DNA from: Deltaproteobacteria bacterium | GTDB lineage: Bacteria; Myxococcota; XYA12-FULL-58-9 | Direction: 5' to 3' | Assembly: GCA_016218825.1 (NCBI GenBank) | Contig: JACRCV010000087.1 | Coordinates: 62,001-126,000, forward strand | Length of the DNA stretch: 64,000 bases | In this document: positions 1 to 64,000 of the stretch, in pieces | Numbering within the stretch: position 1 is the first letter of the stretch | Layout of the letters: every line of letters begins with the position of its first letter | Translations under genes and position numbers: made by a program | Notes under the pieces: model-generated | What the model was told of the DNA's origin: nothing | The model's database searches: none | The model's input: the letters and a program-made list of their open reading frames with translations, nothing else

Positions 1-509
1 TCGACGCCGAGCAGCTGCCGTTTGCCGCCGGCGAGCTGAAGGCGATCCTGATGATCGACGTCCTGCATCACCTACGGCAGCCGGCGCGGTTCCTCGAGGA
101 GGCGGCGCGCGTCGTGCGGCCGGGCGGGATCGTCGGCATGATCGAGCCGTGGGTGACACCGTGGTCGAGGCTGGTCTACGCCCATCTGCACCCCGAGCCC
201 TTCGATCCCGAGGCCTCGTGGGAGGTGGACGGCGACGGCCCGCTGTCGCGCGCCAACGGCGCGTTGCCGTGGATCTTGTTCGCGCGGGACCGCGACCGCT
301 TCGCGCGCCAAGAGCGCGAGTGGACGATCGCGACGATCCGGCCGCTGATGCCGGTCGCCTACCTGCTCGCCGGCGGCGTCTCGCTCCGGCTGTCGCTGCC
401 GGGGCAGAGCTACCCGCTCGTGCGCCGCCTGGAGCGACTCCTCGGGCGCGCGACCGAAAAGACCGCGATGTTCGCCCACATCGTCCTCGAGCGCAGCGCG
501 CCGAGGTGA
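1..509 (+). CDS. SAM-dependent methyltransferase, 5'-truncated by window edge
   Basis: Only the C-terminal half is present; the frame is open to the window edge, so the start lies upstream. The first visible residues (AEQLPF, then MIDVLHHL and the EEAARVVRPGG segment) match motifs II/III of class I SAM-dependent methyltransferases of the Methyltransf_11 type. The N-terminal glycine-rich SAM-binding motif is not in the window. The rest lacks clear substrate-specific motifs, so the methyl acceptor is unknown. The stop TGA is followed by a 123-nt gap before the M64 peptidase gene. Family assignment is fairly sure; function beyond methyl transfer is not. Confidence 0.8.
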   Translation, partial: DAEQLPFAAGELKAILMIDVLHHLRQPARFLEEAARVVRPGGIVGMIEPWVTPWSRLVYAHLHPEPFDPEASWEVDGDGPLSRANGALPWILFARDRDRFARQEREWTIATIRPLMPVAYLLAGGVSLRLSLPGQSYPLVRRLERLLGRATEKTAMFAHIVLERSAPR

Positions 510-632
510 TCGATCTGCAGGCAAAACCAGCGCTTTCTCGCGAAACCAATCGCCGCCGCTGCCGAAAACCTCAAGTGGTGCGGTCCGACCGCGGGCGCCG
601 ACGACGGCGCGACGCCGCCCCTGGAGCAGCTG

Positions 633-2075
633 ATGCGAAATATCCTGTGTTTATGGATCGTTACGGCCGCAGCTTGCGCCGTCGGCGACGGCAACGTCAG
701 CGTCGATCTCGAGGGCGGCGCTCCGGATGACCTCGAGATCCGGATGGTGCTCGACACCGGGGGCCTGCGGTTGAGCAACGTCGGCCGGGCGGCCGGCGTC
801 ACCTTGCCACGCAACACCGACGCCAGCCTGCTGCGCTTCGAGGTCGTGGACCAGCATGGAGTCACGCGGCGCTCCGGCTCGCTCTTCGACCCTCGCCAGG
901 CGCGGTCGGAGACGGTCGAGGACGGCCGGCTCACGGCGCGCCGGGTCGCGACCGACAAGGGTCTGCTGACCTTGCGGGTGCCGCCGATTTGGAGCGAGGT
1001 CATCGTCTTCGAGGCCGACGAGCGCGGCTGGCACGAGCTCGGGCGCGCTCAGGTCGACCCGGCGCTCGCCACCGCTTCGTCCGCCGCGCTCTTGAATCGC
1101 AGCGCCGACGTCCTCGGCGGCGCCGTCAAGATCGTGGACCACGGCGCACCGACGGCGAAGCTCGACCTGCTGTTCTTGCCCGAGGGCTACACCGCCGCCG
1201 AGATGGAGAAGTTCCACGCCGACGTCCAGACCTCGATCGACAGCATGGCGGCGCTCCCCGACTTTCAGCCCTATTGGGGGTTCTTCAATGTTTGGCGCCA
1301 GGACGTGCGCTCGCGGCAGAGCGGCGTCGACGATCCGACCCAGGGGATGATCCGCGACACCGCCTTCGACGTCAGCTTCAACCAGAGCGGCGTCTACCGC
1401 TGCGTCTACCCGCAATCGACCGACGCCTACGAGGCGGTGGTCGACCTCGGCAAACAGGTCGGCGCCGACTTCGTCGTGATCCTGGTGAACAGCGACGTCT
1501 ACGGCGGCTGCGCGGCCGGGCCCTTCGTGCTCCAGACCCGCTCCAGTTACGGCGGCGCCATCCTCGGCCACGAGCTCGCCCACAGCGTCTTCCACCTCGC
1601 CGACGAGTACTCCGCCGGCACCTGCGAGAGCGGCAACGGCGGCCTGAACGTCGCCCTCGGCAGCAGCCGCGACCTGATCCCGTGGGCCGACATGCTGACC
1701 ACCGACCGCCTGCCGACGCCGGCGACGGACGCCTACCAGACCACGGTCGGCGCCTTCGAGGGCGCCGGCTACTGCGAGCACGGCAAATACCGACCGCAGC
1801 TCACCTGCATGATGCGAGATCTCGCGGCGCCGATGTGCGCGGTTTGCAAGCGCGAGATCCAGCGCTACTTCGGCAACCTCGCGGCGCACGGCGGCACCGC
1901 GTGCACCGGCACCTCCTGCAGCAACCCCAACTGCCCCGCGACCTGGCGCGGTGACGGCCTGTGTGATCCGTGTCTCCAGGACGATCCCGACTGCAGCAGC
2001 ACCTGCCCCGCCAGCTGGGCCGGCGACGGCTGGTGCGATGCGTGTGTCCGCAACGACCCCGACTGTCAGCCGTGA
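633..2075 (+). CDS. Secreted M64-family (IgA peptidase-like) zinc metallopeptidase with two C-terminal Cys-rich repeats
   Basis: 480 residues. The ATG follows GGAG at good spacing. The N-terminus is a short hydrophobic signal (ILCLWIVTAAAC) with a weak lipobox-like end, so export is likely and lipidation uncertain. The middle carries the M64 signature: KLDLLFLPEGYTAAEM (about residue 185) and the zinc site GHELAHSVFHLADEY (about 312-326), in which both His of HExxH and the downstream Asp-Glu-Tyr are kept. The last 55 residues hold two copies of C-P-A-[ST]-W-x-G-D-G-x-C-D-x-C-x4-DPDC, a Lin-12/Notch-like spacing. The substrate cannot be told from sequence. The first codons are AT-rich compared with the rest of the gene. 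Confidence 0.88.
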   Translation: MRNILCLWIVTAAACAVGDGNVSVDLEGGAPDDLEIRMVLDTGGLRLSNVGRAAGVTLPRNTDASLLRFEVVDQHGVTRRSGSLFDPRQARSETVEDGRLTARRVATDKGLLTLRVPPIWSEVIVFEADERGWHELGRAQVDPALATASSAALLNRSADVLGGAVKIVDHGAPTAKLDLLFLPEGYTAAEMEKFHADVQTSIDSMAALPDFQPYWGFFNVWRQDVRSRQSGVDDPTQGMIRDTAFDVSFNQSGVYRCVYPQSTDAYEAVVDLGKQVGADFVVILVNSDVYGGCAAGPFVLQTRSSYGGAILGHELAHSVFHLADEYSAGTCESGNGGLNVALGSSRDLIPWADMLTTDRLPTPATDAYQTTVGAFEGAGYCEHGKYRPQLTCMMRDLAAPMCAVCKREIQRYFGNLAAHGGTACTGTSCSNPNCPATWRGDGLCDPCLQDDPDCSSTCPASWAGDGWCDACVRNDPDCQP

Positions 2076-2142
2076 GCGCCGCTCACCTCTGATTCAACGG
2101 AGTGCCACCGTGTCGAGCCGACCTCCGAACCGAGGTGCTCTT

Positions 2143-3549
2143 GTGCGGCCCAAGGCAGACCTGAGCCGACTGCTGCGACCCCGCGCCGTCGCCGTCGTCG
2201 GCGCCACCGCGAAGTCGGGCAAGGTGGGCCGCATCATCTTCGAGACCCTGCTGCGCGCCGAGCGCCCGGTCTATCCGGTGCACCCCACCGAGGCCACGAT
2301 CCTCGGGCGCCAGGCCTTCAAGCAGGTCTCCGAGCTGCCCGCAGAGGTCGACGTCGCGGTGATCGCCACCGGCGCCGAGCGCGCCACCGAGGCCGCCGAG
2401 GCCTGCGCCGCGCACGGCATCCCGTTCATCATCCCAGTGGCCGGCGGCTTCGCCGAGGTCGGCGGCTCGGGCGCAGCGCTCGAAGACCGACTCCGCAAGC
2501 TCCTCGAGACCACCGCCACCCGCATCCTCGGCCCCAACACCCTCGGCCTGTTCGTGCCCCAGGAGCGGCTCGACACCATCTTCGTCGAGCACGGCGACCA
2601 CGTGCTGGCGCAAGGCGGCGGCGTCGCGTTCATCACCCAGAGCGGCTCGGTGGGGGTCGAGGCGCTGGGGCTCGAGAGCAACATCGGCTTCGGGCTGCGC
2701 GCCTTCGTCGGCCTCGGCAACAAGGTCGATCTCGACGAGGTCGACTTCATGCAGCACTTCGCCGACGACGAGCGCACCACCTGCGTCGCGCTCTACGTCG
2801 AGGCGCTCCCGAACGGGCACGAGTTCCTCGAAGCGGCCGGAAAGCTCGCCCGCCGCAAGCCGGTGGTGGTCCTGAAGGCGGGCCGCACCCCGACCGCCGC
2901 CGCCGCCGCGAGCTCGCACACCGGGAGGCTCGCCGGCTCCGACCGGGTGGTGTCGGGCGCCTTTCGCCAGTTCGGCATCCAGCGGGTCTTCGACGAGGAG
3001 CAGCTCTGTGACGCGGCGCGCGTCCTCGCGGTCACCAGGCCGCCCGAGGGCCGCCGCGTCGGCATCGTCTCGCCGGCGGGCGGCTACGGGGTCATGGCGA
3101 CCGACTACGTCGAGGCTGCCGATCCGATCGTGCCGCTCGCGATGGCCAAGCTCGCGCCGGAGACCGAGACCCGCCTCGGGGCCGTGGCGCCGGCGTTCGC
3201 CTCGTTGCACAACCCCGTCGACCTGACCGCGAGCGCCACCGACGCGATGACCGTCGACGCGGTGCGCGCGGTCGCGGAGGACCCCGGGGTCGACATCGTC
3301 CTCTGCGTCGCGCTGTTCGCGCCGCCCGGCATCACCGACGGGCTGATCCGCGCGATCTGCGGCCTGCAGCCCGAGCTCACCAAGCCCTTGATCCTGGTGG
3401 CGCAGTTCGGGCCGTTCACCAACGGCCACCTCAGCCGTTTCCACGACCACGGCGTCATCGGCTTTCCGAGCATCGCCCGCGCGGTGCGCGCCGTCCGTTG
3501 GCTGGTCGAGCGCCATCAGATCAGCAGCCGCCACCGAGGTGCGCCATGA
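2143..3549 (+). CDS. ADP-forming acyl-CoA (acetyl-CoA) synthetase, alpha subunit
   Basis: About 468 residues. It carries the CoA-binding Rossmann start LLRPRAVAVVGATAKSGKVG, the succinyl-CoA ligase-like segment ILGPNTLGL and the later NPVDLTASATDA block, as in the alpha subunit of NDP-forming acyl-CoA synthetases. These enzymes convert acyl-CoA, ADP and phosphate to the acid, CoA and ATP. The frame is open further upstream, but GTG at 2143 with a preceding GAGGTG places the N-terminus where the family normally begins; GTG at 2110 is the alternative. The stop overlaps the beta-subunit ATG (ATGA), so the two are probably co-translated. Substrate preference (acetate or other acids) is inferred, not seen. 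Confidence 0.88.
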   Translation: MRPKADLSRLLRPRAVAVVGATAKSGKVGRIIFETLLRAERPVYPVHPTEATILGRQAFKQVSELPAEVDVAVIATGAERATEAAEACAAHGIPFIIPVAGGFAEVGGSGAALEDRLRKLLETTATRILGPNTLGLFVPQERLDTIFVEHGDHVLAQGGGVAFITQSGSVGVEALGLESNIGFGLRAFVGLGNKVDLDEVDFMQHFADDERTTCVALYVEALPNGHEFLEAAGKLARRKPVVVLKAGRTPTAAAAASSHTGRLAGSDRVVSGAFRQFGIQRVFDEEQLCDAARVLAVTRPPEGRRVGIVSPAGGYGVMATDYVEAADPIVPLAMAKLAPETETRLGAVAPAFASLHNPVDLTASATDAMTVDAVRAVAEDPGVDIVLCVALFAPPGITDGLIRAICGLQPELTKPLILVAQFGPFTNGHLSRFHDHGVIGFPSIARAVRAVRWLVERHQISSRHRGAP

Positions 3550-4214
3550 GCCCCGACCTCGCCGCTTGGCTCGAGAGCCTGCGGGTGCCGCAGCGGCCCG
3601 ACGAGTGGGAGGTGAAGGCCGCGCTCGCCCTCTACGGCGTCCGCGCGCCCCGGGGCGTACGGTTGAGCCCGGACGAGGCGCTGCCGCGCCTCACCTTCGG
3701 CGAGCCGTACGTGGTCAAGGTCTGCTCGCCCGACATCCTCCACAAGACCGAGCAACGCGGCGTGCGTCTGAAGATCGAGGCCGCGGCCCTCGCCGACGCC
3801 GTGGCCGACCTGCGCCGCCGCTTCCCAGGACAGCCGCTGCTCGTCGAAGAGCACCTGAAGCTCTCGGGCCGCGAGTGCATCGTCGGCGCGCTCGTCGACC
3901 GCGAGTTCGGCCCGGCGGTGATGGTCGGCGCCGGGGGCATCCTGACCGAGATCTACCGCGACGTCGCCTTCCGCCTCGCCCCCTGCGAGCCGGACGAGGC
4001 GGTGCGGATGATCGGCGAGCTCAAGATCGCGCCGTTGTTCTCCGGGTTCCGCGGCATCACGATGGACGCCGCGGCGCTCGCGCAGGTGATCGCCGCGACC
4101 TCGCAGCTCGCGGTCGACCTGGGCGACCGCTTCAGTCAGCTGGACATCAACCCGGTCGGCGATGCCGGCGACGCCTGGGTGGCCCTGGACGCCAAGCTCA
4201 TCCTCAAGACCTGA
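3546..4214 (+). CDS. ADP-forming acyl-CoA synthetase, beta subunit (ATP-grasp)
   Basis: About 222 residues, the size of a separate beta subunit. The ATP-grasp_5 fold is recognisable from YVVKVCSPDILHKTEQRGV, where Lys binds nucleotide and His-Lys-Thr is a family hallmark, and from GRECIVGALVDREFGPAVMV, DVAFRLAPC and QLDINPV near the C-terminus. It starts inside the stop of the alpha gene (ATGA overlap), which fits a stable two-subunit enzyme. With the PFOR gene at 29860-33420 it could form a pyruvate to acetate route that yields ATP. The next gene is convergent, with 13 nt between stops. Confidence 0.88.
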   Translation: MSPDLAAWLESLRVPQRPDEWEVKAALALYGVRAPRGVRLSPDEALPRLTFGEPYVVKVCSPDILHKTEQRGVRLKIEAAALADAVADLRRRFPGQPLLVEEHLKLSGRECIVGALVDREFGPAVMVGAGGILTEIYRDVAFRLAPCEPDEAVRMIGELKIAPLFSGFRGITMDAAALAQVIAATSQLAVDLGDRFSQLDINPVGDAGDAWVALDAKLILKT

Positions 4215-4227
4215 CGACGCGCCACCC

Positions 4228-5889
4228 TCACCTCTCGCGACCGTCGACGATGGTGCGCAGCACCCGCGTGGTCGCGAGCTCGGTCGCCGCGACGCTCCTG
4301 GGATCGCGGTCGACCACTGTCAGGTCGGCCTTGGCGCCCGGGGCGATCCGCCCCAGATCGGAGTCCATCGCCGCCGCCGCCGCGCCCCCGGTGTAAGCCA
4401 CGAGAGCCGCGCCAATTGGCAGGCGCTCGCCCGGCATGAACCCCTCCTTGGGCTCGCCTTTCAGATCTTGCCTGGTGACCGCGGCATACAGCCCCAACCA
4501 CGGGCTCACGTCTTCGACCGGCGCGTCGGAGCCAAACGCCAGGGTCACGCCCCGATCCGCGAGCTGCCGCCAGGCGTACGCCCCGCGAAGCCGCTCGGCC
4601 CCGAGCCTCGCCTCGGCCCACGGCATGTCGCTCGTCGCGTGGGTGGGTTGCATGCTGGCGATGATCTCGAGCGCCGCGAAGCGGTCGAAATCAGGAGGGG
4701 AGATCACCTGCGCGTGCTCGATCCGATGCCGGACGCCGCCGCCGTTGCCGATCGCGGCCAGGGCATCGAGCGCCACCCGCACGCCCCGGTCGCCAATCGC
4801 ATGCACCGCGACCTGGTAGCCGGCGGCGGCGACGCGCCGGCTCCGTTGTGCGAGCACCGCCGGCGGCGTGAGGAGCAGCCCGGGACTCTGCGGCGCGTCG
4901 CTGTAGGGCGCGAGCAACGCCGCGCCGCGCGAGCCCAGCGCCCCGTCGGCGAAGAGCTTGACGCCGACCACCCGCAGCAGCCCCTGCCGCCGAGGCGGCT
5001 CCTGCAAAAGCGGCGCGAGCTCCGCGTCGGTGCCCGAGAGGTAGGCGGTCACCCGGACCGGCAGCGCGTCCGCGACCGCCAGCGCCTCGAGCTCGGCGAG
5101 CATCGCCGGGGTCGTGCCCATGTCGTGGACGCCGGTCAGGCCGACCGCGGCACACTTGCGCAACGCCGCGGCCAAGTCGGCGCGCAGCTCGGCACCGGTG
5201 GCTTGCGGCTGCACCGCGGTTACCAGATCCATGGCGTTGTCGATGAGGATGCCGGTCGGCGCCCCGTCGGCGCCGGCGACGATCTCCCCTCCCGGTGGAC
5301 TCTTCGTCTTCCGGTCGATGCCGGCCAGCGCCAGCGCCCGCGAGTTGACCCACGCCGCGTGGCCGTCGATCCGCTCGAGCCACACCGGGCGATCGGCGAC
5401 CACCCTGTCCAGGTCGGCGGCGGTCGGGAACCGCGGCGTAGGCCAGTCGTTCTGATCCCAACCCCGGCCCCGCAACCACCGATTCGCGGCCGCGTGCGTC
5501 GCGCCGCCCTGCACCCGGGCAAGGGTGGCTGCGAGCGACGGCGCACCGACCAGATCGATCTCCCGCGCCGCCTCCCCGAGGCTCTGCAAGTGTAGATGCG
5601 CATCCACGAGACCGGGGAGCACGGTCGCGCCGGCGAGATCGATCGTCTTCCCGGAGACGGATGCGGGCGGCGCGCCGGTCCAGACGTGGGTGATTCGGTC
5701 GCCCGCGACGCGGAGCGCGGCCGCCACCGGCTGTGTCGGATCGAGGGTCACGACGTTGGCGTTGACGAAGATCACCGCCACGGACGCCTCCGAAGGCACC
5801 GCCCTGCCCGAGGGGGACGAAGTACAACCCACGACCAGGCACACCTGGATGATCCCACCCTGCACCGCCCTTCGCATCGGCCGCGCCAT
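4228..5889 (-). CDS. Amidohydrolase (YtcJ/Amidohydrolase_3 type) lipoprotein
   Basis: 553 residues. A lipoprotein signal ends in LVVGC about 22 residues in, so the enzyme should be membrane-anchored outside the cytoplasm. Metal-dependent amidohydrolase features are clear: GLVDAHLHL (HxH metal ligands), GVHDMG, HAIGDRGV, HRIEHAQV and GSDAPVED (metal Asp). This order is that of the YtcJ-like group, whose members hydrolyse varied C-N bonds; the substrate is unknown. No strong Shine-Dalgarno precedes the ATG at 5889, and the ATG four codons in is possible. It is convergent with the acyl-CoA synthetase genes and follows the radical SAM gene on the same strand by 21 nt, so the two may be co-transcribed. 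Confidence 0.85.
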   Translation of the reverse strand: MARPMRRAVQGGIIQVCLVVGCTSSPSGRAVPSEASVAVIFVNANVVTLDPTQPVAAALRVAGDRITHVWTGAPPASVSGKTIDLAGATVLPGLVDAHLHLQSLGEAAREIDLVGAPSLAATLARVQGGATHAAANRWLRGRGWDQNDWPTPRFPTAADLDRVVADRPVWLERIDGHAAWVNSRALALAGIDRKTKSPPGGEIVAGADGAPTGILIDNAMDLVTAVQPQATGAELRADLAAALRKCAAVGLTGVHDMGTTPAMLAELEALAVADALPVRVTAYLSGTDAELAPLLQEPPRRQGLLRVVGVKLFADGALGSRGAALLAPYSDAPQSPGLLLTPPAVLAQRSRRVAAAGYQVAVHAIGDRGVRVALDALAAIGNGGGVRHRIEHAQVISPPDFDRFAALEIIASMQPTHATSDMPWAEARLGAERLRGAYAWRQLADRGVTLAFGSDAPVEDVSPWLGLYAAVTRQDLKGEPKEGFMPGERLPIGAALVAYTGGAAAAAMDSDLGRIAPGAKADLTVVDRDPRSVAATELATTRVLRTIVDGRER

Positions 5890-5910
5890 ACTATGCCGGA
5901 AAGCACGGCG

Positions 5911-7005
5911 CTAGCCGGAGAGCCGCACCGGCAGGCGGCGGCTACCCCAGGTACCAGGGAGCGCGTCGAAGCGGCCGGCGATTTCAGTGCCGCAGGCGGC
6001 GCACGCCCCGTGCTTCAGGCCCCAGGTGCCGACGTCGTAGCCGTCGCGACCGATGACCAGGGCGGCACACGAGGGACAGCGCGTGCTCTGCCCCTCGGGG
6101 TCGTGAACGTTGCCGGTGTAGACGTAGCGCAGCCCCGCGCCCTTGGCCTGAGTGCGGGCCCGGCTCAGCGTCGCGGCCGGCGTCGGTGGACGGTCGAGGA
6201 GCTTGTAGTCGGGGTGAAACGCGGAGAAGTGCAACGGCACGTCCGGCCCGAGGTTCTCCGCGACCCACTCGGACAACGCCTGGATCTCGGCGACCGAGTC
6301 GTTCTCTCCCGGGATGAGGAGCGTCGTGATCTCCAGCCACACCGAGGTCTCGTGACGCAGATAGCGCAGGGTGTCGAGCACCGGCGCGAGGTGCCCGGCG
6401 GCGAGCTTGTGGTAGAAGCGCTCGTCGAAGGCCTTCAGGTCGACGTTGGCGGCGTCGATGTGCGCGAAGAAGCGCTCGCGCGCCGCGGCGCTGATGTAGC
6501 CGGCGGTCACCGCGACGGTCTTGACGCCCCGCGCCTGGCAGGCGATCGCGGTGTCGACCGCGTACTCGTGGAAGATCACCGGATCGTTGTAGGTGAACGC
6601 CACCGACCGCGAGCCGCTCGCGACCGCCGCGGCGGCGATTGCCTCCGGGGTCGCGGTCTCTGACATCAGCTCCACCTGACGCGCCCTGCTCGACCCCCAG
6701 TTCTGGCAGAAACGACAGCCGAGGTTGCAGCCCGCGGTACCGAACGACAGCACCGCGCTGCCGGGGTAGAAGTGGCAAAGCGGCTTCTTCTCGATCGGAT
6801 CGACGCAAAAGCCGGTGGACCGACCGTAAGTGGTCAGCACCACCTCCTGACCCCGAGCGGCGCGGACGAAACAGAATGCCCGCTGGCCATCCTTCAAGAT
6901 GCAGCCGCGCGGGCACAGATCGCAGCGCACTCGCCCGTCGGCGAGCGGCGCAAAGAACTCACCGCGCACCACCCCGGGCTCGAGCTCGATTCGGGACGCA
7001 CTCAT
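5911..7005 (-). CDS. amrS: AmmeMemoRadiSam-type radical SAM enzyme
   Basis: 364 residues from the ATG at 7005; an in-frame ATG at 7035 with a weak AGGG is the alternative start. It shows the full pattern of the AmrS family: an N-terminal VRCDLCPRGCILKDGQ Cys cluster, the radical SAM motif CNLGCRFCQNW (CxxxCxxC) for the 4Fe-4S cluster, AFTYNDPVIFHEY, and a C-terminal four-Cys zinc-ribbon-like segment (CPSC...CAAC). In many genomes the family is linked to Memo and AMMECR1 genes; neither is seen in this window, so the gene is an orphan here. The reaction is not established from sequence. The gene is divergent from the first PilZ gene, with about 98 nt between them. Confidence 0.87.
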   Translation of the reverse strand: MSASRIELEPGVVRGEFFAPLADGRVRCDLCPRGCILKDGQRAFCFVRAARGQEVVLTTYGRSTGFCVDPIEKKPLCHFYPGSAVLSFGTAGCNLGCRFCQNWGSSRARQVELMSETATPEAIAAAAVASGSRSVAFTYNDPVIFHEYAVDTAIACQARGVKTVAVTAGYISAAARERFFAHIDAANVDLKAFDERFYHKLAAGHLAPVLDTLRYLRHETSVWLEITTLLIPGENDSVAEIQALSEWVAENLGPDVPLHFSAFHPDYKLLDRPPTPAATLSRARTQAKGAGLRYVYTGNVHDPEGQSTRCPSCAALVIGRDGYDVGTWGLKHGACAACGTEIAGRFDALPGTWGSRRLPVRLSG

Positions 7006-7103
7006 GGACGCGAGCTTAGGCTCGGGCGACCGCATCTGCCAACCCTGGCGCGGCGCGGCCGGCCCCTCGACTGCAGGACGTCCCCGGGCTAACGTCCTGG
7101 CGG

Positions 7104-7433
7104 ATGGCATCAGGTACAGAGCGCCGCCGCCCCCCGGGCCGCCGGGTCGCCACCCTCTTCGTGGGCATGGGGGACGCCAGCGTGCCGTTCGCGTGCACCC
7201 GCGATCTCAGCCTCTCCGGTCTGCTGCTCGAGACCGCGGTGCGGCCGCCGTTGCGCTCGCAGCTCGAGATCTCGCTGGCGTGGGGCGACGACGTGTTCTC
7301 CTGCCACGCGGCGGTCGTGCGCCACACCCCGCAGGGGATCGCCTTGGCGTTCTCCGATCCGGATGCCTATTTTCTTCAGGCGCTGCAAGAGATCATGGAC
7401 ACCGCACCGCCGGTGCCGGTGACCCCGCGCTGA
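7104..7433 (+). CDS. Small single-domain PilZ protein (first of a tandem pair)
   Basis: 109 residues, almost all a PilZ domain. The c-di-GMP-binding elements are present: an N-terminal R-P-P-G-R (RxxxR) and TRDLSLSGLLLET, which contains DxSxxG. The remainder alternates in the usual beta-barrel fashion (VFSCHAAVVRHTPQGIALAF). No output domain is attached, so it probably acts by binding a partner protein. A close relative lies 44 nt downstream on the same strand. The giant HEAT/repeat gene is convergent just beyond that, but no functional link can be shown. Confidence 0.88.
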   Translation: MASGTERRRPPGRRVATLFVGMGDASVPFACTRDLSLSGLLLETAVRPPLRSQLEISLAWGDDVFSCHAAVVRHTPQGIALAFSDPDAYFLQALQEIMDTAPPVPVTPR

Positions 7434-7477
7434 CGACCGCGTGGACCGAGCCTTCGCACCGATGCTAGGGTGGAGCA

Positions 7478-7804
7478 ATGGCGGACCTCGAAACCAATCG
7501 CGCCCCCCGCCATGACGTCACCATCTTCATCACCGCCGGCGATGACATGCTGCCTTTCGGCCGCACCCGCGACCTGAGCGTCAGCGGCGCGTTCATCGAG
7601 ACCACCGCCCGCCCGGACGTCGGCAGCACCCAGGAGTTCGCGATCGTGTGGGGCGAAGACACCCTCGTGTGCCCGGCCCGCATCGTCCGCCATGCCGACG
7701 ACGGCGTCGGGGTCGCGTTCCTCGAGCCCGAGGCGAGCTTCAAGGCGGCCGTCGAGGAGATCCTGCAGAGCGCCCCGGTGAAGCGCGTCACACCACGCCC
7801 GTAG
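7478..7804 (+). CDS. Small single-domain PilZ protein (second of a tandem pair)
   Basis: 108 residues, similar over its whole length to the preceding gene (TRDLSVSGAFIETTARP, CPARIVRHADDGVGVAF, LQSAPVKRVTPRP), so the two are tandem paralogues. DxSxxG is intact, but the N-terminal arginine motif is N-R-A-P-R-H, with two rather than three residues between the Arg. Ligand binding may therefore differ from its neighbour. Its stop is 18 nt from that of the convergent giant gene. Confidence 0.86.
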   Translation: MADLETNRAPRHDVTIFITAGDDMLPFGRTRDLSVSGAFIETTARPDVGSTQEFAIVWGEDTLVCPARIVRHADDGVGVAFLEPEASFKAAVEEILQSAPVKRVTPRP

Positions 7805-7822
7805 CTCGACCTTCGCGCCGGC

Positions 7823-10800
7823 TCAGCGCAAGAACCCGGTGATCTGCAACAGGATCTTCGAGCCCTGCACCGGCGACAGCCCTTCGCGGTCACCGGCCGG
7901 CTCGACGACGACCCCCGGGAACCACAGGTCCACCTGCGGCAGCCACCCGAAGAGTCGCGTCGCGCTCGAGCCGGCGTCGGCCATCCCCGCGGCCTCCTCT
8001 GCCGGCTGCCAGTCGAAGAAGCTCGTCGCCACCGCGCCGGCCGCGAGCCCGGCGACGCTGCCGGCGGCGATGCCGAGCTTCGGACTCAGCCGGCTCTGCA
8101 CCAGATTCGACGCCGACAAGCCCGCGACCAGCCCCAACCCGCCGCCGACGCTCACCCACGCGAACTGCTTTGGCGGCATCTTCACCAGCTTGCTGATCGC
8201 CACCGAGGTCGCCACCAACGTCACGTCGGTCGCCACCGCCGTCGTCCCGACCCCGAGCGACACCACGCTGCGATCGAGGCTCCCCTCCTGACGCTCGTCG
8301 ATCGCCGCCGCGGTCCAGACCCCGATCCACACGCCCCAGGCGCTACCCGCGAGCAGCATCAAGACATCGGTGCCGCTCAAATGCACGTACGGCGCCAGAT
8401 AGCTGCCGGCGAGCGTGCCGGCCGCGGTCGCCGCCAGCATCGCGCCGGCGACCTGCTCGTCCTTGGCCTTCGCGAGGTAGGACAGGCCGGCTCCTTGGTA
8501 CAACCCGTAGGCCGCAGCCAGACCGCCGAGCACCGCGTCGCTCGCGGTGTAGCTGGTCCGCGGCGCCAGGTAGCCCACCGCGAGGGTGCCGGCGAAACCC
8601 ACGCCTTCCATCAGCGGCACCCACAGGTCGCCGCCCGGATCGAGCACCAGGCCGAGGCCGGCGCCGAGCACCGAGGAGGTCGTGGTCCCGAACGCGATCT
8701 CCGCCACGTCCGCGAGCCGGTAGTCGGTGACCTGCGACAGCACGCCGGCGCCGAGCGCCCCAACACCTGCACCGAGCAGGATCCCGGTCCCGGTCTGCGA
8801 GCCCGCCGGCTCGGCCTCCTGCCACATGCGCGGCGCGTAGGCGCCGAGCCAGGCTCCGTAGAGCGCGCCGTACGCCGTCAGCACCCGGTCGCCGCGATCG
8901 AAGCTCGTCTGGTCCGCAGTCAGCAGCCCGAGCGCCGCGAGGCCGAGCCCCGACGCTTCGATGAGCCCGAACGTCGACCGGGTGTCGAGCTCGAGCCAGG
9001 CGGCGGCCCCGAGCCCGACCGCGTCTCCGGCCGCGGTGACGAGCGTCAGCTCGGCGAGATCCTCGGCCCCGAGCTCCAGCCGCTCTGCGACGGCCATGCC
9101 ACCCAGAAGACCCAGCCCGGTGCCGGCCAAGAAGCCGCCCCAGGTGGCCTGCTCGGAGGCGTCGTCGTGGATGATGCCGCTCAAGAGCGTGCCGTGCAGG
9201 CCGCCGAACAGTCCGCTCATGCCGACGAGGATGACGTCGTTACGGCTGTACTCGGTGCGGCGGCCCAGCGTCAGGCCGCCGACGATGCCGGCGAGCCCGC
9301 CGGCCTCGAACAGGCCGGTCCGAAGCCCCGGGTCGAGCTGCAACAGGTAGCCGCCGCCGGTGCCGATCATGTTGCCGGCGCCCATCATCACCGAGGCCTC
9401 CGCGAGCAGATCGCCGCTCTCGTCGGTGAGCTGCGACAACACCGCCCCGGCGGTGACACCGACGCCGGCGCCGAGCAGCGCCCCGCCGGCCCGGCGCCGC
9501 GCCCGCTCCGACCCGGAGCGCGCCAACACGTCACCGAGCCACAGCCCGTGCCAGCTCCCCCAGCCGCTCGCCGCCGCCATCACGCCGGCGTCGGCCGCCT
9601 TGAAGTCGGTGAAGCGCGCCACCCCGGTGCCCAGCGCGAAGCCCGCGATCCCCGCCGCCTCCAGACTCCTCGTCGTCGCCACCCCATCGAGGTCGAGCAG
9701 CAACCCGAGGCCGGTGCCGATGGCCGATCCCACGCCGCTGTATGCCGTGACCTCGACGTTGTCGCTGACCGTCGGATGGAGAAGCTGACTGGCGCCGTAG
9801 CCGAGCAGCATCCCGGCGCCGGTCCCCGCGAGCGCCCCGCCCCGCTCCCGCCGCGCCCGCTCGACCCCGAGCGCCGCGGGCGCGAACCTGCCGAACCAGG
9901 CCCCGAGACCGGCGTCGGTGACGATCGTCGCCGCCTCGGCGACGCCGAGCTCAGCCTTCGGCATCACCAGGCCGGCCGCGAGGCTCCCGGAAACCGCCGC
10001 GAGCTGCATCGCCAGCGCCTGCTGCTGCGGCTTCCCCGGCACCTGCAGCACGCCGAGCCCCGACCCGACCAAGGTCGTCGCGGTCGACAGCCCGGCAGCC
10101 CCAAACGCGAAGCTCTTCGGCAGCTCCCACCACTGCGCCGCGGTCGCAAACGCCAGGGCGCCGAGCGCCGCGCCGCTCGTTGCGCCTCCGCCGCGCTGCG
10201 CCGCATCTGCGCCTCGGCCGTGGAGCGCCGTTGGCACGAGCCCCCCGACCCAGGCGCCGAGCCCGGCGCCGTAGGCCACCCACCACAGATCGTCCTCGGA
10301 GTACGCCGTCCGCGGCGCCGCCCACAGCCCCGCTCCCGTCCCCGCGATCCAACCGAGATCCTGCAGGCGATAGCGCGTGCGCGCGCTCTTGTGCACGCGC
10401 GCGCGACCGACACCCCAGAGCCCGGCGCTGAGGGTGGCCGAGGTGAGCAACACCTCCGGGAGATCCATCGGGTCGTAGTCGACGAGCTGGGACAGACCCA
10501 GGCCCGCGAGTCCGAACGCCCCCGCCGCCACCGACGCGCCCGCGGCCCCGGCCTCGAGGTCCGGGTCGCCCTCCCGGACCCAGTACGGCAGCCCCAAGCC
10601 CGCGACGGCGCCGAGCGTCGTCAGGGTGCTCACCAGGTAGAGGTCCGACGGCGTGAAGGTCGTGTGACCGGCGATCAATTCCCCCGCCCCGAGCCCGACG
10701 AGCCCCGACGCCCCGACCGCGACCGTGCGACCGCGCCGGTCGAGGGTGGAGAGCCCGGCGAGCCCCGTCCCGATGGCGGTGCCGTAGAGATCCCAGAGAC

Positions 10801-13800
10801 CGACCTCGGTCACGTCCGCCGCGTCCTTCGGCCCGAGATAGATCGCGAGCCGCGCCGCCGCCGCACCCGACGCCAGTCCCACGAGCGCGCCGCCGGTCTT
10901 CTCGTGAAGGGCGATCGGGTCGGTCGGCGCCCGCCAGGCCGCAGGGATCAGCGAGCCGTGAAACGCGCCGAACGCCGACGCCAGCGCCAGGTGATAACGG
11001 TCGGCGCCGCTGTACTCGGTGCGGCGCTCGGTCAACGTCGCGATGCCGTAGCCGAGCGCGGTCCCCGCCTGCATCAGCGCCACCGTCGTCCGCCGACCCT
11101 CGCCGTGCGAGACCGACGCCGGCAGCAACAGACCGAGGCCACTGCCGAACGCCATGCCGCCGAGAGCGCCGAGATCCACACGCAGCACCCGATACGGCTC
11201 GACGTCGGTGAACTGCGACACCGCGCCCGCAAACACCAGACCTAGCGCGCCACCCGCCATCGCGCCACCGGTCTGCTCCCCGACCGGCAGCTTGTCGTGC
11301 GCCGCCGTTCGATAGGCGGGGACGAAGCTGCCCAAGAAGGCGCCGAGCGAGCCGGTCGACAGTCCGAGCGCGATGTCGGCCGGCTCGTACCGCAGGCGTG
11401 GCGCGAGGAAGGCGCCCAACCCCACGGCGCCGATCGCCGCACCGGCCGAGAACATGTTCGAGAATTGGCCACCGCCGACCTCCGGCAACAGCAGCGAGAT
11501 GCCGGCCCCGCCGGTCCCCAACACCGTAGCGCCGGCGGCGGTCATCAACAGCTCGCCGCCGGAGAGCTCGACGAGCTGACTCGCCCCCAGCCCGGCATAC
11601 AACCCCAGTGTTCCCCCGACCAGGCTGCCGCCCCATTTCTTCTGCCGGCCGGCCGTCTCGTCCACCCCCGCGACGTTGACGTTCTCGGCGACCTGGGCCG
11701 GAACCCGCGCCCCGGTCAACGCGCCGCCCAGCGTCATCAAGGTGATCAGCCCGACGTCGGTAGCGCTGAAATCCAGACGCGGACCGATCCAGGTGAGGAC
11801 CCCGGCGCCAAGCAGGGTGCCGCCCTCGAGCAAGCCGTAGGTCGGTCGGCCGCGAAGCCTCAGATCGGACAGCCCGATGCCGGTCCCCAAGCCCGCACCG
11901 GAGAGCGCACCGAGCGTCGCCCACGCCACCTGCGCGCCGCCGAAGGTCGTCACCTGGCTGAGGACCAGGCCGCCCGCCCAGCCCACGGCCTGCCCGAGGC
12001 CGATGCCGGCGAGGGTGTCGCCGGGCTTGGCGTCCTCCTTGCGCACCAACGCCTTGGGCGCGAACGCCCCCAGCCAAGTCGCAAAGGCGATGCTGGTGCC
12101 GAAGCCGAAGAGCTGCTCGCCGTCGAGATGCAAGCGCGGGCTGAGCACCGCGAGCGGCGCCACCGCCGCCAGGCCACCGAGCGTGAAGACGTCCGCAGCT
12201 CCGGCGGTGCCCCCGCCCAGGCGCCCGAGGTAGGCGGCGCCGAGCGCCCCCACCCCGAGCGACGTCGCGGTGGCGTTGGTGAGCACGACGTCGGCAATCG
12301 AGAAGCGTGCCGGCCGCAGAGTCAGGGCCCCGACGCCGACGCCCAACAGCTCACCGCCGATCGCCGCCCAGAGCGGCCCGGTCTTCTCTCGCACCCCGAG
12401 CCCGGCGACGCGCGCCAGCGAGTAGCCGCCGGTGGTCCCCCACAGCCCCAACGTCGTGTAGTAGCCCGCCTCGCCCAGAGAGACGTCGGTGTTGAGCGTC
12501 AACAAGAACGAGGTGCTGGCCCCGAGCGCCGCGCCCCCCACCCCCAGCAGCACCTTGCGCTTGCTCTGTCCGGCCTCGGAGAGCTCCTCCGCGATCTGGG
12601 TCGACAACAGCAACAAAGCCGTGCCGAACGCGCTCGAGGTGAGCACCAGCGGGTAACGTCCCCACCCGTCCCATTCGGCCTGCAGGTCCGGGGCGAGGCG
12701 GTGCATGGCGTTCTTCGCCGCCGCCTTCAGCTCTCGGTCGTCGGTCTTTGCCGTCGCCTCGAGCAGCCCGAGATCATCGCGTGCGCCGCGCTCGCCGAGG
12801 AGCTCCACCGCCCGGAGTCGGAGCGCCCGCCTTGCGCCCGGATCGCTGACGACCTCGCGCAGGCCGTTCTCCGCGGCCGGCGGCGGCAGCGCCGCCAACG
12901 CCTCGAAGGCGGTCTCGTCGACCAGGCCGCCGTCGCCCGCCGTCGGTCCACGGTGGATCCACAGGACGTAGCGCGGCGCCAACGTCGGATCCGCGACCCG
13001 CCGCAGCCAGTGGATGGCCGCCTTTGCGATCCGCGGGTCTTGATCGTCGCCGAGCCGGGTCGCCACCGCGGCGACGACCTCAGGCTCGGCGCGCTCGCCG
13101 GTGGCGGCGAGCAGGTCGGTCAAGAGCGACACCTCGGCCTCGCTCTCGATCGCCTTGATGAGCGATCGCCGGCCGGGCTCCGCGGTCGCACGCGCCAACA
13201 CGGCGTACGCCGCCGCGCGTTGCTCGGTGCCGCCGTTGTCGACGACGTCGGCCAGGCGGTCCCACAGCTCGACCGGCGCGGGATCCGGAGCGGCGGCGCC
13301 GACCTCCCGAATGACGCTCGGATCCGCGGCGGCGGTGACGAGCGCCAACAGCGCCCTGGTCGTGGCGACGTCGTGAATGTCAGCGAGCCCCCGAACCACG
13401 GCCAGGCGCTCGGCCGCGGTCAGCGTCGGGTCTTGCAGGTGCGGCAACAGCACGCGCTCGCGAACCGCGGCGTCCTCGGCGACGACCGCTCGCAGCGCCT
13501 CGTCTCCGGGGAGGCGGGCGAGCGCGACCACCTTCGGCCAGAGCACCACCTCGCCTTGGCGCTCGCGCACCAGGAACACCAGGAGCTCGAGGGCATAGCC
13601 GTTCGCGGACTGCAGTCGGGGCAAGGTCGCCGCGGCCAGATCCTCCGTCGACTGGCGGCGCAGCGCCGCCGCGGCGGTCCGGAGAAGCTCCGGCGCGCTC
13701 TCCACCAGCATGTAGGCGGCGAGCGCGTCCGCGACCGCGGCGTCAGCGTGCACCGCGAGCGCCCGCAGGCCGCTCTGGCGAAACTCACGGTCCGGATCGG

Positions 13801-14578
13801 CGAGCAGCGCCATCAACGCCGGCACGTCGACCGGCATCGGCGCCGCCGCCATGTGCTCCAGCGCCCGCAGCCGCACCACGCGGGTCGAGGCGCGCGCCGC
13901 GAAGGCGACGAGCGGGCGTACCGCGGCCGGATCGGGGGCAGCAAAGAGCACGTCCGCGATCGCCCCCACGGACTCGGCCTTCGGCTCCGCCAACAGCCGC
14001 CGCGCCGCCAACGCCACGCTCCAGGTGTCCGGGACGCCAAGGAGCGTACCCGCGGCAGGTGGTCGCCCCATCCACACCGACAGGCGCTCGAGAACCGCGG
14101 GCTGCCGCATCTCGGCGAGCGCCGTCTGGATCCGGGCGACCGCCTCGGGGTCGGTGGTGGCGAGCAACCGCTGCCGCAGCGCCTTCTGGGCCTCGGGGGT
14201 GGGGAACTTGCCGAGCGCCGCGATCGCGGCGTGGCGGATCTCGGTCTGTGCGAGAGTCGCGGCCAGCCCCAAGGCCTCGAGGCGCGCCTGCAGATCGCCG
14301 GCGTCTTCAGGCCAGTCGAGGGCGCCGAGCGCTTCGGCCGCCTTCGCCCGCAAGGTCACCGCCCCTGGCCGTTGCATCAAGGCCAAGAGCGGCGCCTCGT
14401 ACAGCAGGCTCTTCGACGCCTTCGCCGCCTCGATTCCGGCGACCACGACCGCGTCCGTTGGGCTCGCCAAGAGACAAAGCACCTCGATCGCGCCGCGCTC
14501 GTCGGCTCCAGTCGCCGCCGCACCGGCCGGCATCGGCGCCGCGAGCAGACCGACCCACAAGGAGACCAGGACCCCCAT
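7823..14578 (-). CDS. Giant exported protein: HEAT repeats plus about 24 Gly-rich hydrophobic half-repeats (function unknown)
   Basis: 2251 residues from the ATG at 14578, which follows GGAAGGAG at good spacing; the frame is open a further 30 codons upstream without a ribosome site. Residues 1-22 form a signal peptide or first membrane segment ending in PAGAAA. Residues about 30-640 are Ala/Leu-rich HEAT-like helical repeats (for example TEIRHAAIAALGKFPTPEAQ, LRAKAAEALGAL). From about 650 to 2080 the protein is a long array of Gly/Ala-rich hydrophobic helices separated by short loops with the signature [YFL]-x3-D, as in TEYSGADRY, TTFTPSDLY, TAYSEDDLW, TEYSRNDVI, TSFDRGDRV and TSYTASDAV. These recur at about 116-127 residues, with a related half-unit (SQLVDYDPMDL, SQVTDYRLAD) between, giving a basic unit near 59 residues. 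The last 170 residues are less regular. I do not recognise a described family for the array. A membrane scaffold is inferred from composition only. Confidence 0.85.
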   Translation of the reverse strand: MGVLVSLWVGLLAAPMPAGAAATGADERGAIEVLCLLASPTDAVVVAGIEAAKASKSLLYEAPLLALMQRPGAVTLRAKAAEALGALDWPEDAGDLQARLEALGLAATLAQTEIRHAAIAALGKFPTPEAQKALRQRLLATTDPEAVARIQTALAEMRQPAVLERLSVWMGRPPAAGTLLGVPDTWSVALAARRLLAEPKAESVGAIADVLFAAPDPAAVRPLVAFAARASTRVVRLRALEHMAAAPMPVDVPALMALLADPDREFRQSGLRALAVHADAAVADALAAYMLVESAPELLRTAAAALRRQSTEDLAAATLPRLQSANGYALELLVFLVRERQGEVVLWPKVVALARLPGDEALRAVVAEDAAVRERVLLPHLQDPTLTAAERLAVVRGLADIHDVATTRALLALVTAAADPSVIREVGAAAPDPAPVELWDRLADVVDNGGTEQRAAAYAVLARATAEPGRRSLIKAIESEAEVSLLTDLLAATGERAEPEVVAAVATRLGDDQDPRIAKAAIHWLRRVADPTLAPRYVLWIHRGPTAGDGGLVDETAFEALAALPPPAAENGLREVVSDPGARRALRLRAVELLGERGARDDLGLLEATAKTDDRELKAAAKNAMHRLAPDLQAEWDGWGRYPLVLTSSAFGTALLLLSTQIAEELSEAGQSKRKVLLGVGGAALGASTSFLLTLNTDVSLGEAGYYTTLGLWGTTGGYSLARVAGLGVREKTGPLWAAIGGELLGVGVGALTLRPARFSIADVVLTNATATSLGVGALGAAYLGRLGGGTAGAADVFTLGGLAAVAPLAVLSPRLHLDGEQLFGFGTSIAFATWLGAFAPKALVRKEDAKPGDTLAGIGLGQAVGWAGGLVLSQVTTFGGAQVAWATLGALSGAGLGTGIGLSDLRLRGRPTYGLLEGGTLLGAGVLTWIGPRLDFSATDVGLITLMTLGGALTGARVPAQVAENVNVAGVDETAGRQKKWGGSLVGGTLGLYAGLGASQLVELSGGELLMTAAGATVLGTGGAGISLLLPEVGGGQFSNMFSAGAAIGAVGLGAFLAPRLRYEPADIALGLSTGSLGAFLGSFVPAYRTAAHDKLPVGEQTGGAMAGGALGLVFAGAVSQFTDVEPYRVLRVDLGALGGMAFGSGLGLLLPASVSHGEGRRTTVALMQAGTALGYGIATLTERRTEYSGADRYHLALASAFGAFHGSLIPAAWRAPTDPIALHEKTGGALVGLASGAAAARLAIYLGPKDAADVTEVGLWDLYGTAIGTGLAGLSTLDRRGRTVAVGASGLVGLGAGELIAGHTTFTPSDLYLVSTLTTLGAVAGLGLPYWVREGDPDLEAGAAGASVAAGAFGLAGLGLSQLVDYDPMDLPEVLLTSATLSAGLWGVGRARVHKSARTRYRLQDLGWIAGTGAGLWAAPRTAYSEDDLWWVAYGAGLGAWVGGLVPTALHGRGADAAQRGGGATSGAALGALAFATAAQWWELPKSFAFGAAGLSTATTLVGSGLGVLQVPGKPQQQALAMQLAAVSGSLAAGLVMPKAELGVAEAATIVTDAGLGAWFGRFAPAALGVERARRERGGALAGTGAGMLLGYGASQLLHPTVSDNVEVTAYSGVGSAIGTGLGLLLDLDGVATTRSLEAAGIAGFALGTGVARFTDFKAADAGVMAAASGWGSWHGLWLGDVLARSGSERARRRAGGALLGAGVGVTAGAVLSQLTDESGDLLAEASVMMGAGNMIGTGGGYLLQLDPGLRTGLFEAGGLAGIVGGLTLGRRTEYSRNDVILVGMSGLFGGLHGTLLSGIIHDDASEQATWGGFLAGTGLGLLGGMAVAERLELGAEDLAELTLVTAAGDAVGLGAAAWLELDTRSTFGLIEASGLGLAALGLLTADQTSFDRGDRVLTAYGALYGAWLGAYAPRMWQEAEPAGSQTGTGILLGAGVGALGAGVLSQVTDYRLADVAEIAFGTTTSSVLGAGLGLVLDPGGDLWVPLMEGVGFAGTLAVGYLAPRTSYTASDAVLGGLAAAYGLYQGAGLSYLAKAKDEQVAGAMLAATAAGTLAGSYLAPYVHLSGTDVLMLLAGSAWGVWIGVWTAAAIDERQEGSLDRSVVSLGVGTTAVATDVTLVATSVAISKLVKMPPKQFAWVSVGGGLGLVAGLSASNLVQSRLSPKLGIAAGSVAGLAAGAVATSFFDWQPAEEAAGMADAGSSATRLFGWLPQVDLWFPGVVVEPAGDREGLSPVQGSKILLQITGFLR
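8340..12500 (-). repeat. Tandem coding repeat, period about 350-380 bp
   Basis: Within the giant gene, the codons for the [YFL]-x3-D loop occur near 12480, 12300, 12120, 11765, 11385, 11005, 10650, 10300, 9945, 9600, 9250, 8900, 8550 and 8370. The internal spacing is about 347-380 bp, and steps of about 180 bp at both ends show that the true unit is half that length. Protein similarity between units is moderate, so the array is old rather than a recent DNA expansion. Positions were read by eye and are good to about 15 bp. Confidence 0.8.
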
Positions 14579-14696
14579 GACCGCTCCTTCCAGCGCGACC
14601 GGCGTCGGACGCGAAAGACGGTGGCCTGCGTACCAGGCCGGCGACCGCGGCGATGTGATCCCGGTCACAACCTGGAGAGGACGTTCGACGGTCGAG

Positions 14697-16736
14697 TTAC
14701 CACACCGGCTCGAGCAACCACCGATCGGCGCGCTCGTCGTACATCGCGGTTCGCAGATCGATCTGTTGACCGACGGCGAGGGTCTTGCCGTCGACGGTGG
14801 CGAAGGCGAGCCCAGAGGCGTCGGCGGTCAGCTGACACCCGAGCCGGGACGCGAGCTCCTCGGGGTAGAGCTTGACCTCGATCGGCGGTTCGTCGAGCTG
14901 CACGTAGATCTTGCCGGCCTTCGCCCCCAAGATCGTGCCGCGCCGCAGCGGCCGCGCCGCGAACGGGATCGATGCGTCCATCGCCAGCAGATCGTCGATG
15001 GCGATCAGGTTGGCCTGCCGGGTGATGGCGCTTTGCTTCTTGTGCGCGCGGTTGCCGGCATCGATGATCTGCCGCCGCAGCTCGTCGTCGTCGAAGACCG
15101 GCGTCTCGTGCCCCCGCCCCTCAAGGAGCTCGATCGCCTCTTTGTGGGTGAAGATCCCGACCATCTCCCGCATCGGCGACGAGAAGCGGGCGTAGGCCTC
15201 AGCGCCGATGCCGAAGTGAGGCGCCGGCTCCTCGCCGAACCGCGCCCCGACGTTGCACATCATCGCCTGGCGCTCGATCACCCGCACCAGGCGCAAGTCG
15301 GGCGCCTCGTGGTGCAGCCGGTCGAGGTAGGCCGCCAGGCTCTCGCGCCGCTCTCGATGCCATCCCCAGAGCTCGGGGTCCAGGTGATGCAGCTCCACCA
15401 TGCGGTTCACCAGACCCTGGAGCTCGCCGAGGCGCGCCGCGGGCGGCGCCTCGTGCCCGCGAAAGATGGCCTGGACGTTCTTGAGCCCGAGGTTCTTGCC
15501 GCCGTCGCCCTTCAGGAACAGCGCTCCGAGGATGTTGCACAACAGCGAGATCTGCTCGTTGTACTTCTCGACGTCGTTGCGAGCGTCGTCGAGCAGGCTG
15601 AAGTGGGTCTCACCGTGCTCCAAGTCGACCCTGACGTCGCGGCGCTGGAAGGCGATGACGTCGCGCTCCTTGGCGGCGGCGATCCGCAGCTTACCGACCG
15701 TGGCCAAGAGATCCAGGGTCTCGGTGTAGGCCTGACCGGCGCACGGGCTCCCCACCGGCCCATCGTAGTACCGCTGCACGCCGTTGTAGGTCAGCTTCTT
15801 CTGGCTGCGAATGCGCGCCCGCGTGAGGGTCGCGCCGGTGACGCCGCCCTCTTTGTCGAGCGACATCTTCATCACCAGGGCGCGGCGATCTTGACCCTCG
15901 TTGAGCGAGATCAGGCCCTCGGACAGCTCGCGCGGCAGCATCGGCACCGACAGCCCCGGCAAGTAGTAGCTCGCGCCGCGGCGGAGCGCCTCGGCGAACA
16001 ACGCCGTCCCCGGCTTGACGAAGTGGGACGCATCGGCGAGCGCGTAGGACACGTCATAGCCGCCGTCGGCACGGCGGCAGATGTACATCGCCTGGTCGAG
16101 ATCGCGGGAACCGTCGTTGTCGATGGTCACGAAGGGCAGGTGGGTCAGATCCTTGAGGCTGGGATCGTCGATCCCGGGGCTGCGGCGGATCGCTGCGACC
16201 TCGGCCATCACCGCCGGCGGAAAGGTCGGATCGAGGCCGTTCGCCACCGCGATCGCGTGCACCGCGGCCGCGGCGGTGTCGCGCAGGGCGATCGGCGCGC
16301 CGACGACCGTCGCGACCTGACGCCCGCCGACGTCCTTCACCGTCACCTCGACGATCGTGCCGCGCGCCGGTGTCGCGGCGCCGTCGCAAAGCGGCACCCG
16401 AACCGCGGGCTCCTTCGCCAACAGATCGCGCACCACCGCCCGGCCGCCGACGAGCTCGACCTTGCCCACGAAGCGCGGCCGCACGCTCGTCGCCCGCCCG
16501 GTCAGGATCCGCGCGCTGTCCGACGCACCGCCGACGTCATCCACCGCGCGGCTGCGCTTGCCAGGCGGCCTCGGGACGACGAGCGGCGACGCGGTGTCAA
16601 CAACGTCGGTGACACCCTTCACCTTGGCCGGCGACTTGTCGACGTCCAGGGGCGGAACCGGCGCGCTGTGGGTGTCGGCCGCCGGCTTCGGGACTGCGGG
16701 TGGCAGCGGTCGCAACTCGAGAGTGTTATTGGCCAT
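14697..16736 (-). CDS. RNB-domain 3'-5' exoribonuclease (RNase II/R family)
   Basis: About 679 residues from the ATG at 16736 (MANNTLELRPLPP). The frame is open upstream, but that would run into the divergent gene's start. After a Pro-rich leader, an OB-like region (VELVGGRAVVRDLLAK, GTIVEVTVKDVGG) precedes the RNB catalytic core, whose metal-binding motif is DNDGSRDLDQAMYI (about residue 207). Further RNB hallmarks are YALADASHFV, LPRELSEGLISLNEGQDRRA and FSSPMREMVG. A C-terminal S1-like strand region (RRGTILGAKAGKIYVQLDEP) ends the protein. It is expected to degrade RNA processively from the 3' end. It resembles RNase R in order but is shorter than typical RNase R, so no symbol is given. 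It is divergent from 16819, with 82 nt between starts. Confidence 0.87.
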   Translation of the reverse strand: MANNTLELRPLPPAVPKPAADTHSAPVPPLDVDKSPAKVKGVTDVVDTASPLVVPRPPGKRSRAVDDVGGASDSARILTGRATSVRPRFVGKVELVGGRAVVRDLLAKEPAVRVPLCDGAATPARGTIVEVTVKDVGGRQVATVVGAPIALRDTAAAAVHAIAVANGLDPTFPPAVMAEVAAIRRSPGIDDPSLKDLTHLPFVTIDNDGSRDLDQAMYICRRADGGYDVSYALADASHFVKPGTALFAEALRRGASYYLPGLSVPMLPRELSEGLISLNEGQDRRALVMKMSLDKEGGVTGATLTRARIRSQKKLTYNGVQRYYDGPVGSPCAGQAYTETLDLLATVGKLRIAAAKERDVIAFQRRDVRVDLEHGETHFSLLDDARNDVEKYNEQISLLCNILGALFLKGDGGKNLGLKNVQAIFRGHEAPPAARLGELQGLVNRMVELHHLDPELWGWHRERRESLAAYLDRLHHEAPDLRLVRVIERQAMMCNVGARFGEEPAPHFGIGAEAYARFSSPMREMVGIFTHKEAIELLEGRGHETPVFDDDELRRQIIDAGNRAHKKQSAITRQANLIAIDDLLAMDASIPFAARPLRRGTILGAKAGKIYVQLDEPPIEVKLYPEELASRLGCQLTADASGLAFATVDGKTLAVGQQIDLRTAMYDERADRWLLEPVW

Positions 16737-16818
16737 ATTGGTGTCGGCAGTGTACCGAATCCCCACCGCCGTGTCGACGCTGGTGAAGCAAACGGGGTGT
16801 GGTAGCCTCGGGACCTCC

Positions 16819-19167
16819 ATGGCGGCTGCCCCTCCTCTCGATCGCCGCTTGTTCGTGGCGCTGGCGCTCGTCGCCGCGGCGGCGCTGTTGTTCGAAGTCA
16901 CGCTGGTGCGGCTGTTGTCGGTGGCGCTCTGGTACCCGTTCGCCTTCGCCGCCATCGCGACCGCGATGCTCGGCTTTGGCGCCGCGGCGGTGCTCTATGG
17001 CCTGTCGGCTCGCCTCCGCGCCGCCCCGCCGCGCCAGCTGCTGGCGGTGGCCGCGGTGGCGATGGCGGGCGCGATCGCGCTCGGCTATCCCGCCTGGAAC
17101 GCGCTGCCGGTCGACCCGATGAGCCTCGGGGCGGATCGAACGCAGCTCGTCTGGGTGCCGCTCTTGCTCTTGCTGCTCGCCCTGCCGTTCGCCTGCCACG
17201 GCCTGTTCGTGGCCAAGAGCTTCGGCGCCTGGACCGCCAGCGCCGCTCGCCTCTATGCCGCCGACCTCGGCGGCGCCGCGCTCGGTGTCGCGCTCTACGT
17301 CGTGCTGTTGCCGCGCCTCGGCGGCCCCGGGACCCTTCTGGCCGCGGCGAGCCTCGCCGCGCTCGCGAGCCTGTTGATGCTCGGCGACCGCCTCGCCGCC
17401 CGGGTGGCAGTGGCGCTGTTGATCGCCGGCCTGCTCGGCGCCGCCACCCACGTCGAGCGCCTGCTCCCCCTCCGGATCACCGAGAACAAGCTCTTGGGCA
17501 GCAAGCTCGCCCGGACCCTGCCCCGCGGCTCGCTGTGGACCCTGTCGTCGGCGATCGACGTGATCGAGCCCGCCAAGACCGCCGATCCGATCATCGTCAT
17601 CGACGGCGGCACCGCCCTCACCTGGGTGCCGCGCGCCCTGAAAGATGGTTCGTATCCCCCCGCGAGCGGCCTGAGGGCCTTGCCCTATCGCCTCAGCCCC
17701 GGTCGGTCGACGCTGGTGATCGGCTCCGGCGGCGGGGTCGAGGTGCAGGCGGCGCTCGTCTCCGGCTCGACGCGGATCCTGGCGATCGAGATCGATCCGG
17801 CGATCAACGCCCTGGTCACCGGGCGCCTGAACAACATCCTCGGTGGCCTGTTCCACGAGCCGGCGGTGGAGCTCGTGACCGCCGAGGCGCGCTCCTACCT
17901 CGCGGCCACCGCCGAGCGCTTCGACGTGATCGCCGCGTTCCACACCATCTCCAACGCGGCGGCGTCCACCGGCGCGATGAGCTTGGCGGAGAGCTATCTC
18001 CTCACCACCGAAGCGATGCGCCTGCTCTTCGACCGCCTGTCCGACGGCGGGGTGCTGGTCATCAGCCGCCCCGAGCCGCAGCTCGGTCGCCTGGCCTTCA
18101 CCCTCGCCACCGCCTGGCCTTTCGCCGACGAGATCGCTCACCACGTCGCGGTGGTGACGAACAGCCGCGCCGAGCCCGACTTCATGGCCGCCGTCGTCGT
18201 CACCCGCCGACCACTGTCGCCGGCCGACATCGACGTGATCCGCAGCGTCACCCCCGGTCGGATCGCGTTCGTACCCTCCGGCGGCGGCGATCGGCAGGCG
18301 TTCTTCGCCGCGGCGCTCGCGCGCCGACCCATCGGTGACCTGGCCGCGGCGCTGCCCTATCGGCCCGCGACCTTCACCCCCGCCACCGACGATCGCCCGG
18401 TCTTCAACCTGGTGCGGCCGTGGCACGAGCTCAGCCTCGCCGACGTCGAGGACGTCCTCGCGAGCGGCGAGCGCTCCCGCGACCGCCTCGAAGATCGCCC
18501 CGTCGGCCAGGTCGCGGTCTTGTTGTTGCTCCTCGAAGCGACGCTCCTCGCGGCGCTGCTGCTCATTCCCCCGGTGTTGGCCCTCAAGCGCCGCCAGATC
18601 CCGCGCCGACGCGTCCTCGGCACCGCCACCTACTTCGGCGCCCTGGGCTTCGCCTACATCACGGTCGAGGTGGTCTTGATCCAGACCCTCACCCGGATCC
18701 TCGGCGAGCCGTCGGTGTCCCTGCTCGCGGTCCTCGCGGTGCTGCTCGCCGCGAGCGGCGCCGGCAGCCTGGTGCTCGTCGGCCGCCTGAACCTGCCGCC
18801 GCGCCTCGCCACCTTGGGTGCCCTACTCGCCGCCCTCTTCGTCGCCCTCGTCGTTCCGCAGGTCGCCGACGCCGCCGCCGCCTGGCCGCTGGTCTTGCGC
18901 CTGGTCACCGCGAGCCTCCTCGTGCTCCCCGCCGGGTTCGTGATGGGCGCGCCGTTTTCCGCCGGCATGCGGCCCCTCGAACGAGAGGATTTGGTCGCCT
19001 GGGCCTGGGCGGTCAACAGCCTGCTCTCCGTCGGTGGCAGCATCGGCGCCCTCGTGCTCGGCTCGGCGTTGGGGTTCACCGGCGCCGGCGTCACCGCGGC
19101 GGCAGCTTACGGCTTGGCGGCCCTCGCGGACCGGAGCTTGGACCTGTCCCCCGAGCGGCCTACCTAG
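16819..19167 (+). CDS. Polytopic membrane protein with central spermidine-synthase-like domain
   Basis: 782 residues. The N-terminal 220 or so residues hold about six hydrophobic segments (LFVALALVAAAALLFEVTLV onward). A Rossmann methyltransferase/spermidine-synthase domain follows, with LVIGSGGGVEVQAAL as the nucleotide-binding motif, ILAIEIDPAIN as the acidic motif II and EPAVELVTAEARSYL further on. At least six more hydrophobic segments end the protein. This three-part architecture is that of membrane-fused spermidine-synthase-like proteins; whether they make polyamines is not established. The catalytic Asp pair typical of SpeE is not evident. Its stop overlaps that of the convergent transporter gene at a shared palindromic CTAG. 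Confidence 0.8.
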   Translation: MAAAPPLDRRLFVALALVAAAALLFEVTLVRLLSVALWYPFAFAAIATAMLGFGAAAVLYGLSARLRAAPPRQLLAVAAVAMAGAIALGYPAWNALPVDPMSLGADRTQLVWVPLLLLLLALPFACHGLFVAKSFGAWTASAARLYAADLGGAALGVALYVVLLPRLGGPGTLLAAASLAALASLLMLGDRLAARVAVALLIAGLLGAATHVERLLPLRITENKLLGSKLARTLPRGSLWTLSSAIDVIEPAKTADPIIVIDGGTALTWVPRALKDGSYPPASGLRALPYRLSPGRSTLVIGSGGGVEVQAALVSGSTRILAIEIDPAINALVTGRLNNILGGLFHEPAVELVTAEARSYLAATAERFDVIAAFHTISNAAASTGAMSLAESYLLTTEAMRLLFDRLSDGGVLVISRPEPQLGRLAFTLATAWPFADEIAHHVAVVTNSRAEPDFMAAVVVTRRPLSPADIDVIRSVTPGRIAFVPSGGGDRQAFFAAALARRPIGDLAAALPYRPATFTPATDDRPVFNLVRPWHELSLADVEDVLASGERSRDRLEDRPVGQVAVLLLLLEATLLAALLLIPPVLALKRRQIPRRRVLGTATYFGALGFAYITVEVVLIQTLTRILGEPSVSLLAVLAVLLAASGAGSLVLVGRLNLPPRLATLGALLAALFVALVVPQVADAAAAWPLVLRLVTASLLVLPAGFVMGAPFSAGMRPLEREDLVAWAWAVNSLLSVGGSIGALVLGSALGFTGAGVTAAAAYGLAALADRSLDLSPERPT

Positions 19168-21827
19168 GTCACGACCGCGGTGTCGCTCCCGGATCGCGGG
19201 CCGTCCTTGGCGTCGGCGGCGGCCGGCGGCTGTTCGGACTCACGCAGCGCAACCCACTCTTCGGCGCGTCGGGTGCGGGCGTCGTGCAGGATCTGCAGCA
19301 CCGCGGCGAGCACCGTGAACGACACCACCAGCGTCGTCGTCAGGCCGATGCACGCCACCCAGCCCATGCTCTTCAGGCCGTTGTGGCTGGCGAGCATCAG
19401 CGAGCCGAAGCCGGCGATCGCGGTCAAGGTCGACGAGGCGACCGCGGCGCCCACCGAGCCGAAGGCGACGATCGGCGAGGTGCCCTCGAGGAAGCGATGC
19501 AGGAGGTAGAGCCCGTGACTGACGCCGAAGCCGAGCAGGATCGGCAAGATGATGATGTTCATGAAGTTCAGGCGGTGATCGGTCGCCGACATGATCCCGA
19601 GCATCATCACCAGGCCGACGCCGAGCGGAATCACCGACGCGGCGGCGAGCTTGATCGAGCGGAAGTCCCAGAAGTGCATCGCCAGGATCCAGATCGTGAC
19701 CAGGATCACCGTGACCTTGCCGTCCCACAAGACGATGCGCGCCAGCTTCGCGAACAGGTTCGGCAACCCCGCGGAGCGATACTCGCGCCCGCTCGCGGTG
19801 GTGATCACCCCGGTCTGGTCGGCGAACTCGATCATCTGCTTGCCGTCCCACAGGTCGACGCGCGGATAGATGAAGGTCAGGTAGCCGTGATTCTCGGGCT
19901 TCGCGGTCGGCAGGTGGGTGAACATCTTGGTGAAGCCGTCGGGCAGCCCGGTGACGTCGAAGGGCTGGGCGTCGAGGATCTTGCGCAAGAGCGGCACCTT
20001 GGCCTGCAAGGCCTCCGGCAACAGCGCCGGATCGATGTCGCCGAAGTCGCGCTTGAAGTCGGCGAGGACCTCGACGTTCTTCCTGGCGCGTAGGGCCTCG
20101 GGGACGAACGAATACATCGACACCACCTGGTCGATGGTCGGGTACTTCTCCGGATGGTTTGTGAGCTCGTCCCAGACCTCCTTCGCCTCTTCGATGGTCT
20201 TGGTGTAGACCGCGGTCGGATCGCTCGAGATCTGGTAGCGGCTGTTGATCTCGTCCTGCAGCTGCACCGAGTACTCGTCCTCGGGCATCAGCGCCCGGGT
20301 GTTGTAGTTGAAGCGCACCCCCGACTTCAGCCGCTCCCACATCGTCTGAGCGCGCCCCACCGGCGCCGGGCCGTCGGTCCACGGGATCGCAAACGCGCAC
20401 AACCCGGCGACGACCGCGGCGGCGATGCTGAGCACCACCCCCGGCCGCGGCACCCGCAGCTCGCCGCTGCCGCCCCAGCTCTTCGGCGGGTCCATGCGCC
20501 CGATCAAGCGCTCCGGCAGTGACGGCCAACGACGCCCCAAGAACGTGAGCAGCGCCGGCACGAACGAGAACAAGGTCACGCCGATGATCACCGTGCCGAC
20601 GCCCGCCAGAAAGCCGAACTGCGAGAAGCCGCGAAACTCCGAGGCCATCAGCACCAGGAACGACCCACCGGTGACCACCGCGGCGACCGACGCCGGCCGG
20701 CCGGCGAACACCAACGCGTCGCGCACCGCCCGGTCGTAGGGCTTGCCGGCGCCGAGCTCGATGCGGGTGCGGTAGGTGAAGTGGATGCCGTAGTCGACCC
20801 CGAAGCCCATCAAGATGCCGCCCAACACCGAGGTGATCATGTTGAGCTGGCCGACGGTCGCGTAGGTGAAGCCCATCGTCAGGATGGTGCCGAGCGCGGT
20901 GCCGGTGATGACGATCAAGGACGGCGCGATGCGGCGGAAGAAGATCAGGGTGATGACGAAGATGCCGAGGAACGCGACCAGGGTCACCGGTTCCAGCGAG
21001 CGGATGATGGCGTAGGAGTCGTCGACGTTGGTCTTGTAGGAGCCGGTGTAGCCGTAGGCGACGGTGCCGGTCGTGCCCATCAGCTTGTAGTCCTCGACCA
21101 GCTTGATGCCTTGGGGGTTCTCCTTGGAGTACGCCACGATCATGTTGTCGATCCGGTCGACGAGCTCCTTGGTGCGCCCGAGGTCGTTCGAGTCCCACAT
21201 CGGCTTGAGCAAGAGCAGCTGCATCTTGCGATCGATGGAGATGTAGTAGTCGTCGACGATGCTCTTCTTGCCGACGTGGTTGTACTTCGCGACCAGATCC
21301 GAGAGGTCGAGCTTCACCGGCTCGGTCTGCGTCAGCTCGAAGAAGAACGGGTTGTTGCGCCGGATCTGATCTTTTAGATAGCGCCGCACCCGCTTGATGC
21401 CCTCGACCAGGTCCTCGGTTTGCACGAACAGGACCATGTTCTCCTGAAAGAAGTCGACCGGGACCTTGTAAGTAACCTTGCGGACATACTCGGTGTCGGC
21501 CGTGAGCTTGGCCGCCAAATCGTCGGCGACGCTCTTCAGCTGGACCTCGTCGTCCGAACGCAACGCGAGGATCAGGTGCCCGGTGCCGCCGACCATGTCG
21601 ATGATCCGCTGCACCGCTTTGACCTCCGGCAGCTCCTTGGAGATCAGGTCCAGCTGGTTGGAGTTGATCGTGAGCTTCGACGCGCCATAGGTCCCGGCGA
21701 CGCCGAGCGCGAGGAGCACCCCGAGCACCAGGCCGGGGCGCTTGACGAGAAAGTTGGCGTAGTGGGTCAGGGCGCGGGTGTGCAGCGCGGTCGGGTCGTG
21801 GTCGTGGGTGCTGATGCGGGTGCTCAT
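19164..21827 (-). CDS. RND/MMPL-family exporter
   Basis: 887 residues. One membrane segment near residues 30-50 is followed by a large periplasmic loop (about 55-270). A five-helix bundle begins with VTLVAFLGIFVITLIFFRR and contains GFGVDYGIHFTYR. A second loop lies at about 490-690 and a second bundle includes GFGVSHGLYLLHRFLEG. The duplicated layout and the GFG-[VIL]-x-[YH]-G motif in helix 4 of each half are typical of the MMPL/HpnN-like branch of the RND superfamily. Such proteins move lipids or other hydrophobic molecules; the substrate here is unknown. The C-terminal tail is polar. It is divergent from nuoM with 122 nt between starts. Confidence 0.87.
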   Translation of the reverse strand: MSTRISTHDHDPTALHTRALTHYANFLVKRPGLVLGVLLALGVAGTYGASKLTINSNQLDLISKELPEVKAVQRIIDMVGGTGHLILALRSDDEVQLKSVADDLAAKLTADTEYVRKVTYKVPVDFFQENMVLFVQTEDLVEGIKRVRRYLKDQIRRNNPFFFELTQTEPVKLDLSDLVAKYNHVGKKSIVDDYYISIDRKMQLLLLKPMWDSNDLGRTKELVDRIDNMIVAYSKENPQGIKLVEDYKLMGTTGTVAYGYTGSYKTNVDDSYAIIRSLEPVTLVAFLGIFVITLIFFRRIAPSLIVITGTALGTILTMGFTYATVGQLNMITSVLGGILMGFGVDYGIHFTYRTRIELGAGKPYDRAVRDALVFAGRPASVAAVVTGGSFLVLMASEFRGFSQFGFLAGVGTVIIGVTLFSFVPALLTFLGRRWPSLPERLIGRMDPPKSWGGSGELRVPRPGVVLSIAAAVVAGLCAFAIPWTDGPAPVGRAQTMWERLKSGVRFNYNTRALMPEDEYSVQLQDEINSRYQISSDPTAVYTKTIEEAKEVWDELTNHPEKYPTIDQVVSMYSFVPEALRARKNVEVLADFKRDFGDIDPALLPEALQAKVPLLRKILDAQPFDVTGLPDGFTKMFTHLPTAKPENHGYLTFIYPRVDLWDGKQMIEFADQTGVITTASGREYRSAGLPNLFAKLARIVLWDGKVTVILVTIWILAMHFWDFRSIKLAAASVIPLGVGLVMMLGIMSATDHRLNFMNIIILPILLGFGVSHGLYLLHRFLEGTSPIVAFGSVGAAVASSTLTAIAGFGSLMLASHNGLKSMGWVACIGLTTTLVVSFTVLAAVLQILHDARTRRAEEWVALRESEQPPAAADAKDGPRSGSDTAVVT

Positions 21828-21949
21828 GCGCTGATCGGTACCTCAAAGGTGGCCCACCTGGCCAGCGAAACAGAAATCGTCAGTTCCCTGGCGGCCGGCC
21901 TTGCGCTATAGAGCGCCGGCGAAGATCGCTCGAAGGAGTACCCATCGCC

Positions 21950-23587
21950 ATGATCCTCGACGCCTACCTCCTCTCCCTGATGACCTTCCTGCCGGCCGCG
22001 GGCGGACTCTTGATCCTGCTCGTCAAGGCGACCGAGCCCCTCGTCAACCGCTCCGGCGCCAAGGTCCCGCCGGTGGTCTTCCGCGCCATCGCCCTGGTCG
22101 CGACCGGCTTGCCTCTGGTCTTGTCGCTGCGCCTGATGAGCCGCGGCTGGTGGCCGGGGGTCGCGGGCTTCGATCCGTCGGGCGGCACCCAGTTCGTGCA
22201 CCACTTCGTGTGGATGCGCGAGTTCAACATCGAGTACTTCTTGGGCGTCGACGGCCTCAGCGTGTCGATGGTCATCCTCACCGCGCTCATAAGCTTCATC
22301 GCCTGCCTGGCCTCGGTGAACATCCACAAGAAACCGGCGGCCTACTACGTCCTGTTCCTGCTCCTCGAGACCGGGATGATGGGCACCTTCTGCGCCCTCG
22401 ACATGTTCATGTTCTACGTGTTCTGGGAGGTGATGCTGTTGCCGATGTACTTCTTGATCGGCATCTGGGGCGGGCCGCGCAAAGAGTACGCCGCGATCAA
22501 GTTCTTCCTCTACACCCTCGCCGGCTCGGTGTTGATGCTGCTCGCGGTGATCGCGCTGTACTACACCAGCCGCCCGATGGCCGGCATCCCGCTCACCCTC
22601 GTCGACGGCACCGCGGTGGAGCACACCTTCAACCTGTTGAAGCTCGCCGAGCTCGGCCAGGCCGGGCTGTTCGCGAGCGCCACGCCGATCATGGGCTTCG
22701 CGTTCACCAAGATCATCTTCATCGGCCTGTTCATCGGCTTCGCGATCAAGGTGCCGATGTTCCCGTTCCACACCTGGTTGCCCGACGCCCACGTCGAGGC
22801 GCCGACCCCGATCTCGGTGATCCTCGCCGGGGTGCTGTTGAAGATGGGCCCCTACGGCATGCTGCGCTTCAACTGGGGCATCCTCCCCGACGCCACCAAG
22901 TGGGCCGCCTACGGGGTGGCGGTGTTCGGCGCCATCAACATCGTCTACGCCGCGTTCGTCTGCATGGCGCAAAAAGACCTGAAGAAGCTCATCGCCTACT
23001 CCTCGGTCTCGCACATGGGCTTCGTCCTGCTCGGGATGGCGGCCTGCACCCCGCAGGCTATTACCGGCGCGGTGTTCCAGATGTGGGGCCACGGCATCGT
23101 CTCGCCGATGTTGTTCCTCATCGCCGGCGTGATCTACGAGCGCGCCCACACCCGCGACATCGAGGGCTTCGGCGGCCTGGCGTCGTTCATGCCGGAGTAC
23201 GCCGGCCTGACCGGGTTGGCGTTCTTCGCGTCGCTCGGCCTCCCCGGCCTCATCGGCTTCGTCGGCGAGGTCATGGTGTTCTTGGGCTCGTGGGGGGCGC
23301 CGGCGACGATGGGCACCGGCTTCCGCCTGCTCGTCACCGTGAGCGCCCTCTCGGTCATCATCACCGCGGCGTACTACCTCTGGACCATGCAGCGCATGTT
23401 CCTCGGGCGCTTCAACGAGAAGTGGAAGGACCTGCACGCCGGGCTCACGGTCACCGAGCGCCTGACGCTCTACCCGCTCGGGGTGATGTCGTTGTTCTTC
23501 GGCATCTTCCCGCTGCCGATCTTCGAGCTCATCAACCCCGGCATCCACCTGCTCGCGCGCATCGTCGTCGGCACCCCGAGCGCGTGA
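21950..23587 (+). CDS. nuoM: NADH-quinone oxidoreductase subunit M
   Basis: 545 residues with about 14 membrane helices. Conserved antiporter-like features of complex I subunit M are present: FYVFWEVMLLPMYFLIGIWGG with the key Glu, KVPMFPFHTWLPDAHVEAP with Lys and His of the central channel, and KKLIAYSSVSHMGFVLLG. It forms part of the proton-pumping membrane arm. AAGGAG lies 11 nt before the ATG. nuoN follows after 13 nt, but no other nuo gene is on this window; upstream is a divergent transporter gene. The pair is therefore either a detached part of the complex or the tail of a rearranged cluster. Confidence 0.93.
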   Translation: MILDAYLLSLMTFLPAAGGLLILLVKATEPLVNRSGAKVPPVVFRAIALVATGLPLVLSLRLMSRGWWPGVAGFDPSGGTQFVHHFVWMREFNIEYFLGVDGLSVSMVILTALISFIACLASVNIHKKPAAYYVLFLLLETGMMGTFCALDMFMFYVFWEVMLLPMYFLIGIWGGPRKEYAAIKFFLYTLAGSVLMLLAVIALYYTSRPMAGIPLTLVDGTAVEHTFNLLKLAELGQAGLFASATPIMGFAFTKIIFIGLFIGFAIKVPMFPFHTWLPDAHVEAPTPISVILAGVLLKMGPYGMLRFNWGILPDATKWAAYGVAVFGAINIVYAAFVCMAQKDLKKLIAYSSVSHMGFVLLGMAACTPQAITGAVFQMWGHGIVSPMLFLIAGVIYERAHTRDIEGFGGLASFMPEYAGLTGLAFFASLGLPGLIGFVGEVMVFLGSWGAPATMGTGFRLLVTVSALSVIITAAYYLWTMQRMFLGRFNEKWKDLHAGLTVTERLTLYPLGVMSLFFGIFPLPIFELINPGIHLLARIVVGTPSA

Positions 23588-23600
23588 GGCGGGCGACACC

Positions 23601-25268
23601 ATGAACGGCTTCAGCTTCATCGACTTGCGCCTGCTGCTCCCCGAGCTGCTGCTCGCCGGCACCGTGTTGATCTTGTTCGCCGGCGACACCTTGCTCCCGG
23701 ACCCGGTGCACAAGCGGCGCTACCTGACCCTGCTCGCGCTTCTGGGCCTCTTGGCGTCCGCGGCCGCGGCCTTGGACTTGTCGGCGCTGATGCTCGACTA
23801 CGGCCGGCCGCTGACCGCGATCTTCACCGGCCAGGTGGCGGTCGATCCGATCGCGATGTTGTTCAAGGTGCTGTTCGCCGCGATCACCGTGGTCGGCGTG
23901 CTCACCAGCCTCCTCTCCGACGAGCTCCCCGACAAGCACATGGGGGAGTACTACGCCCTGTTGCTGTCGATCTGCTTCGGGATGTTCCTGATGGCGAGCG
24001 CCAACGACCTGTTGATGGTCTACCTGGCGCTGGAGCTGGTCTCGATCGTGTCGTTCGCGATGGCCGGCTACCGGATGCACGACAAGCGCTCCAGCGAAGC
24101 GGCGCTGAAGTACGTGATCTACGGCGGCGCCGCGAGCGGCGCGATGCTCTTCGGCATGTCGCTCCTTTACGGCATGGTCGGCACGACCGAGCTGACGGCC
24201 ATCAACCACGGCCTCGTCACCCTGAGCGGCGCGCCGCTGGTCGCCGCCGGCATCCCCGAGAGGGTCTTCCCGCTGATGATGGTGGTCGCGGTCACCCTGG
24301 TGTTCGTCGGCATCGGCTACAAGATCGCGGTGGTCCCGTTCCACATGTGGTCCCCCGACGTCTACGAGGGCTCGCCCACCCCGTTCACCGGCTTCCTGTC
24401 GGTGGGCCCGAAGGCCGCGGGCTTCGCGCTGTTGTTGCGCTTCTTCATCGGCACCTTGATCCCCGGCAGTGGCGGCCCGGGCTACGACCTCGACGTGCGT
24501 GGCGTCATGCCGATGGCGGTCGACATGCCGCTGCCGGCGGTCATCGGCATCATCGCCGCGGCGACGATGACGGTGGGCAACCTCGCGGCGATCCCGCAGA
24601 ACAACGTCAAGCGGATGCTGGCCTATTCGTCGATCGCCCACGCCGGCTACTTGCTGATGGGCTTCGTGGTGCTGTCGCCGTCGGCGCTGCACGCGGTGGC
24701 CTTCTACCTCGTCATCTACTTCGTGATGAACATCGGCGCCTTCACCGTGGTCCAGGCGGTGCGGGACCGGACCGGCGGCGAAGAGCTGCACGACTTTCGG
24801 GGCTTGGGTCAGCGGGCGCCGCTGTTGGCCATCGCGATGGTGATCTTCCTGTTGTCACTCACCGGGCTGCCGCCGCTCGCCGGCTTCATCGGCAAGTTCT
24901 ACCTGTTCGCCGCGGTCGTGAAGCGCAACGAGCTCTGGTACTGGGTGCTGGCGATGATCGCCGTCGTCAACAGCGCGGTGTCGCTCTACTACTACATGCG
25001 GGTGGCGCGGGCGATGTTCCTCACCGAGCCGGTCAAGGACGAGCCCTTGAATGTCGGTCTCGGCTACCACGTCGTGACCACGGCGCTCGCGGTGCCGGTG
25101 CTGGTGCTCGGGCTCTACTGGGCGCCGTTGTCGCGCTCGATCACCCGGTCGTTGTCGTTCTATCGCGCCCCCGCGGTCGTCAGCCCGGTGGCGGCGACCA
25201 CGACACCCGCTCCCGCCCCGGCCGCTGTCCCGTCACCCAGCTTGGCGCCGGCCGGCGCGCGGCACTGA
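23601..25268 (+). CDS. nuoN: NADH-quinone oxidoreductase subunit N
   Basis: 555 residues with about 14 membrane helices. Subunit N signatures include MVYLALELVSIVSFAMAGY with the helix-5 Glu, YKIAVVPFHMWSPDVYEGSP, NVKRMLAYSSIAHAGYLLMG and FIGKFYLFAA. It starts 13 nt after nuoM and is surely co-transcribed. The C-terminal 35 residues are an Ala/Pro-rich tail (TTTPAPAPAAVPSP), longer than usual for NuoN and probably not structured. The next gene is convergent, 8 nt away. Confidence 0.93.
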   Translation: MNGFSFIDLRLLLPELLLAGTVLILFAGDTLLPDPVHKRRYLTLLALLGLLASAAAALDLSALMLDYGRPLTAIFTGQVAVDPIAMLFKVLFAAITVVGVLTSLLSDELPDKHMGEYYALLLSICFGMFLMASANDLLMVYLALELVSIVSFAMAGYRMHDKRSSEAALKYVIYGGAASGAMLFGMSLLYGMVGTTELTAINHGLVTLSGAPLVAAGIPERVFPLMMVVAVTLVFVGIGYKIAVVPFHMWSPDVYEGSPTPFTGFLSVGPKAAGFALLLRFFIGTLIPGSGGPGYDLDVRGVMPMAVDMPLPAVIGIIAAATMTVGNLAAIPQNNVKRMLAYSSIAHAGYLLMGFVVLSPSALHAVAFYLVIYFVMNIGAFTVVQAVRDRTGGEELHDFRGLGQRAPLLAIAMVIFLLSLTGLPPLAGFIGKFYLFAAVVKRNELWYWVLAMIAVVNSAVSLYYYMRVARAMFLTEPVKDEPLNVGLGYHVVTTALAVPVLVLGLYWAPLSRSITRSLSFYRAPAVVSPVAATTTPAPAPAAVPSPSLAPAGARH

Positions 25269-25276
25269 CCCGGTAG

Positions 25277-26869
25277 CTACTGAAGCGTCGGGTTGCAGAC
25301 GTACCAGACCGGCACGCTGCAGGTTGCGTTTGCAGTGCCGCAGAATATCCCCATCACGCAGGTCTTGTAGCCACAGCTCCCCGATGGCTTCGTGGTCCCC
25401 CATCCCTGCGCGGGGATCGTGCACGAGTTGTTCTGGCCACAAAAACAGTCGTCGGTGGAGCCGGCGCACACCCGGCCCTCGGTGCGGTAGTACCCCGCCT
25501 CGACGTCGCCCGCGAGGCAGCCGCCCGCCATCACGTAGAAGACCGCGCCGTGGGTGTCGTAACCGCCGGCAGTGGCGCGGCCGGTGGCGGTCAGAGGCCC
25601 GGTGACGCCGACCGTACCCGTCACGTCGACGGTCCCAGCGACGTCGAGCGTCCCGGTCACCTTCACCGCCGCCGGCATCGCGCGGAGCGCGCCACGCGCG
25701 AAGGGCACGCCGGTGGCGCTCGTGATCCCCTGCACCAGCCCGCCGACCAACGTGGCGCCGACGCCCGCCACCCCGGCGCGCGCCGAACCGCCCACCCGCT
25801 CGAGGCCGTTGCCTTCACCGACGCCCTTCTGGCCGACGAGCACGTAGGCGTCGGTCGCCGCCAGGGTACGGACCCGCGGGGTCGCGCCGAGCTTCTGCAG
25901 CTCGACCCAGAGCTGGTCGTTCGGATCGTTGGGGTCGGCGTTACCGTCCGCGGCCGCCATCGTGCTGACGTCGCCGGTCGACACCAAGGTGACCGCGTAG
26001 TCGACAAGCTCCGGCCGGGTGTCGGCCCACACCAGCACGTCGTGCAGCTTTGTCGCCTCGTTTGCCAGAAACGGCCCCTTCGACGTCATGCCGGCGCCGG
26101 CGCTCTGGTCCACCACCTGGTGGGTCGCGAGGTCGATAATCACCAGATAGAACCCGGCGCTGCCGTTCTCACCCGCGCCGATCTCTTCGCGGTCGTTGAC
26201 GACGATGCTGCTGCCGCCGAGGGTCACCGCCGCAGTGGCGGCGACGAAGCTCACCGACTCGCCGATCGGCAGCGCCCCCCGCAGGCGCAGCTGCTGGTCG
26301 GCTCCGAGCGCGCCGTTGATGCTGTCGACGATGAGGGCGCCCGAAGCGCTCAGGCTCCCGGGCTCCCCCTGCAAGAGCTGTAGGCTCGCGTCACAGACCC
26401 CGGCCTGGTTTGCGACCACGAGGCTGTACCGGCCGGCAGGCACCTGCGGGGGCAGGCGTACCTGCAGCTCGGAGTCGGTGGGCGTGACGCAAGGCGCAAG
26501 GTCGTAGGGGGCGCCGGTCTCGGGGAGCAGGGTCGCGGTGGCGGCGGCGAGGTTGTAGCCGGTGATGACGAGACGGTCGCGGAGATGCCGGGCGGTGTGG
26601 CCGCTGACCTGGTCGGTCGAGCCGGTGCCGTTGACCGCCGCGATGATCGGCGCCTCACCGTCGGTCGCGCCCCGGTCCACGCAGTGATCGACCTCGCAGC
26701 GCTCGCTCGCCGGACACTCGTTGTCGGCGCGGCACAGGGTCCTGCAGGCGCCGTCCAGGCACGCCTGGCCGCCCTGGCAATCGGTGTTGGCGGTGCAGAC
26801 GCCGTGGCGCCGCGCACAGGTGGCGGCGGCGCTCAATGCCACGAACGCGAGCGCGAGGCGTGACAGCAT
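25277..26869 (-). CDS. Secreted Cys-rich protein with ILEI/FAM3-like domain
   Basis: 530 residues from the ATG at 26869, which has an excellent AGAGGAGG; the upstream frame lacks one. The signal (LSRLALAFVALSAAATC) may be of lipoprotein type, though the lipobox is imperfect. A short Cys-rich segment follows (CTANTDCQGGQACLDGACR), then an IPT/TIG-like fold at about 65-165. Residues about 215-350 match the ILEI (FAM3/PANDER) pattern: AGFYLVIIDLATHQVVDQ, YAVTLVSTGDVSTMAAADGN, ELQKLGATPRV and AYVLVGQKGVGEG. Then come hexapeptides of the type V-x-G-T-x-x (about 402-433) and a C-terminal region with 12 Cys. ILEI domains are best known from animal cytokine-like proteins and glycan-acting enzymes, so a carbohydrate or protein-binding role is possible. 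Function is unknown. Confidence 0.75.
   Translation of the reverse strand: MLSRLALAFVALSAAATCARRHGVCTANTDCQGGQACLDGACRTLCRADNECPASERCEVDHCVDRGATDGEAPIIAAVNGTGSTDQVSGHTARHLRDRLVITGYNLAAATATLLPETGAPYDLAPCVTPTDSELQVRLPPQVPAGRYSLVVANQAGVCDASLQLLQGEPGSLSASGALIVDSINGALGADQQLRLRGALPIGESVSFVAATAAVTLGGSSIVVNDREEIGAGENGSAGFYLVIIDLATHQVVDQSAGAGMTSKGPFLANEATKLHDVLVWADTRPELVDYAVTLVSTGDVSTMAAADGNADPNDPNDQLWVELQKLGATPRVRTLAATDAYVLVGQKGVGEGNGLERVGGSARAGVAGVGATLVGGLVQGITSATGVPFARGALRAMPAAVKVTGTLDVAGTVDVTGTVGVTGPLTATGRATAGGYDTHGAVFYVMAGGCLAGDVEAGYYRTEGRVCAGSTDDCFCGQNNSCTIPAQGWGTTKPSGSCGYKTCVMGIFCGTANATCSVPVWYVCNPTLQ
25570..25663 (-). repeat. 18-bp coding repeats (V-x-G-T-x-x hexapeptides)
   Basis: Inside the ILEI-domain gene, about five consecutive 18-nt units encode VTGTLD, VAGTVD, VTGTVG, VTGPLT and ATGRAT. 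The regular hexapeptide spacing suggests a short beta-helix-like or stalk segment between the ILEI domain and the Cys-rich end. Confidence 0.75.
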
Positions 26870-27074
26870 GGACCCCTCCTCTAGGTGGGAGCTCTCGAAG
26901 TCGACACCGATCAAGCGTAGCGCCAAGCCCAGCCAGCTGCCAGTCACCCCGCGAGCGGCGCCGACGGCACCTTCGCGGCGGCGACGACAACGCCGCCGCC
27001 CACCTTTACACCTCGCGCAAAACCCGCAACATTAGAGGCCTCCCGCGGCCGCCGCTCGGCCACACGAGGCTCGC

Positions 27075-28733
<1,659 letters not shown>

Positions 28734-28753
28734 GTCAGTTTCGCCGTGAGAAA

Positions 28754-28806
28754 GAGGGGGTGGGGGTGGGGAGCGCGGACGCAGCGTCCGCGCGGGAATC
28801 AAAGAA
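28754..28806 (-). repeat. 3'-UTR repeat family, copy A (no second hairpin)
   Basis: Lies between the convergent stops of gpmI and the DHOD-like gene. On the plus strand it reads as a G-rich tract (GGGGGTGGGGGTGGGGAGC), a perfect 10-bp inverted repeat (28773-28782 with 28784-28793, one A between) and GGGAATCAAA. Read out of the minus-strand gene it is TTTGATTCCCGCG, hairpin, then C-rich tract, starting 14 nt after the stop. Confidence 0.8.
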
Positions 28807-28817
28807 GGAAGGTTTGT

Positions 28818-29807
28818 CTAACCCAAGCTGGCAAGCGCCTTCATGTAGTTGGCGCGCTCGAAGACCGCGGGCTCGGCGCACGACCTCTGCGACAGCGAGC
28901 CCTTGAGCTCTGCCACCGACTGGTACTCGTGCTTCTCGAGCCAAGCCCCCATCGCCTCGCGCACCGACGCCAGGTGCCAGACGCCGTGCTTCATCAAGGC
29001 CGAGGTCATCATCGTAATGTCGGCGCCGACCATCAGGAGCTTGATCGCGTCTTCGAAGGTGTGGATGCCGCTCGAGGCGCCGAGCGAGCACTTCACCTTG
29101 CCGAACAGGATCGCGATCCAGCGCATCGGCAAGCGCGACGAGCTCGAGTTCGACAGGATCACGTTCGGCACCACCTCGCGCGCCTCGAGGTCGATGTCGG
29201 GTTGGTAGAAGCGGTTGAAGAGCACCAGCCCCGCGACGCCGGCCTCCTGGAGGCGCACCGCCATGTTCGGGATCGAGCTGAAGAACGGCCCGAGCTTCAT
29301 CGCCACCGGGATCTTCACGGTCTTCTTCACCGCCTTGAGGATGTCGAGGTAGCGCTCCTCGACCTTGGCGCCGGTCTCGGCGACGTCGGTCGCGATGAAG
29401 TAGACGTTGAGCTCGAGGGCGTCGGCGCCCGCGGCCTCCATCTTCTTGGCGTACTCGATCCAGCCGCCGGTGGTGACGCCGTTCAGCGACGCAATCACCG
29501 GGATCTTGACCGCGGCCTTCACCTTGCGAATGTGCTCCAGGTACTCGTCGGGGCCGAGCTTGTAGTGGCCGAGGTCCGGGAAGTAGGTCATCGCCTCCTG
29601 GTAGCTCTCGGCGTTGCGGGACAGATAGTGATCGAGCTCGTTCTGCTCGTGCCGGATCTGCTCCTCGAAGAGCGAGTGCAGCACGACCGCCGCGGCGCCG
29701 GCGTCCTCCATCGCCCGCACCGAGTCGAGCTTCGCCATCAACGGCGACGAGGAGGGCACCAGCGGGTTCTTGAGCTTGAGCCCCATGTAGGTGGTGGAGA
29801 GATCCAT
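28818..29807 (-). CDS. Dihydroorotate dehydrogenase-like FMN flavoprotein
   Basis: 329 residues from the ATG at 29807, preceded by ACGAGG; five more codons are open upstream. The TIM-barrel start MDLSTTYMGLKLKNPLVPSS, DALELNVYF, VAMKLGPFFSSIPNM and the phosphate-binding end (SLGASSGIHTFEDAIKLLMVGADITMMTSAL) match the DHODH superfamily. The usual active-site environment of true PyrD is not clearly kept, and this class is commonly found beside PFOR, as here: the PFOR gene ends 52 nt upstream on the same strand. A redox role linked to ferredoxin is plausible, and a pyrimidine role is less likely. A repeat element begins 14 nt after the stop. Confidence 0.82.
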   Translation of the reverse strand: MDLSTTYMGLKLKNPLVPSSSPLMAKLDSVRAMEDAGAAAVVLHSLFEEQIRHEQNELDHYLSRNAESYQEAMTYFPDLGHYKLGPDEYLEHIRKVKAAVKIPVIASLNGVTTGGWIEYAKKMEAAGADALELNVYFIATDVAETGAKVEERYLDILKAVKKTVKIPVAMKLGPFFSSIPNMAVRLQEAGVAGLVLFNRFYQPDIDLEAREVVPNVILSNSSSSRLPMRWIAILFGKVKCSLGASSGIHTFEDAIKLLMVGADITMMTSALMKHGVWHLASVREAMGAWLEKHEYQSVAELKGSLSQRSCAEPAVFERANYMKALASLG

Positions 29808-29859
29808 AGGTACCTCGTTCATGGACCGGCGGCCGCCGCCGCGACCGTGCCGGCCGTGG

Positions 29860-33420
<3,561 letters not shown>

Positions 33421-33737
33421 CGCAAACCTCCGGCTGATGCTCTTCGCTGCTCGGGGCCCGAGGAGCACACGCGCCCGGCCCACGAAGCCGGACCGGGACA
33501 TACACCCCGCCGACACGCGCCGCAACCGCCGGCCGTCGCGACCGGTCCCGGGCCCACCGCCCCCGCGGCCGCACGCCGCCGGCCCGGGAGCGCGTCGCCC
33601 TGGGGAACAAGCGGCGCGTCGACAATGCCGTCTAGATTCCAGTGGTTGCCGCTGCGCCCCTGAGCACAGATTCCGATTGACCACAAGAATGGCCCGGCGC
33701 AGTCTAAGATTGCTATTATGATGTAGGGAGGATTGCC
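33421..33737. other. 317-nt divergent intergenic region, nifJ / LeuA-domain gene
   Basis: No gene is visible. Most is GC-rich like the coding DNA. The last 70 nt before the plus-strand gene are more AT-rich and include TTGACC at 33677-33682 and TATTAT near 33714, but no pair with standard spacing. GGGAGGA precedes the ATG at 33738. Confidence 0.5.
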
Positions 33738-34346
33738 ATGGTCGATAGAGAGACGATCTTCAAGCTGGTGAGCGAGGTCTTGGACGGCACCGACCTGCGC
33801 CTCAAGGTCGACGCCTTCAGCCTGCGCGAGAACCTCGAAGACGGTCAGGCCGAGGTGCGCTGCGACATCCACGACCAGCGGACCGGCGAGCGCCACACCA
33901 TCGATGGCCGCGGCGTCGGCCTGGTCGACGCGTTCTTCAACGGCGTCGTCGCGGTGTACTCCGGCCAGTACCCGTCCTTGAAATCGATCCGCTTCGCCGA
34001 CTTCGCGATCAAAGCCACCACCGACACCGGCCGGCAGGCGGCGCGCTCCGACATGGCGGCCCAGGTCACCGTCAGCATCGCCAACTCCGACAACCGCGAG
34101 TTCGTGTTCTCCCGCGCCTCACAGTCGATCACCGGCGCGTCGCTCACCGTGGTGCTGAAGGGCGTCGAGTTCTTCATCAACAGCGAGCGGGCCTACATCG
34201 CGGTCTACCAGGCGCTACAGCACGCCCGCAAAGAGAAACGCCCGGACTCGGTGGCGCGCTACACCGAGCAGCTCTCGGTGCTGGTCGAGGCGACCTCGTA
34301 CTCCGAGGTCATCGAGCGCCTACAGCGCGACAAAGCCCACGCCTGA
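33738..34346 (+). CDS. Free-standing LeuA-type regulatory (dimer) domain protein
   Basis: 202 residues, with a strong GGGAGGA. The centre aligns by eye with the C-terminal regulatory domain of 2-isopropylmalate synthase: GRGVGLVDAFFNGVV corresponds to the G-x-GPVDA turn, SIRFADFAIKATTDTG to the following strand pair, AAQVTVSIANSDNREFVFSR to the next strands, and SQSITGASLTVVLKGVEFFI to the terminal helix. No TIM-barrel catalytic domain is present here or next door. The extra N-terminal 40 residues and a charged C-terminal helix (HARKEKRPDSVARY) are not part of the fold. It may sense an amino acid or modulate a partner enzyme; this is inference. Confidence 0.72.
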   Translation: MVDRETIFKLVSEVLDGTDLRLKVDAFSLRENLEDGQAEVRCDIHDQRTGERHTIDGRGVGLVDAFFNGVVAVYSGQYPSLKSIRFADFAIKATTDTGRQAARSDMAAQVTVSIANSDNREFVFSRASQSITGASLTVVLKGVEFFINSERAYIAVYQALQHARKEKRPDSVARYTEQLSVLVEATSYSEVIERLQRDKAHA

Positions 34347-34435
34347 GCCCCGGACTGCGAGTCAAGAGGGGAACCCGTTGGCCGTGATCACTTCTGTGGA
34401 GGCGCAGTCGGGCTTCGGCTAGGCTTCAGCACGTG

Positions 34436-34882
34436 ATGCGCGCTCGCGAGAAACCGTTCGGGATGCCGTCGGAGATGGGCGAGGTCATGGCGACCCTGCT
34501 GCTCATCGTCGACGCCTGGTACGAGCTGGCGCGCGAGTCGGTGCCGAACCGCTTCAAGGCCGCGGACCGCGTCGAGGTGCTCGGGCAGCTGGTGCGTCTG
34601 GTCGCGCACCGCTATCACGGCTTCCGCTGGCTGCCGCGCAAGGACGACGTCCGCCCGGTGTTGGAGCGCGAGTCGGTGGGCCTGCTGATCCGCTCGCCGG
34701 CGCAGCCGGTGGACGGCGTCAACGCCATCGTCCGCGTGCTGCAGACCTACGGCTTCACCGTCACCGCGGTGCCGGAGAGCAACAACCGCCAGCTCCTCGT
34801 CAGCTGCCGCAACCTCGCCGGCGCCCGGGTGCTGGCGTTCCCGCAAGGGGCGCGGTCGCTGGCGCGCCGGAGCCGCCGGTGA
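34436..34882 (+). CDS. Hypothetical protein, 148 aa
   Basis: No family recognised. ATG at 34436, or GTG at 34433 directly before it. The protein is soluble-looking, with an N-terminal helical part (EVMATLLLIVDAWYELARES) and a C-terminal alpha/beta part (GFTVTAVPESNNRQLLVSC), and ends in a basic tail. No Shine-Dalgarno is obvious. It lies between the LeuA-domain gene and a membrane-protein gene on the same strand, with gaps of 89 and 69 nt. Codon bias matches the neighbours, which supports it as a real gene. Confidence 0.6.
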   Translation: MRAREKPFGMPSEMGEVMATLLLIVDAWYELARESVPNRFKAADRVEVLGQLVRLVAHRYHGFRWLPRKDDVRPVLERESVGLLIRSPAQPVDGVNAIVRVLQTYGFTVTAVPESNNRQLLVSCRNLAGARVLAFPQGARSLARRSRR

Positions 34883-34951
34883 GCCCGGCGAGCGGCGGCG
34901 CTTGCAGAAGCCGCTCGCCGCTGGTGTAATGCCGACCGCGAGAGGACCTGA

Positions 34952-35761
34952 GTGGCACAGCGGCACCATCAAGAGTACGACGACCTCGGCGGCTTGGACC
35001 TCTCGAAGCTCGACCTCGACGACATCGACCTGGATGACGACGCCCCGTCCTCGGTGCCGCGCTGGTTCGCGCTCATCACCCTGCTCGGCGCCGGCGGCTT
35101 CGTGCTCTGGTTCCCGAACAGCGAGGCCTACCGGGGTCTGTCGCCCAGCCACTGGAGCTCGTTTCTGCTGTCCGCGGTCGCGATCGGAATCGGCATCGGC
35201 GCCGGCCGCATCGCCTGGCGGATGTTCGAGGACGCCGCGGCCCGCTACGCCCGCCGGCGGGCACACGAGGCGCCGCGGGACGTCACTCCCCCGAAGCCGG
35301 CGTCGGCGCTCACCCGCTTCGTGATCTTCCTGCTCATCGTCACCGGCGTCACCGTCATCCTCTACGTGCTGCCGAGCCAGGGGATGCAGTCCGAGGACAG
35401 CCGCTCCGCGATCTGGTTCGTCGCCGCGATCCTCGCCATCGTCATCGGCTTCACCGCCGGCCGCTGGCTGTTGATGCAGGCCGAAGCCCACGCCAAGCCC
35501 GCAGAGAGGCGCGAGCCGATCGTGCTGCCGCCGTGGCTCAAGTGGGTGACCCTCGCGGTCCTCATCGCCGCGGGCGCGACCGCCCTCATCGTGCCGAGCC
35601 TCTCCTACGACGGCGGCGACAACAGCTCGCGCTTCGGCTTCGGCGCCGTGGGCCTGGTCGTCGGCATCGCCGGCGCCATCTGGCTCGCCCGCCGCTTCGA
35701 CGAGACCGAGGCCCGCATCAAGGAGCAGGCCCTGCGGGCCCGCGCCCGACCCCGCGCCTGA
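34952..35761 (+). CDS. Hypothetical membrane protein with six predicted TM segments
   Basis: 269 residues, starting at GTG with GAGG seven nt upstream. The N-terminus is polar and Asp-rich (LDLSKLDLDDIDLDDDAP). Three pairs of hydrophobic segments follow at about 38-95, 120-180 and 195-245, each pair with a similar Gly-rich second helix ending in a basic stretch (AIGIGIGAGRIAWR, AIVIGFTAGRWLL, GLVVGIAGAIWLARR). This suggests a threefold internal duplication. No family is recognised. The C-terminus is basic. Confidence 0.65.
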   Translation: MAQRHHQEYDDLGGLDLSKLDLDDIDLDDDAPSSVPRWFALITLLGAGGFVLWFPNSEAYRGLSPSHWSSFLLSAVAIGIGIGAGRIAWRMFEDAAARYARRRAHEAPRDVTPPKPASALTRFVIFLLIVTGVTVILYVLPSQGMQSEDSRSAIWFVAAILAIVIGFTAGRWLLMQAEAHAKPAERREPIVLPPWLKWVTLAVLIAAGATALIVPSLSYDGGDNSSRFGFGAVGLVVGIAGAIWLARRFDETEARIKEQALRARARPRA

Positions 35762-35887
35762 TCGCCGCTGCGCTTTTCTGAGGCGATTCATTTGAAATCA
35801 ACGAGTTACACGGGGCGGCGGATCGGCGCCTGCCATTACCTCATTGTTTATATTGATCTTTTTGGATCGCGCTAAACTCTGGAAAGA

Positions 35888-35916
35888 TTGACTTTTTCGA
35901 TCAGGTGGGTCATATC
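35888..35916 (+). promoter_or_regulatory. Candidate sigma-70-type promoter
   Basis: TTGACT, 17 nt, CATATC, ending 30 nt before the ATG at 35946. It sits in a 184-nt gap that is far more AT-rich than its surroundings (for example ATTGTTTATATTGATC upstream). The -35 box is good and the -10 box weak. Confidence 0.4.
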
Positions 35917-35945
35917 GTCCGGCCGCATCAACGTTAAGGACTAGC

Positions 35946-36464
35946 ATGAGCGCGAGACGGTCCACCGTGGCAAAGAACAAAGCCAAGAGCCGACGACCCG
36001 CTGCCAAGCACCGCTCGAAGGCCAAGGCCCCGAGCAAGCGCGCGGCGGCGCCGGAGCCGGCCGCGGTCAGCGCGCCCGAGGATCTCGAGAGCGAAGAGAA
36101 CGTCGACGGCATCGTCCAGGACGACGACCCGGCGACCCGCCACGATCCGCTCCTGGACCGACGCATCATCGAAGGCATGCTGCACGACCGCCGGGTGTTG
36201 CTCGACGACATGGCGAAGCAGGGGATCAAGGCCGCGGTGGTGATGCGCCGCGCCGCCGACCTCGGGTTGAGCGAGGCCTACATCCGTCAGGTGCAAGGGG
36301 TCGCCGCCGACCTCGCCGGCGAGCGCCCCGGCCACAAGCGCACCCCGACGACGCTCGGCGCCCGCACCTGTCTGTCGTGCGACCGGGTGTTCTTGTCCGC
36401 CGGGCCCGGCAATCGCCTGTGCATGCGCTGCCGCGGCGGCGACGCCGGGCTGGCGCAGTTGTAG
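35946..36464 (+). CDS. Basic protein with C-terminal zinc-ribbon-like Cys motif
   Basis: 172 residues. The first 40 are highly basic and Ala/Lys-rich (KNKAKSRRPAAKHRSKAKAP), then comes an acidic linker. A helical part (DPLLDRRIIEGMLHDRRV, then MRRAADLGLSEAYIRQVQ) could form a helix-turn-helix-like unit. The C-terminus has CLSCDRVFLSAGPGNRLCMRC, a C-x2-C-x12-C-x2-C pattern typical of small zinc fingers in bacterial regulators. Nucleic-acid binding is likely; the target is unknown. tRNA-His follows after 52 nt. Confidence 0.65.
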   Translation: MSARRSTVAKNKAKSRRPAAKHRSKAKAPSKRAAAPEPAAVSAPEDLESEENVDGIVQDDDPATRHDPLLDRRIIEGMLHDRRVLLDDMAKQGIKAAVVMRRAADLGLSEAYIRQVQGVAADLAGERPGHKRTPTTLGARTCLSCDRVFLSAGPGNRLCMRCRGGDAGLAQL

Positions 36465-36471
36465 AACGTGG

Positions 36472-36501
36472 TTGACAAGAGGCCATTGGCCGTCCTAGAC
36501 A
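36472..36501 (+). promoter_or_regulatory. Promoter of tRNA-His
   Basis: TTGACA (36472-36477), 18 nt, TAGACA (36496-36501), placed 15 nt before the tRNA. The -35 hexamer is perfect and the position fits a tRNA promoter. Confidence 0.55.
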
Positions 36502-36516
36502 GCCGCCGTTGCCGGT

Positions 36517-36593
36517 GGTGAGCGTAGCTCAGTTGGTAGAGCCCTGGATTGTGGCTCCAGTGGTCGGGGGTTCGAAACCCCTCGCTCACCCCA
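36517..36593 (+). tRNA. tRNA-His (anticodon GTG)
   Basis: The cloverleaf is complete. The 7-bp acceptor stem is GTGAGCG/CGCTCAC, the D-arm starts AGCTCAGTTGGTAGAGC, the anticodon stem CTGGA/TCCAG encloses TTGTGGC with anticodon GTG, and the T-arm is GGGGGTTCGAAACCCC. The base before the acceptor stem is G and the discriminator is C, giving the G-1:C73 pair specific to tRNA-His. CCA is encoded. Base 32 is T. Confidence 0.97.
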
Positions 36594-36633
36594 CCCTTTC
36601 TCTCCGCGTCGCAAACGTCGCGCAAGGCGATCG

Positions 36634-37470
36634 ATGAGCACCGAGGACGGCAAGCGCCTCGAGACCCGGCTGCTGTCGCAGACCACCAAGGCCTGCGCCG
36701 ACTTCGATCTCCTCCGAGACGGCGATCACGTCGCGGTCGCGATCTCCGGCGGCAAGGACTCGTACACTCTGCTGCATCTCTTGATGCAGCTGCAGCGCCG
36801 CGCGCCGTTCTCGTTCGCGCTCACCGCGGTGAACCTCGACCAGTGCCAGCCGGGCTTCGACGCTGTCCGCATCGAGGCCCACCTGCGCGCGGTCGGGGTG
36901 TCGTACGTGATGCTGAAGGACGACACCTACGCCACGGTCACCGCCACCGTCGAGCCCGGCAAGACGATGTGCTGGATGTGTGGTCGCTTGCGCCGCGCGG
37001 TGCTCTACAGCGCCGCGGTCGGGCTCGGCTGCAACAAGATCGCGCTCGGCCACCACCGCGACGACCTGATCGAGAGCCTGTTGATGAGCGCCTTCTACGC
37101 CGGGGTGTTGAAGTCGATGCCGGCGAAGCTCAAGTCCGACGACGGCCGGAACACCATCATCCGGCCGATGGTCTACTGCGCCGAGGGCGAGATCGCGGCG
37201 TTCGCCGCCGCCAAGAAGTTCCCGATCGTGCCGTGCAACCTGTGCGGCAACCAGCCCGACCTGAAGCGCAAGCGGGTCAAGAAGCTGCTCGACGAGCTCG
37301 AGGCCGAGAACAGCAACGTCAAGGCCAACCTGCTGCACGCGCTCGGCGCGGTCGTGCCGGCGCACCTGCTCGACCGCCGACTGTACGACTTCGCCGCGAT
37401 GGCGCCCGTCGACCCGCGGCCCGCAGAGGCGAGCAGCCGTCCGGCGTTGCCGATCGTGTTGGACGCCTAG
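36634..37470 (+). CDS. ttcA: tRNA 2-thiocytidine(32) synthetase
   Basis: 278 residues. The PP-loop SGGKDS (about residue 38-43) binds ATP. The catalytic CxxC is CWMCGRLRR and a later CNLCG gives the additional Cys. GHHRDDLIESLLM is a TtcA-group hallmark. TtcA thiolates C32 in certain tRNAs using a 4Fe-4S cluster. The gene starts 40 nt after tRNA-His and is probably on the same transcript, although that tRNA has U32 and should not be a substrate. Its stop shares CTAG with the convergent downstream gene. Confidence 0.9.
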   Translation: MSTEDGKRLETRLLSQTTKACADFDLLRDGDHVAVAISGGKDSYTLLHLLMQLQRRAPFSFALTAVNLDQCQPGFDAVRIEAHLRAVGVSYVMLKDDTYATVTATVEPGKTMCWMCGRLRRAVLYSAAVGLGCNKIALGHHRDDLIESLLMSAFYAGVLKSMPAKLKSDDGRNTIIRPMVYCAEGEIAAFAAAKKFPIVPCNLCGNQPDLKRKRVKKLLDELEAENSNVKANLLHALGAVVPAHLLDRRLYDFAAMAPVDPRPAEASSRPALPIVLDA

Positions 37471-38771
37471 AACCGCCATCCCACGCGCACCCCGAGCGTG
37501 AGCCCGGAGGTCTTCTCGGCCGTGGCGGCGCCGTACAGATCTCGATGGCGGGCGGCGACCGTGACCCCGAGCTCGGCGTCACCCTTCGTCGCCACGACCT
37601 CGGCGCCCACGGTGCCTCCCAGGCCCTGCTTCGGATCGATGCTCATGCCGAAAAACGGGCTCACCGCGAGCCAATCCGACGCCAGCGGCATGTCGCAGAG
37701 CTGCACCTTCGCCGCGGCGGCCGACCAGTCGTCGACCCGCGCCAAGAGGTCGACGGTAAGCGGGAGCTTCTTGTCCGGGTTCACCGCGAAGGTGCCGCCG
37801 GCGAACAGCCCGGCGCCCGACACCGCGGTGTAGAAGTGCGGCCAGGTGAAGGTCGTGTCGCCGATCTTGAAGGCCGGGAGCTCGTTGCCGCGCCTCTTGC
37901 CGTCCAGCAGGAACCGCCACTGGCCTGCGGTCGCGCTCCACAGGTTCGGCGAGCTGGCGAGCGCGGTCGCGAGCCCCACCGCGAACACCTGGCCGCGGGA
38001 GAGGCTGACGCCGGCGCGCTCCATCTCGATGACGTAGTCGCGGACGTCGTCGCCGGCGGGCGCGTCGCCGCCGCGCAGCAGCGACCGGCCGGCGTAGAGC
38101 GCGGCGTGCATCGACTCGAAGACGTAGGCCGCGGCCTCCTGGTAGTAGGCGTCGCCGTGACGGGCCCACTGAATGTAGTTGTCGCGGGCGTTCAGGCTCA
38201 CCTGGGTGATGCCGGCGCCGCTGATGTCGGCCATGCGCTTCGGATCCGGCCGCTCGCCGGGCTCGAAGTTGAACCAGGTGACGGCCTTGCCGAATCCCAT
38301 GTCGATGTCCGGGTGCCCACCTGCCTCGGCGATGACGCGCGCGTGCCCGCCCTCGTGCAGGTAGATGGTCTTCTCCGCCTCGAGGATGCTGGTCGCGATC
38401 CACTCGATCAGGCGATAGGCGGCGCTCTGATCCAGGTCGGGGTGGCGGACCATCACCCGCTCCAGCGCCACCGCCGACGCAGTGGTCACCAGGGTCGATA
38501 CCGAGGCGTTGGCCGCGGGGTCTTTCAACGGGTTCGCGAGCGTCAGGCTCACCAGGCGCTTGCTCCTGGGCGGCTGCAGCTCGACCTTCAGCTCGGCCCC
38601 GGCGTCCGCCCCTTGCGCCGGCGGCCCCGCCGCGGCCACGAGCTGGTCTGTCGCCATGGCGGCGCTGTCGTCGTCGAGCGTCGCACTGATCCGAGCGCGT
38701 GCGGGCTGGAGCTGCGACGTGTCGCCACCGCCCGCCCGAAGGGGATCGGGAGATTCGCCGACGCGCGCCAT
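37467..38771 (-). CDS. Hypothetical protein with HEGGH zinc-protease-like motif
   Basis: 434 residues. The N-terminal 60 residues look disordered and there is no Sec signal peptide. The middle is helical (SAAYRLIEWIATSILEAEKT) and contains YLHEGGHARVIAEAGG at about residue 137, a HExxH motif of the kind used by gluzincin metallopeptidases. A third zinc ligand is not obvious. The last 130 residues alternate polar and hydrophobic residues and end in VRVGWRF, reminiscent of outer-membrane strands, but without an export signal that reading is uncertain. No known family is recognised. Confidence 0.6.
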   Translation of the reverse strand: MARVGESPDPLRAGGGDTSQLQPARARISATLDDDSAAMATDQLVAAAGPPAQGADAGAELKVELQPPRSKRLVSLTLANPLKDPAANASVSTLVTTASAVALERVMVRHPDLDQSAAYRLIEWIATSILEAEKTIYLHEGGHARVIAEAGGHPDIDMGFGKAVTWFNFEPGERPDPKRMADISGAGITQVSLNARDNYIQWARHGDAYYQEAAAYVFESMHAALYAGRSLLRGGDAPAGDDVRDYVIEMERAGVSLSRGQVFAVGLATALASSPNLWSATAGQWRFLLDGKRRGNELPAFKIGDTTFTWPHFYTAVSGAGLFAGGTFAVNPDKKLPLTVDLLARVDDWSAAAAKVQLCDMPLASDWLAVSPFFGMSIDPKQGLGGTVGAEVVATKGDAELGVTVAARHRDLYGAATAEKTSGLTLGVRVGWRF

Positions 38772-38980
38772 ACCGACAGCCTACCACCCGCCGGGCGGTC
38801 AAAGAAGACTTCGGCGGCGCCTGGTGCCGCTCTGCCTGAAGGTCGCGAGCGCCGGCTCCGCCGCCCAGGTGCCCAACAATTCGGTGCCTCTTTCCCGGAT
38901 TCTCTGCTAGAAGATCGCCTGTAGCTTTGTGGCACGCGGGGCCGCGCCCTCGCGCGCGGTCACCGAGAGCGGGAGAGGCC

Positions 38981-39538
38981 ATGGTGGAGAGCAAACCGAG
39001 CGACAAGCGAGCATTCCCACGCGCCCGCGAGCGCATCCCGGTGCAGCTGAGCTTCAAGGACGGCAACCGCGAGTTCAACGCCACGGTCCAGACCGAAGAC
39101 ATCAGCCTGAGCGGCATCTTCTTCTCCTCGACCTTCTTTCTGAAGACCGGCAAAGAGCTCCTCCTCGAGTTCCGGATGCCGAACGACGACCGCCCGGTCC
39201 GGGTGCGCGGCGTCATCGTCCGCGAGGTTCACCTGAACGACCGGACCCCGGCGCGCGGCAAGGCGGTGTCCGGCTTCGCGATGCGCTTCACCGAGTACTT
39301 CGCCGACGCCAAGACCATCCTGGCGTCGTCGTTCTTGACTGCCGAGCTCGACGAGTTCCTCGACGACTACCTCGTGCGCCGCAGCCGCAAACCGAAGAAC
39401 GAGCACGACTCGCTGCGCGACGTGATCATCGCCTGGGAGGTCGGCAAGATGGCGCTCAAGGGCGGTGAGCTCGACATCATGAAGGATCGGATCACCGTCG
39501 ACGAAGACGGCCGCATCCGCCGGCGCCAGAGCAAGTAG
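38981..39538 (+). CDS. PilZ-domain protein with C-terminal extension
   Basis: 185 residues from the ATG at 38981, preceded by GGGAGAGG; open codons upstream lack a ribosome site. The PilZ domain (about 8-115) has FPRARERIPV (RxxxR) and EDISLSGIFF (DxSxxG), so c-di-GMP binding is expected. The 70-residue extension is charged and mostly helical (AELDEFLDDYLVRRSRKPK, IIAWEVGKMALKGGELDIM). It probably contacts a partner. It is convergent with the FHA-GGDEF gene, 2 nt away. Confidence 0.85.
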   Translation: MVESKPSDKRAFPRARERIPVQLSFKDGNREFNATVQTEDISLSGIFFSSTFFLKTGKELLLEFRMPNDDRPVRVRGVIVREVHLNDRTPARGKAVSGFAMRFTEYFADAKTILASSFLTAELDEFLDDYLVRRSRKPKNEHDSLRDVIIAWEVGKMALKGGELDIMKDRITVDEDGRIRRRQSK

Positions 39539-39540
39539 CG

Positions 39541-40563
39541 CTACTGCGGCAGCTCGGCCTCACCCCCGACCACCAAGATCACGATCGCTTCGTTCGCCGG
39601 TTGGCGGCTCTGCGCCAACGCCGCGCTCGCCGAGGCGATCAGCAGGTCGGCGTCGGACGGCGCCCCGCCCGGCAGCAAGGTCGCGACCCCGATCACCGCG
39701 TTCAACGCCAGCTCGACGGTGTCGAGCGCCACCGGCGCCGCGGCGACCAGGCGACAGAGGTCCATCGCCAGAATCCTTGCCCCGGTGGCGTCGGTCTGGC
39801 GGAGGAGCACCGCGAGCTCGCGATCCGCATGGCGCGCCAGCACGTCGGAGCCGCGGATCCGCGACGCGACGCGGCTAGCGGCGGCCCGCATCGCGGTGTC
39901 GACGGCGACCGGGCCCAGCGGCTCGCCGTCGCCCCGTCGGTCGATACCGACGAGCATCACCGAGAGCGGCTCGCGGTGGCGCGCCGCGAGGCGGTAGTCG
40001 CTGATCAGGCGCTCGGCGAAGTAGGGCCGGTTGAAGGTGCCGGTCGTCAGATCGTGAGTGCCGAGCTGGTAGAGCTCGTCGGTGAGGCTCTGCAGCGAGG
40101 TGCTGTGCAGGACCAGCCGCACCATCGTGTGTTTGCCGAGCTGGACGCTGTCCAAGGTCTCGACCGGGCTCTCGGTCACGCGCGCGCCGTTGACGAAGGT
40201 GCCGTTGGTGCTCTCCAGATCACGGATGCGATAGCGGCCCTCGGCGTCGGCAAACAACGCCGCGTGCACCCGTGAGATCGACTCGTCGCGGATCACGAGG
40301 GCGGCCTCATCCGACCGCCCGACGGTGCAGCGCGCCTGCGACAGCGAGAACACCCGCCCCATCCCCGGCCCCGCGGTGACCACCAGCGACGCGGCCCGCG
40401 CCAGCCCATCCACTCCGGCAGGCTCGACCTGGGTTTCGCGAGTCTCGGCGTCCCAACGGGCGCCATCGTTCGCGGAGAGGTTCAGGGTCTCTCTCGGACT
40501 CTGACCGGCGCCGAACGTGTCGCCCGCGTTCACCACGGGCCCACCACGGTTTGCATCAGGCAC
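39541..40563 (-). CDS. FHA domain plus degenerate GGDEF domain signalling protein
   Basis: 340 residues from GTG at 40563, which has GGAGG six nt upstream; an ATG pair at 40602-40605 is the alternative. The FHA domain (about 80-170) shows CTVGRSDEAALVIRDESISR with VHA and LESTNGTFVNGARV, the phosphothreonine-binding signature. It is joined to a GGDEF-type domain (HDLTTGTFNRPYFAERL start), but the active site reads RHADRELAVLL instead of GGDEF, so cyclase activity is unlikely. It may link Ser/Thr kinase signalling to a c-di-GMP-related partner. It is next to two PilZ genes. Confidence 0.82.
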   Translation of the reverse strand: MPDANRGGPVVNAGDTFGAGQSPRETLNLSANDGARWDAETRETQVEPAGVDGLARAASLVVTAGPGMGRVFSLSQARCTVGRSDEAALVIRDESISRVHAALFADAEGRYRIRDLESTNGTFVNGARVTESPVETLDSVQLGKHTMVRLVLHSTSLQSLTDELYQLGTHDLTTGTFNRPYFAERLISDYRLAARHREPLSVMLVGIDRRGDGEPLGPVAVDTAMRAAASRVASRIRGSDVLARHADRELAVLLRQTDATGARILAMDLCRLVAAAPVALDTVELALNAVIGVATLLPGGAPSDADLLIASASAALAQSRQPANEAIVILVVGGEAELPQ

Positions 40564-40736
40564 CCGACACCTCCAAAGCGAGGGCGTCGACCCCTCGGCC
40601 ATCATAACGGCTCCGACGATGGGTCCGCAACACGCGCGTCGTCGACCGGGCGGTCGCGACGCGAAGCGGCGGCAGGCGAAGGCCGGCCTCGGGCGAGCGT
40701 GTCGATGGGGGTTACAGGGTCGCGGCGGGAGCTCGG

Positions 40737-41066
40737 TCAGGCGTCGCGCGACATGAAGCGCTGCAGGCGTTTGGCGTCCGCCGGCGCCAGCATCGCGAAG
40801 GTCACCGAGGTGCTGTGGACGCTGCCGCGCACGCTCTCGCCGGCGACGCAGCCGAGCACCTTCAACGGCCTGTTGTCGTCGGGGAGGCAAAACTCCAGCA
40901 ACACTTCGCGGTCCTTCGCGACCTTGGTCGCTTGGCGCTCGTAGCGCATCCCCAGGGCGCAGATGTCGACCGCCTTCGCCGGCCGCATGCCGTCGGAGCG
41001 CTCCTCCCAGATGGTGGCGGTGAACGGGGTCCGCTTCAGCTCGCGTCGTTCGCGCTCGTTTCTCAT
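40737..41066 (-). CDS. Small PilZ-domain protein
   Basis: 109 residues from the ATG at 41066, with GGAGGA upstream. RELKR supplies RxxxR. The second motif is DICALG, where Cys replaces the Ser of DxSxxG, so c-di-GMP affinity may be altered. LLEFCLPDDNRPLKVLGCV resembles the LLEFRMPNDDRPVRVRGVI stretch of the PilZ protein at 38981, suggesting a common origin. It lies 173 nt upstream of the FHA-GGDEF gene on the same strand. Confidence 0.78.
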   Translation of the reverse strand: MRNERERRELKRTPFTATIWEERSDGMRPAKAVDICALGMRYERQATKVAKDREVLLEFCLPDDNRPLKVLGCVAGESVRGSVHSTSVTFAMLAPADAKRLQRFMSRDA

Positions 41067-41146
41067 CTCGGTCGTCCTCCTGCGCTCCCGTTGACGTGGA
41101 TGCGCCTCGAGCGAGTGTCGCAACAGCGATCGAGATCGTCAAAAAA

Positions 41147-41180
41147 CGCGCCGCGCGGGAATCAAAGGAAGTGCAGCGCG
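41147..41180 (-). repeat. 3'-UTR repeat family, partial copy B1
   Basis: Contains only the CGCGCGGGAATCAAAGG end. It shares 29 identical bases with copy B2 about 120 nt away, including the GTGCAGCGC that precedes the 41304 gene's stop, so the two arose by local duplication. Confidence 0.75.
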
Positions 41181-41210
41181 CCCGTTACCCAGCACCGGGG
41201 TGGACCTGCG

Positions 41211-41300
41211 CCCCTCGCCCCACCCGGGGGCGAGGGGTTGGGGGAGTGGGGGTGGGGAGCGAGGCCGCATCGGCCGCGCGGGAATCAAAGGAAGTGCAGC
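41211..41300 (-). repeat. 3'-UTR repeat family, full copy B2
   Basis: Two hairpins flank a G-rich tract on the plus strand. The first pairs CCCCTCGCCCC with GGGGCGAGGGG (41211-41236). The tract, with the end of that arm, has four G-runs of 4-5. The second pairs GGCCG with CGGCC at 41263-41275. GGGAATCAAA follows and the stop of the minus-strand gene lies 14 nt beyond. Confidence 0.82.
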
Positions 41301-41303
41301 GCT

Positions 41304-42287
41304 CTAGAAGTCGGGCGCCGGCGCCGGCAGCAGGCCCACGATCGCCTTGTAGAGCCCAGCCATCAGATCCTGCGGAAACAGCGGCTTGCCGGGCGACACG
41401 GCCGCGCTCATCCGCGCCTCGTACTTCTGGTAGAGCGCCCGCGCCGGCTCCGGCAGGTCGGCGCCGCTCGGATCGACGCTGGCGATGGGCACGCCCGGCC
41501 CCCACGTGTCCCAGGCCTGCATCATCTCGTGCGCCACGACCGCGAGCAGTTGCTGCTCGCGCGGGCTCGGCGCGGTGCCGGCCCGCCGCGCCAGGATCTC
41601 GAGCGCCGCGTCGATGCCGACCTCGATCACCCGCATCGCCACCGCGGCGCGCGCCTGACGCACCTGATGTTCCCGCGTCGACAGCGCCGCCATCTCCCGC
41701 AGGCAACCCTGGACCTTCGTCGGCAGCTCTTTCACGGCGTCCGGGTCCATTTCAGCCGCCGCCTTGCCGGAGTGACCCGCGACCCGCACGAAGCCGTCGG
41801 CGTCGGCCAACACCGAGACGACGTTGTACAGCCGCTCGACGCTGGTCTTCGCCTGCAGCGCGCCGCGGGTGAGCGTTTCGAAGTCGGCCGGCAGCCGCTC
41901 GGGATCGTAGTCGTGACCCGTAGCCTTGCCGTGCTCGTAGCGCGCTTGCGCCCACTGCGCGGTGGATCGCTGCATCTCGTGGCGCTGCAAGTCGGCCTCG
42001 GTCCGCGCCGCCTCGCGCTTCTCGCGGCCGGCGCCGATCGGGGTGTGCGGATCCCAGGGCCAGGCGAAGAACGACTTCTGCGGGTAGAGGGTCTTGTAGA
42101 GGTTCTTCAGGACGCCGCGGTCCACCGCCATGTCTTTGTCGAGGTGCGCGGTGAACGATTGGATGCCCGACGGGTCGCCCTTCTCCTGCAGGCCGATGGC
42201 GACGTCCAGGGCCTTCTCGTGCCTCTCGGGACAGATCCACGGCTCCTTCGCCTCACTGCCGTCTTTGCGGACCAGAAAGTCGTTCAT
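41304..42287 (-). CDS. Hypothetical protein, 327 aa
   Basis: No family recognised. The protein is soluble-looking and largely helical, with charged helices (RHEMQRSTAQWAQARYEHGK) and a long central helix (RQARAAVAMRVIEVGIDAAL). No signal peptide or membrane segment is seen; one HEMMQAWD stretch is not a HExxH motif. It begins 79 nt downstream of the 304-aa lipoprotein gene on the same strand, so the two may form an operon. A repeat element starts 14 nt after its stop. Confidence 0.65.
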   Translation of the reverse strand: MNDFLVRKDGSEAKEPWICPERHEKALDVAIGLQEKGDPSGIQSFTAHLDKDMAVDRGVLKNLYKTLYPQKSFFAWPWDPHTPIGAGREKREAARTEADLQRHEMQRSTAQWAQARYEHGKATGHDYDPERLPADFETLTRGALQAKTSVERLYNVVSVLADADGFVRVAGHSGKAAAEMDPDAVKELPTKVQGCLREMAALSTREHQVRQARAAVAMRVIEVGIDAALEILARRAGTAPSPREQQLLAVVAHEMMQAWDTWGPGVPIASVDPSGADLPEPARALYQKYEARMSAAVSPGKPLFPQDLMAGLYKAIVGLLPAPAPDF

Positions 42288-42366
42288 GGTGACCCATCCT
42301 ATGGCGACGACGCCCCGCCGGTTGGTGCCACACAGCAGGGTAACTCATCCCGGCAAACAGCGTCTA

Positions 42367-43281
42367 CTATCTTGGCCACGCAAAAAGTCGAAACGACAAC
42401 CCGGCCCGAGAGGAGCCCGGCGCCCGACCTGGCCGCAGCCGCCGATCGTTCTTCCCTTCGAAGTAGACGTCCTCGGCGACGGTGCGCCGCTGCTCGTACT
42501 CGACGTCGACGCCCAAGCGGCGGTAGGCCGCCATCGCCGCCGCCATGTTCCGCGCCCGGATGCCGTCGGCCTTCGCCAGCGCCACGACCCGGTCCATCTC
42601 CATCGGCCCGAGCTCGCGGACCAGGCGCTCGCCCTCCGGGGTGAGCTTGTAGGTCACGATCCCGGTCGGGCCGGCGATCCGCGACTCCAACAGGCGCGCC
42701 ACCTGCGGATTGCCGTGATGCCGCAGCGCCTCGGTGAGACGGACGTGGCCGACGAGGTCGGCGCCGGACGGCAGGCTGAAGATCTCGAAGTGGTACTGCT
42801 CCACTTGCATGAAGTGCACCCAGAGCTCCTCGCGCAGCGACTCGAAGATCCGCCGGTGCAGGTCGAGGATCCACTCGCGGGTGTGGAGGTGGTAGCTCGT
42901 GGCTTCGAACGGCCGGCCCTGCGCCCGCCGCCCGTCCGCGAGCTCGTCGAGGACCATGTCGATGAAGTCCATGTCGAAGACCACGGCGCTGTCAGCCTGC
43001 ATCTCGCCGACGTCGACGAAGATGCCCCGGCCGCCGCCGGTGTCGAAATAGAGCCAACCCTCCTCGAGCTGCATCTCGTCGACCGCCGCCATCGACACCA
43101 GCTCGCGCTCGCCGGCTTCGCGCGACAACCTGGTCAAGGTGTGCTCGCTGCCGTCGGTCACCCGCAGGCCCGAGGACTCCACCAGGCGGATCGACGGCTG
43201 AAAGAACGAACACGACGCGACGAAGGCCGACGCCGACACCAACCAGCCAACTTCCAAGGACCTTGGGGCTCTCCAGCTCAC
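42367..43281 (-). CDS. Hypothetical lipoprotein, 304 aa
   Basis: The signal peptide (WLVSASAFVASC) ends in an acceptable lipobox. The mature part begins FFQPSIRLVESSG and is mixed alpha/beta with many Glu and Asp. No family is recognised. Notable segments are GWLYFDTGGGRGIFVDVGEM, SYHLHTREWILDLHRRIF and KLTPEGERLVRELG. The gene is divergent from glnA across a 256-nt structured, AT-rich region. Confidence 0.65.
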   Translation of the reverse strand: MSWRAPRSLEVGWLVSASAFVASCSFFQPSIRLVESSGLRVTDGSEHTLTRLSREAGERELVSMAAVDEMQLEEGWLYFDTGGGRGIFVDVGEMQADSAVVFDMDFIDMVLDELADGRRAQGRPFEATSYHLHTREWILDLHRRIFESLREELWVHFMQVEQYHFEIFSLPSGADLVGHVRLTEALRHHGNPQVARLLESRIAGPTGIVTYKLTPEGERLVRELGPMEMDRVVALAKADGIRARNMAAAMAAYRRLGVDVEYEQRRTVAEDVYFEGKNDRRLRPGRAPGSSRAGLSFRLFAWPR

Positions 43282-43322
43282 GACGGCTCCCTGCTGCTCC
43301 CTACCCCCTTATGATACGGTCC

Positions 43323-43370
43323 GCGGATCCAGATCCGCAACCTGCCACATGCGTTACCTTTTGGTAACGC
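43323..43370. promoter_or_regulatory. Two adjacent perfect inverted repeats upstream of glnA
   Basis: GCGGATC-CA-GATCCGC (43323-43338) and GCGTTACC-TTTT-GGTAACGC (43351-43370) lie 12 nt apart at the start of the glnA / lipoprotein intergenic region. Both are perfect. They could be operators or a hairpin pair in the leader of the minus-strand lipoprotein gene. Confidence 0.6.
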
Positions 43371-43440
43371 AAGAACCTGCACCTGCGCCGCCATCGCTGT
43401 GATAAGCTGTTGTTATTGTTGATTATATAGTTACTGATCT

Positions 43441-43508
43441 TGAATATACGGCAAATTCTATTGAATATATGTCTTTCGTTGACATAATTAGTTGATATTA
43501 GTAGAACC
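43441..43508 (+). promoter_or_regulatory. glnA promoter region: direct repeats plus -35/-10
   Basis: TTGACA (43480-43485), 17 nt, TAGAAC (43503-43508), about 30 nt before the glnA ATG. Just upstream, TTGAATATA occurs twice (43441-43449 and 43462-43470), 21 bp apart, i.e. two helical turns on the same DNA face. The whole stretch from 43400 is strikingly AT-rich. No NtrC-type or sigma-54 consensus is seen. Confidence 0.6.
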
Positions 43509-43537
43509 ACTCAAGTTCTCACACCGTGAGGAGTCGA

Positions 43538-44974
43538 ATGAGCACTGTGGCCTTGCGCGATTTTCTCGAGATCCCATACGACCAATTGGAGGAGATGAAC
43601 CTCGAAGCGAAGGGGATGCGGCTCGACCGGGTGGAGGCGCACGCGGTCCGGGAGCAGCGGGTCAAGTACCTGACCGACGAAAAGCGGATCAAGGCGGTGA
43701 CGGTCTGTTTCACCGACCTCGAGGGCCGCTTTCACATGCTCGACTACGACAAGAAGTTCCTGTTGAAGGCGGCGGACAACCTGACCTTCGACGGCTCCTC
43801 GATCCGCGGCTTCTCGCAGCAGCACGAGTCCGACCTGCGCCTCGCGGTCGACTGGGGCGCCTTCTATTGGCTGCCGGCGGACGTGTTCGGTCCCGGCAAG
43901 GTGCTGGCGTTCGGCGAGGTGCTCAACCGGGACGGCACGCCGTACCCGGCGGATCTGCGCGCCACCCTGAAGCGGGCCGCCGACCAGCTGTGGAACAAGG
44001 ACCGCACGATCTGCAACGCCGCCAACGAGATCGAGGGCTTCTTGTTCCGCGGCCGCGACGCCGAGCGCGGCTACCGCGACACCGGGGCCTTCGAGTTCAT
44101 CTCCACCGGCGGCTATTTCCACTCGCTGCCGAACGACCCGTTGCGGCGCTTCATCGACGGTGCCGCCGAGGTGCAGCGGGCGATGGGGTTCGCGAACGAG
44201 AAGGACCACCCCGAGGTCGCGCCGTCGCAGTTCGAGATGAACTACGCGTACACCGAGGTCTGTGTCGCCGCCGATCAGATCCAGCTCTACAAGCTCCTCT
44301 GCCGCCAGGTGGCGCACAACCTGGACATGACCGCGAGCTTCCTGCCGAAGCCGGTCGCCGGGATCAACGGCAACGGCATGCACACCAACCTGTCGTTCAG
44401 CCGCGGCGGCAAGAACCTGTTCTACGACCAGAAGGGCGAGGACGGCCTGTCGGGCATGGGGCACGCCTTCATCAAGCGGGTGTTGGCGTCGGGGGCGGAG
44501 ATCTGCCTGATGTTGAACGCCAGCGTCAACGCCTACCGCCGTCTCGACCCGCACTTCGAGGCACCGAACCAGATCAAGTCGAGCGCCATCGACCGCGGCT
44601 CGATGGTGCGCATCCCGCTCGGCAACGAGCGCTCGGCACGCATCGAGGTGCGCTCGGTCGGCCCGGACGCCAACCCCTACATGGTGCTCTACGGCCTTTT
44701 GCGCACCGGCCTCGACGGGCCCGAGCTCGCCGAAGACGAGTCGAAGCGACCCCGCACCCGCTTCCTGCCCGACAACATCTACGACGCCTTGCGACACTTC
44801 AAAGCCAGCGCCTGGGCGAAGGAAGTCCTGGGCGAGGAGTCGTGGGCGCGTTATGCCGACCTGAAGCAGGCGGCAGCCGACCGCTGTCCGAAGGCGTTGG
44901 GGTCGATCGTCAAGGTCGCCGAGATCCAGTTCCACCATGAGGTGACGAATCAGTTCTTGTGGAACCAGTTTTGA
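43538..44974 (+). CDS. glnA: Glutamine synthetase, type I
   Basis: 478 residues from the ATG at 43538, with GAGGAG seven nt upstream. It joins ammonia to glutamate using ATP, in the cytoplasm. GSI signatures are FDGSSIRGF, GAFEFIST, NGNGMHTNLSF (ATP/Glu site), the NASVNAYRRLDPHFEAPNQ block and the SARIEVRSVGPDANPYM region. The adenylylation segment of GSI-beta (NLYDLPP) is replaced by DNIYDALRHFK, so the Tyr is kept but its context is not; adenylylation control is uncertain. A repeat element begins 23 nt after the stop. Confidence 0.9.
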   Translation: MSTVALRDFLEIPYDQLEEMNLEAKGMRLDRVEAHAVREQRVKYLTDEKRIKAVTVCFTDLEGRFHMLDYDKKFLLKAADNLTFDGSSIRGFSQQHESDLRLAVDWGAFYWLPADVFGPGKVLAFGEVLNRDGTPYPADLRATLKRAADQLWNKDRTICNAANEIEGFLFRGRDAERGYRDTGAFEFISTGGYFHSLPNDPLRRFIDGAAEVQRAMGFANEKDHPEVAPSQFEMNYAYTEVCVAADQIQLYKLLCRQVAHNLDMTASFLPKPVAGINGNGMHTNLSFSRGGKNLFYDQKGEDGLSGMGHAFIKRVLASGAEICLMLNASVNAYRRLDPHFEAPNQIKSSAIDRGSMVRIPLGNERSARIEVRSVGPDANPYMVLYGLLRTGLDGPELAEDESKRPRTRFLPDNIYDALRHFKASAWAKEVLGEESWARYADLKQAAADRCPKALGSIVKVAEIQFHHEVTNQFLWNQF

Positions 44975-44997
44975 GCGCTACGACACCCTGCGACTGC

Positions 44998-45091
44998 TTT
45001 GATTCCCGCGCCGCGCCTGCCGCGGCGCTCCCCACCCCCACCCTTGAATACTTCCGAGCATCGCCGGATCCCGCCCCCGAGTGGGGCGGGG
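44998..45091 (+). repeat. 3'-UTR repeat family, copy C
   Basis: Reads out of glnA: TTTGATTCCCGCG, then hairpin GCGCCGCG/CGCGGCGC (loop CCTGC), C-rich tract CTCCCCACCCCCACCC, about 20 nt, then a second hairpin CCCGCCCC/GGGGCGGG (45070-45090). It is in reverse orientation on the plus strand relative to copies A, B2 and D, because here the upstream gene is on the plus strand. Confidence 0.8.
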
Positions 45092-45119
45092 ACGACGGTC
45101 GCTCGAAACCGAAATCGGT

Positions 45120-45974
45120 CTAGCTGTCACCGGCGGGCTTCTTGCTAGCCTTGTTGACCTTGTCAATGACCGCCTTGAACGACTTCTCCAGACCCTCGGC
45201 CTCTTCGCGGTTCGCGGCCTTCAGCCCTGGGAGGCGGGCGTCGACGTCGGCCTTGAGCCGGCGGTAGTCGTCGCTCATCGCCCCGCCCTTCTTCTCCCAG
45301 TGGGCGAGCAGCTGCGCGAGCGCGAACTGGGCGGTCACGTCCTCGGGGAAGCGGCAGAGCGACGCGATGCTCTTCGGGATCTCTTTGTCGGTGGTGACCC
45401 CCAGCTCCTTCTGCGCCTTGCCGCTGAACATCGACTGGTCGATGCCGACGAGCGTCAGCCCGTAGTAGGCCCAGGCATCACTGTTGCTGTCGTCCTCGCG
45501 CACCGCCGCCTGCAAGGCGCGAAACGACTTGGTCGCATGCTCGACACGGGTACCGACGGCCAGAACGAAGGCCTCCGACATGATCTTGATCTCGGCATTG
45601 GACAGCCGCAGCGCCGCCTCGCTGCGCAACCTCGGAGAGGCGTTGCTGTCGATGATCTTCTTGAAGACGGGAATGGCGTCCTTCGGCTTCTTCAGGCCTT
45701 TGCTCAAGTTGTCGCCGGCGGTCTCGAGCTCGGCTTTGGTCTTCGCAAAGCTCTCGCGGGCCGCGGCGAAGCCGGGGTCGTCCCAGAGCACCGCCTTGCC
45801 GAGGCTCTCTCCGGGAGAGTCGACCTTGCCCAACGCCCCGCGGTCGTTCTGGATCGGGCGCACGGTGTCCTCGGGCCCGAGCACGCCGTCGGCGTCGTTG
45901 TCGACGACGTAGCCCTGATGCCCCGAGAACTCGCTGGTCTTGATGCCGCCCGCGCCCTTTGCCCCTGAAGCCAT
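45120..45974 (-). CDS. Helical repeat protein with one EF-hand-like loop
   Basis: 284 residues from the ATG at 45974, with GAGAGGG upstream. There is no signal peptide. Near the N-terminus DNDADGVLGPED fits the 12-residue EF-hand or dockerin calcium loop (Asp at 1, 3, 5, Gly at 6, acidic at 12). The rest is helical, with TPR-like stretches (KDAIPVFKKIIDSNASPRLR, SDAWAYYGLTLVGIDQSMF). The C-terminus is basic. No named family is recognised. It is convergent with glnA. Confidence 0.65.
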   Translation of the reverse strand: MASGAKGAGGIKTSEFSGHQGYVVDNDADGVLGPEDTVRPIQNDRGALGKVDSPGESLGKAVLWDDPGFAAARESFAKTKAELETAGDNLSKGLKKPKDAIPVFKKIIDSNASPRLRSEAALRLSNAEIKIMSEAFVLAVGTRVEHATKSFRALQAAVREDDSNSDAWAYYGLTLVGIDQSMFSGKAQKELGVTTDKEIPKSIASLCRFPEDVTAQFALAQLLAHWEKKGGAMSDDYRRLKADVDARLPGLKAANREEAEGLEKSFKAVIDKVNKASKKPAGDS

Positions 45975-46061
45975 GGTCAACCCTCTCGTGTCGACGGAGT
46001 CTATTGCCCGCTCGAGGAGGGTAACACGCGCGGTGCGGAGGCGCTATCGCCGATGGCCGCG

Positions 46062-47219
46062 CTACGGCACGACCGCCCTACCGATGGTGCCGTCGCCGCA
46101 GCAGGACCAATACACCGCGCGACCGTCGACCAGCACGTCACACGGGTAGCTCTGGCCGCTCGCCAGGGTCTCGGGCGCGCCGCCGGTGATATTCACCCGC
46201 ATCACCTCGCCGGTGCCGCCGTTGGTCCAGAACACGTGGGTGGCGTTCAACGCGATCCCCTCGGGATCGCCCTGGCCGGCGGCGAGGGTCGTCGGCGTGG
46301 TCTCGCCGTGCCCGAGCTTCATGATCGCCCCATCATCGAAGCTCGTCGCCCCCAAGAGGCCGCGGTTCACCCAGAAGATGCCGGCCGCGGTGACCGCGAG
46401 GTTCAACGGGAACGGCTGGCCCGAGACCACCGGGGTCGCGGCCGAGCCGTTCTTCGGCATCGCCAGCACCGCGCCGTCCGCGTCGCCGTAGCCGCGCACC
46501 ACCCAGTAGAGCGTGTCATTATATAAGGAGAGCGCCCGCGCCCGCGGCTGGGCGCGCAAGAGGTAGGTCCGGTCGCTGCCGTCTCTGAGATCGCTCGCCA
46601 CCACACCGCCGTCCTCGCCGGTGACCCAGTAGACCGAGGTCTGGTCCACGGCGAGCGACCAGGGCATGTACTGCTCCTCGATGACGGTGGTCTGACCGCC
46701 GGTCGTCGCCATCTTGATCACCGCGCCCGAGCCGTGGTTGTTGACCCAGAACAGCTCGCCGTTCGAGACCGCGAGGTCGTAGGGCGCGACCTGAGCCGAG
46801 GCGATGGTGATCGCCGGGCCGCCCGACAGCGCCACCCGGCTCACCGCGCCGGCGTCGGTGTCGTAGCTCACCCAATAGAGGTTGTCGGCGTCCTTCGCGA
46901 GCCCGCGCGGCCACAGCCCGGCCGAGGCCACGAAGACCGCGGCCGCACACGGCGTCGACGACTCGCAGCCGTCGGCGGCGTCGAGGTTGCAGTCGTAGAC
47001 CCCGGCGCCGCAGGTCACGCACGCCCCGCCGGAGCATTCGCTCGCCGGCTTGCAGACGTCGCTCGCGCACACCAGCCCCGCGTCGCAAGCCCCACCGCCG
47101 GTGCACTCGCAACCCGCCGCGCCGACCGCGCAGTTGCTGTCGGAGCACCCGGGCAGCGCCACGCCGAGGACCACCAAGAACAAACAAAGGGGTCGTATGC
47201 CGCGCACGAGCACCTCCAT
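46062..47219 (-). CDS. Lipoprotein with Cys-rich head and YWTD-like beta-propeller
   Basis: 385 residues. The lipoprotein signal ends in GVALPGC. A Cys-rich head of about 75 residues follows (CECTGGGACDAGLVCASDVC). From about residue 95, blades repeat with L-[FY]-W-V: NLYWVSYDTDAGAVSRV, ELFWVNNHGSGAVIKM, SVYWVTGEDGGVVASD, GIFWVNRGLLGATS, HVFWTNGGTGEVMRV and AVYWSCCGDGTIGRAV. This is the LDL-receptor YWTD-type propeller pattern, about six or seven blades. It is probably a surface binding protein. It is divergent from the amylase operon (138 nt between starts), which may hint at shared control. A small patch around 46510-46530 uses rare AT-rich codons including TTA. Confidence 0.8.
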   Translation of the reverse strand: MEVLVRGIRPLCLFLVVLGVALPGCSDSNCAVGAAGCECTGGGACDAGLVCASDVCKPASECSGGACVTCGAGVYDCNLDAADGCESSTPCAAAVFVASAGLWPRGLAKDADNLYWVSYDTDAGAVSRVALSGGPAITIASAQVAPYDLAVSNGELFWVNNHGSGAVIKMATTGGQTTVIEEQYMPWSLAVDQTSVYWVTGEDGGVVASDLRDGSDRTYLLRAQPRARALSLYNDTLYWVVRGYGDADGAVLAMPKNGSAATPVVSGQPFPLNLAVTAAGIFWVNRGLLGATSFDDGAIMKLGHGETTPTTLAAGQGDPEGIALNATHVFWTNGGTGEVMRVNITGGAPETLASGQSYPCDVLVDGRAVYWSCCGDGTIGRAVVP

Positions 47220-47357
47220 TCAATGAGGGTGAGCGGCTCCCCATACCACAGCTGCACACCACGCGAATACCGCGGCGCGAGCAGTTCCGGATCCAAACGC
47301 GTCGGGTGTCAAACCCACAGCCAACCACAAGCGCCTCCAGGGCAAATGGGCAGCACA

Positions 47358-49793
47358 ATGAAGAATGCTTTTATTATTCGCGGCATTACAGTCTCCGTCG
47401 CCATCGGCCTCGGCGCCTTGGGGTGCGGTCGTCGGGTGCCGTGTCAGGGCGACCAATGCGGCTCGGAGCCGGCGGGGCTGCGCGAGTGCGGCCCCGGCTA
47501 CACCCTGGTCGCCGACGAGTGCGTCGAGGACCGCGCGCCTGCGGGCGTTGACCCCAACGGCCCGCAACCCACGCCCTGCGACCCGAACCCGTGCACCGAG
47601 GCGCACCGCGGCCTGTGTCAGGCGAGCGCTGCCACCTTCGTGTGCCGCTGCGAGCCCGGCTTCCACGACGACGGCCAGAGCTGCACGAGGGCGACCGGCT
47701 GCGACACGGTCGTGACCTACCGACCGGCGAGCGGCGAGAGCGTCGGCAGCCTGTACATCCGCGGCAGCTTCAACAACTGGGATCTGAGCCAGCCGATGCC
47801 GCGGCAAACCGACGGCAGCTACCGCGCCGCGCTCCAGCTCCAGGCCGGAGAGTACGGCTACAAGCTCTACGACCAGGACGCCGACCGCTGGTTCGAAGAT
47901 CCCGCGAACCCCTACGTGATGTTCGACGGCGCGTTCAAGAACTCGCGGCTCAGGGTTCGCGACTGCAACGAGCCGCTGTTGCTGCTCGCCAACGCGCCCT
48001 CGACCACCTCGACCTCCATCGCCTTCGACGTGCGCTACGTCGACGGCGCGAGCCTCGCGGGCGCCGAGCCGACGAGCCTGGTCGTCAGCCGCAACGACCT
48101 GCCGATCGCCGCCAGTCTCGACGCCGGCACCCAGCAGATCGCGATCCGCGACAGCGGCCTCGCGGCCGGCAAGCACACCTACCGCTTCCAGATCCGCGAC
48201 CGCGGCGGCCACACCTCGGAGCGCCTCTACGTCCCGGTCTGGATCGAGGCCAAGCCGTGGCGCTGGACCGACGCGGTGCTCTACTTCGCGTTCACCGACC
48301 GCTTCGCCGACGGCGATCCGACCAACAACCAACAGACCCCGGGCGTCGACTTCCGCGCCAACTGGCAGGGCGGCGACTTCGCCGGCCTCACCGCGAAGAT
48401 CGAGAGCGGCTACTTCGACGACCTCGGGGTGAACGCCTTGTGGCTGTCGTCGATCGTCAGGAACACCGCGGCCGCGGGCCAAGGGACGACCGACTCGCGC
48501 CAGTACGCCGCCTACCACTCCTACTGGCCGGTCGCGACCGGCTGGCGCCAGGGCCACGAGATCCAGGGCACGACCCTCGTCGATCCGCACTTCGGCACCC
48601 TCGAAGAGTTCAAGGCGCTGGTCGGCGCCGCGCACCGCCGCGGCATCCGGGTGCTGCTCGACCTGGTCGCGAACCACGTCCACGCCGACAGCCCGCTCGT
48701 AAGCGCCCACCGCAACGACGGCTGGTTCTACGACTACTTCCTGTGCGGCTACGACGAGCGCCCGGTAAGCTGCTGGTTCGCGGACTATCTCCCGGACCTG
48801 GATCACAAGAACCTCGCGGTGATGAACGCCGTGGTCGAGCACGCCGCCTGGCTGGCGATGGAGACCGACATCGACGGCTACCGGCTCGACGCCGTCAAGC
48901 ACATGGTGCACGAGCTGCCGACGGCGCTCCGGGCGCGGCTCCAGGAGACCGTCGGCACCACCGGCCTGCCGTTCTACATCGTCGGCGAGACCTTCGTCGG
49001 CGAGGGCGACGCGGCCGCGAGCCTGGTGAAGGAGTACGTCAACCCGAAGGAGCTCGACGGCCAGTTCGACTTCCCGCTCTACTGGCAGGTGGTCACGACC
49101 TTCCTGCGCGAGGAGCGCAGCTACGCGAGCCTCGAGGGGATGCTGCAGCACTTCGAGGGCTTCTACGGCGCCCAGGCGGTGATGGCGAACTTCCTCGGCA
49201 ACCACGACGTCGCCCGCGCCGCGTCGCACGCCGCCGGCCAGATCGGCGACATGTACGGCAACGGCGCCAAGGCCCAGGGCTGGGACAACCCGCCGGCCGC
49301 GGTCACCTGGGCCGAGCCCCACCTGCGCCTGCGGCTGGCGTGGACCTTCTTGCTGACCATCCCCGGGGTGCCCCTGATCTACTACGGCGACGAGCTCGGC
49401 ATGGAGGGCGCCGGCGATCCCGACAACCGCAAGCGGATGCGCTTCGACAACGAGCTGCACAGCGAGCAACAGACGACCCTCGCCCACGTCAAGAAGCTCA
49501 CCGCGGCGCGCCGCGCCCACCCGGCCTTCAGCACCGGCAAGCGCCGGCAGCTGCTGCTCGACGGCAACGGGCTGGTGTGGGCCTATGGGCTCGCGACCGA
49601 CACCGACCAGGCCGTCGTCGTCTTCAACCGCAGCGGCGGCTCGGTCACCCGCGACATCCCGGTCTCGGCCCTCGGCCTCGCCTCCGGGACCACGCTGCGA
49701 GACGTCGTCCACGGCACGAGCGTCACGGTGAACGGCGGGACGCTGAGCGTCACCCTCGGCAACCGCGACGCGGCGGTCCTGGTCGTAGAGTGA
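47358..49793 (+). CDS. Surface GH13 alpha-amylase lipoprotein with EGF-like and CBM48-like domains
   Basis: 811 residues from the ATG at 47358; an ATG at 47346 is also in frame. The lipobox is IGLGALGC. Domains: an EGF-like module at about 73-111 (GLCQASAATFVCRCEPGF), a CBM48/AMPK-type module at about 128-192 (LYIRGSFNNWDLSQPM), then a linker domain. The GH13 barrel starts near 302 with the conserved regions LVANHVHAD, GYRLDAVKHM (nucleophile Asp), VGETFVGEG (acid/base Glu) and FLGNHDVARA (transition-state Asp). All catalytic residues are present. It likely cuts alpha-1,4-glucans at the cell surface. The stop overlaps the GTG of the porin gene. Confidence 0.9.
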   Translation: MKNAFIIRGITVSVAIGLGALGCGRRVPCQGDQCGSEPAGLRECGPGYTLVADECVEDRAPAGVDPNGPQPTPCDPNPCTEAHRGLCQASAATFVCRCEPGFHDDGQSCTRATGCDTVVTYRPASGESVGSLYIRGSFNNWDLSQPMPRQTDGSYRAALQLQAGEYGYKLYDQDADRWFEDPANPYVMFDGAFKNSRLRVRDCNEPLLLLANAPSTTSTSIAFDVRYVDGASLAGAEPTSLVVSRNDLPIAASLDAGTQQIAIRDSGLAAGKHTYRFQIRDRGGHTSERLYVPVWIEAKPWRWTDAVLYFAFTDRFADGDPTNNQQTPGVDFRANWQGGDFAGLTAKIESGYFDDLGVNALWLSSIVRNTAAAGQGTTDSRQYAAYHSYWPVATGWRQGHEIQGTTLVDPHFGTLEEFKALVGAAHRRGIRVLLDLVANHVHADSPLVSAHRNDGWFYDYFLCGYDERPVSCWFADYLPDLDHKNLAVMNAVVEHAAWLAMETDIDGYRLDAVKHMVHELPTALRARLQETVGTTGLPFYIVGETFVGEGDAAASLVKEYVNPKELDGQFDFPLYWQVVTTFLREERSYASLEGMLQHFEGFYGAQAVMANFLGNHDVARAASHAAGQIGDMYGNGAKAQGWDNPPAAVTWAEPHLRLRLAWTFLLTIPGVPLIYYGDELGMEGAGDPDNRKRMRFDNELHSEQQTTLAHVKKLTAARRAHPAFSTGKRRQLLLDGNGLVWAYGLATDTDQAVVVFNRSGGSVTRDIPVSALGLASGTTLRDVVHGTSVTVNGGTLSVTLGNRDAAVLVVE

Positions 49794-51235
49794 CCCCGGC
49801 ACCTACCGCAGCACGGCCGCACCTGCCGACCGCCGGCCTGGTCCTGCTCATCGCCGCCGCCGCCGACAGCGCCGCGGCAACAGAGGCGATCGAAGCGCCC
49901 GCGCTCACGACCGGCGCCGACGCCGCCGCGGCCCCGGTCCCGACGCTCGTCGTCGGCTCGTACGGCCGGGTGGCGACCGGCTCGAACCTCGAAGGCCAAA
50001 ACGGCGAGCGGGTCCAGCTCGTCGACCACCCGCCGCGCCTGCTCGAGGGCACCTACGCCGAGCTCGACGTCGGCACGGTGTACGCGGTGCCACAGAGCTC
50101 TGCGACGCTCACCTCGCAGCTCACCCTCGCGCTCGGCGAGCGCCTGTTTCACTTCAGCGGCGAGTTCGCCGCCGACCTCGCGATCCGCAACCTCTACGTC
50201 GAAGCCGCAGATCTGATCGCGCCGGGGCTGTCGCTCTGGGCCGGCTCGCGGATGCTGCGCGGCGATGCGATCTACCTGTTCGACTTCTGGCCGCTCGACG
50301 AGCAGAACACCGTCGGCGGCGGCGCCGGCTACACCTTCGGCCGAACGCGGCTCGGGCTGCACCTCGGCGTCAACCGCCTCGCCGACCGCTATCAGACGCA
50401 GGTGATCCGCGTGCCGGATCCGGTGATCGGCAGCCGCGCGGTCCTGTTCCTCGACCGGCAGCGCAGCGTGCTGACCGCGCGCGCCGCGCACCGTCTGGCC
50501 CTGGCGAGCGGCCTGACGCTCTGCCCGGTGGTCTACGCCGAGGCGCACCACTTGGCCGCCGGCAGCTATCAGACCGCCGACCACCGCGTCGAAGCGCTGC
50601 CGGATGACTCCGGCTGGCTCATGGGCACCGAGGTCACGGTCGGCGGCGTTGCGCCAACGAGCCACCTGAGCGCGTTCTTGCGCTACGCTCGGGGGCTCGC
50701 GGCCTACGGCGAGCTCGGGGTGCCGTTCGGGCTCGGGACCGACAAGCGCGCCCGCCGCGCCAAGGAGCTTTCGGCCGGCCTCGACGGCAACCTCGAGCTC
50801 GTCTCCCGCCTCGGGGTGATGGCCGCGGCGCACGGCCGCTACTTCGTCGACGCCGATCCGAACGTCTATGACCGCGACGACGTCTTCGAAGCGACCGCGG
50901 CGGTGCGGCCGGCGTTCTCCATCGGTGACCACTTCCAGCTGGCCGGGGAGGCGAACGTCCAGTACCAACGCCCGAACGGTCTGTCGCCCGAGACCCACCG
51001 CCAGGAGAAGCCGCTCGCGTTCCAGGTCGGGCTGATGCCGACGCTGGCGCTCGAGCGCGGCACCAGCAGCCGGCCGGTGCTGCGCCTGATCTACGCCGCG
51101 ACCTTCCTGAACGGCGCCGCCCGCCTCACCTACGCCCCCGAGGTGCACCAGCGCTCAGAGCGCGTGCAGCACTACATCGGCGTCAACGTCGAGTGGTGGT
51201 GGAACAGCAGCCGCTACCCCGGGAGCAACGCATGA
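49790..51235 (+). CDS. Outer-membrane carbohydrate porin-like beta-barrel protein
   Basis: 481 residues from GTG overlapping the amylase stop (GTGA). The signal peptide has a long hydrophobic core (TAGLVLLIAAAADSAAA). The mature part alternates as membrane beta strands and contains LSLWAGSRMLRGDAIYLFDF and GGGAGYTFGRTRLGLHLGVN, as in LamB-type maltoporins. The end is VNVEWWWNSSRYPGSNA, close to a terminal aromatic strand. Placed between two amylases, it is most likely the channel for maltodextrins. The family match is by eye, and the sequence is divergent from enterobacterial LamB. Confidence 0.75.
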   Translation: MTPAPTAARPHLPTAGLVLLIAAAADSAAATEAIEAPALTTGADAAAAPVPTLVVGSYGRVATGSNLEGQNGERVQLVDHPPRLLEGTYAELDVGTVYAVPQSSATLTSQLTLALGERLFHFSGEFAADLAIRNLYVEAADLIAPGLSLWAGSRMLRGDAIYLFDFWPLDEQNTVGGGAGYTFGRTRLGLHLGVNRLADRYQTQVIRVPDPVIGSRAVLFLDRQRSVLTARAAHRLALASGLTLCPVVYAEAHHLAAGSYQTADHRVEALPDDSGWLMGTEVTVGGVAPTSHLSAFLRYARGLAAYGELGVPFGLGTDKRARRAKELSAGLDGNLELVSRLGVMAAAHGRYFVDADPNVYDRDDVFEATAAVRPAFSIGDHFQLAGEANVQYQRPNGLSPETHRQEKPLAFQVGLMPTLALERGTSSRPVLRLIYAATFLNGAARLTYAPEVHQRSERVQHYIGVNVEWWWNSSRYPGSNA

Positions 51236-53265
51236 GCACCCACCGCAGCAACGCTTCCGGGCTCGTCCTCGCCATCACCGCCGGCTGCGTGACGCCGGTC
51301 TATCCGGGCGACCTGCCGCTTTCCGACAACGTCGTCGATTGGCGCGACGAGATCATCTATCAGATCGTCACCGACCGCTTCGCGAACGGCGACTTCTCCA
51401 ACGACTACGGCGCGAACCTCTACGACCCGTCCGCGTACCACGGCGGCGACTGGATGGGGATCGTGGACCGCCTCGACTACCTCGAGACCCTCGGCGTCAC
51501 CGCGCTGTGGATCTCGCCGGTGGTGAAGAACGTCGAGGCCGACGCCGGCTTCGCCTCGTACCACGGCTACTGGACCCAGGACTTCACCCGGACGAACCCC
51601 CACTTCGGCGATCTGAGCGCCCTGCGGACGCTCAGCGACGAGGCGCACCGCCGCGGCATGAAGATGATCCTCGACATCGTCACCAACCACGTCGGCCAGG
51701 CGTTCTATTACGACATCAACCAGAACGGCCAACCCGACGAGTTCGGCATCGGCCAGGGCGGCGAGATCGTGCCGCTCGCGCAGGCGGAGCCGACCTCCGA
51801 CCTGGTGCGGATCAGCGAGTGGGACCCTGACTTCAGCGCCGCGGGCATCAGCTCGTGGACCTCGCTCGGGCCCTCGGGCCGGGCGCCGGTGGTCTTCGTC
51901 GCCGATCCGGAGATCAACCGGGTGCCGCCCTACCCCGAGCTGTTCGCCGCCCCCGAGGCCTACCATCGCAAGGGCCGGGTGACGGTGTGGACCAACCCCG
52001 CGGCCTGCCACTGCCCGGCGTCCGGCTGCGCCTACGACGACCCGTGCCGGCGACAGCAGGAGCTCGAGGGCGACTTCCCCGGCGGGCTGAAGGATCTCGA
52101 CACCCGCCGCCAGGACGTCCGGGACGCGCTCTTCGAGATCTACGCCCGTTGGATCGACGTCGGCGACTTCGACGGCTTCCGCATCGACACCCTGAAGCAC
52201 GTCGAGCCGGAGTTCTGGAACGACTTCTGCCCTCGGATCCGCAAGCACGCCAAAGAGCGCGGCAAGCACAACTTCTTCATGTTCGGCGAAGCCTTCGACG
52301 GCGACGACCGCCTGCTGTCGAGCTACACCCACGGCGACGGCGTCGACGGTGTGTTCTACTTCTCGCAGTACTACGACGTGATGCGCGGCCAGTTCTCGAG
52401 CGACAGCCCCCGCACCTGTGAGATCGAGCGCCGCCACTGCAACCGCTTCGGCTGCAGCGCCGACCCGTGCGGCGAAGGCGGCCCGATCCCGGCGCTCTAC
52501 GACGACACCCCGAGACCGGACGGCCTTCTGGGCTTCGACGGCCGGCCGCTGTCGGCGCGCCAAGTCCCGGTGGGCTTCATCTCCAACCACGACGTCGGCC
52601 GCTTCCTGTTCTTCATGCCGACCACCTGGAGTCAGGCGACGAAGCGTCAGACGCTGCACCTCGCCCTCACCTACCTGGCGACGATGGACGGCATCCCGTC
52701 GTTCTACTACGGCGTCGAGCAAGAGTTCTCCGGCGGCAACGATCCGGCGAACCGCGAGACGCTCTGGGATCCGCAAAGCTACGACGAACAGGTGACCGAG
52801 GGCGGCGCGCTCGTGACCCGGCCGAAGCGCTACGACGAGAACGGCGACGGCAGCGCCGACGCCGCCTGGGGTCCGTACGACACCGGCAACCCCACGTTCC
52901 GTCTGCTGCAGAAGCTGATCGGCATCCGCAAGGGCAGCGCCGCGTTGCGCCGTGGCGACCTGAAGTTCCGCTGGTCGAGCCGCGCCGCGACCGGCGACGA
53001 CGCCGGGATCCTGGCCTTCGAGCGCTCGACCGAGGCCGAGACCGTCCTCGTGGTCCTGAACCTGTCGCCCGCCCAGGAGAGCCACACGCGCTTCGGCGCC
53101 GCGACGATGGCGGTGTCGTTCGCGGCCGGCGCCGAGGTGCAGGATCTGCTCGACCCCGCGAGCCGTTTCGCCGTCACCCCGAGCGGCTGCCAAACGGCCG
53201 GCGGCGGCTGTCTAGACGTCACCGTTCCCCCTCGCCAAGCGCGGATCCTCGTGGTCCGCCGTTAG
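51232..53265 (+). CDS. GH13 alpha-amylase-type lipoprotein (second of the locus)
   Basis: 677 residues, beginning inside the porin stop (ATGA). The lipobox is LAITAGC. There is no EGF or CBM module; the GH13 barrel starts at once (DEIIYQIVTDRFANGDF). Conserved regions are DIVTNHVGQ, GFRIDTLKHV (nucleophile), FGEAFDGDD (acid/base) and FISNHDVGRF. Two Cys-rich inserts (ACHCPASGCAYDDPC; CEIERRHCNRFGCSADPC) are unusual for amylases and may be disulfide loops. It is more distant from the first amylase than a recent duplicate would be, so different linkage or chain-length preference is possible. Confidence 0.9.
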   Translation: MSTHRSNASGLVLAITAGCVTPVYPGDLPLSDNVVDWRDEIIYQIVTDRFANGDFSNDYGANLYDPSAYHGGDWMGIVDRLDYLETLGVTALWISPVVKNVEADAGFASYHGYWTQDFTRTNPHFGDLSALRTLSDEAHRRGMKMILDIVTNHVGQAFYYDINQNGQPDEFGIGQGGEIVPLAQAEPTSDLVRISEWDPDFSAAGISSWTSLGPSGRAPVVFVADPEINRVPPYPELFAAPEAYHRKGRVTVWTNPAACHCPASGCAYDDPCRRQQELEGDFPGGLKDLDTRRQDVRDALFEIYARWIDVGDFDGFRIDTLKHVEPEFWNDFCPRIRKHAKERGKHNFFMFGEAFDGDDRLLSSYTHGDGVDGVFYFSQYYDVMRGQFSSDSPRTCEIERRHCNRFGCSADPCGEGGPIPALYDDTPRPDGLLGFDGRPLSARQVPVGFISNHDVGRFLFFMPTTWSQATKRQTLHLALTYLATMDGIPSFYYGVEQEFSGGNDPANRETLWDPQSYDEQVTEGGALVTRPKRYDENGDGSADAAWGPYDTGNPTFRLLQKLIGIRKGSAALRRGDLKFRWSSRAATGDDAGILAFERSTEAETVLVVLNLSPAQESHTRFGAATMAVSFAAGAEVQDLLDPASRFAVTPSGCQTAGGGCLDVTVPPRQARILVVRR

Positions 53266-53285
53266 ATCGATTCAAGGAGCCTCTG

Positions 53286-54674
53286 ATGCTGAAGACCCAC
53301 CCTGCTCTCGCCGCCGTGCCCACCGCCTCCAGGAGACGAGACCCGAAGGAGCGGCGCCGGGAATTGCGCTTCGCGAGCCGCGCGGCGCTCGTCGCCGGGG
53401 CCGCGCTCTTGGCGGCGGTCGGTGGCTGCGGCGACGACTCGTTGCGCGACCTGTCGGGCGCGCTCGTCGCCGAGGTCGCGAACCCGAGCAGCACCGATCA
53501 GAAGGCGGTGGTGCACCTGTTCACCGCCCGGGCGCGCCTCGACCTCGAAGGCGCGCTCGCCGGCCCGGCGACGACGCTCACGGCGCCGAGCCTGCCGGTG
53601 GGCGCGGTGGACGTGAACCTGGTGACCTACGACGCCGGGGACCGGGAGCAGGTGTCCCGCTGGCAGCGCGACGTCTTGATCCGCGACCACGAGACCACCG
53701 AGGTGGTCTTCGACCTGTCGCAGCCGGCCTGCGTCAGCATCGACTGCCCGGCGGGCACCACCTACGCGCTGCGGGGCGCGAACGACGGCCGCAGCCGCAC
53801 CGCCTGCGTCGTGACCACGGTGCCGGCCGCGACCGAGGACTGCTGCGACGGCGCTGCGGCCTGCAACGCGCGGACCGCGACGTTGTGCGCCGCGACCGAG
53901 AACGAAGCGCTGGCGACGACGATCTGCAAGACCATCACCGGCTGCGAGGTCGGCAGTCCGGCGCTCACGAACGCCGCCGACGGCACGCCGTGCGCGACCG
54001 AGAGCGTCTGCCGCGCCGGCGACTGCGTCTCGAACCGCCCCGACGTCGGTTGCGCCGACGGCACCCGCGAGGGCTTCAAGGACCTCGGCACCTATCCCAA
54101 TATCGCGGCCTGCTCCGGCGCCTGGTCGGAGGGCGGCCTCACCGACCTGACCCTGGTGCCCAAGTGCGACCGGGGCGGCGGCAACGACTCGGCGCACGCC
54201 GACGGCGGCGGCTGCGGCGCCGCGGACCTGTGCGCCTCCGGCTGGCACGTCTGCCGCGGCAAGGCCGAGATCGCGACGCTGTCGGTCACCGGCTGCGACG
54301 GCGCGGTGCCCGCGGGCGCGCCCGACAAGTCGCTGTTCTTCGCGGTCTCGCAGCACAGCGTCAACAACAGCGTCTGCGACGACGCCGCCGGCGACAACGA
54401 CGTGTTCGGCTGCGGCAACCTCGGCCACACGCTCGCCGCCGACAAGAACTGCGCGCCGCTCAACCGGGCGCTGGCGAGCACCCAGGCGAACAGCTGCGGC
54501 TACAACGAGGCCGAGCCGCACCTCGGGCCCTGGGTCTGCGTCGGCGACGCCGCGAGCCACCTGCACGAGGGCGCGTTGGTGAAGAAGGACGGCTGCCCGA
54601 ACCGCTCGTGCTCGTACGACGGCAACCCGATCGGCAGCGCCGACAAGGGGGGCGTGGTCTGTTGCAAAGACTAG
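53286..54674 (+). CDS. Cys-rich lipoprotein at the end of the amylase operon
   Basis: 462 residues; AAGGAG precedes the ATG, 20 nt after the amylase stop. The N-region is unusually long and basic (about 30 residues, KERRRELRFASRAA) before the hydrophobic core and the lipobox AAVGGC. A first domain (about 50-155) is beta-rich. The rest has over 25 Cys, with segments CADGTREGFKDLGTYPNIAA and LCASGWHVCRGKAEIATLS that look like a disulfide-stabilised binding fold. No named family is recognised. Operon position suggests starch or maltodextrin binding at the surface, by analogy with accessory lipoproteins of other glycan loci; this is inference. Confidence 0.7.
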   Translation: MLKTHPALAAVPTASRRRDPKERRRELRFASRAALVAGAALLAAVGGCGDDSLRDLSGALVAEVANPSSTDQKAVVHLFTARARLDLEGALAGPATTLTAPSLPVGAVDVNLVTYDAGDREQVSRWQRDVLIRDHETTEVVFDLSQPACVSIDCPAGTTYALRGANDGRSRTACVVTTVPAATEDCCDGAAACNARTATLCAATENEALATTICKTITGCEVGSPALTNAADGTPCATESVCRAGDCVSNRPDVGCADGTREGFKDLGTYPNIAACSGAWSEGGLTDLTLVPKCDRGGGNDSAHADGGGCGAADLCASGWHVCRGKAEIATLSVTGCDGAVPAGAPDKSLFFAVSQHSVNNSVCDDAAGDNDVFGCGNLGHTLAADKNCAPLNRALASTQANSCGYNEAEPHLGPWVCVGDAASHLHEGALVKKDGCPNRSCSYDGNPIGSADKGGVVCCKD

Positions 54675-54688
54675 GAAGCGATCTTCTT

Positions 54689-54774
54689 CCCCGCCCCACC
54701 CGGGGGCGGGGACCGAGGGGTGGGGGTGGGGAGCGCGGCCGCAACGGCCGCGCGGGAATCAAATCATCGGCGAG
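54689..54774 (-). repeat. 3'-UTR repeat family, copy D
   Basis: Plus strand: hairpin CCCCGCCCC/GGGGCGGGG (54689-54711), G-rich tract GAGGGGTGGGGGTGGGGAGC, hairpin GCGCGGCCG-CAA-CGGCCGCGC (54733-54753), then GGGAATCAAA. The rpoH stop on the minus strand follows after about 23 nt. It lies between convergent genes. Confidence 0.82.
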
Positions 54775-54786
54775 GCGATCTCGCGC

Positions 54787-55653
54787 TCAAGCGGCTCTCT
54801 TACCGCGACCGAAGTCGGCGAACGTGACCTTGATCTTCTTCAGCACGTTGCCCTCGATCTGCCGAGCGCGCTCGCGGGAGATGTGGAAGTAGGTGCCGAT
54901 CTCCTGCAGCGTCTTCGGCTCGTCGCTCATGATGCGGTTCTCGACGATGAAGCGCTCCTTGTCGTTCAAGGTCGCCATCGCCTCCTGCACCTTGACGCGC
55001 ACCATGCGGCGCTCCTGGAGGTCGGCGATGGTGTCTTCCTGCGTCGCCTCGGCACCAACCAGCAGGTCGAGGTGGCGCTGCCGACTGCCGGGCTCGAGCT
55101 CTTGATCGAGCGAGAAGTCGTGCGCCGCCATCCGCATCTCCATGTCCAACACCTCGCCCTCGACGACCGAGAGGCGCTTCGCGAGGTCACGGGTCGACGC
55201 GACCGCGCCGTCCCCGGCGGCCCGGTCCGCCCGCTCGCGCTCGGAGCGCAGGCGGAAGAACAACTTGCGCTGCGCCTGAGTCGTACCTACCTTCACGAGC
55301 GACCACGAGCGGATGATGAAGTTCTGGATGTACGCGCGGATCCACCACACCGCATAGGAGATCAGGCGGTAGCCGCGGTCCGGGTCGAACTTCTTGACGG
55401 CCATCATCAGGCCGATGTTGCCCTCTTGGACCAGGTCCAGGAGCTTCAAGCCATAGCCGCGATACTCGTGGGCAATCTTGACCACGAACCGGAGGTTCGC
55501 GACGACGAGCTCGTGCGCGATCTTCAAGTCCCCGGTTTTACGATAAGATTCTGCCAGCTCGACCTCTTTCTCGCGCGACAATAGCGCGTAGCGGTTGATT
55601 TCGCCGACATAGCGGTCCACGGATTCGTTGCTCGACAGCACTGCGGATGTCAT
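54787..55653 (-). CDS. rpoH: RNA polymerase sigma factor, RpoH (sigma-32) type
   Basis: 288 residues. Region 2 is canonical (LVVANLRFVVKIAHEYRGYG, DLVQEGNIGLMMAVKKFDP, RLISYAVWWIRAYIQNFII). Immediately after it, QRKLFFRLR is the RpoH box, diagnostic of the heat-shock sigma group. Region 4 is EIGTYFHISRERARQIEGN. It directs heat-shock-type transcription. The leader has two inverted repeats just upstream of GGAGG, listed separately. GGAGGGGACGAAAA precedes the ATG. If there is more than one RpoH paralogue, its exact regulon cannot be told here. Confidence 0.9.
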   Translation of the reverse strand: MTSAVLSSNESVDRYVGEINRYALLSREKEVELAESYRKTGDLKIAHELVVANLRFVVKIAHEYRGYGLKLLDLVQEGNIGLMMAVKKFDPDRGYRLISYAVWWIRAYIQNFIIRSWSLVKVGTTQAQRKLFFRLRSERERADRAAGDGAVASTRDLAKRLSVVEGEVLDMEMRMAAHDFSLDQELEPGSRQRHLDLLVGAEATQEDTIADLQERRMVRVKVQEAMATLNDKERFIVENRIMSDEPKTLQEIGTYFHISRERARQIEGNVLKKIKVTFADFGRGKRAA

Positions 55654-55670
55654 TTTTCGTCCCCTCCAGC

Positions 55671-55721
55671 CACGGCCCGAGAGCGGCCGTGACAGCTCGT
55701 GATCCCTCGCGATGTGGGATC
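55671..55721 (-). promoter_or_regulatory. Two hairpins in the rpoH leader
   Basis: In the rpoH transcript, GATCCC/GGGATC (55701-55721) is followed by CACGGCC-7 nt-GGCCGTG (55671-55691), the latter ending about 4 nt before the GGAGGGG ribosome site. Their position suggests a structured leader that could modulate translation. Confidence 0.5.
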
Positions 55722-55737
55722 GCGCTAGTAACGGGGG

Positions 55738-55754
55738 AAATCTTTTGAAGATTT
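55738..55754. promoter_or_regulatory. AT-rich perfect inverted repeat, candidate operator
   Basis: AAATCTT-TTG-AAGATTT, 7-bp arms, in an otherwise GC-rich divergent region and about 85 nt upstream of the rpoH start codon. It may be a regulator site overlapping the promoter. Confidence 0.45.
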
Positions 55755-55991
55755 CGGCCGGACGCGCTCGGCAGCCCCGAAACCCCGGTCTGCCAGTGCC
55801 CCATTCAGATGCCGCAATCGCGAAAAGGATTCGCAGGCGTTCACAGGGTCATCACCCATTCGGGCCGCCTTTGGGACATCAGGGACAAAGCGCGCGGCGA
55901 CACCGGGCACCGATCCGACCCCGCCGCCGAGAATCCAGACATCACGAACGCAACCAAGCCCGGCCGACGGCCGTGACTTCGGGAGGAGATC

Positions 55992-56840
55992 ATGACCATT
56001 CAATCGTTGCGCCAGTTGGCCGAGAAGCTCTCACCCCACCGGATCAGCGACGCCGAGGCCGGCCAGATCATCAAGGCCGCCGGCAGCGGCAGCAAAGCGA
56101 AGGCGGAGCTCCAGAAGATCGTTGCGGAGTTCGGCGACAAGCTCACCGGGAAGGCCCGCGCCAGGCTCGAGAAGGCGGTTGGCGGCGGCACCGAGCCCGA
56201 GCGGCCGTCCGACGTGAGCGCGGCGACGCACAAGGCCCTGATGAAGACGCTGCAGCTGGCGCGCAAGAGCATGGGCGAACCGCTGCCGGCCCTGCCCGTC
56301 GGCGCGCGCTACGTCGAAGAGCCGCTGTTCTCCGAGAAGTACATCGACGGCTATCACTTCTCCGCCATGATCCCGGTGCAGAAGCGCGGCGCGCCGGGGG
56401 TGGACCCGAACAACGCCGAGAGCTGCTACATCAAGCGCTCCGGCGGCAAGACCGGCAAGGCGATGTTCTTCGGGCCGTTCCAGATCCTACGCGGCAGCGC
56501 CTTGAAGAGCGTCGTCGTCGAAAAGAAGGACGCCGGCAAGACCATCAAGGTCAAGAAGAACCAGGACCTGGTCGTGAGCCTGCAAAAAGCCGGGGGCTCG
56601 GGGACCGACTGGTTCGTGAGCGGCACCGATCGCAGCTTCGCGTTTCCGATCTCCAGCGAGGACAAGATCAAGTTCTCGGGCCCGAGCGCATGCGGCGGGC
56701 CGGTCTACCAGGTGATGACCTGGAAGACCTCCAGCCCGCACATCAGCGCCGGCGGCACGCACCAGATCGAGCTCGAGCTCCGCCGGGGCGAGCGCGGCCG
56801 GGCGCTGGAGAAGTTCGCGTTCACCGTGCAGGTGGTGTGA
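55992..56840 (+). CDS. Protein with C-terminal chagasin (I42)-like fold
   Basis: 282 residues with GGGAGGAG before the ATG and no signal peptide. The N-terminal 75 residues are helical and basic (SKAKAELQKIVAEFGDKLTG). The C-terminal 110 residues suggest the chagasin-type cysteine-protease inhibitor: KTIKVKKNQDLVVSLQ, GSGTDWFVS in place of NPTTGYxW, CGGPVYQVMTW in place of the GxxG loop, and ELRRGERGRALEKFAFTVQ in place of the RPW loop. The loop residues are not the canonical ones, so inhibition is uncertain. It is convergent with the PP2C gene with no gap. Confidence 0.6.
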   Translation: MTIQSLRQLAEKLSPHRISDAEAGQIIKAAGSGSKAKAELQKIVAEFGDKLTGKARARLEKAVGGGTEPERPSDVSAATHKALMKTLQLARKSMGEPLPALPVGARYVEEPLFSEKYIDGYHFSAMIPVQKRGAPGVDPNNAESCYIKRSGGKTGKAMFFGPFQILRGSALKSVVVEKKDAGKTIKVKKNQDLVVSLQKAGGSGTDWFVSGTDRSFAFPISSEDKIKFSGPSACGGPVYQVMTWKTSSPHISAGGTHQIELELRRGERGRALEKFAFTVQVV

Positions 56841-57605
56841 TCAGTCGGAGAACTCGACCAACACGACCGTGACGTTGTCGACGCCGCCGTTGGCGTTGGC
56901 CTTGGCGATGAGGTTCTGGCAGATCTTCTCCAAGTCGGAGCCGCCGTCCTTCACCGCGCTCAAGATCTCCGGGTCGTGGACCATCCCCGACAGGCCGTCG
57001 GAGCACAACAGGTAGATCTCGCCCGGCTTCGGATCGACGCGGTGCACGTCGACGACCACGGTCTCCTTCATCCCCAGCGCCCGGACGATGACGTTCTTGT
57101 GCGGGAAGTGCTCGATCTCCTCGGGGGTCAGCTTGTGCACCTTGAGGTAGTCGTTCAACAGCGAGTGGTCCTCGCTGATCTGGTTGATGGCGCCGTTCTT
57201 CACCACGTAACCGCGCGAATCCCCGACGTGCCCCAAGAACGCCCCCGAGGCGCCGCACACCAGGCAGACCATCGTCGTGCCCATGCCGCGGTAGCGGGGA
57301 TCGGACTGCGCGGTCTCGAACACCCGCCGGTTGGCGAGCTTGACCCCGGTGACCAGACGGTTCTCGTCGTAGGACAGCGAGCGGTCCTCCTTGAACGGCC
57401 AGGTGATCTCCCGGTCCCGCGAGGTGTCGATGAAGAAGTTCGCCAGGGTCTCGACTGCGATCTGCGACGCCACCTCACCCGAGGCGTGCCCCCCCATCCC
57501 ATCAGCGACGATGTAGAGGTTCTCCTCGGCGAGCAGGAAGAAGTTGTCCTCGTTGTGGGACCGCTTCATCCCCACGTGGGTACTGCCGGCGTAGCGAATC
57601 TTCAT
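56841..57605 (-). CDS. PP2C-type Ser/Thr protein phosphatase
   Basis: 254 residues, the normal size for a stand-alone bacterial PP2C. Metal-binding motifs are intact: GMKRSHNEDNFFL, YIVADGMGGHASGEVASQIA, GHVGDSRGYVV, QISEDHSLLNDYL, LLCSDGLSGMV and NGGVDNVTVVLVEF. It dephosphorylates Ser/Thr-phosphorylated proteins in the cytoplasm and presumably counters Hanks-type kinases; none is in the window. FHA proteins such as the one at 39541 read the same modification. Confidence 0.92.
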   Translation of the reverse strand: MKIRYAGSTHVGMKRSHNEDNFFLLAEENLYIVADGMGGHASGEVASQIAVETLANFFIDTSRDREITWPFKEDRSLSYDENRLVTGVKLANRRVFETAQSDPRYRGMGTTMVCLVCGASGAFLGHVGDSRGYVVKNGAINQISEDHSLLNDYLKVHKLTPEEIEHFPHKNVIVRALGMKETVVVDVHRVDPKPGEIYLLCSDGLSGMVHDPEILSAVKDGGSDLEKICQNLIAKANANGGVDNVTVVLVEFSD

Positions 57606-57663
57606 GACTCCGGATCGTCAGAGGCGGCCCCGTGCGAGGTCACGCATCCGCAAAGCTAGAGTG

Positions 57664-58023
57664 TTAGCGCAAGGCTCCTATCCTGCTAGCATGCACATCC
57701 TTCGCGATCAAGCGCGGCACCACGCCCGCCGCGAGCCCCAGGCCCGCCGCCGTCCCGGCCGCGAGCTCCAAGACGCTCGCCGCCCGCCAGACGTAGGCCG
57801 ACAGGCGCCACGGCCGCAGCGTCTGCACCGTCACCACCGCGCCCCGGACGTCGAGGAAGACGACGTCGATGGGGTAGCGCATGAAGGCGGTGTGCACCTG
57901 ACGGCACGGCGTGAGCCACAAGGCGGCGCCAGGCTCGGGCGCCGGCCTGCCGATCAGGCCCACGAGCCGGGGGACGACACCCGCGCAGCGGGTCACCTGC
58001 ACCTCGGGCGGGGGTGCCGTCAT
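57664..58023 (-). CDS. DUF192-family protein
   Basis: About 119 residues from the ATG at 58023; the frame is open further upstream, into the repeat copy E, but without a ribosome site. DUF192 hallmarks are the GLIGRP start, ALWLTPCRQVHTAFMRYPID (usually C-x3-HTxFMRxPID) and VVFLDVRGAVV, VLELAAGTAAGLGL. Function of the family is unknown. Many members are exported, but no signal is evident with this start. Confidence 0.8.
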   Translation of the reverse strand: MTAPPPEVQVTRCAGVVPRLVGLIGRPAPEPGAALWLTPCRQVHTAFMRYPIDVVFLDVRGAVVTVQTLRPWRLSAYVWRAASVLELAAGTAAGLGLAAGVVPRLIAKDVHASRIGALR

Positions 58024-58172
58024 GGGTGCCGACCACAGGACAGGCCGAACGATCGAAGCGGGCGCACCCGCGTCAGGCGGACCGCAGGGTGAGCGGCGCG
58101 CGAGCGCCGCGAAGACGCGCCACAGCAGTGGCGCGGCCGAGGCCGATAGGCCGAGCCCGTAGGGAGGCCGGC

Positions 58173-58235
58173 CCTCGCGCCGCACCGGCGCGAGGGCGAC
58201 GCCCAAAGTGGCCGCGGCGCGGGAATCAACAGAAG
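58173..58235. repeat. 3'-UTR repeat family, degenerate copy E
   Basis: A perfect 10-bp hairpin CCCTCGCGCC/GGCGCGAGGG (58173-58197) is followed by GGCCGCGGCGCGGGAATCAA. The G-rich tract between is lost. Unlike the other copies it is not 3' of a gene: the flanking genes diverge, and sctV starts about 40 nt to its right. Confidence 0.65.
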
Positions 58236-58270
58236 AGCCATCCTTGACTCACTATAGCGTGCCGGCGACA

Positions 58271-60430
58271 ATGCCGCCCGACGTGAATCGCCTCCTCGAC
58301 ACATTCATGCACGGCGACTTCGGCGAGGTGTCGAAGCGCTACTCCGACATCATCCTCGCCGGGCTCGTGGTCGGCGTCATCGGGATGATGATCATCCCGC
58401 TGCCGACCCACGTCCTCGACATCCTCCTCGTCCTCAACATCACCATCCAGGTGGCGTTGATGATGATCTCGATCTACATCTCCAGCCCGCTGAAGCTGTC
58501 CAGCTACCCCACCATCATCCTGGTGACGACGCTGTTCCGCCTGGCGCTGAACGTCTCCTCGACCCGTTTGATCCTGTTGCAGGCCGACGCCGGCACCGTC
58601 ATCGAGGCGTTCGGCAAGTTCGTGGTCCGCGGCAACTTCGTGGTCGGCGCGGTGATCTTCCTGATCCTCACCATCATCCAGTTCCTGGTCATCGCCAAGG
58701 GCGCCGAGCGCGTCGCCGAGGTCGCGGCCCGCTTCACCCTCGACGCCATGCCCGGCAAGCAGATGTCCATCGACGCCGATCTGCGCGCCGGCGCCTTCGA
58801 TCTCGACGAGGCCCGCCGCCGCCGCGCCGAGCTCAACCGCGAGTCGCAGCTCTTCGGCTCGATGGACGGCGCGATGAAGTTCGTCAAGGGCGACGCCATC
58901 GCCGGCCTGATCATCACCGGCATCAACATCGTCGCCGGCATCATCATCGGCGCCCTGATGATGGGCTTCACCGCCGGCGAGGCCGTCAACCGCTACGGCA
59001 TCCTGACGATCGGCGACGGCCTGGTGCAGCAGATCCCGGCGCTCTTGTCGTCGATGACCGCCGGCCTCATCGTCACCCGGGTCTCGGCCGAGGACGAGTC
59101 CAGCAACCTCGGCAAGGACATCTCCACCCAGATCCTCGCCCAGCCCAAGGCGTTCGCGATCGCCGCCGGCATGCTCGTCGGCATCGGCCTGGTGCCCGGC
59201 CTCCCCACCGTGCCCTTCTTCATCATGGCCGGCGTCACCGGCCTGATGGCCTACGGCCTGATGCGCACCAAGGCGGCGAGCAGTGGTGCTTCGGGCGAGC
59301 CCGCGAACGAAGTCCAGGCGATGGGCGAGGAGACCAAGCAGAAGCAGATCGACGCCGCCAAGAAACAGGAGGGCCAAGCGCAGCAGATGCTGCCGGTCGT
59401 GACCCCGATCGCGCTCGAGGTCGCGGCCAACCTGATCCCGCTCGTCGAGGACACCGGCGGCGGCAACAAGTTCCTGGGCGAGATGGTGCCGATGATGCGC
59501 GACGGCTTGTTCTACGAGCTCGGGGTCAAGTTCCCCGGCATCCGCGTCCGCGGCAACGAGACCGACCTGCCGGACGGCACCTACATCATCATGATCAACG
59601 AGATCCCGCTGGTCTCCGGGAACGTCTCCTTGGAGAAGGTGCTGGTCAACGACACCGTCGACCGCTTGACGCTGTTGAACATCAAGGGCGAGGAGGCGGT
59701 GAACCCGGCGAACGGCTCGGAGTGCGCCTGGATCCCGTCGCAGTTCGCCGAGATCGCCGAGCAGGCCGGCCTCACCACCTGGGACGCCGCCGGCTACATG
59801 GTGCTGCACCTGTCGTCGGTGTTGCGCAAGAACGCCGCCGAGTTCGTCGGCATCCAAGAAGTCCAGAACATGCTCGAGCAGCTGGAGCAGGCGTTTCCGG
59901 CGCTGGTCAAAGAGGTCGTGCCCAAGGCGGTGTCGCCGTTCCAGCTCACCGACATCCTGCGGCGCCTGGTCGAAGAGGAGATCTCGATCCGCGATCTGCG
60001 CTCGATCCTGCAAGCGCTCGCCGAGTGGGGCCAGGTCGAGAACGACACCGTGATGCTCACCGAGTACGTGCGCAACGCCCTGAAGCGCTACATCTCCCAC
60101 AAGTACACCCGCGGCGGGAACACCCTCGTCGTCTACCTCCTCGACCCGCAGATCGAAGAGACGGTGCGCAGCTCGATCCAGCACACCCAGAGCGGCAGCT
60201 ACCTGGCGCTCGAGCCCGAGATCACGCAAGAGATCCTGACCGCGGTGCGCAACGAGGTCGGCAACCTGCCGCCGACCGCGCAGAACCCGGTCATCCTGAC
60301 GACCATGGAGATCCGGCGTTACTTCCGCAAGCTCGTCGAGCTCGAGTTCCCGCACCTCGCGGTCTTGTCCTACCAAGAGCTCTCACCCGACATGAACATC
60401 CAGCCGATCGCCCGCATCAGCCTCGAGTAG
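58271..60430 (+). CDS. sctV: Type III secretion export apparatus protein SctV (FHIPEP family)
   Basis: 719 residues. Eight membrane helices lie at about 25-330, with the FHIPEP signature LFRLALNVSSTRLILLQADA and the cytoplasmic loop ELNRESQLFGSMDGAMKFVK (a SctV-like form; flagellar FlhA usually reads EAEFYGAMDGA). The C-terminal cytoplasmic domain forms the nonameric export gate ring. No other type III or flagellar gene is on the window, so the gene is isolated. No good ribosome site precedes the ATG; further in-frame codons are open upstream, so the start is uncertain by about 20 residues. Confidence 0.9.
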   Translation: MPPDVNRLLDTFMHGDFGEVSKRYSDIILAGLVVGVIGMMIIPLPTHVLDILLVLNITIQVALMMISIYISSPLKLSSYPTIILVTTLFRLALNVSSTRLILLQADAGTVIEAFGKFVVRGNFVVGAVIFLILTIIQFLVIAKGAERVAEVAARFTLDAMPGKQMSIDADLRAGAFDLDEARRRRAELNRESQLFGSMDGAMKFVKGDAIAGLIITGINIVAGIIIGALMMGFTAGEAVNRYGILTIGDGLVQQIPALLSSMTAGLIVTRVSAEDESSNLGKDISTQILAQPKAFAIAAGMLVGIGLVPGLPTVPFFIMAGVTGLMAYGLMRTKAASSGASGEPANEVQAMGEETKQKQIDAAKKQEGQAQQMLPVVTPIALEVAANLIPLVEDTGGGNKFLGEMVPMMRDGLFYELGVKFPGIRVRGNETDLPDGTYIIMINEIPLVSGNVSLEKVLVNDTVDRLTLLNIKGEEAVNPANGSECAWIPSQFAEIAEQAGLTTWDAAGYMVLHLSSVLRKNAAEFVGIQEVQNMLEQLEQAFPALVKEVVPKAVSPFQLTDILRRLVEEEISIRDLRSILQALAEWGQVENDTVMLTEYVRNALKRYISHKYTRGGNTLVVYLLDPQIEETVRSSIQHTQSGSYLALEPEITQEILTAVRNEVGNLPPTAQNPVILTTMEIRRYFRKLVELEFPHLAVLSYQELSPDMNIQPIARISLE

Positions 60431-60437
60431 GCCGCGG

Positions 60438-61286
60438 TCAATCGACGCTCGCCGTCTCGCCCCCGGCCAAGAGCGCCGCGTCACAGCGGCCGAGCGCCTC
60501 GCGGTAGCGCCGGTCGGCGCGCAGCGCGATGGCGCGCTGAAAGAGCCGGCGCGCCTCGCCCTGTTGCCCCAGCGCCTCGGTGAGCACCCCGAGGTTGAAC
60601 CAGGCGGCGGCGTTGTCCTGATGCTCTACGGCGTAGAAGCGCAACTCCTCGCGCGCCCGTGCCACCTGGCCGTCCGCGGCCGCCTGCAACATCGACGTCT
60701 GGTCGCCGTCGCTGCCGTCGAGCTCGACCCAACGCGTCACCTCGACCGGGGTGATCGCCTTCAGAAAGGCCGCGACCACCTCGGCGAGCGCCTTCGCGGC
60801 CTCGCCGGGCTCGGCCACCGCGGTGAACGCGGCCCCGTTGACGAGGAACGCACCGGCGGCGGCAAACAGGTGGGCGCGCAGGGTCAAGGCCGTCGCCTTG
60901 CACCCGACAGGCACCGCCGCTCCGGAGTCCGAACACGACGCCGGGGCTTCGGACAGGTCGAGCCGCACCCCGATGTCGCCCGGCTGCAACGACGGCTCGT
61001 CGTCGGTGAGCTCGACCCTGGCGCCGGCGACGTCCGGCGGCGCGCCAAAGCGGCTGTTGTCGGTCAGGTTGAAGTAGCCGCCACGGCTCACTTGCGCCGC
61101 GAGCTCCCGGCCGAGCGCCGCCCGAGCCTCGGCCTCCCCCAGCCCGGGGCCCAACACCAGCCGGCGGCCGTTGCCCAGCGGCAGCGGCCCGGGCTTCATC
61201 TCGAGGATCGCGATCCGAGGCCCGGCACAAGACAGGGCGAGGCCGGCGAGGAGCGCGGACGCTGCTCTCGCACGACCACCACACAT
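60438..61286 (-). CDS. Probable TPR lipoprotein
   Basis: About 282 residues from the ATG at 61286 (MCGGRARAAS). The hydrophobic segment LLAGLALSCAG has a lipoprotein-like end. The middle is similar to envelope proteins that combine a curli-assembly-like fold with TPRs (IAILEMKPGPLPLGNGRRL, RELAAQVSRGGYFNLTD). The C-terminus has a TPR (NAAAWFNLGVLTEALGQQGE, ARRLFQRAIALRADRRYREA). No Shine-Dalgarno is visible. It follows rpsI by 20 nt on the same strand and may be read from the ribosomal operon. It is convergent with sctV. Confidence 0.65.
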   Translation of the reverse strand: MCGGRARAASALLAGLALSCAGPRIAILEMKPGPLPLGNGRRLVLGPGLGEAEARAALGRELAAQVSRGGYFNLTDNSRFGAPPDVAGARVELTDDEPSLQPGDIGVRLDLSEAPASCSDSGAAVPVGCKATALTLRAHLFAAAGAFLVNGAAFTAVAEPGEAAKALAEVVAAFLKAITPVEVTRWVELDGSDGDQTSMLQAAADGQVARAREELRFYAVEHQDNAAAWFNLGVLTEALGQQGEARRLFQRAIALRADRRYREALGRCDAALLAGGETASVD

Positions 61287-61306
61287 CGGGGGGGAGACGA
61301 CGAAGG

Positions 61307-61702
61307 TTAGCGCTTGGAGAACTGGAAGCGCTTGCGGGCGCCCGGTCGGCCGTACTTCTTGCGCTCGACGGTGCGCGGGTCGCGGGTCACGAAGCCGGCC
61401 TTCTTCAAAGGCGAGCGGAACTCGGCGTTCATCTCCATCAGCGCCCGGGTGAGCCCGTGGCGCACCGCCCCGGCCTGGCCGGAGAGACCACCGCCGGCGA
61501 CGTTGACCTTGATGTTGAGCTTGCCGCGCTGCTCGACCAGGTCGAGCGGTTGCTGCATCATCACCCGCCACGACTCGCGGGGGAAATACTCGTCGAAGGG
61601 CCGCTCGTTGATCAGGATCTGGCCGTCACCCGGCTTGATCCAAACCCGCGCGGTCGACTCTTTGCGGCGCCCGGTTCCGTACCACAGTTGTGCTTGCTGC
61701 AT
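61307..61702 (-). CDS. rpsI: 30S ribosomal protein S9
   Basis: 131 residues. [14 protein letters not shown] at the start, [17 protein letters not shown] in the centre and the basic tail [14 protein letters not shown] are diagnostic. The C-terminal tail contacts P-site tRNA. It is downstream of rplM with 30 nt between, the standard bacterial pair. Confidence 0.96.
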
Positions 61703-61732
61703 GACTCGATCTCCTGACTTGACGAACGCCGA

Positions 61733-62161
61733 CTACAGCGGCAACGCCTCGGGTTTTTGCGCCGTGTGCGGATGGTCAGCGCCGGCATAGACCTTGAGCT
61801 TGGCGTACATCGCCCGCCCGAGGTTGCCCTTCGGCAGCATGCCCTTGATCGCCAGCTCGACGATGCGCTCCGGCTTGCGGGCCCGCACCTCTTCGAGGTT
61901 CTGGTCGAAGATGTGCCCCTGCCAACCGCTGTGGGTGTAGTACATCTTGTCGGTCTCTTTGCGACCGGTGACCTTGACCTTCTGCGCGTTGACGACGATG
62001 ACGAAGTCACCGGTGTCGGTGTGCGGGGTGTAACAGGTCTTGTGTTTGCCGCACAGCACGGTCGCGACCCGGGTCGCCAGCCTGCCAAGGACCTTGTCCT
62101 TGGCGTCGACGATAAACCACTGCCGCACGACCTCGTGCTTCTTGGCGCTCTTCGTTCTCAT
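61733..62161 (-). CDS. rplM: 50S ribosomal protein L13
   Basis: 142 residues. [43 protein letters not shown] and [20 protein letters not shown] are L13 hallmarks. It is first gene of the rplM-rpsI unit. The ribosome site GAGGGC is paired in a hairpin in the leader (62165-62186). Confidence 0.96.
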
Positions 62162-62164
62162 CAG

Positions 62165-62186
62165 GCCCTCACAGCCGAAGGAGGGC
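62165..62186 (-). promoter_or_regulatory. rplM leader hairpin covering the ribosome site
   Basis: In the transcript, GCCCTC-10 nt-GAGGGC, with the second arm being the Shine-Dalgarno, 3 nt before the rplM ATG. This arrangement can give translational control by L13 or another factor; not proven. Confidence 0.55.
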
Positions 62187-62213
62187 GCGTTCTATGCAAT
62201 GAAAACGCGGTTG

Positions 62214-62621
62214 TCAAGCCACCCGCGGCCCAATCGCCTCGCGGCGCGCCGGCCCCGGCAGCTCGGACAGGTCGGCGACCGCGCGGTTGCCGGCGTCGAC
62301 TTGCACCACCCGTGGGGTGTGCGTCCGCGCCTCGTCGTCGGCGAGCTCGACGAAGGTCGCGATGATGACGGTGTCCCCGACCTGGTTGTGGTGCGCCGCG
62401 GCGCCGTTGACGCAGATGACGCCCGAAGCCCGCGGCCCCGGCAGCGCGTACGTCATCAGCCGCGTGCCGCGGCTGACGTTCCAGAGGTGCACCGCCTCGT
62501 AGGGCAAGATCCCGGCCCGCTCCATCAGGTCGGCGTCGATCGTGACGCTGCCTTCGTAGTCGAGGTCCGCCGCGGTGATCACCGCCCGATGGATCTTGGC
62601 GCCGAACATTTGCCGCCGCAT
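62214..62621 (-). CDS. panD: Aspartate 1-decarboxylase (pro-enzyme)
   Basis: 135 residues from the ATG at 62621, with GAAGGAG upstream. It makes beta-alanine from aspartate for pantothenate synthesis. The self-cleavage site Gly-Ser in [19 protein letters not shown] generates the pyruvoyl cofactor. [20 protein letters not shown] and [16 protein letters not shown] are typical. It lies 52 nt upstream of rplM and 55 nt downstream of the M16 peptidase gene, all on the minus strand. Confidence 0.95.
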
Positions 62622-62676
62622 GGAGGATGCTCCTTCGCCGTGGCCCCCGCGCGAGGGTGGGCCCGACCCTGAGAAG

Positions 62677-64000
62677 CTAGCGGCTCGCGCCGCTGTCGGC
62701 AAGTGCGGCCGCGGGCCCGACCACCACCTCGACCTGAGCCGCGGGCGCGAAGTAGTGCTTGGCGGCGTCGCACAGACGTGCGGCGCTGATGGCGCCGATC
62801 CGATCGGCGTAGCGGCTGTAGTCCTGGTAGCCGAGGCCGTAGCGCTCGCCGAGCGCCATCAGCATCGCCCGGGAGCCGGCGCGCTGTAGATCGATCGCGT
62901 GCGTGCCGATCAAGTAGCGCTTGGCGCGCGCGAGCTCCTCGGCGCTGACCGGCTCGTTGCTGATCCGCGCCAGGTGCGCGCGCACCCCGTCGATGGCGCG
63001 CGTCACCTTGTCGGGGCTGGTGCCGACGTGCACCAGCCAGTGGCCCGGGTCACAGCCCTCGACGCTCGAGCTCGAGATCGAGTAGGCCAGGCTCTGCTGA
63101 TCGCGCAGGTCGAGGAACAGGCGACCGCTCTGGCCCGAGAGGATCGCGGTCAACACCTCGAGCGCGTAGCGGTCGTCGTCGCCGATCGTCGTCCCCAGGC
63201 CGCCGATGATCACGTGCGCCTGCTGCTTGTCGAGCGGGTAGCGCTCGCGGATCGGCGCCGCCGGCCGCGGATCCGGGCTCGACACCGCCGGCAGATCCGG
63301 GCTCGGCTCGACCTCCAAACGCAGGGCGAAGCGATCGACCACCCTGTCGACGTCGACATCGCCGACCACCGCGAGCACCAGCCGGCTCGAGGTCAGGAAG
63401 CGCTCGCGGACCGCGATCAGATCCGCGACCGTCAAAGACGCCAGCGAGGTCTCGGTGCCGATGAGCCGCAGCCCGTAGGGGTGATTCGGGTACAGCGCCT
63501 TCGCGAACACCTCGAAGGCGACCCCGGCCGGGTTGTCGTGGCGGTTCTTGATGCGCTCCAACGCCACGGCGCGCTCGCGGTCCAGATCGTCGTCGGTGAC
63601 CACGCTCGAGAGGAGCGCCTCGAGGAACAACGCCATGCCTTCATCGGCCGCGTCGCGCACGAACTCGCCGCGCACCCCGACGGTGTTGCGACCGGCGAAG
63701 GTCGAGATGCTGCCGCCCAAGAGCGCGGTCCGCTCGGCGAACGCCTCCGGCGACAGCGCCCGGGTCGCTCGCCCCCAGGTGGCGGCGAACAACCCCGCGG
63801 TCCCGCAGCTCGCCGCGTTCTCGTGCCGCAAGCCCCCGAGCGCCGCGGCCCGAACGGCCACGGCCGGCCCCTCTTGGCGCTGCACCAGGAGCGTGGCGCC
63901 GGACGCGAGCTCGACCTTGGTCACCGCCAGCGCCCCCGCCGACCGGTGCTTGACCTGCGCCGAGGTCCGCGCCTCGAAGCCCGCGGCGACCGCCGCGGCC
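62677..64000 (-). CDS. M16-family (pitrilysin-like) protein, 5'-truncated by window edge
   Basis: The frame is open to the window edge, so the start is outside; GTG at 63924 is in frame but the upstream codons read through ([15 protein letters not shown]). The visible 440 residues are a second-half M16 repeat. The site equivalent to HxxEH is [20 protein letters not shown], without zinc ligands. The R/Y-type motif region is intact ([19 protein letters not shown]). In active M16 proteins an N-terminal half carries HxxEH, so that half is expected just outside the window. Substrate unknown. Confidence 0.85.

Follow-up and report, generated by a model that had tools for sequence, protein, structure and literature searches.

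An exported protein of 2251 residues, encoded on the minus strand of the window (the whole stretch of 64,000 nucleotides that was analysed), carries a long array of glycine-zipper helices built on a repeating unit of 117 residues, and its C-terminal module is homologous to the eight-helix domain of shorter proteins from the same phylum. Along the chain, a signal peptide is followed by HEAT repeats up to residue ~628, by the Gly/Ala/Leu array and by a short conserved tail. At a confidence just short of even, we read it as an integral envelope protein whose tandem zipper hairpins lie in a slab, most likely in the outer membrane, with a structural role. The features of the gene are listed below, with their basis in brackets.

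7823-14578, minus strand: whole coding sequence, 2251 residues (open reading frame and translation; Shine-Dalgarno sequence before the ATG)
14584-14591, minus strand: Shine-Dalgarno sequence GGAAGGAG, 5 nt before ATG 14578 (sequence)
14519-14578, minus strand: signal peptide MGVLVSLWVGLLAAPMPAGA, residues 1-20 (sequence; cleavage site estimated by eye)
12695-14488, minus strand: HEAT-repeat solenoid, residues ~31-628 (Pfam HEAT_2, model, Foldseek)
8021-12655, minus strand: array of 52 glycine-zipper helices, residues ~642-2186 (autocorrelation, unit HMM, unit profile, AlphaFold2)
8012-8701, minus strand: C-terminal module, residues ~1960-2189 (35-protein alignment; long-form alignment; profile scores against shuffled controls)
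7826-8011, minus strand: C-terminal tail, residues 2190-2251, predicted beta-hairpin (35-protein alignment; low-confidence strands in the AlphaFold2 model)

The frame of 2251 codons described in the sequence-only reading is indeed open from 7823 to 14578 on the minus strand. With GGAAGGAG placed 5 nt ahead of it, the ATG at 14578 is preferred over an in-frame upstream GTG at 14668. The next gene upstream, for an RNB-domain exonuclease on the same strand, ends 118 bases away; two tandem PilZ-domain genes (window 7104-7433 and 7478-7804, plus strand) are convergent with the giant gene. None of the neighbours was found to hint at a function. The DNA of the stretch has about 74% G+C, and long Arg-rich frames run antisense to the giant gene on the plus strand (8381-11245 and 11297-14875); they are taken as by-products of G+C-rich coding.

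HEAT repeats had been proposed for the N-terminus, and HEAT_2 (PF13646) matches there with E 1.4e-11 and 45 bits, above the Pfam cut-off of 27.7, which makes the protein a member of the HEAT group; the same family is above cut-off in all 7 relatives scanned, with up to 108 bits. Foldseek relates this half to alphaRep/HEAT structures with a probability of 1.00, and an AlphaFold2 model covering residues 420-628 shows short HEAT-like helices to ~628, followed by helices of ~20-29 residues. The likeness to HEAT-repeat proteins and alphaRep concerns the N-terminal solenoid and does not explain the array. Relatives also start with signal peptides and one of them only, from genome G009, has a lipobox (LSAC, with Thr at +2). 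Cleavage of the signal would leave the HEAT domain outside the cytoplasm, in line with the earlier proposal.

Residues 641-2200 contain 18% Gly, 17% Ala, 15% Leu and no cysteine. Autocorrelation of this region gives peaks at lags 118 (z 5.5), 57 (z 5.2), 234 (z 4.8), 351 (z 6.1) and 32 (z 6.2), the highest z at any lag in 100 shuffles being 4.9; the periods are 57, 117-118, 234-237 and 351 residues. The periodicity of about 59 residues postulated from the letters is therefore real, with lags 57 and 118 above the shuffles, and the recurring Y/F/L-x3-D loop is spaced as claimed, the [YF]xxxD motifs following each other at 127, 125, 119, 60 ... 118, 116, 60 and 57 residues. The repeating unit consists of four helices of ~25 residues, each with an 18-19-residue stretch nearly devoid of charge and a GxxxG zipper. 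In a profile of 82 units the four uncharged spans fall near columns 9-27, 43-60, 73-91 and 99-116, with glycines four apart and a total of 44 R/K and 78 D/E per 5642 span residues. G-x3-G occurs 81 times in the giant protein, while local shuffles give an expectation of 47.8 (z 5.8), as presumed when glycine-zipper packing was proposed, and it is also enriched in two relatives (z 8.2 and 9.6). The protein thus belongs to the loose glycine-zipper kind, defined by GxxxG enrichment in uncharged, predicted-helical spans.

An HMM built from ten 117-residue units of the giant protein itself recognises 12 stretches in it; in 21 related proteins or pieces of them it picks out 2-12 apiece, and it matches single units of relatives at E down to 2e-29. 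The array is composed of a four-helix unit, a half unit, eleven units of ~117 residues and a further half unit. AlphaFold2 models of residues 642-1058 and 1774-2186 contain 14 helices each; adding 24 for the six units between them, where helices in residues 1061-1772 are inferred from the unit HMM, brings the total to 52, i.e. 26 hairpins. In the second model the helices measure ~20-29 residues and pLDDT is mostly 75-91 in the first ~240 residues. The two models are based on 12-13 sequences each and have pTM of 0.57 and 0.43, so they leave the packing of the hairpins unfixed. They agree with two helices per half-unit of ~59 residues; the array of half-units imagined at first sight holds, with about 26 hairpins in place of about 24 half-units, and it stops short of the C-terminus, where the final ~62 residues form a conserved tail of their own.

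The turns of the hairpins define two faces. On face A, turns 4-1 and 2-3 are short, conserved ([YF]SxxD; SQFVDxSPxD) and acidic, with 93 R+K and 325 D+E per 1479 residues; on face B, loops 1-2 and 3-4 are longer, variable and richer in Arg/Lys, with 253 R+K and 332 D+E per 1959. Helix count along the chain places both the HEAT domain and the C-terminal tail on face A. The spans have a median Kyte-Doolittle hydropathy of 1.34. On a rough scale, simplified from the published biological one and used for comparison only, the insertion cost of the giant's array helices has a median of 2.97, with none below 1.5; in all members tested the array helices are weakly hydrophobic (medians 1.8-3.0, none below 0), and three polytopic proteins of the window have medians of 0.6-1.8 and several values below 0.

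The homology between the C-terminal module and the short forms holds in both directions: the short-form model scores 33 bits on the giant protein (controls <=5) and a C-terminal model from the long forms scores 38-54 bits on the short ones (controls <=6). Among 35 aligned modules P2227 is invariant (35/35), G2177 and G2149 are kept in 97%, G2233 in 94% and W2081 in 85%. D2118 (window 8225-8227), an aspartate midway along a predicted membrane helix, is present in 62% of the 35 members and in every one of the seven aligned long forms. The tail is outer-membrane-protein-like, ending with Phe in 20 of 34 members, often as GRF, and with Trp in one; short forms mostly end in Phe, and the giant protein itself in FLR. 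Such endings prompted a beta-barrel reading of the Gly-rich array, which was ruled out by the helical models, the GxxxG spacing and the scarcity of polar residues; no beta-strand barrel domain appears, the modelled parts of the array being helical throughout.

A search across the phylum, suggested by the sequence-only reading, recovered the same layout, at lengths of 707-2263 residues, in other genomes, with no conserved neighbour pointing to a function. It is present in G001, G002, G003, G008, G009, G029 and G030. Smaller HEAT versions of roughly 700-920 residues occur in G090, G091, G183 and G189, and G090 also has one of 1890. A second giant copy is present in the organism's own genome, cut by contig ends: L026 (G000:C12:1-4495) comprises the N-terminal 1498 residues and L025 (G000:C17:27943-31576) the C-terminal 1211. 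They are possibly one gene of >2700 residues; no overlap joining the ends of C12 and C17 was found. In G030 (C577) the giant member L031 is split by an in-frame TAG near 9267, due to an assembly error or a pseudogene.

The short form has about 320-450 residues: a signal peptide is followed in most cases by a TPR-like stretch, then by the glycine-zipper helices, about eight in number, and by the same tail; against solved structures its profile reveals a resemblance of the TPR part to YbgF/CpoB. Its model matches 73 of 195 genomes of the phylum, in some cases through the giants themselves, and 64 of the 149 good genomes; the matched genomes include most members of a family with genome sizes of 9-13 Mb, presumably Myxococcaceae. 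Short forms are mostly found in one copy per genome. With the unit, C-terminal and short-form profiles, relatives score far above copies of them that were reversed or shuffled (fully or locally), and above three further membrane proteins from the window. A few pairs are weak: L072 reaches only 5 bits with the unit model, yet 95 with the C-terminal one; the short-form model misses L034, L026 and L073, which are divergent or without the C-terminal part. A VIT/VWA-domain gene is found close to the short form in several Myxococcus-like genomes (in L093, 4512-7130 and 8035-9144). In three closely related genomes (L076, L077, L097) it adjoins an aminopeptidase-P-like gene and one for a protein of 1211-1215 residues (names given by eye).

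Units inside the giant protein share 25-50% identity. Eight successive units of the G002 protein match those of the giant in order (38-64%); in G001, of the same genus, this holds for the first four only, the later ones being interspersed with extra units. These orders suggest that the units are old and mostly fixed in place, and that they can be added or removed singly or several together. The short form is likely the ancestral state.

No family of Pfam, NCBIfam or PHROGs matches the array at cut-off, and Foldseek against the PDB and viral models gives nothing for it at E<=0.001; hence neither a described family nor a known barrel or fold, the outcome that the sequence-only reading had named as refuting it, emerged from these searches. 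When solved structures were searched by sequence, with the whole giant protein and with the profiles of the repeat and of the short form as queries, only a HEAT-like chain, TPR chains or chance matches came back, and no description of such a protein was found in the open literature (subscription journals lay outside the search). We file the array family as undescribed and as an extreme new form of glycine-zipper membrane proteins. Gly-zipper_YMGG (PF13441) and the YiaD/OmpA lipoproteins (NF053611) share GxxxG-rich exported helices with it, and the best weak matches in single members are E 0.0077 for PF13441 and E 0.02 for NF053611. However, these families lack a 117-residue four-helix period and the giant protein lacks an OmpA domain; it reaches 11.9 bits with NF053611 (cut-off 175), its array matches neither PF13441 nor other Pfam families, and PF05433 (17-kDa antigen) has no match at the gene.

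The Tim17/Tim22/Tim23 family (PF02466) resembles the unit in having four membrane helices in ~110 residues and many glycine zippers, and is reported as exclusive to eukaryotes (PMC5072337). Its profile has no match at the giant gene; the sole match in the genome, outside the window, is in another frame, of 524 residues (G000:C66:1199-1339; E 0.0022, 20.7 bits, below the cut-off of 32.7). The membrane part of SlyB is a helical hairpin with a glycine zipper. The likeness resides in this exported hairpin part. The transmembrane complexes of SlyB in the outer membrane are ring-shaped (PMC13067283). SlyB itself is a small lipoprotein assembling from many copies, whereas the giant protein joins 26 hairpins covalently behind a HEAT domain.

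Embedding in a membrane is the likely reading since the spans are without charge on every face, and the many crossings first suggested for the array are thus probable. The outer membrane is favoured by the weak hydrophobicity of the helices, the lipobox of one relative and the outer-membrane-like tails, and the YbgF/CpoB-like TPR part of the short forms was counted on the same side. The FLR end of the giant protein in place of Phe, the single lipobox relative and the lack of a function-pointing neighbour count against this reading, as does the charge bias: with HEAT outside, it is no less compatible with the inner membrane. The initial interpretation as a whole is partly supported: it missed the four-helix unit of 117 residues, the eight-helix relatives with a TPR-like front, the tail, and the weak hydrophobicity, in view of which the outer membrane is no less likely than the inner one.

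An inner-membrane polytopic protein, with cleaved signal, periplasmic HEAT domain and 52 transmembrane helices in blade-like four-helix units, acting as transporter, channel or mechanosensor, is possible though doubtful. The loops of face B would lie in the cytoplasm, face A and the tail in the periplasm, and this satisfies the positive-inside rule, face B being twice as rich in Arg/Lys as face A, where HEAT is located. Retention of D2118 inside a helix by 62% of the 35 members agrees with it, and so does the blade of Piezo, a tandem array of nine repeats of four membrane helices (PMC10275567). No chain with likeness to Piezo in sequence or fold is among the matches listed. To our knowledge, Piezo has no HEAT domain and no signal peptide. 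The uniformly weak hydrophobicity of the helices, the lipobox of one relative, the Phe-ended tails, the exported N-termini throughout and the failure of Foldseek to match any channel or transporter at E<=0.001 argue against this location.

A soluble or secreted alpha-solenoid, in which glycine would permit unusually tight helix packing, could account for weakly hydrophobic helices following directly on the HEAT solenoid and continuing it; it is unlikely, since soluble solenoid helices are amphipathic, whereas here spans of 18-19 columns are nearly without charge on any face, with the median hydropathy reported above. Very improbable is a cell-surface aggregate or contact toxin: the Cdz bacteriocins of Caulobacter are likewise exported glycine-zipper proteins (PMC5380434), but have only 84-86 residues, and their genes come together with an immunity gene and those of a type I secretion system, while the giant protein has a Sec-type signal, its family has a HEAT or TPR front, no Cdz-type neighbours occur in the window, and short forms are mostly single in each genome across a whole family. 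Low-complexity drift, composition without architecture, would suit the Gly, Ala and Leu content in such G+C-rich DNA and is already refuted by the controls and by collinearity, as most relatives score tens to hundreds of bits, shuffled or reversed copies <=6 (C-terminal and short-form models) or <=14.6 (unit model), and eight units are collinear with those of G002.

If the giant is indeed an integral envelope protein of the outer membrane, the Sec-type signal would export it and the HEAT solenoid would end in the periplasm. The eleven 117-residue units and the partial ones would then give 26 antiparallel hairpins within the membrane, held together by GxxxG zippers in a long helical slab or raft; the HEAT domain and the tail would emerge on face A, which in the outer membrane would look towards the periplasm, and may dock partners. 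Such a slab may stiffen or partition a lipid patch, in the way of SlyB rings in the outer membrane (PMC13067283). By analogy, its most likely function would be to organise lipid or partner proteins in a SlyB-like but covalent manner.

Integral outer-membrane proteins are nearly all beta-barrels, and helical ones are few. We regard as conceivable, with clear reserve, a new class in which a single chain crosses or lines the outer membrane with 52 helices in hairpins, is related to the eight-helix form by gain of 117-residue units and is sorted through a beta-signal-like tail even though no barrel is present. The family presents a series of about 8 to 52 zipper helices, with unit number differing between close species; if the reading is true, this would be a natural series in which to ask how helices of low hydrophobicity get through the inner membrane and then assemble on its far side. 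The family further provides a definable gene, absent from the family libraries and usually in one copy in large genomes, presumably those of Myxococcaceae, and its giant member may show how bacteria build very large helical envelope assemblies.

Follow-up and report, generated by a model that had tools for sequence, protein, structure and literature searches.

Glutamine synthetase is usually controlled in many proteobacteria by NtrC and sigma-54, and glnA and amtB are controlled by TnrA and GlnR in Bacillus, NtcA in cyanobacteria, GlnR in actinobacteria, and AmtR. For the soil and aquatic phyla considered here, the search entries of the open-licence literature yielded no account of how the level of the enzyme is set. 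The question is raised by a 64,000-nucleotide stretch of a Deltaproteobacteria genome, referred to here as the window, in which a glutamine synthetase gene is preceded by an unusually AT-rich gap, and where an earlier note, made from the sequence alone, proposed a structured control region. That observation is confirmed and its interpretation is partly supported. We propose, with a probability of roughly three in four, that the gap carries a drifted copy of a tandem operator that is conserved before glnA and amtB and is most likely served by one predicted nitrogen regulator. A conserved operator of this kind would offer a bait for the regulator and, in genomes without genetics, a footprint for its targets.

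The glutamine synthetase gene and its upstream gap

The gene (43538–44974, plus strand, ATG at 43538) encodes a 478-amino-acid protein of a divergent type I subgroup and has the sequence GAGGAG, by eye its ribosome site, immediately 5' of the start. A gap of 256 bases separates it from the start, at 43281, of a divergently transcribed gene (42367–43281, minus strand, 304 amino acids), for which no Pfam or NCBIfam family was found at E≤0.001. The 478-residue protein has both glutamine synthetase domains (PF00120 and PF03951) and is similar to glutamine synthetases of known structure (best E 8e-63), but scores 246.7 bits against a cut-off of 429.15 in TIGR00653, the type I equivalog family, and the name glnA would thus hold with reservation. 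It is the sole close member in its own genome, where a single further stretch gives a match, at 27% along residues 158–439. Of 58 genomes related to the window, 20 have a match at E≤1e-100, the window's own among them. The subgroup lies below the TIGR00653 cut-off, and its orthologues (among the best 80 of 584 confirmed) are 68–77% identical across records labelled Myxococcota, Acidobacteriota, Planctomycetota, Gemmatimonadota and Chloroflexota, which suggests that it may have been transferred between phyla; these labels are record titles, several of them from MAGs, and some are doubtful.

An AT-rich control region in the gap, as the earlier note had stated, is supported. The window has a GC content of 69%, and positions 43400–43499 are its lowest-GC 100-mer, at 26%, the next lowest being 42%. 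When this DNA stretch was searched for in the family, the window itself was the sole match. An RNA element was dropped as a means of glnA control since Rfam, at gathering score, gave nothing near glnA; its only match in the whole window was a tRNA (36518–36590), and there was none to the glutamine riboswitch.

The 21-bp array before glnA and amtB

Within the AT-rich stretch, at 43419–43469 on the plus strand, the sequence TTGAWTATA occurs three times with an exact period of 21 bp. The second and third copies, both TTGAATATA, lie at 43440–43448 and 43461–43469, each 21 bp past the one before, and are the two direct repeats that the earlier note had reported; both belong to a conserved array, here in its local version. 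The first copy, TTGATTATA at 43419–43427 (in the frame of the motif model described below, GATTATATAGTTAC from 43421), had not been listed. At period 21 the three copies share 8 of 9 positions, as against at most 4 at all other periods from 10 to 35, and none of 2,000 Markov shuffles attained 8 at any of these periods.

Conservation was examined upstream of glnA in relatives. From 101 loci with a match to the glutamine synthetase, 8 were removed (1 duplicate of the window, 1 with too short an upstream region and 6 near-identical), leaving 93. A de novo motif search from which the window was excluded returned gaaTTTAGnCTtaa, and the element is a near-palindrome about a free centre, ATTTAGnCTAAAT, with a conserved G-n-C centre. 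Pairs of motif matches exactly 21 bp apart number 37, compared with a shuffle mean of 0.05, and pairs 42 bp apart number 11, compared with 0.07, while spacings of 20 and 22 bp give 3 and 2 pairs. Likewise, the log-likelihood of a two-copy model is 298 at period 21, 187 at 20, 180 at 22 and 78–145 at the other periods between 15 and 31. Further copies are evident at -21 and +42 relative to the best pair, and arrays of at least 14 bits precede 54 of the 93 genes, with two, three, four and five copies in 19, 24, 10 and 1 of them.

When the loci were split into halves and the search was begun from random starts, both halves independently gave the same motif, and held-out sequences reached p≤0.01 in 25/44 and 32/48 cases. 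The corresponding totals of 63/93 and 59/93, from two scorings, count training sequences, which the split-half test does not. By record label, with training sequences included, p≤0.01 was reached in 26/33 upstream regions under Myxococcota, Deltaproteobacteria or Pseudomonadota, 12/15 under Acidobacteriota, 10/11 under Planctomycetota, 1/2 under Gemmatimonadota, 1/2 of the unlabelled and 9/15 of other relatives; the array was found before none of the 14 Chloroflexota orthologues, which counts against the operator reading. Among control stretches of the same loci the threshold was reached by 3/111 upstream of neighbouring genes, 1/262 taken at random and 1/93 of the most AT-rich. A microsatellite origin (three units of 7 bases making 21) was considered and rejected, the glnA upstream regions having 1 pair at spacing 7 and 0 at 14. 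Separately, most pattern matches in Vicinamibacteria genomes resemble, by eye and with the loci unopened, runs of a 7-base unit, for example TTTAGGC or TTAAGTC in G250, G253, G257, G260, G351 and others of this class.

The best three-copy alignment of the window-free model to the window falls exactly on the repeats described above (GATTATATAGTTAC, GAATATACGGCAAA and GAATATATGTCTTT). Its fit is modest, with p of 0.143 for two copies and 0.023 for three under the full model, and 0.164/0.074 and 0.122/0.044 under the two half-data models, and the window falls short of p≤0.01 in the array scoring. The strict two-copy pattern is absent from its own genome and from that of a congener, and a pattern built from the window's own copies has no other occurrence in the 6.5-Mb genome. 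At the same time, the window's repeats stand upstream of an orthologue of the glutamine synthetase and comprise at least two copies at an exact 21-bp period, and the arrays of the congener and of an order-mate have p of 0.007 and below 1 in 300. The window array is therefore best read as a drifted form, in which ATTTAGnCTAAAT has become (TT)GAWTATA with the period retained.

It could instead be argued that the operator is real in relatives and that the window holds a worn-out relic whose repeats bind nothing, in keeping with the weak three-copy fit (p 0.02–0.07), the missing strict pattern and a genome in which, as discussed below, amtB was not found. We consider this unlikely, as decay would first have blurred the positions that the three copies share, which remain 8 of 9 at exactly 21 bp, and their mutual agreement looks more like drift in step with a regulator.

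Both of the perfect inverted repeats described in the earlier note exist, GCGGATC-CA-GATCCGC at 43323–43338 (arms 7, loop 2) and TGCGTTACC-TTTT-GGTAACGCA at 43350–43371 (loop 4), the second having arms of 9 and not of 8. Their part in glnA control is not supported. These GC-rich palindromes were looked for in the congener (L084/L004) without being seen, and they are ordinary in number: for arms of 7 and loops of 2–6 the window has 83 perfect inverted repeats where five shuffles have 51–65, for arms of 9 it has 11 where they have 1–9, and GTTACC-N4-GGTAAC at up to 2 mismatches occurs once where 0.39 is expected. They were rejected as glnA operators on these two grounds. By position they belong to the part of the gap nearer the divergent gene, and the first possibly lies inside the promoter of that gene. 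The GGTAACGC palindrome, which had been suggested for a pull-down, is therefore the wrong element, and the array at 43419–43469 is the right bait.

A second target emerged from genome-wide searches. The strict two-copy pattern matched in 50 of 195 Myxococcota genomes; gene context comes from 30 loci, with glnA just downstream in 23, amtB in 4 and neither in 3, and from three further places opened, of which one (L178) is at glnA and two (L180 and L181) lie inside other genes, and in low-GC genomes control patterns were as frequent as matches. A looser pattern, applied to 14 Myxococcaceae genomes, added three array-preceded amtB genes, and all seven amtB found by pattern belong to PF00909. Searching by family found amtB in 13 of 26 genomes and gave 16 loci, 15 after one without a usable frame was set aside. 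The model trained on glnA reached p≤0.003 in 7 of these 15 upstream regions, which are unequal in length, and the seven belong to genomes labelled or placed as Myxococcota, Acidobacteriota and Gemmatimonadota. Among the other eight, one has a two-copy p of 0.023 and seven are without an array. The order-mate (G007) has the array at one of its two amtB genes (L158) as well as at glnA (L093). No PF00909 amtB was found at E≤1e-30 in the window's genome or the congener's, which is unusual when compared with 14 of 14 control genomes that have this transporter.

These results bear on whether a specific regulator is needed at all, because phased AT-rich elements could simply make the promoter curved or UP-type and so raise the transcription of glnA, and an AT-rich stretch in a window of 69% GC with a period of two helical turns would suit this. 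However, the element is nearly palindromic with its G-n-C centre conserved, the 93 control stretches chosen for highest AT content gave the single case mentioned above, and the second target class is a nitrogen gene. We regard such a promoter as a quite improbable explanation.

Candidate regulators

Arrays lie before glnA in several phyla and before amtB in some, and the regulator is therefore predicted to be a nitrogen regulator. Boxes of known regulators, in consensus form, were compared with the window and the 93 upstream regions. The usual arrangement in many proteobacteria, control by NtrC and sigma-54, shares the targets glnA and amtB with the array, and a sigma-54 activator gene adjoins amtB in one genome (L163). 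Nevertheless, it is very improbable here: the window has a sigma-70-like promoter in place of a -24/-12 element or NtrC box, and, just as the earlier note had it, no sigma-54 site (TGGCAC-N5-TTGCW) or NtrC box (TGCAC-N6-GTGCA) occurs at up to 2 mismatches in 43282–43537, the best of each having 3. Neither is enriched, at 4/93 and 5/93 upstream regions compared with 4.2 and 3.8 in shuffles.

TnrA/GlnR, NtcA, actinobacterial GlnR and AmtR act on the same pair of targets, but the boxes of TnrA, NtcA and AmtR are not enriched. The Bacillus box TGTNA-N7-TNACA has 1 mismatch at best in the window and occurs in 3/93 upstream regions (4.2 in shuffles), the NtcA box GTA-N8-TAC has 2 mismatches at best and occurs in 1/93 (1.0), and that of AmtR occurs in 3/93 (3.5). 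The half pair of actinobacterial GlnR shows mild enrichment (6/93, 1.2 in shuffles), OxyR and DtxR boxes show no enrichment in the 93 regions, and ATTTAGnCTAAAT is strongly enriched in the same scan (37/93, 4.8).

Operators of Lrp/AsnC are octamer-type, with several phased copies, and serve amino-acid metabolism, and in both respects they resemble the array. A search at E≤1e-6 for the AsnC_trans_reg domain (PF01037) found none in the window's genome (96.5% complete), the congener's, G007, G065, G069, G073 or G078, and several array-bearing genomes are among these; the domain is present in 12 of the 26 genomes searched. Lrp/AsnC was rejected because this search did not find it in the window's own genome. 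A conserved neighbouring gene was likewise rejected, as neither clustering of reading frames nor inspection by eye of the nearest frames revealed a regulator shared among the glnA neighbours of the 93 loci.

Operators in tandem, spaced by some two turns of the helix, are known from the double ARG boxes of ArgR, the sites of OxyR and other LysR-type proteins, and the direct repeats of AraC-type proteins. These resemble the array in their spacing of about 21 bp and in overlapping a promoter, and differ from it in that the array element is ATTTAGnCTAAAT, in up to five copies. The regulator might belong to one of these families and merely have a new set of targets. Matches like the ARG box (TGAATWWWWATTCA) occur in 13/93 upstream regions compared with 6.2 in shuffles, although the window's best has 3 mismatches. 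In a Holophaga MAG, a LysR gene is preceded at 18 bp by a similar element pair, and a LysR-type gene is flanked by amtB and gltB in another genome. On the other hand, the upstream regions of LysR genes across genomes gave a two-copy p of 0.010 in 1 of 10 and 0.038–0.42 in the other nine, and 19 of 26 genomes, the window's included, have no match to the Holophaga protein at E≤1e-40. Overall, a family already known for such repeats seems somewhat unlikely, and the LysR lead was set aside, the suggestive pair being unsupported by genome search and shuffle p-values; that LysR gene stands beside leuA in one genome.

As to the layout of these two loci, in the Holophaga MAG (L175:3197–5726) LysR is divergent from leuA, and the space between the two genes holds a pair of near-identical elements 21 bp apart, of which one is 15/16 identical to an element in the glnA array of its own genome. 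In the other (L172:3754–10991, labelled Vicinamibacteria), amtB, the LysR-type gene and gltB, for glutamate synthase, are adjacent.

Among the search entries of the open-licence literature, no description of such an array was found. We suggest, tentatively, that the arrays belong to an undescribed nitrogen-control system, in which a dedicated regulator, from a family with no known part in the control of nitrogen, would use ATTTAGnCTAAAT arrays phased at 21 bp before glnA and amtB in several phyla. Regulator and operator would have co-evolved, to which the drift of the copies in the window points; to us this wider proposal seems nearly an even matter.

Promoter overlap and proposed mode of action

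The third array copy supplies the likely -35 of glnA. Its TTGAAT begins a sigma-70-like promoter, TTGAAT-N16-CATAAT (43461–43488, plus strand), which we prefer from its match to the consensus (9/12, with TG ahead of the second hexamer; 1 found where shuffles give 0.5). TTGACA-N17-TAGAAC (43479–43507, plus strand), proposed in the earlier note, is indeed in the sequence and is a possible promoter, but it is absent from the promoter-scan list and the former fits the consensus better. In several relatives, a TTG[AC] begins 2–4 bases ahead of an element; of the 76 tetramers of this kind close to the 54 arrays, 17 have this position. A further 15 are at +10, largely in Myxococcaceae (by eye), where the last array copy ends at the -35 and not in the spacer (also by eye).

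The array, its period, its conservation and its recurrence at amtB are results of computation, and from them we infer binding of a protein, repression and a sensed signal as follows. The AT-rich stretch would serve as the promoter region of glnA and carry a tandem operator of three elements. Since 21 bp is two helical turns, copies of one protein would be lined up next to each other along the same helical face, and their binding could be cooperative. The -35 and spacer of the likely promoter overlap with the last element, so that the simplest effect of a bound protein would be to block RNA polymerase, presumably when glutamine or ammonium is plentiful, and would leave the operator when nitrogen is short. 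This geometry fits steric repression best. Activation is possible in Myxococcaceae, where a last copy ending at the -35 would suit an activator too.

Two smaller features were noted close to the arrays. Right behind that of the window, at 43487–43505, is a short repeat, ATTAGTTGA and ATTAGTAGA, 10 bp apart. In Nannocystis (L019, L027 and L028), three copies lie, by eye, within 0–70 bases of the start codon on its 5' side. The last of them ends at that codon and contains a -10-like TATTTA, so that the glnA message of these bacteria may be leaderless.
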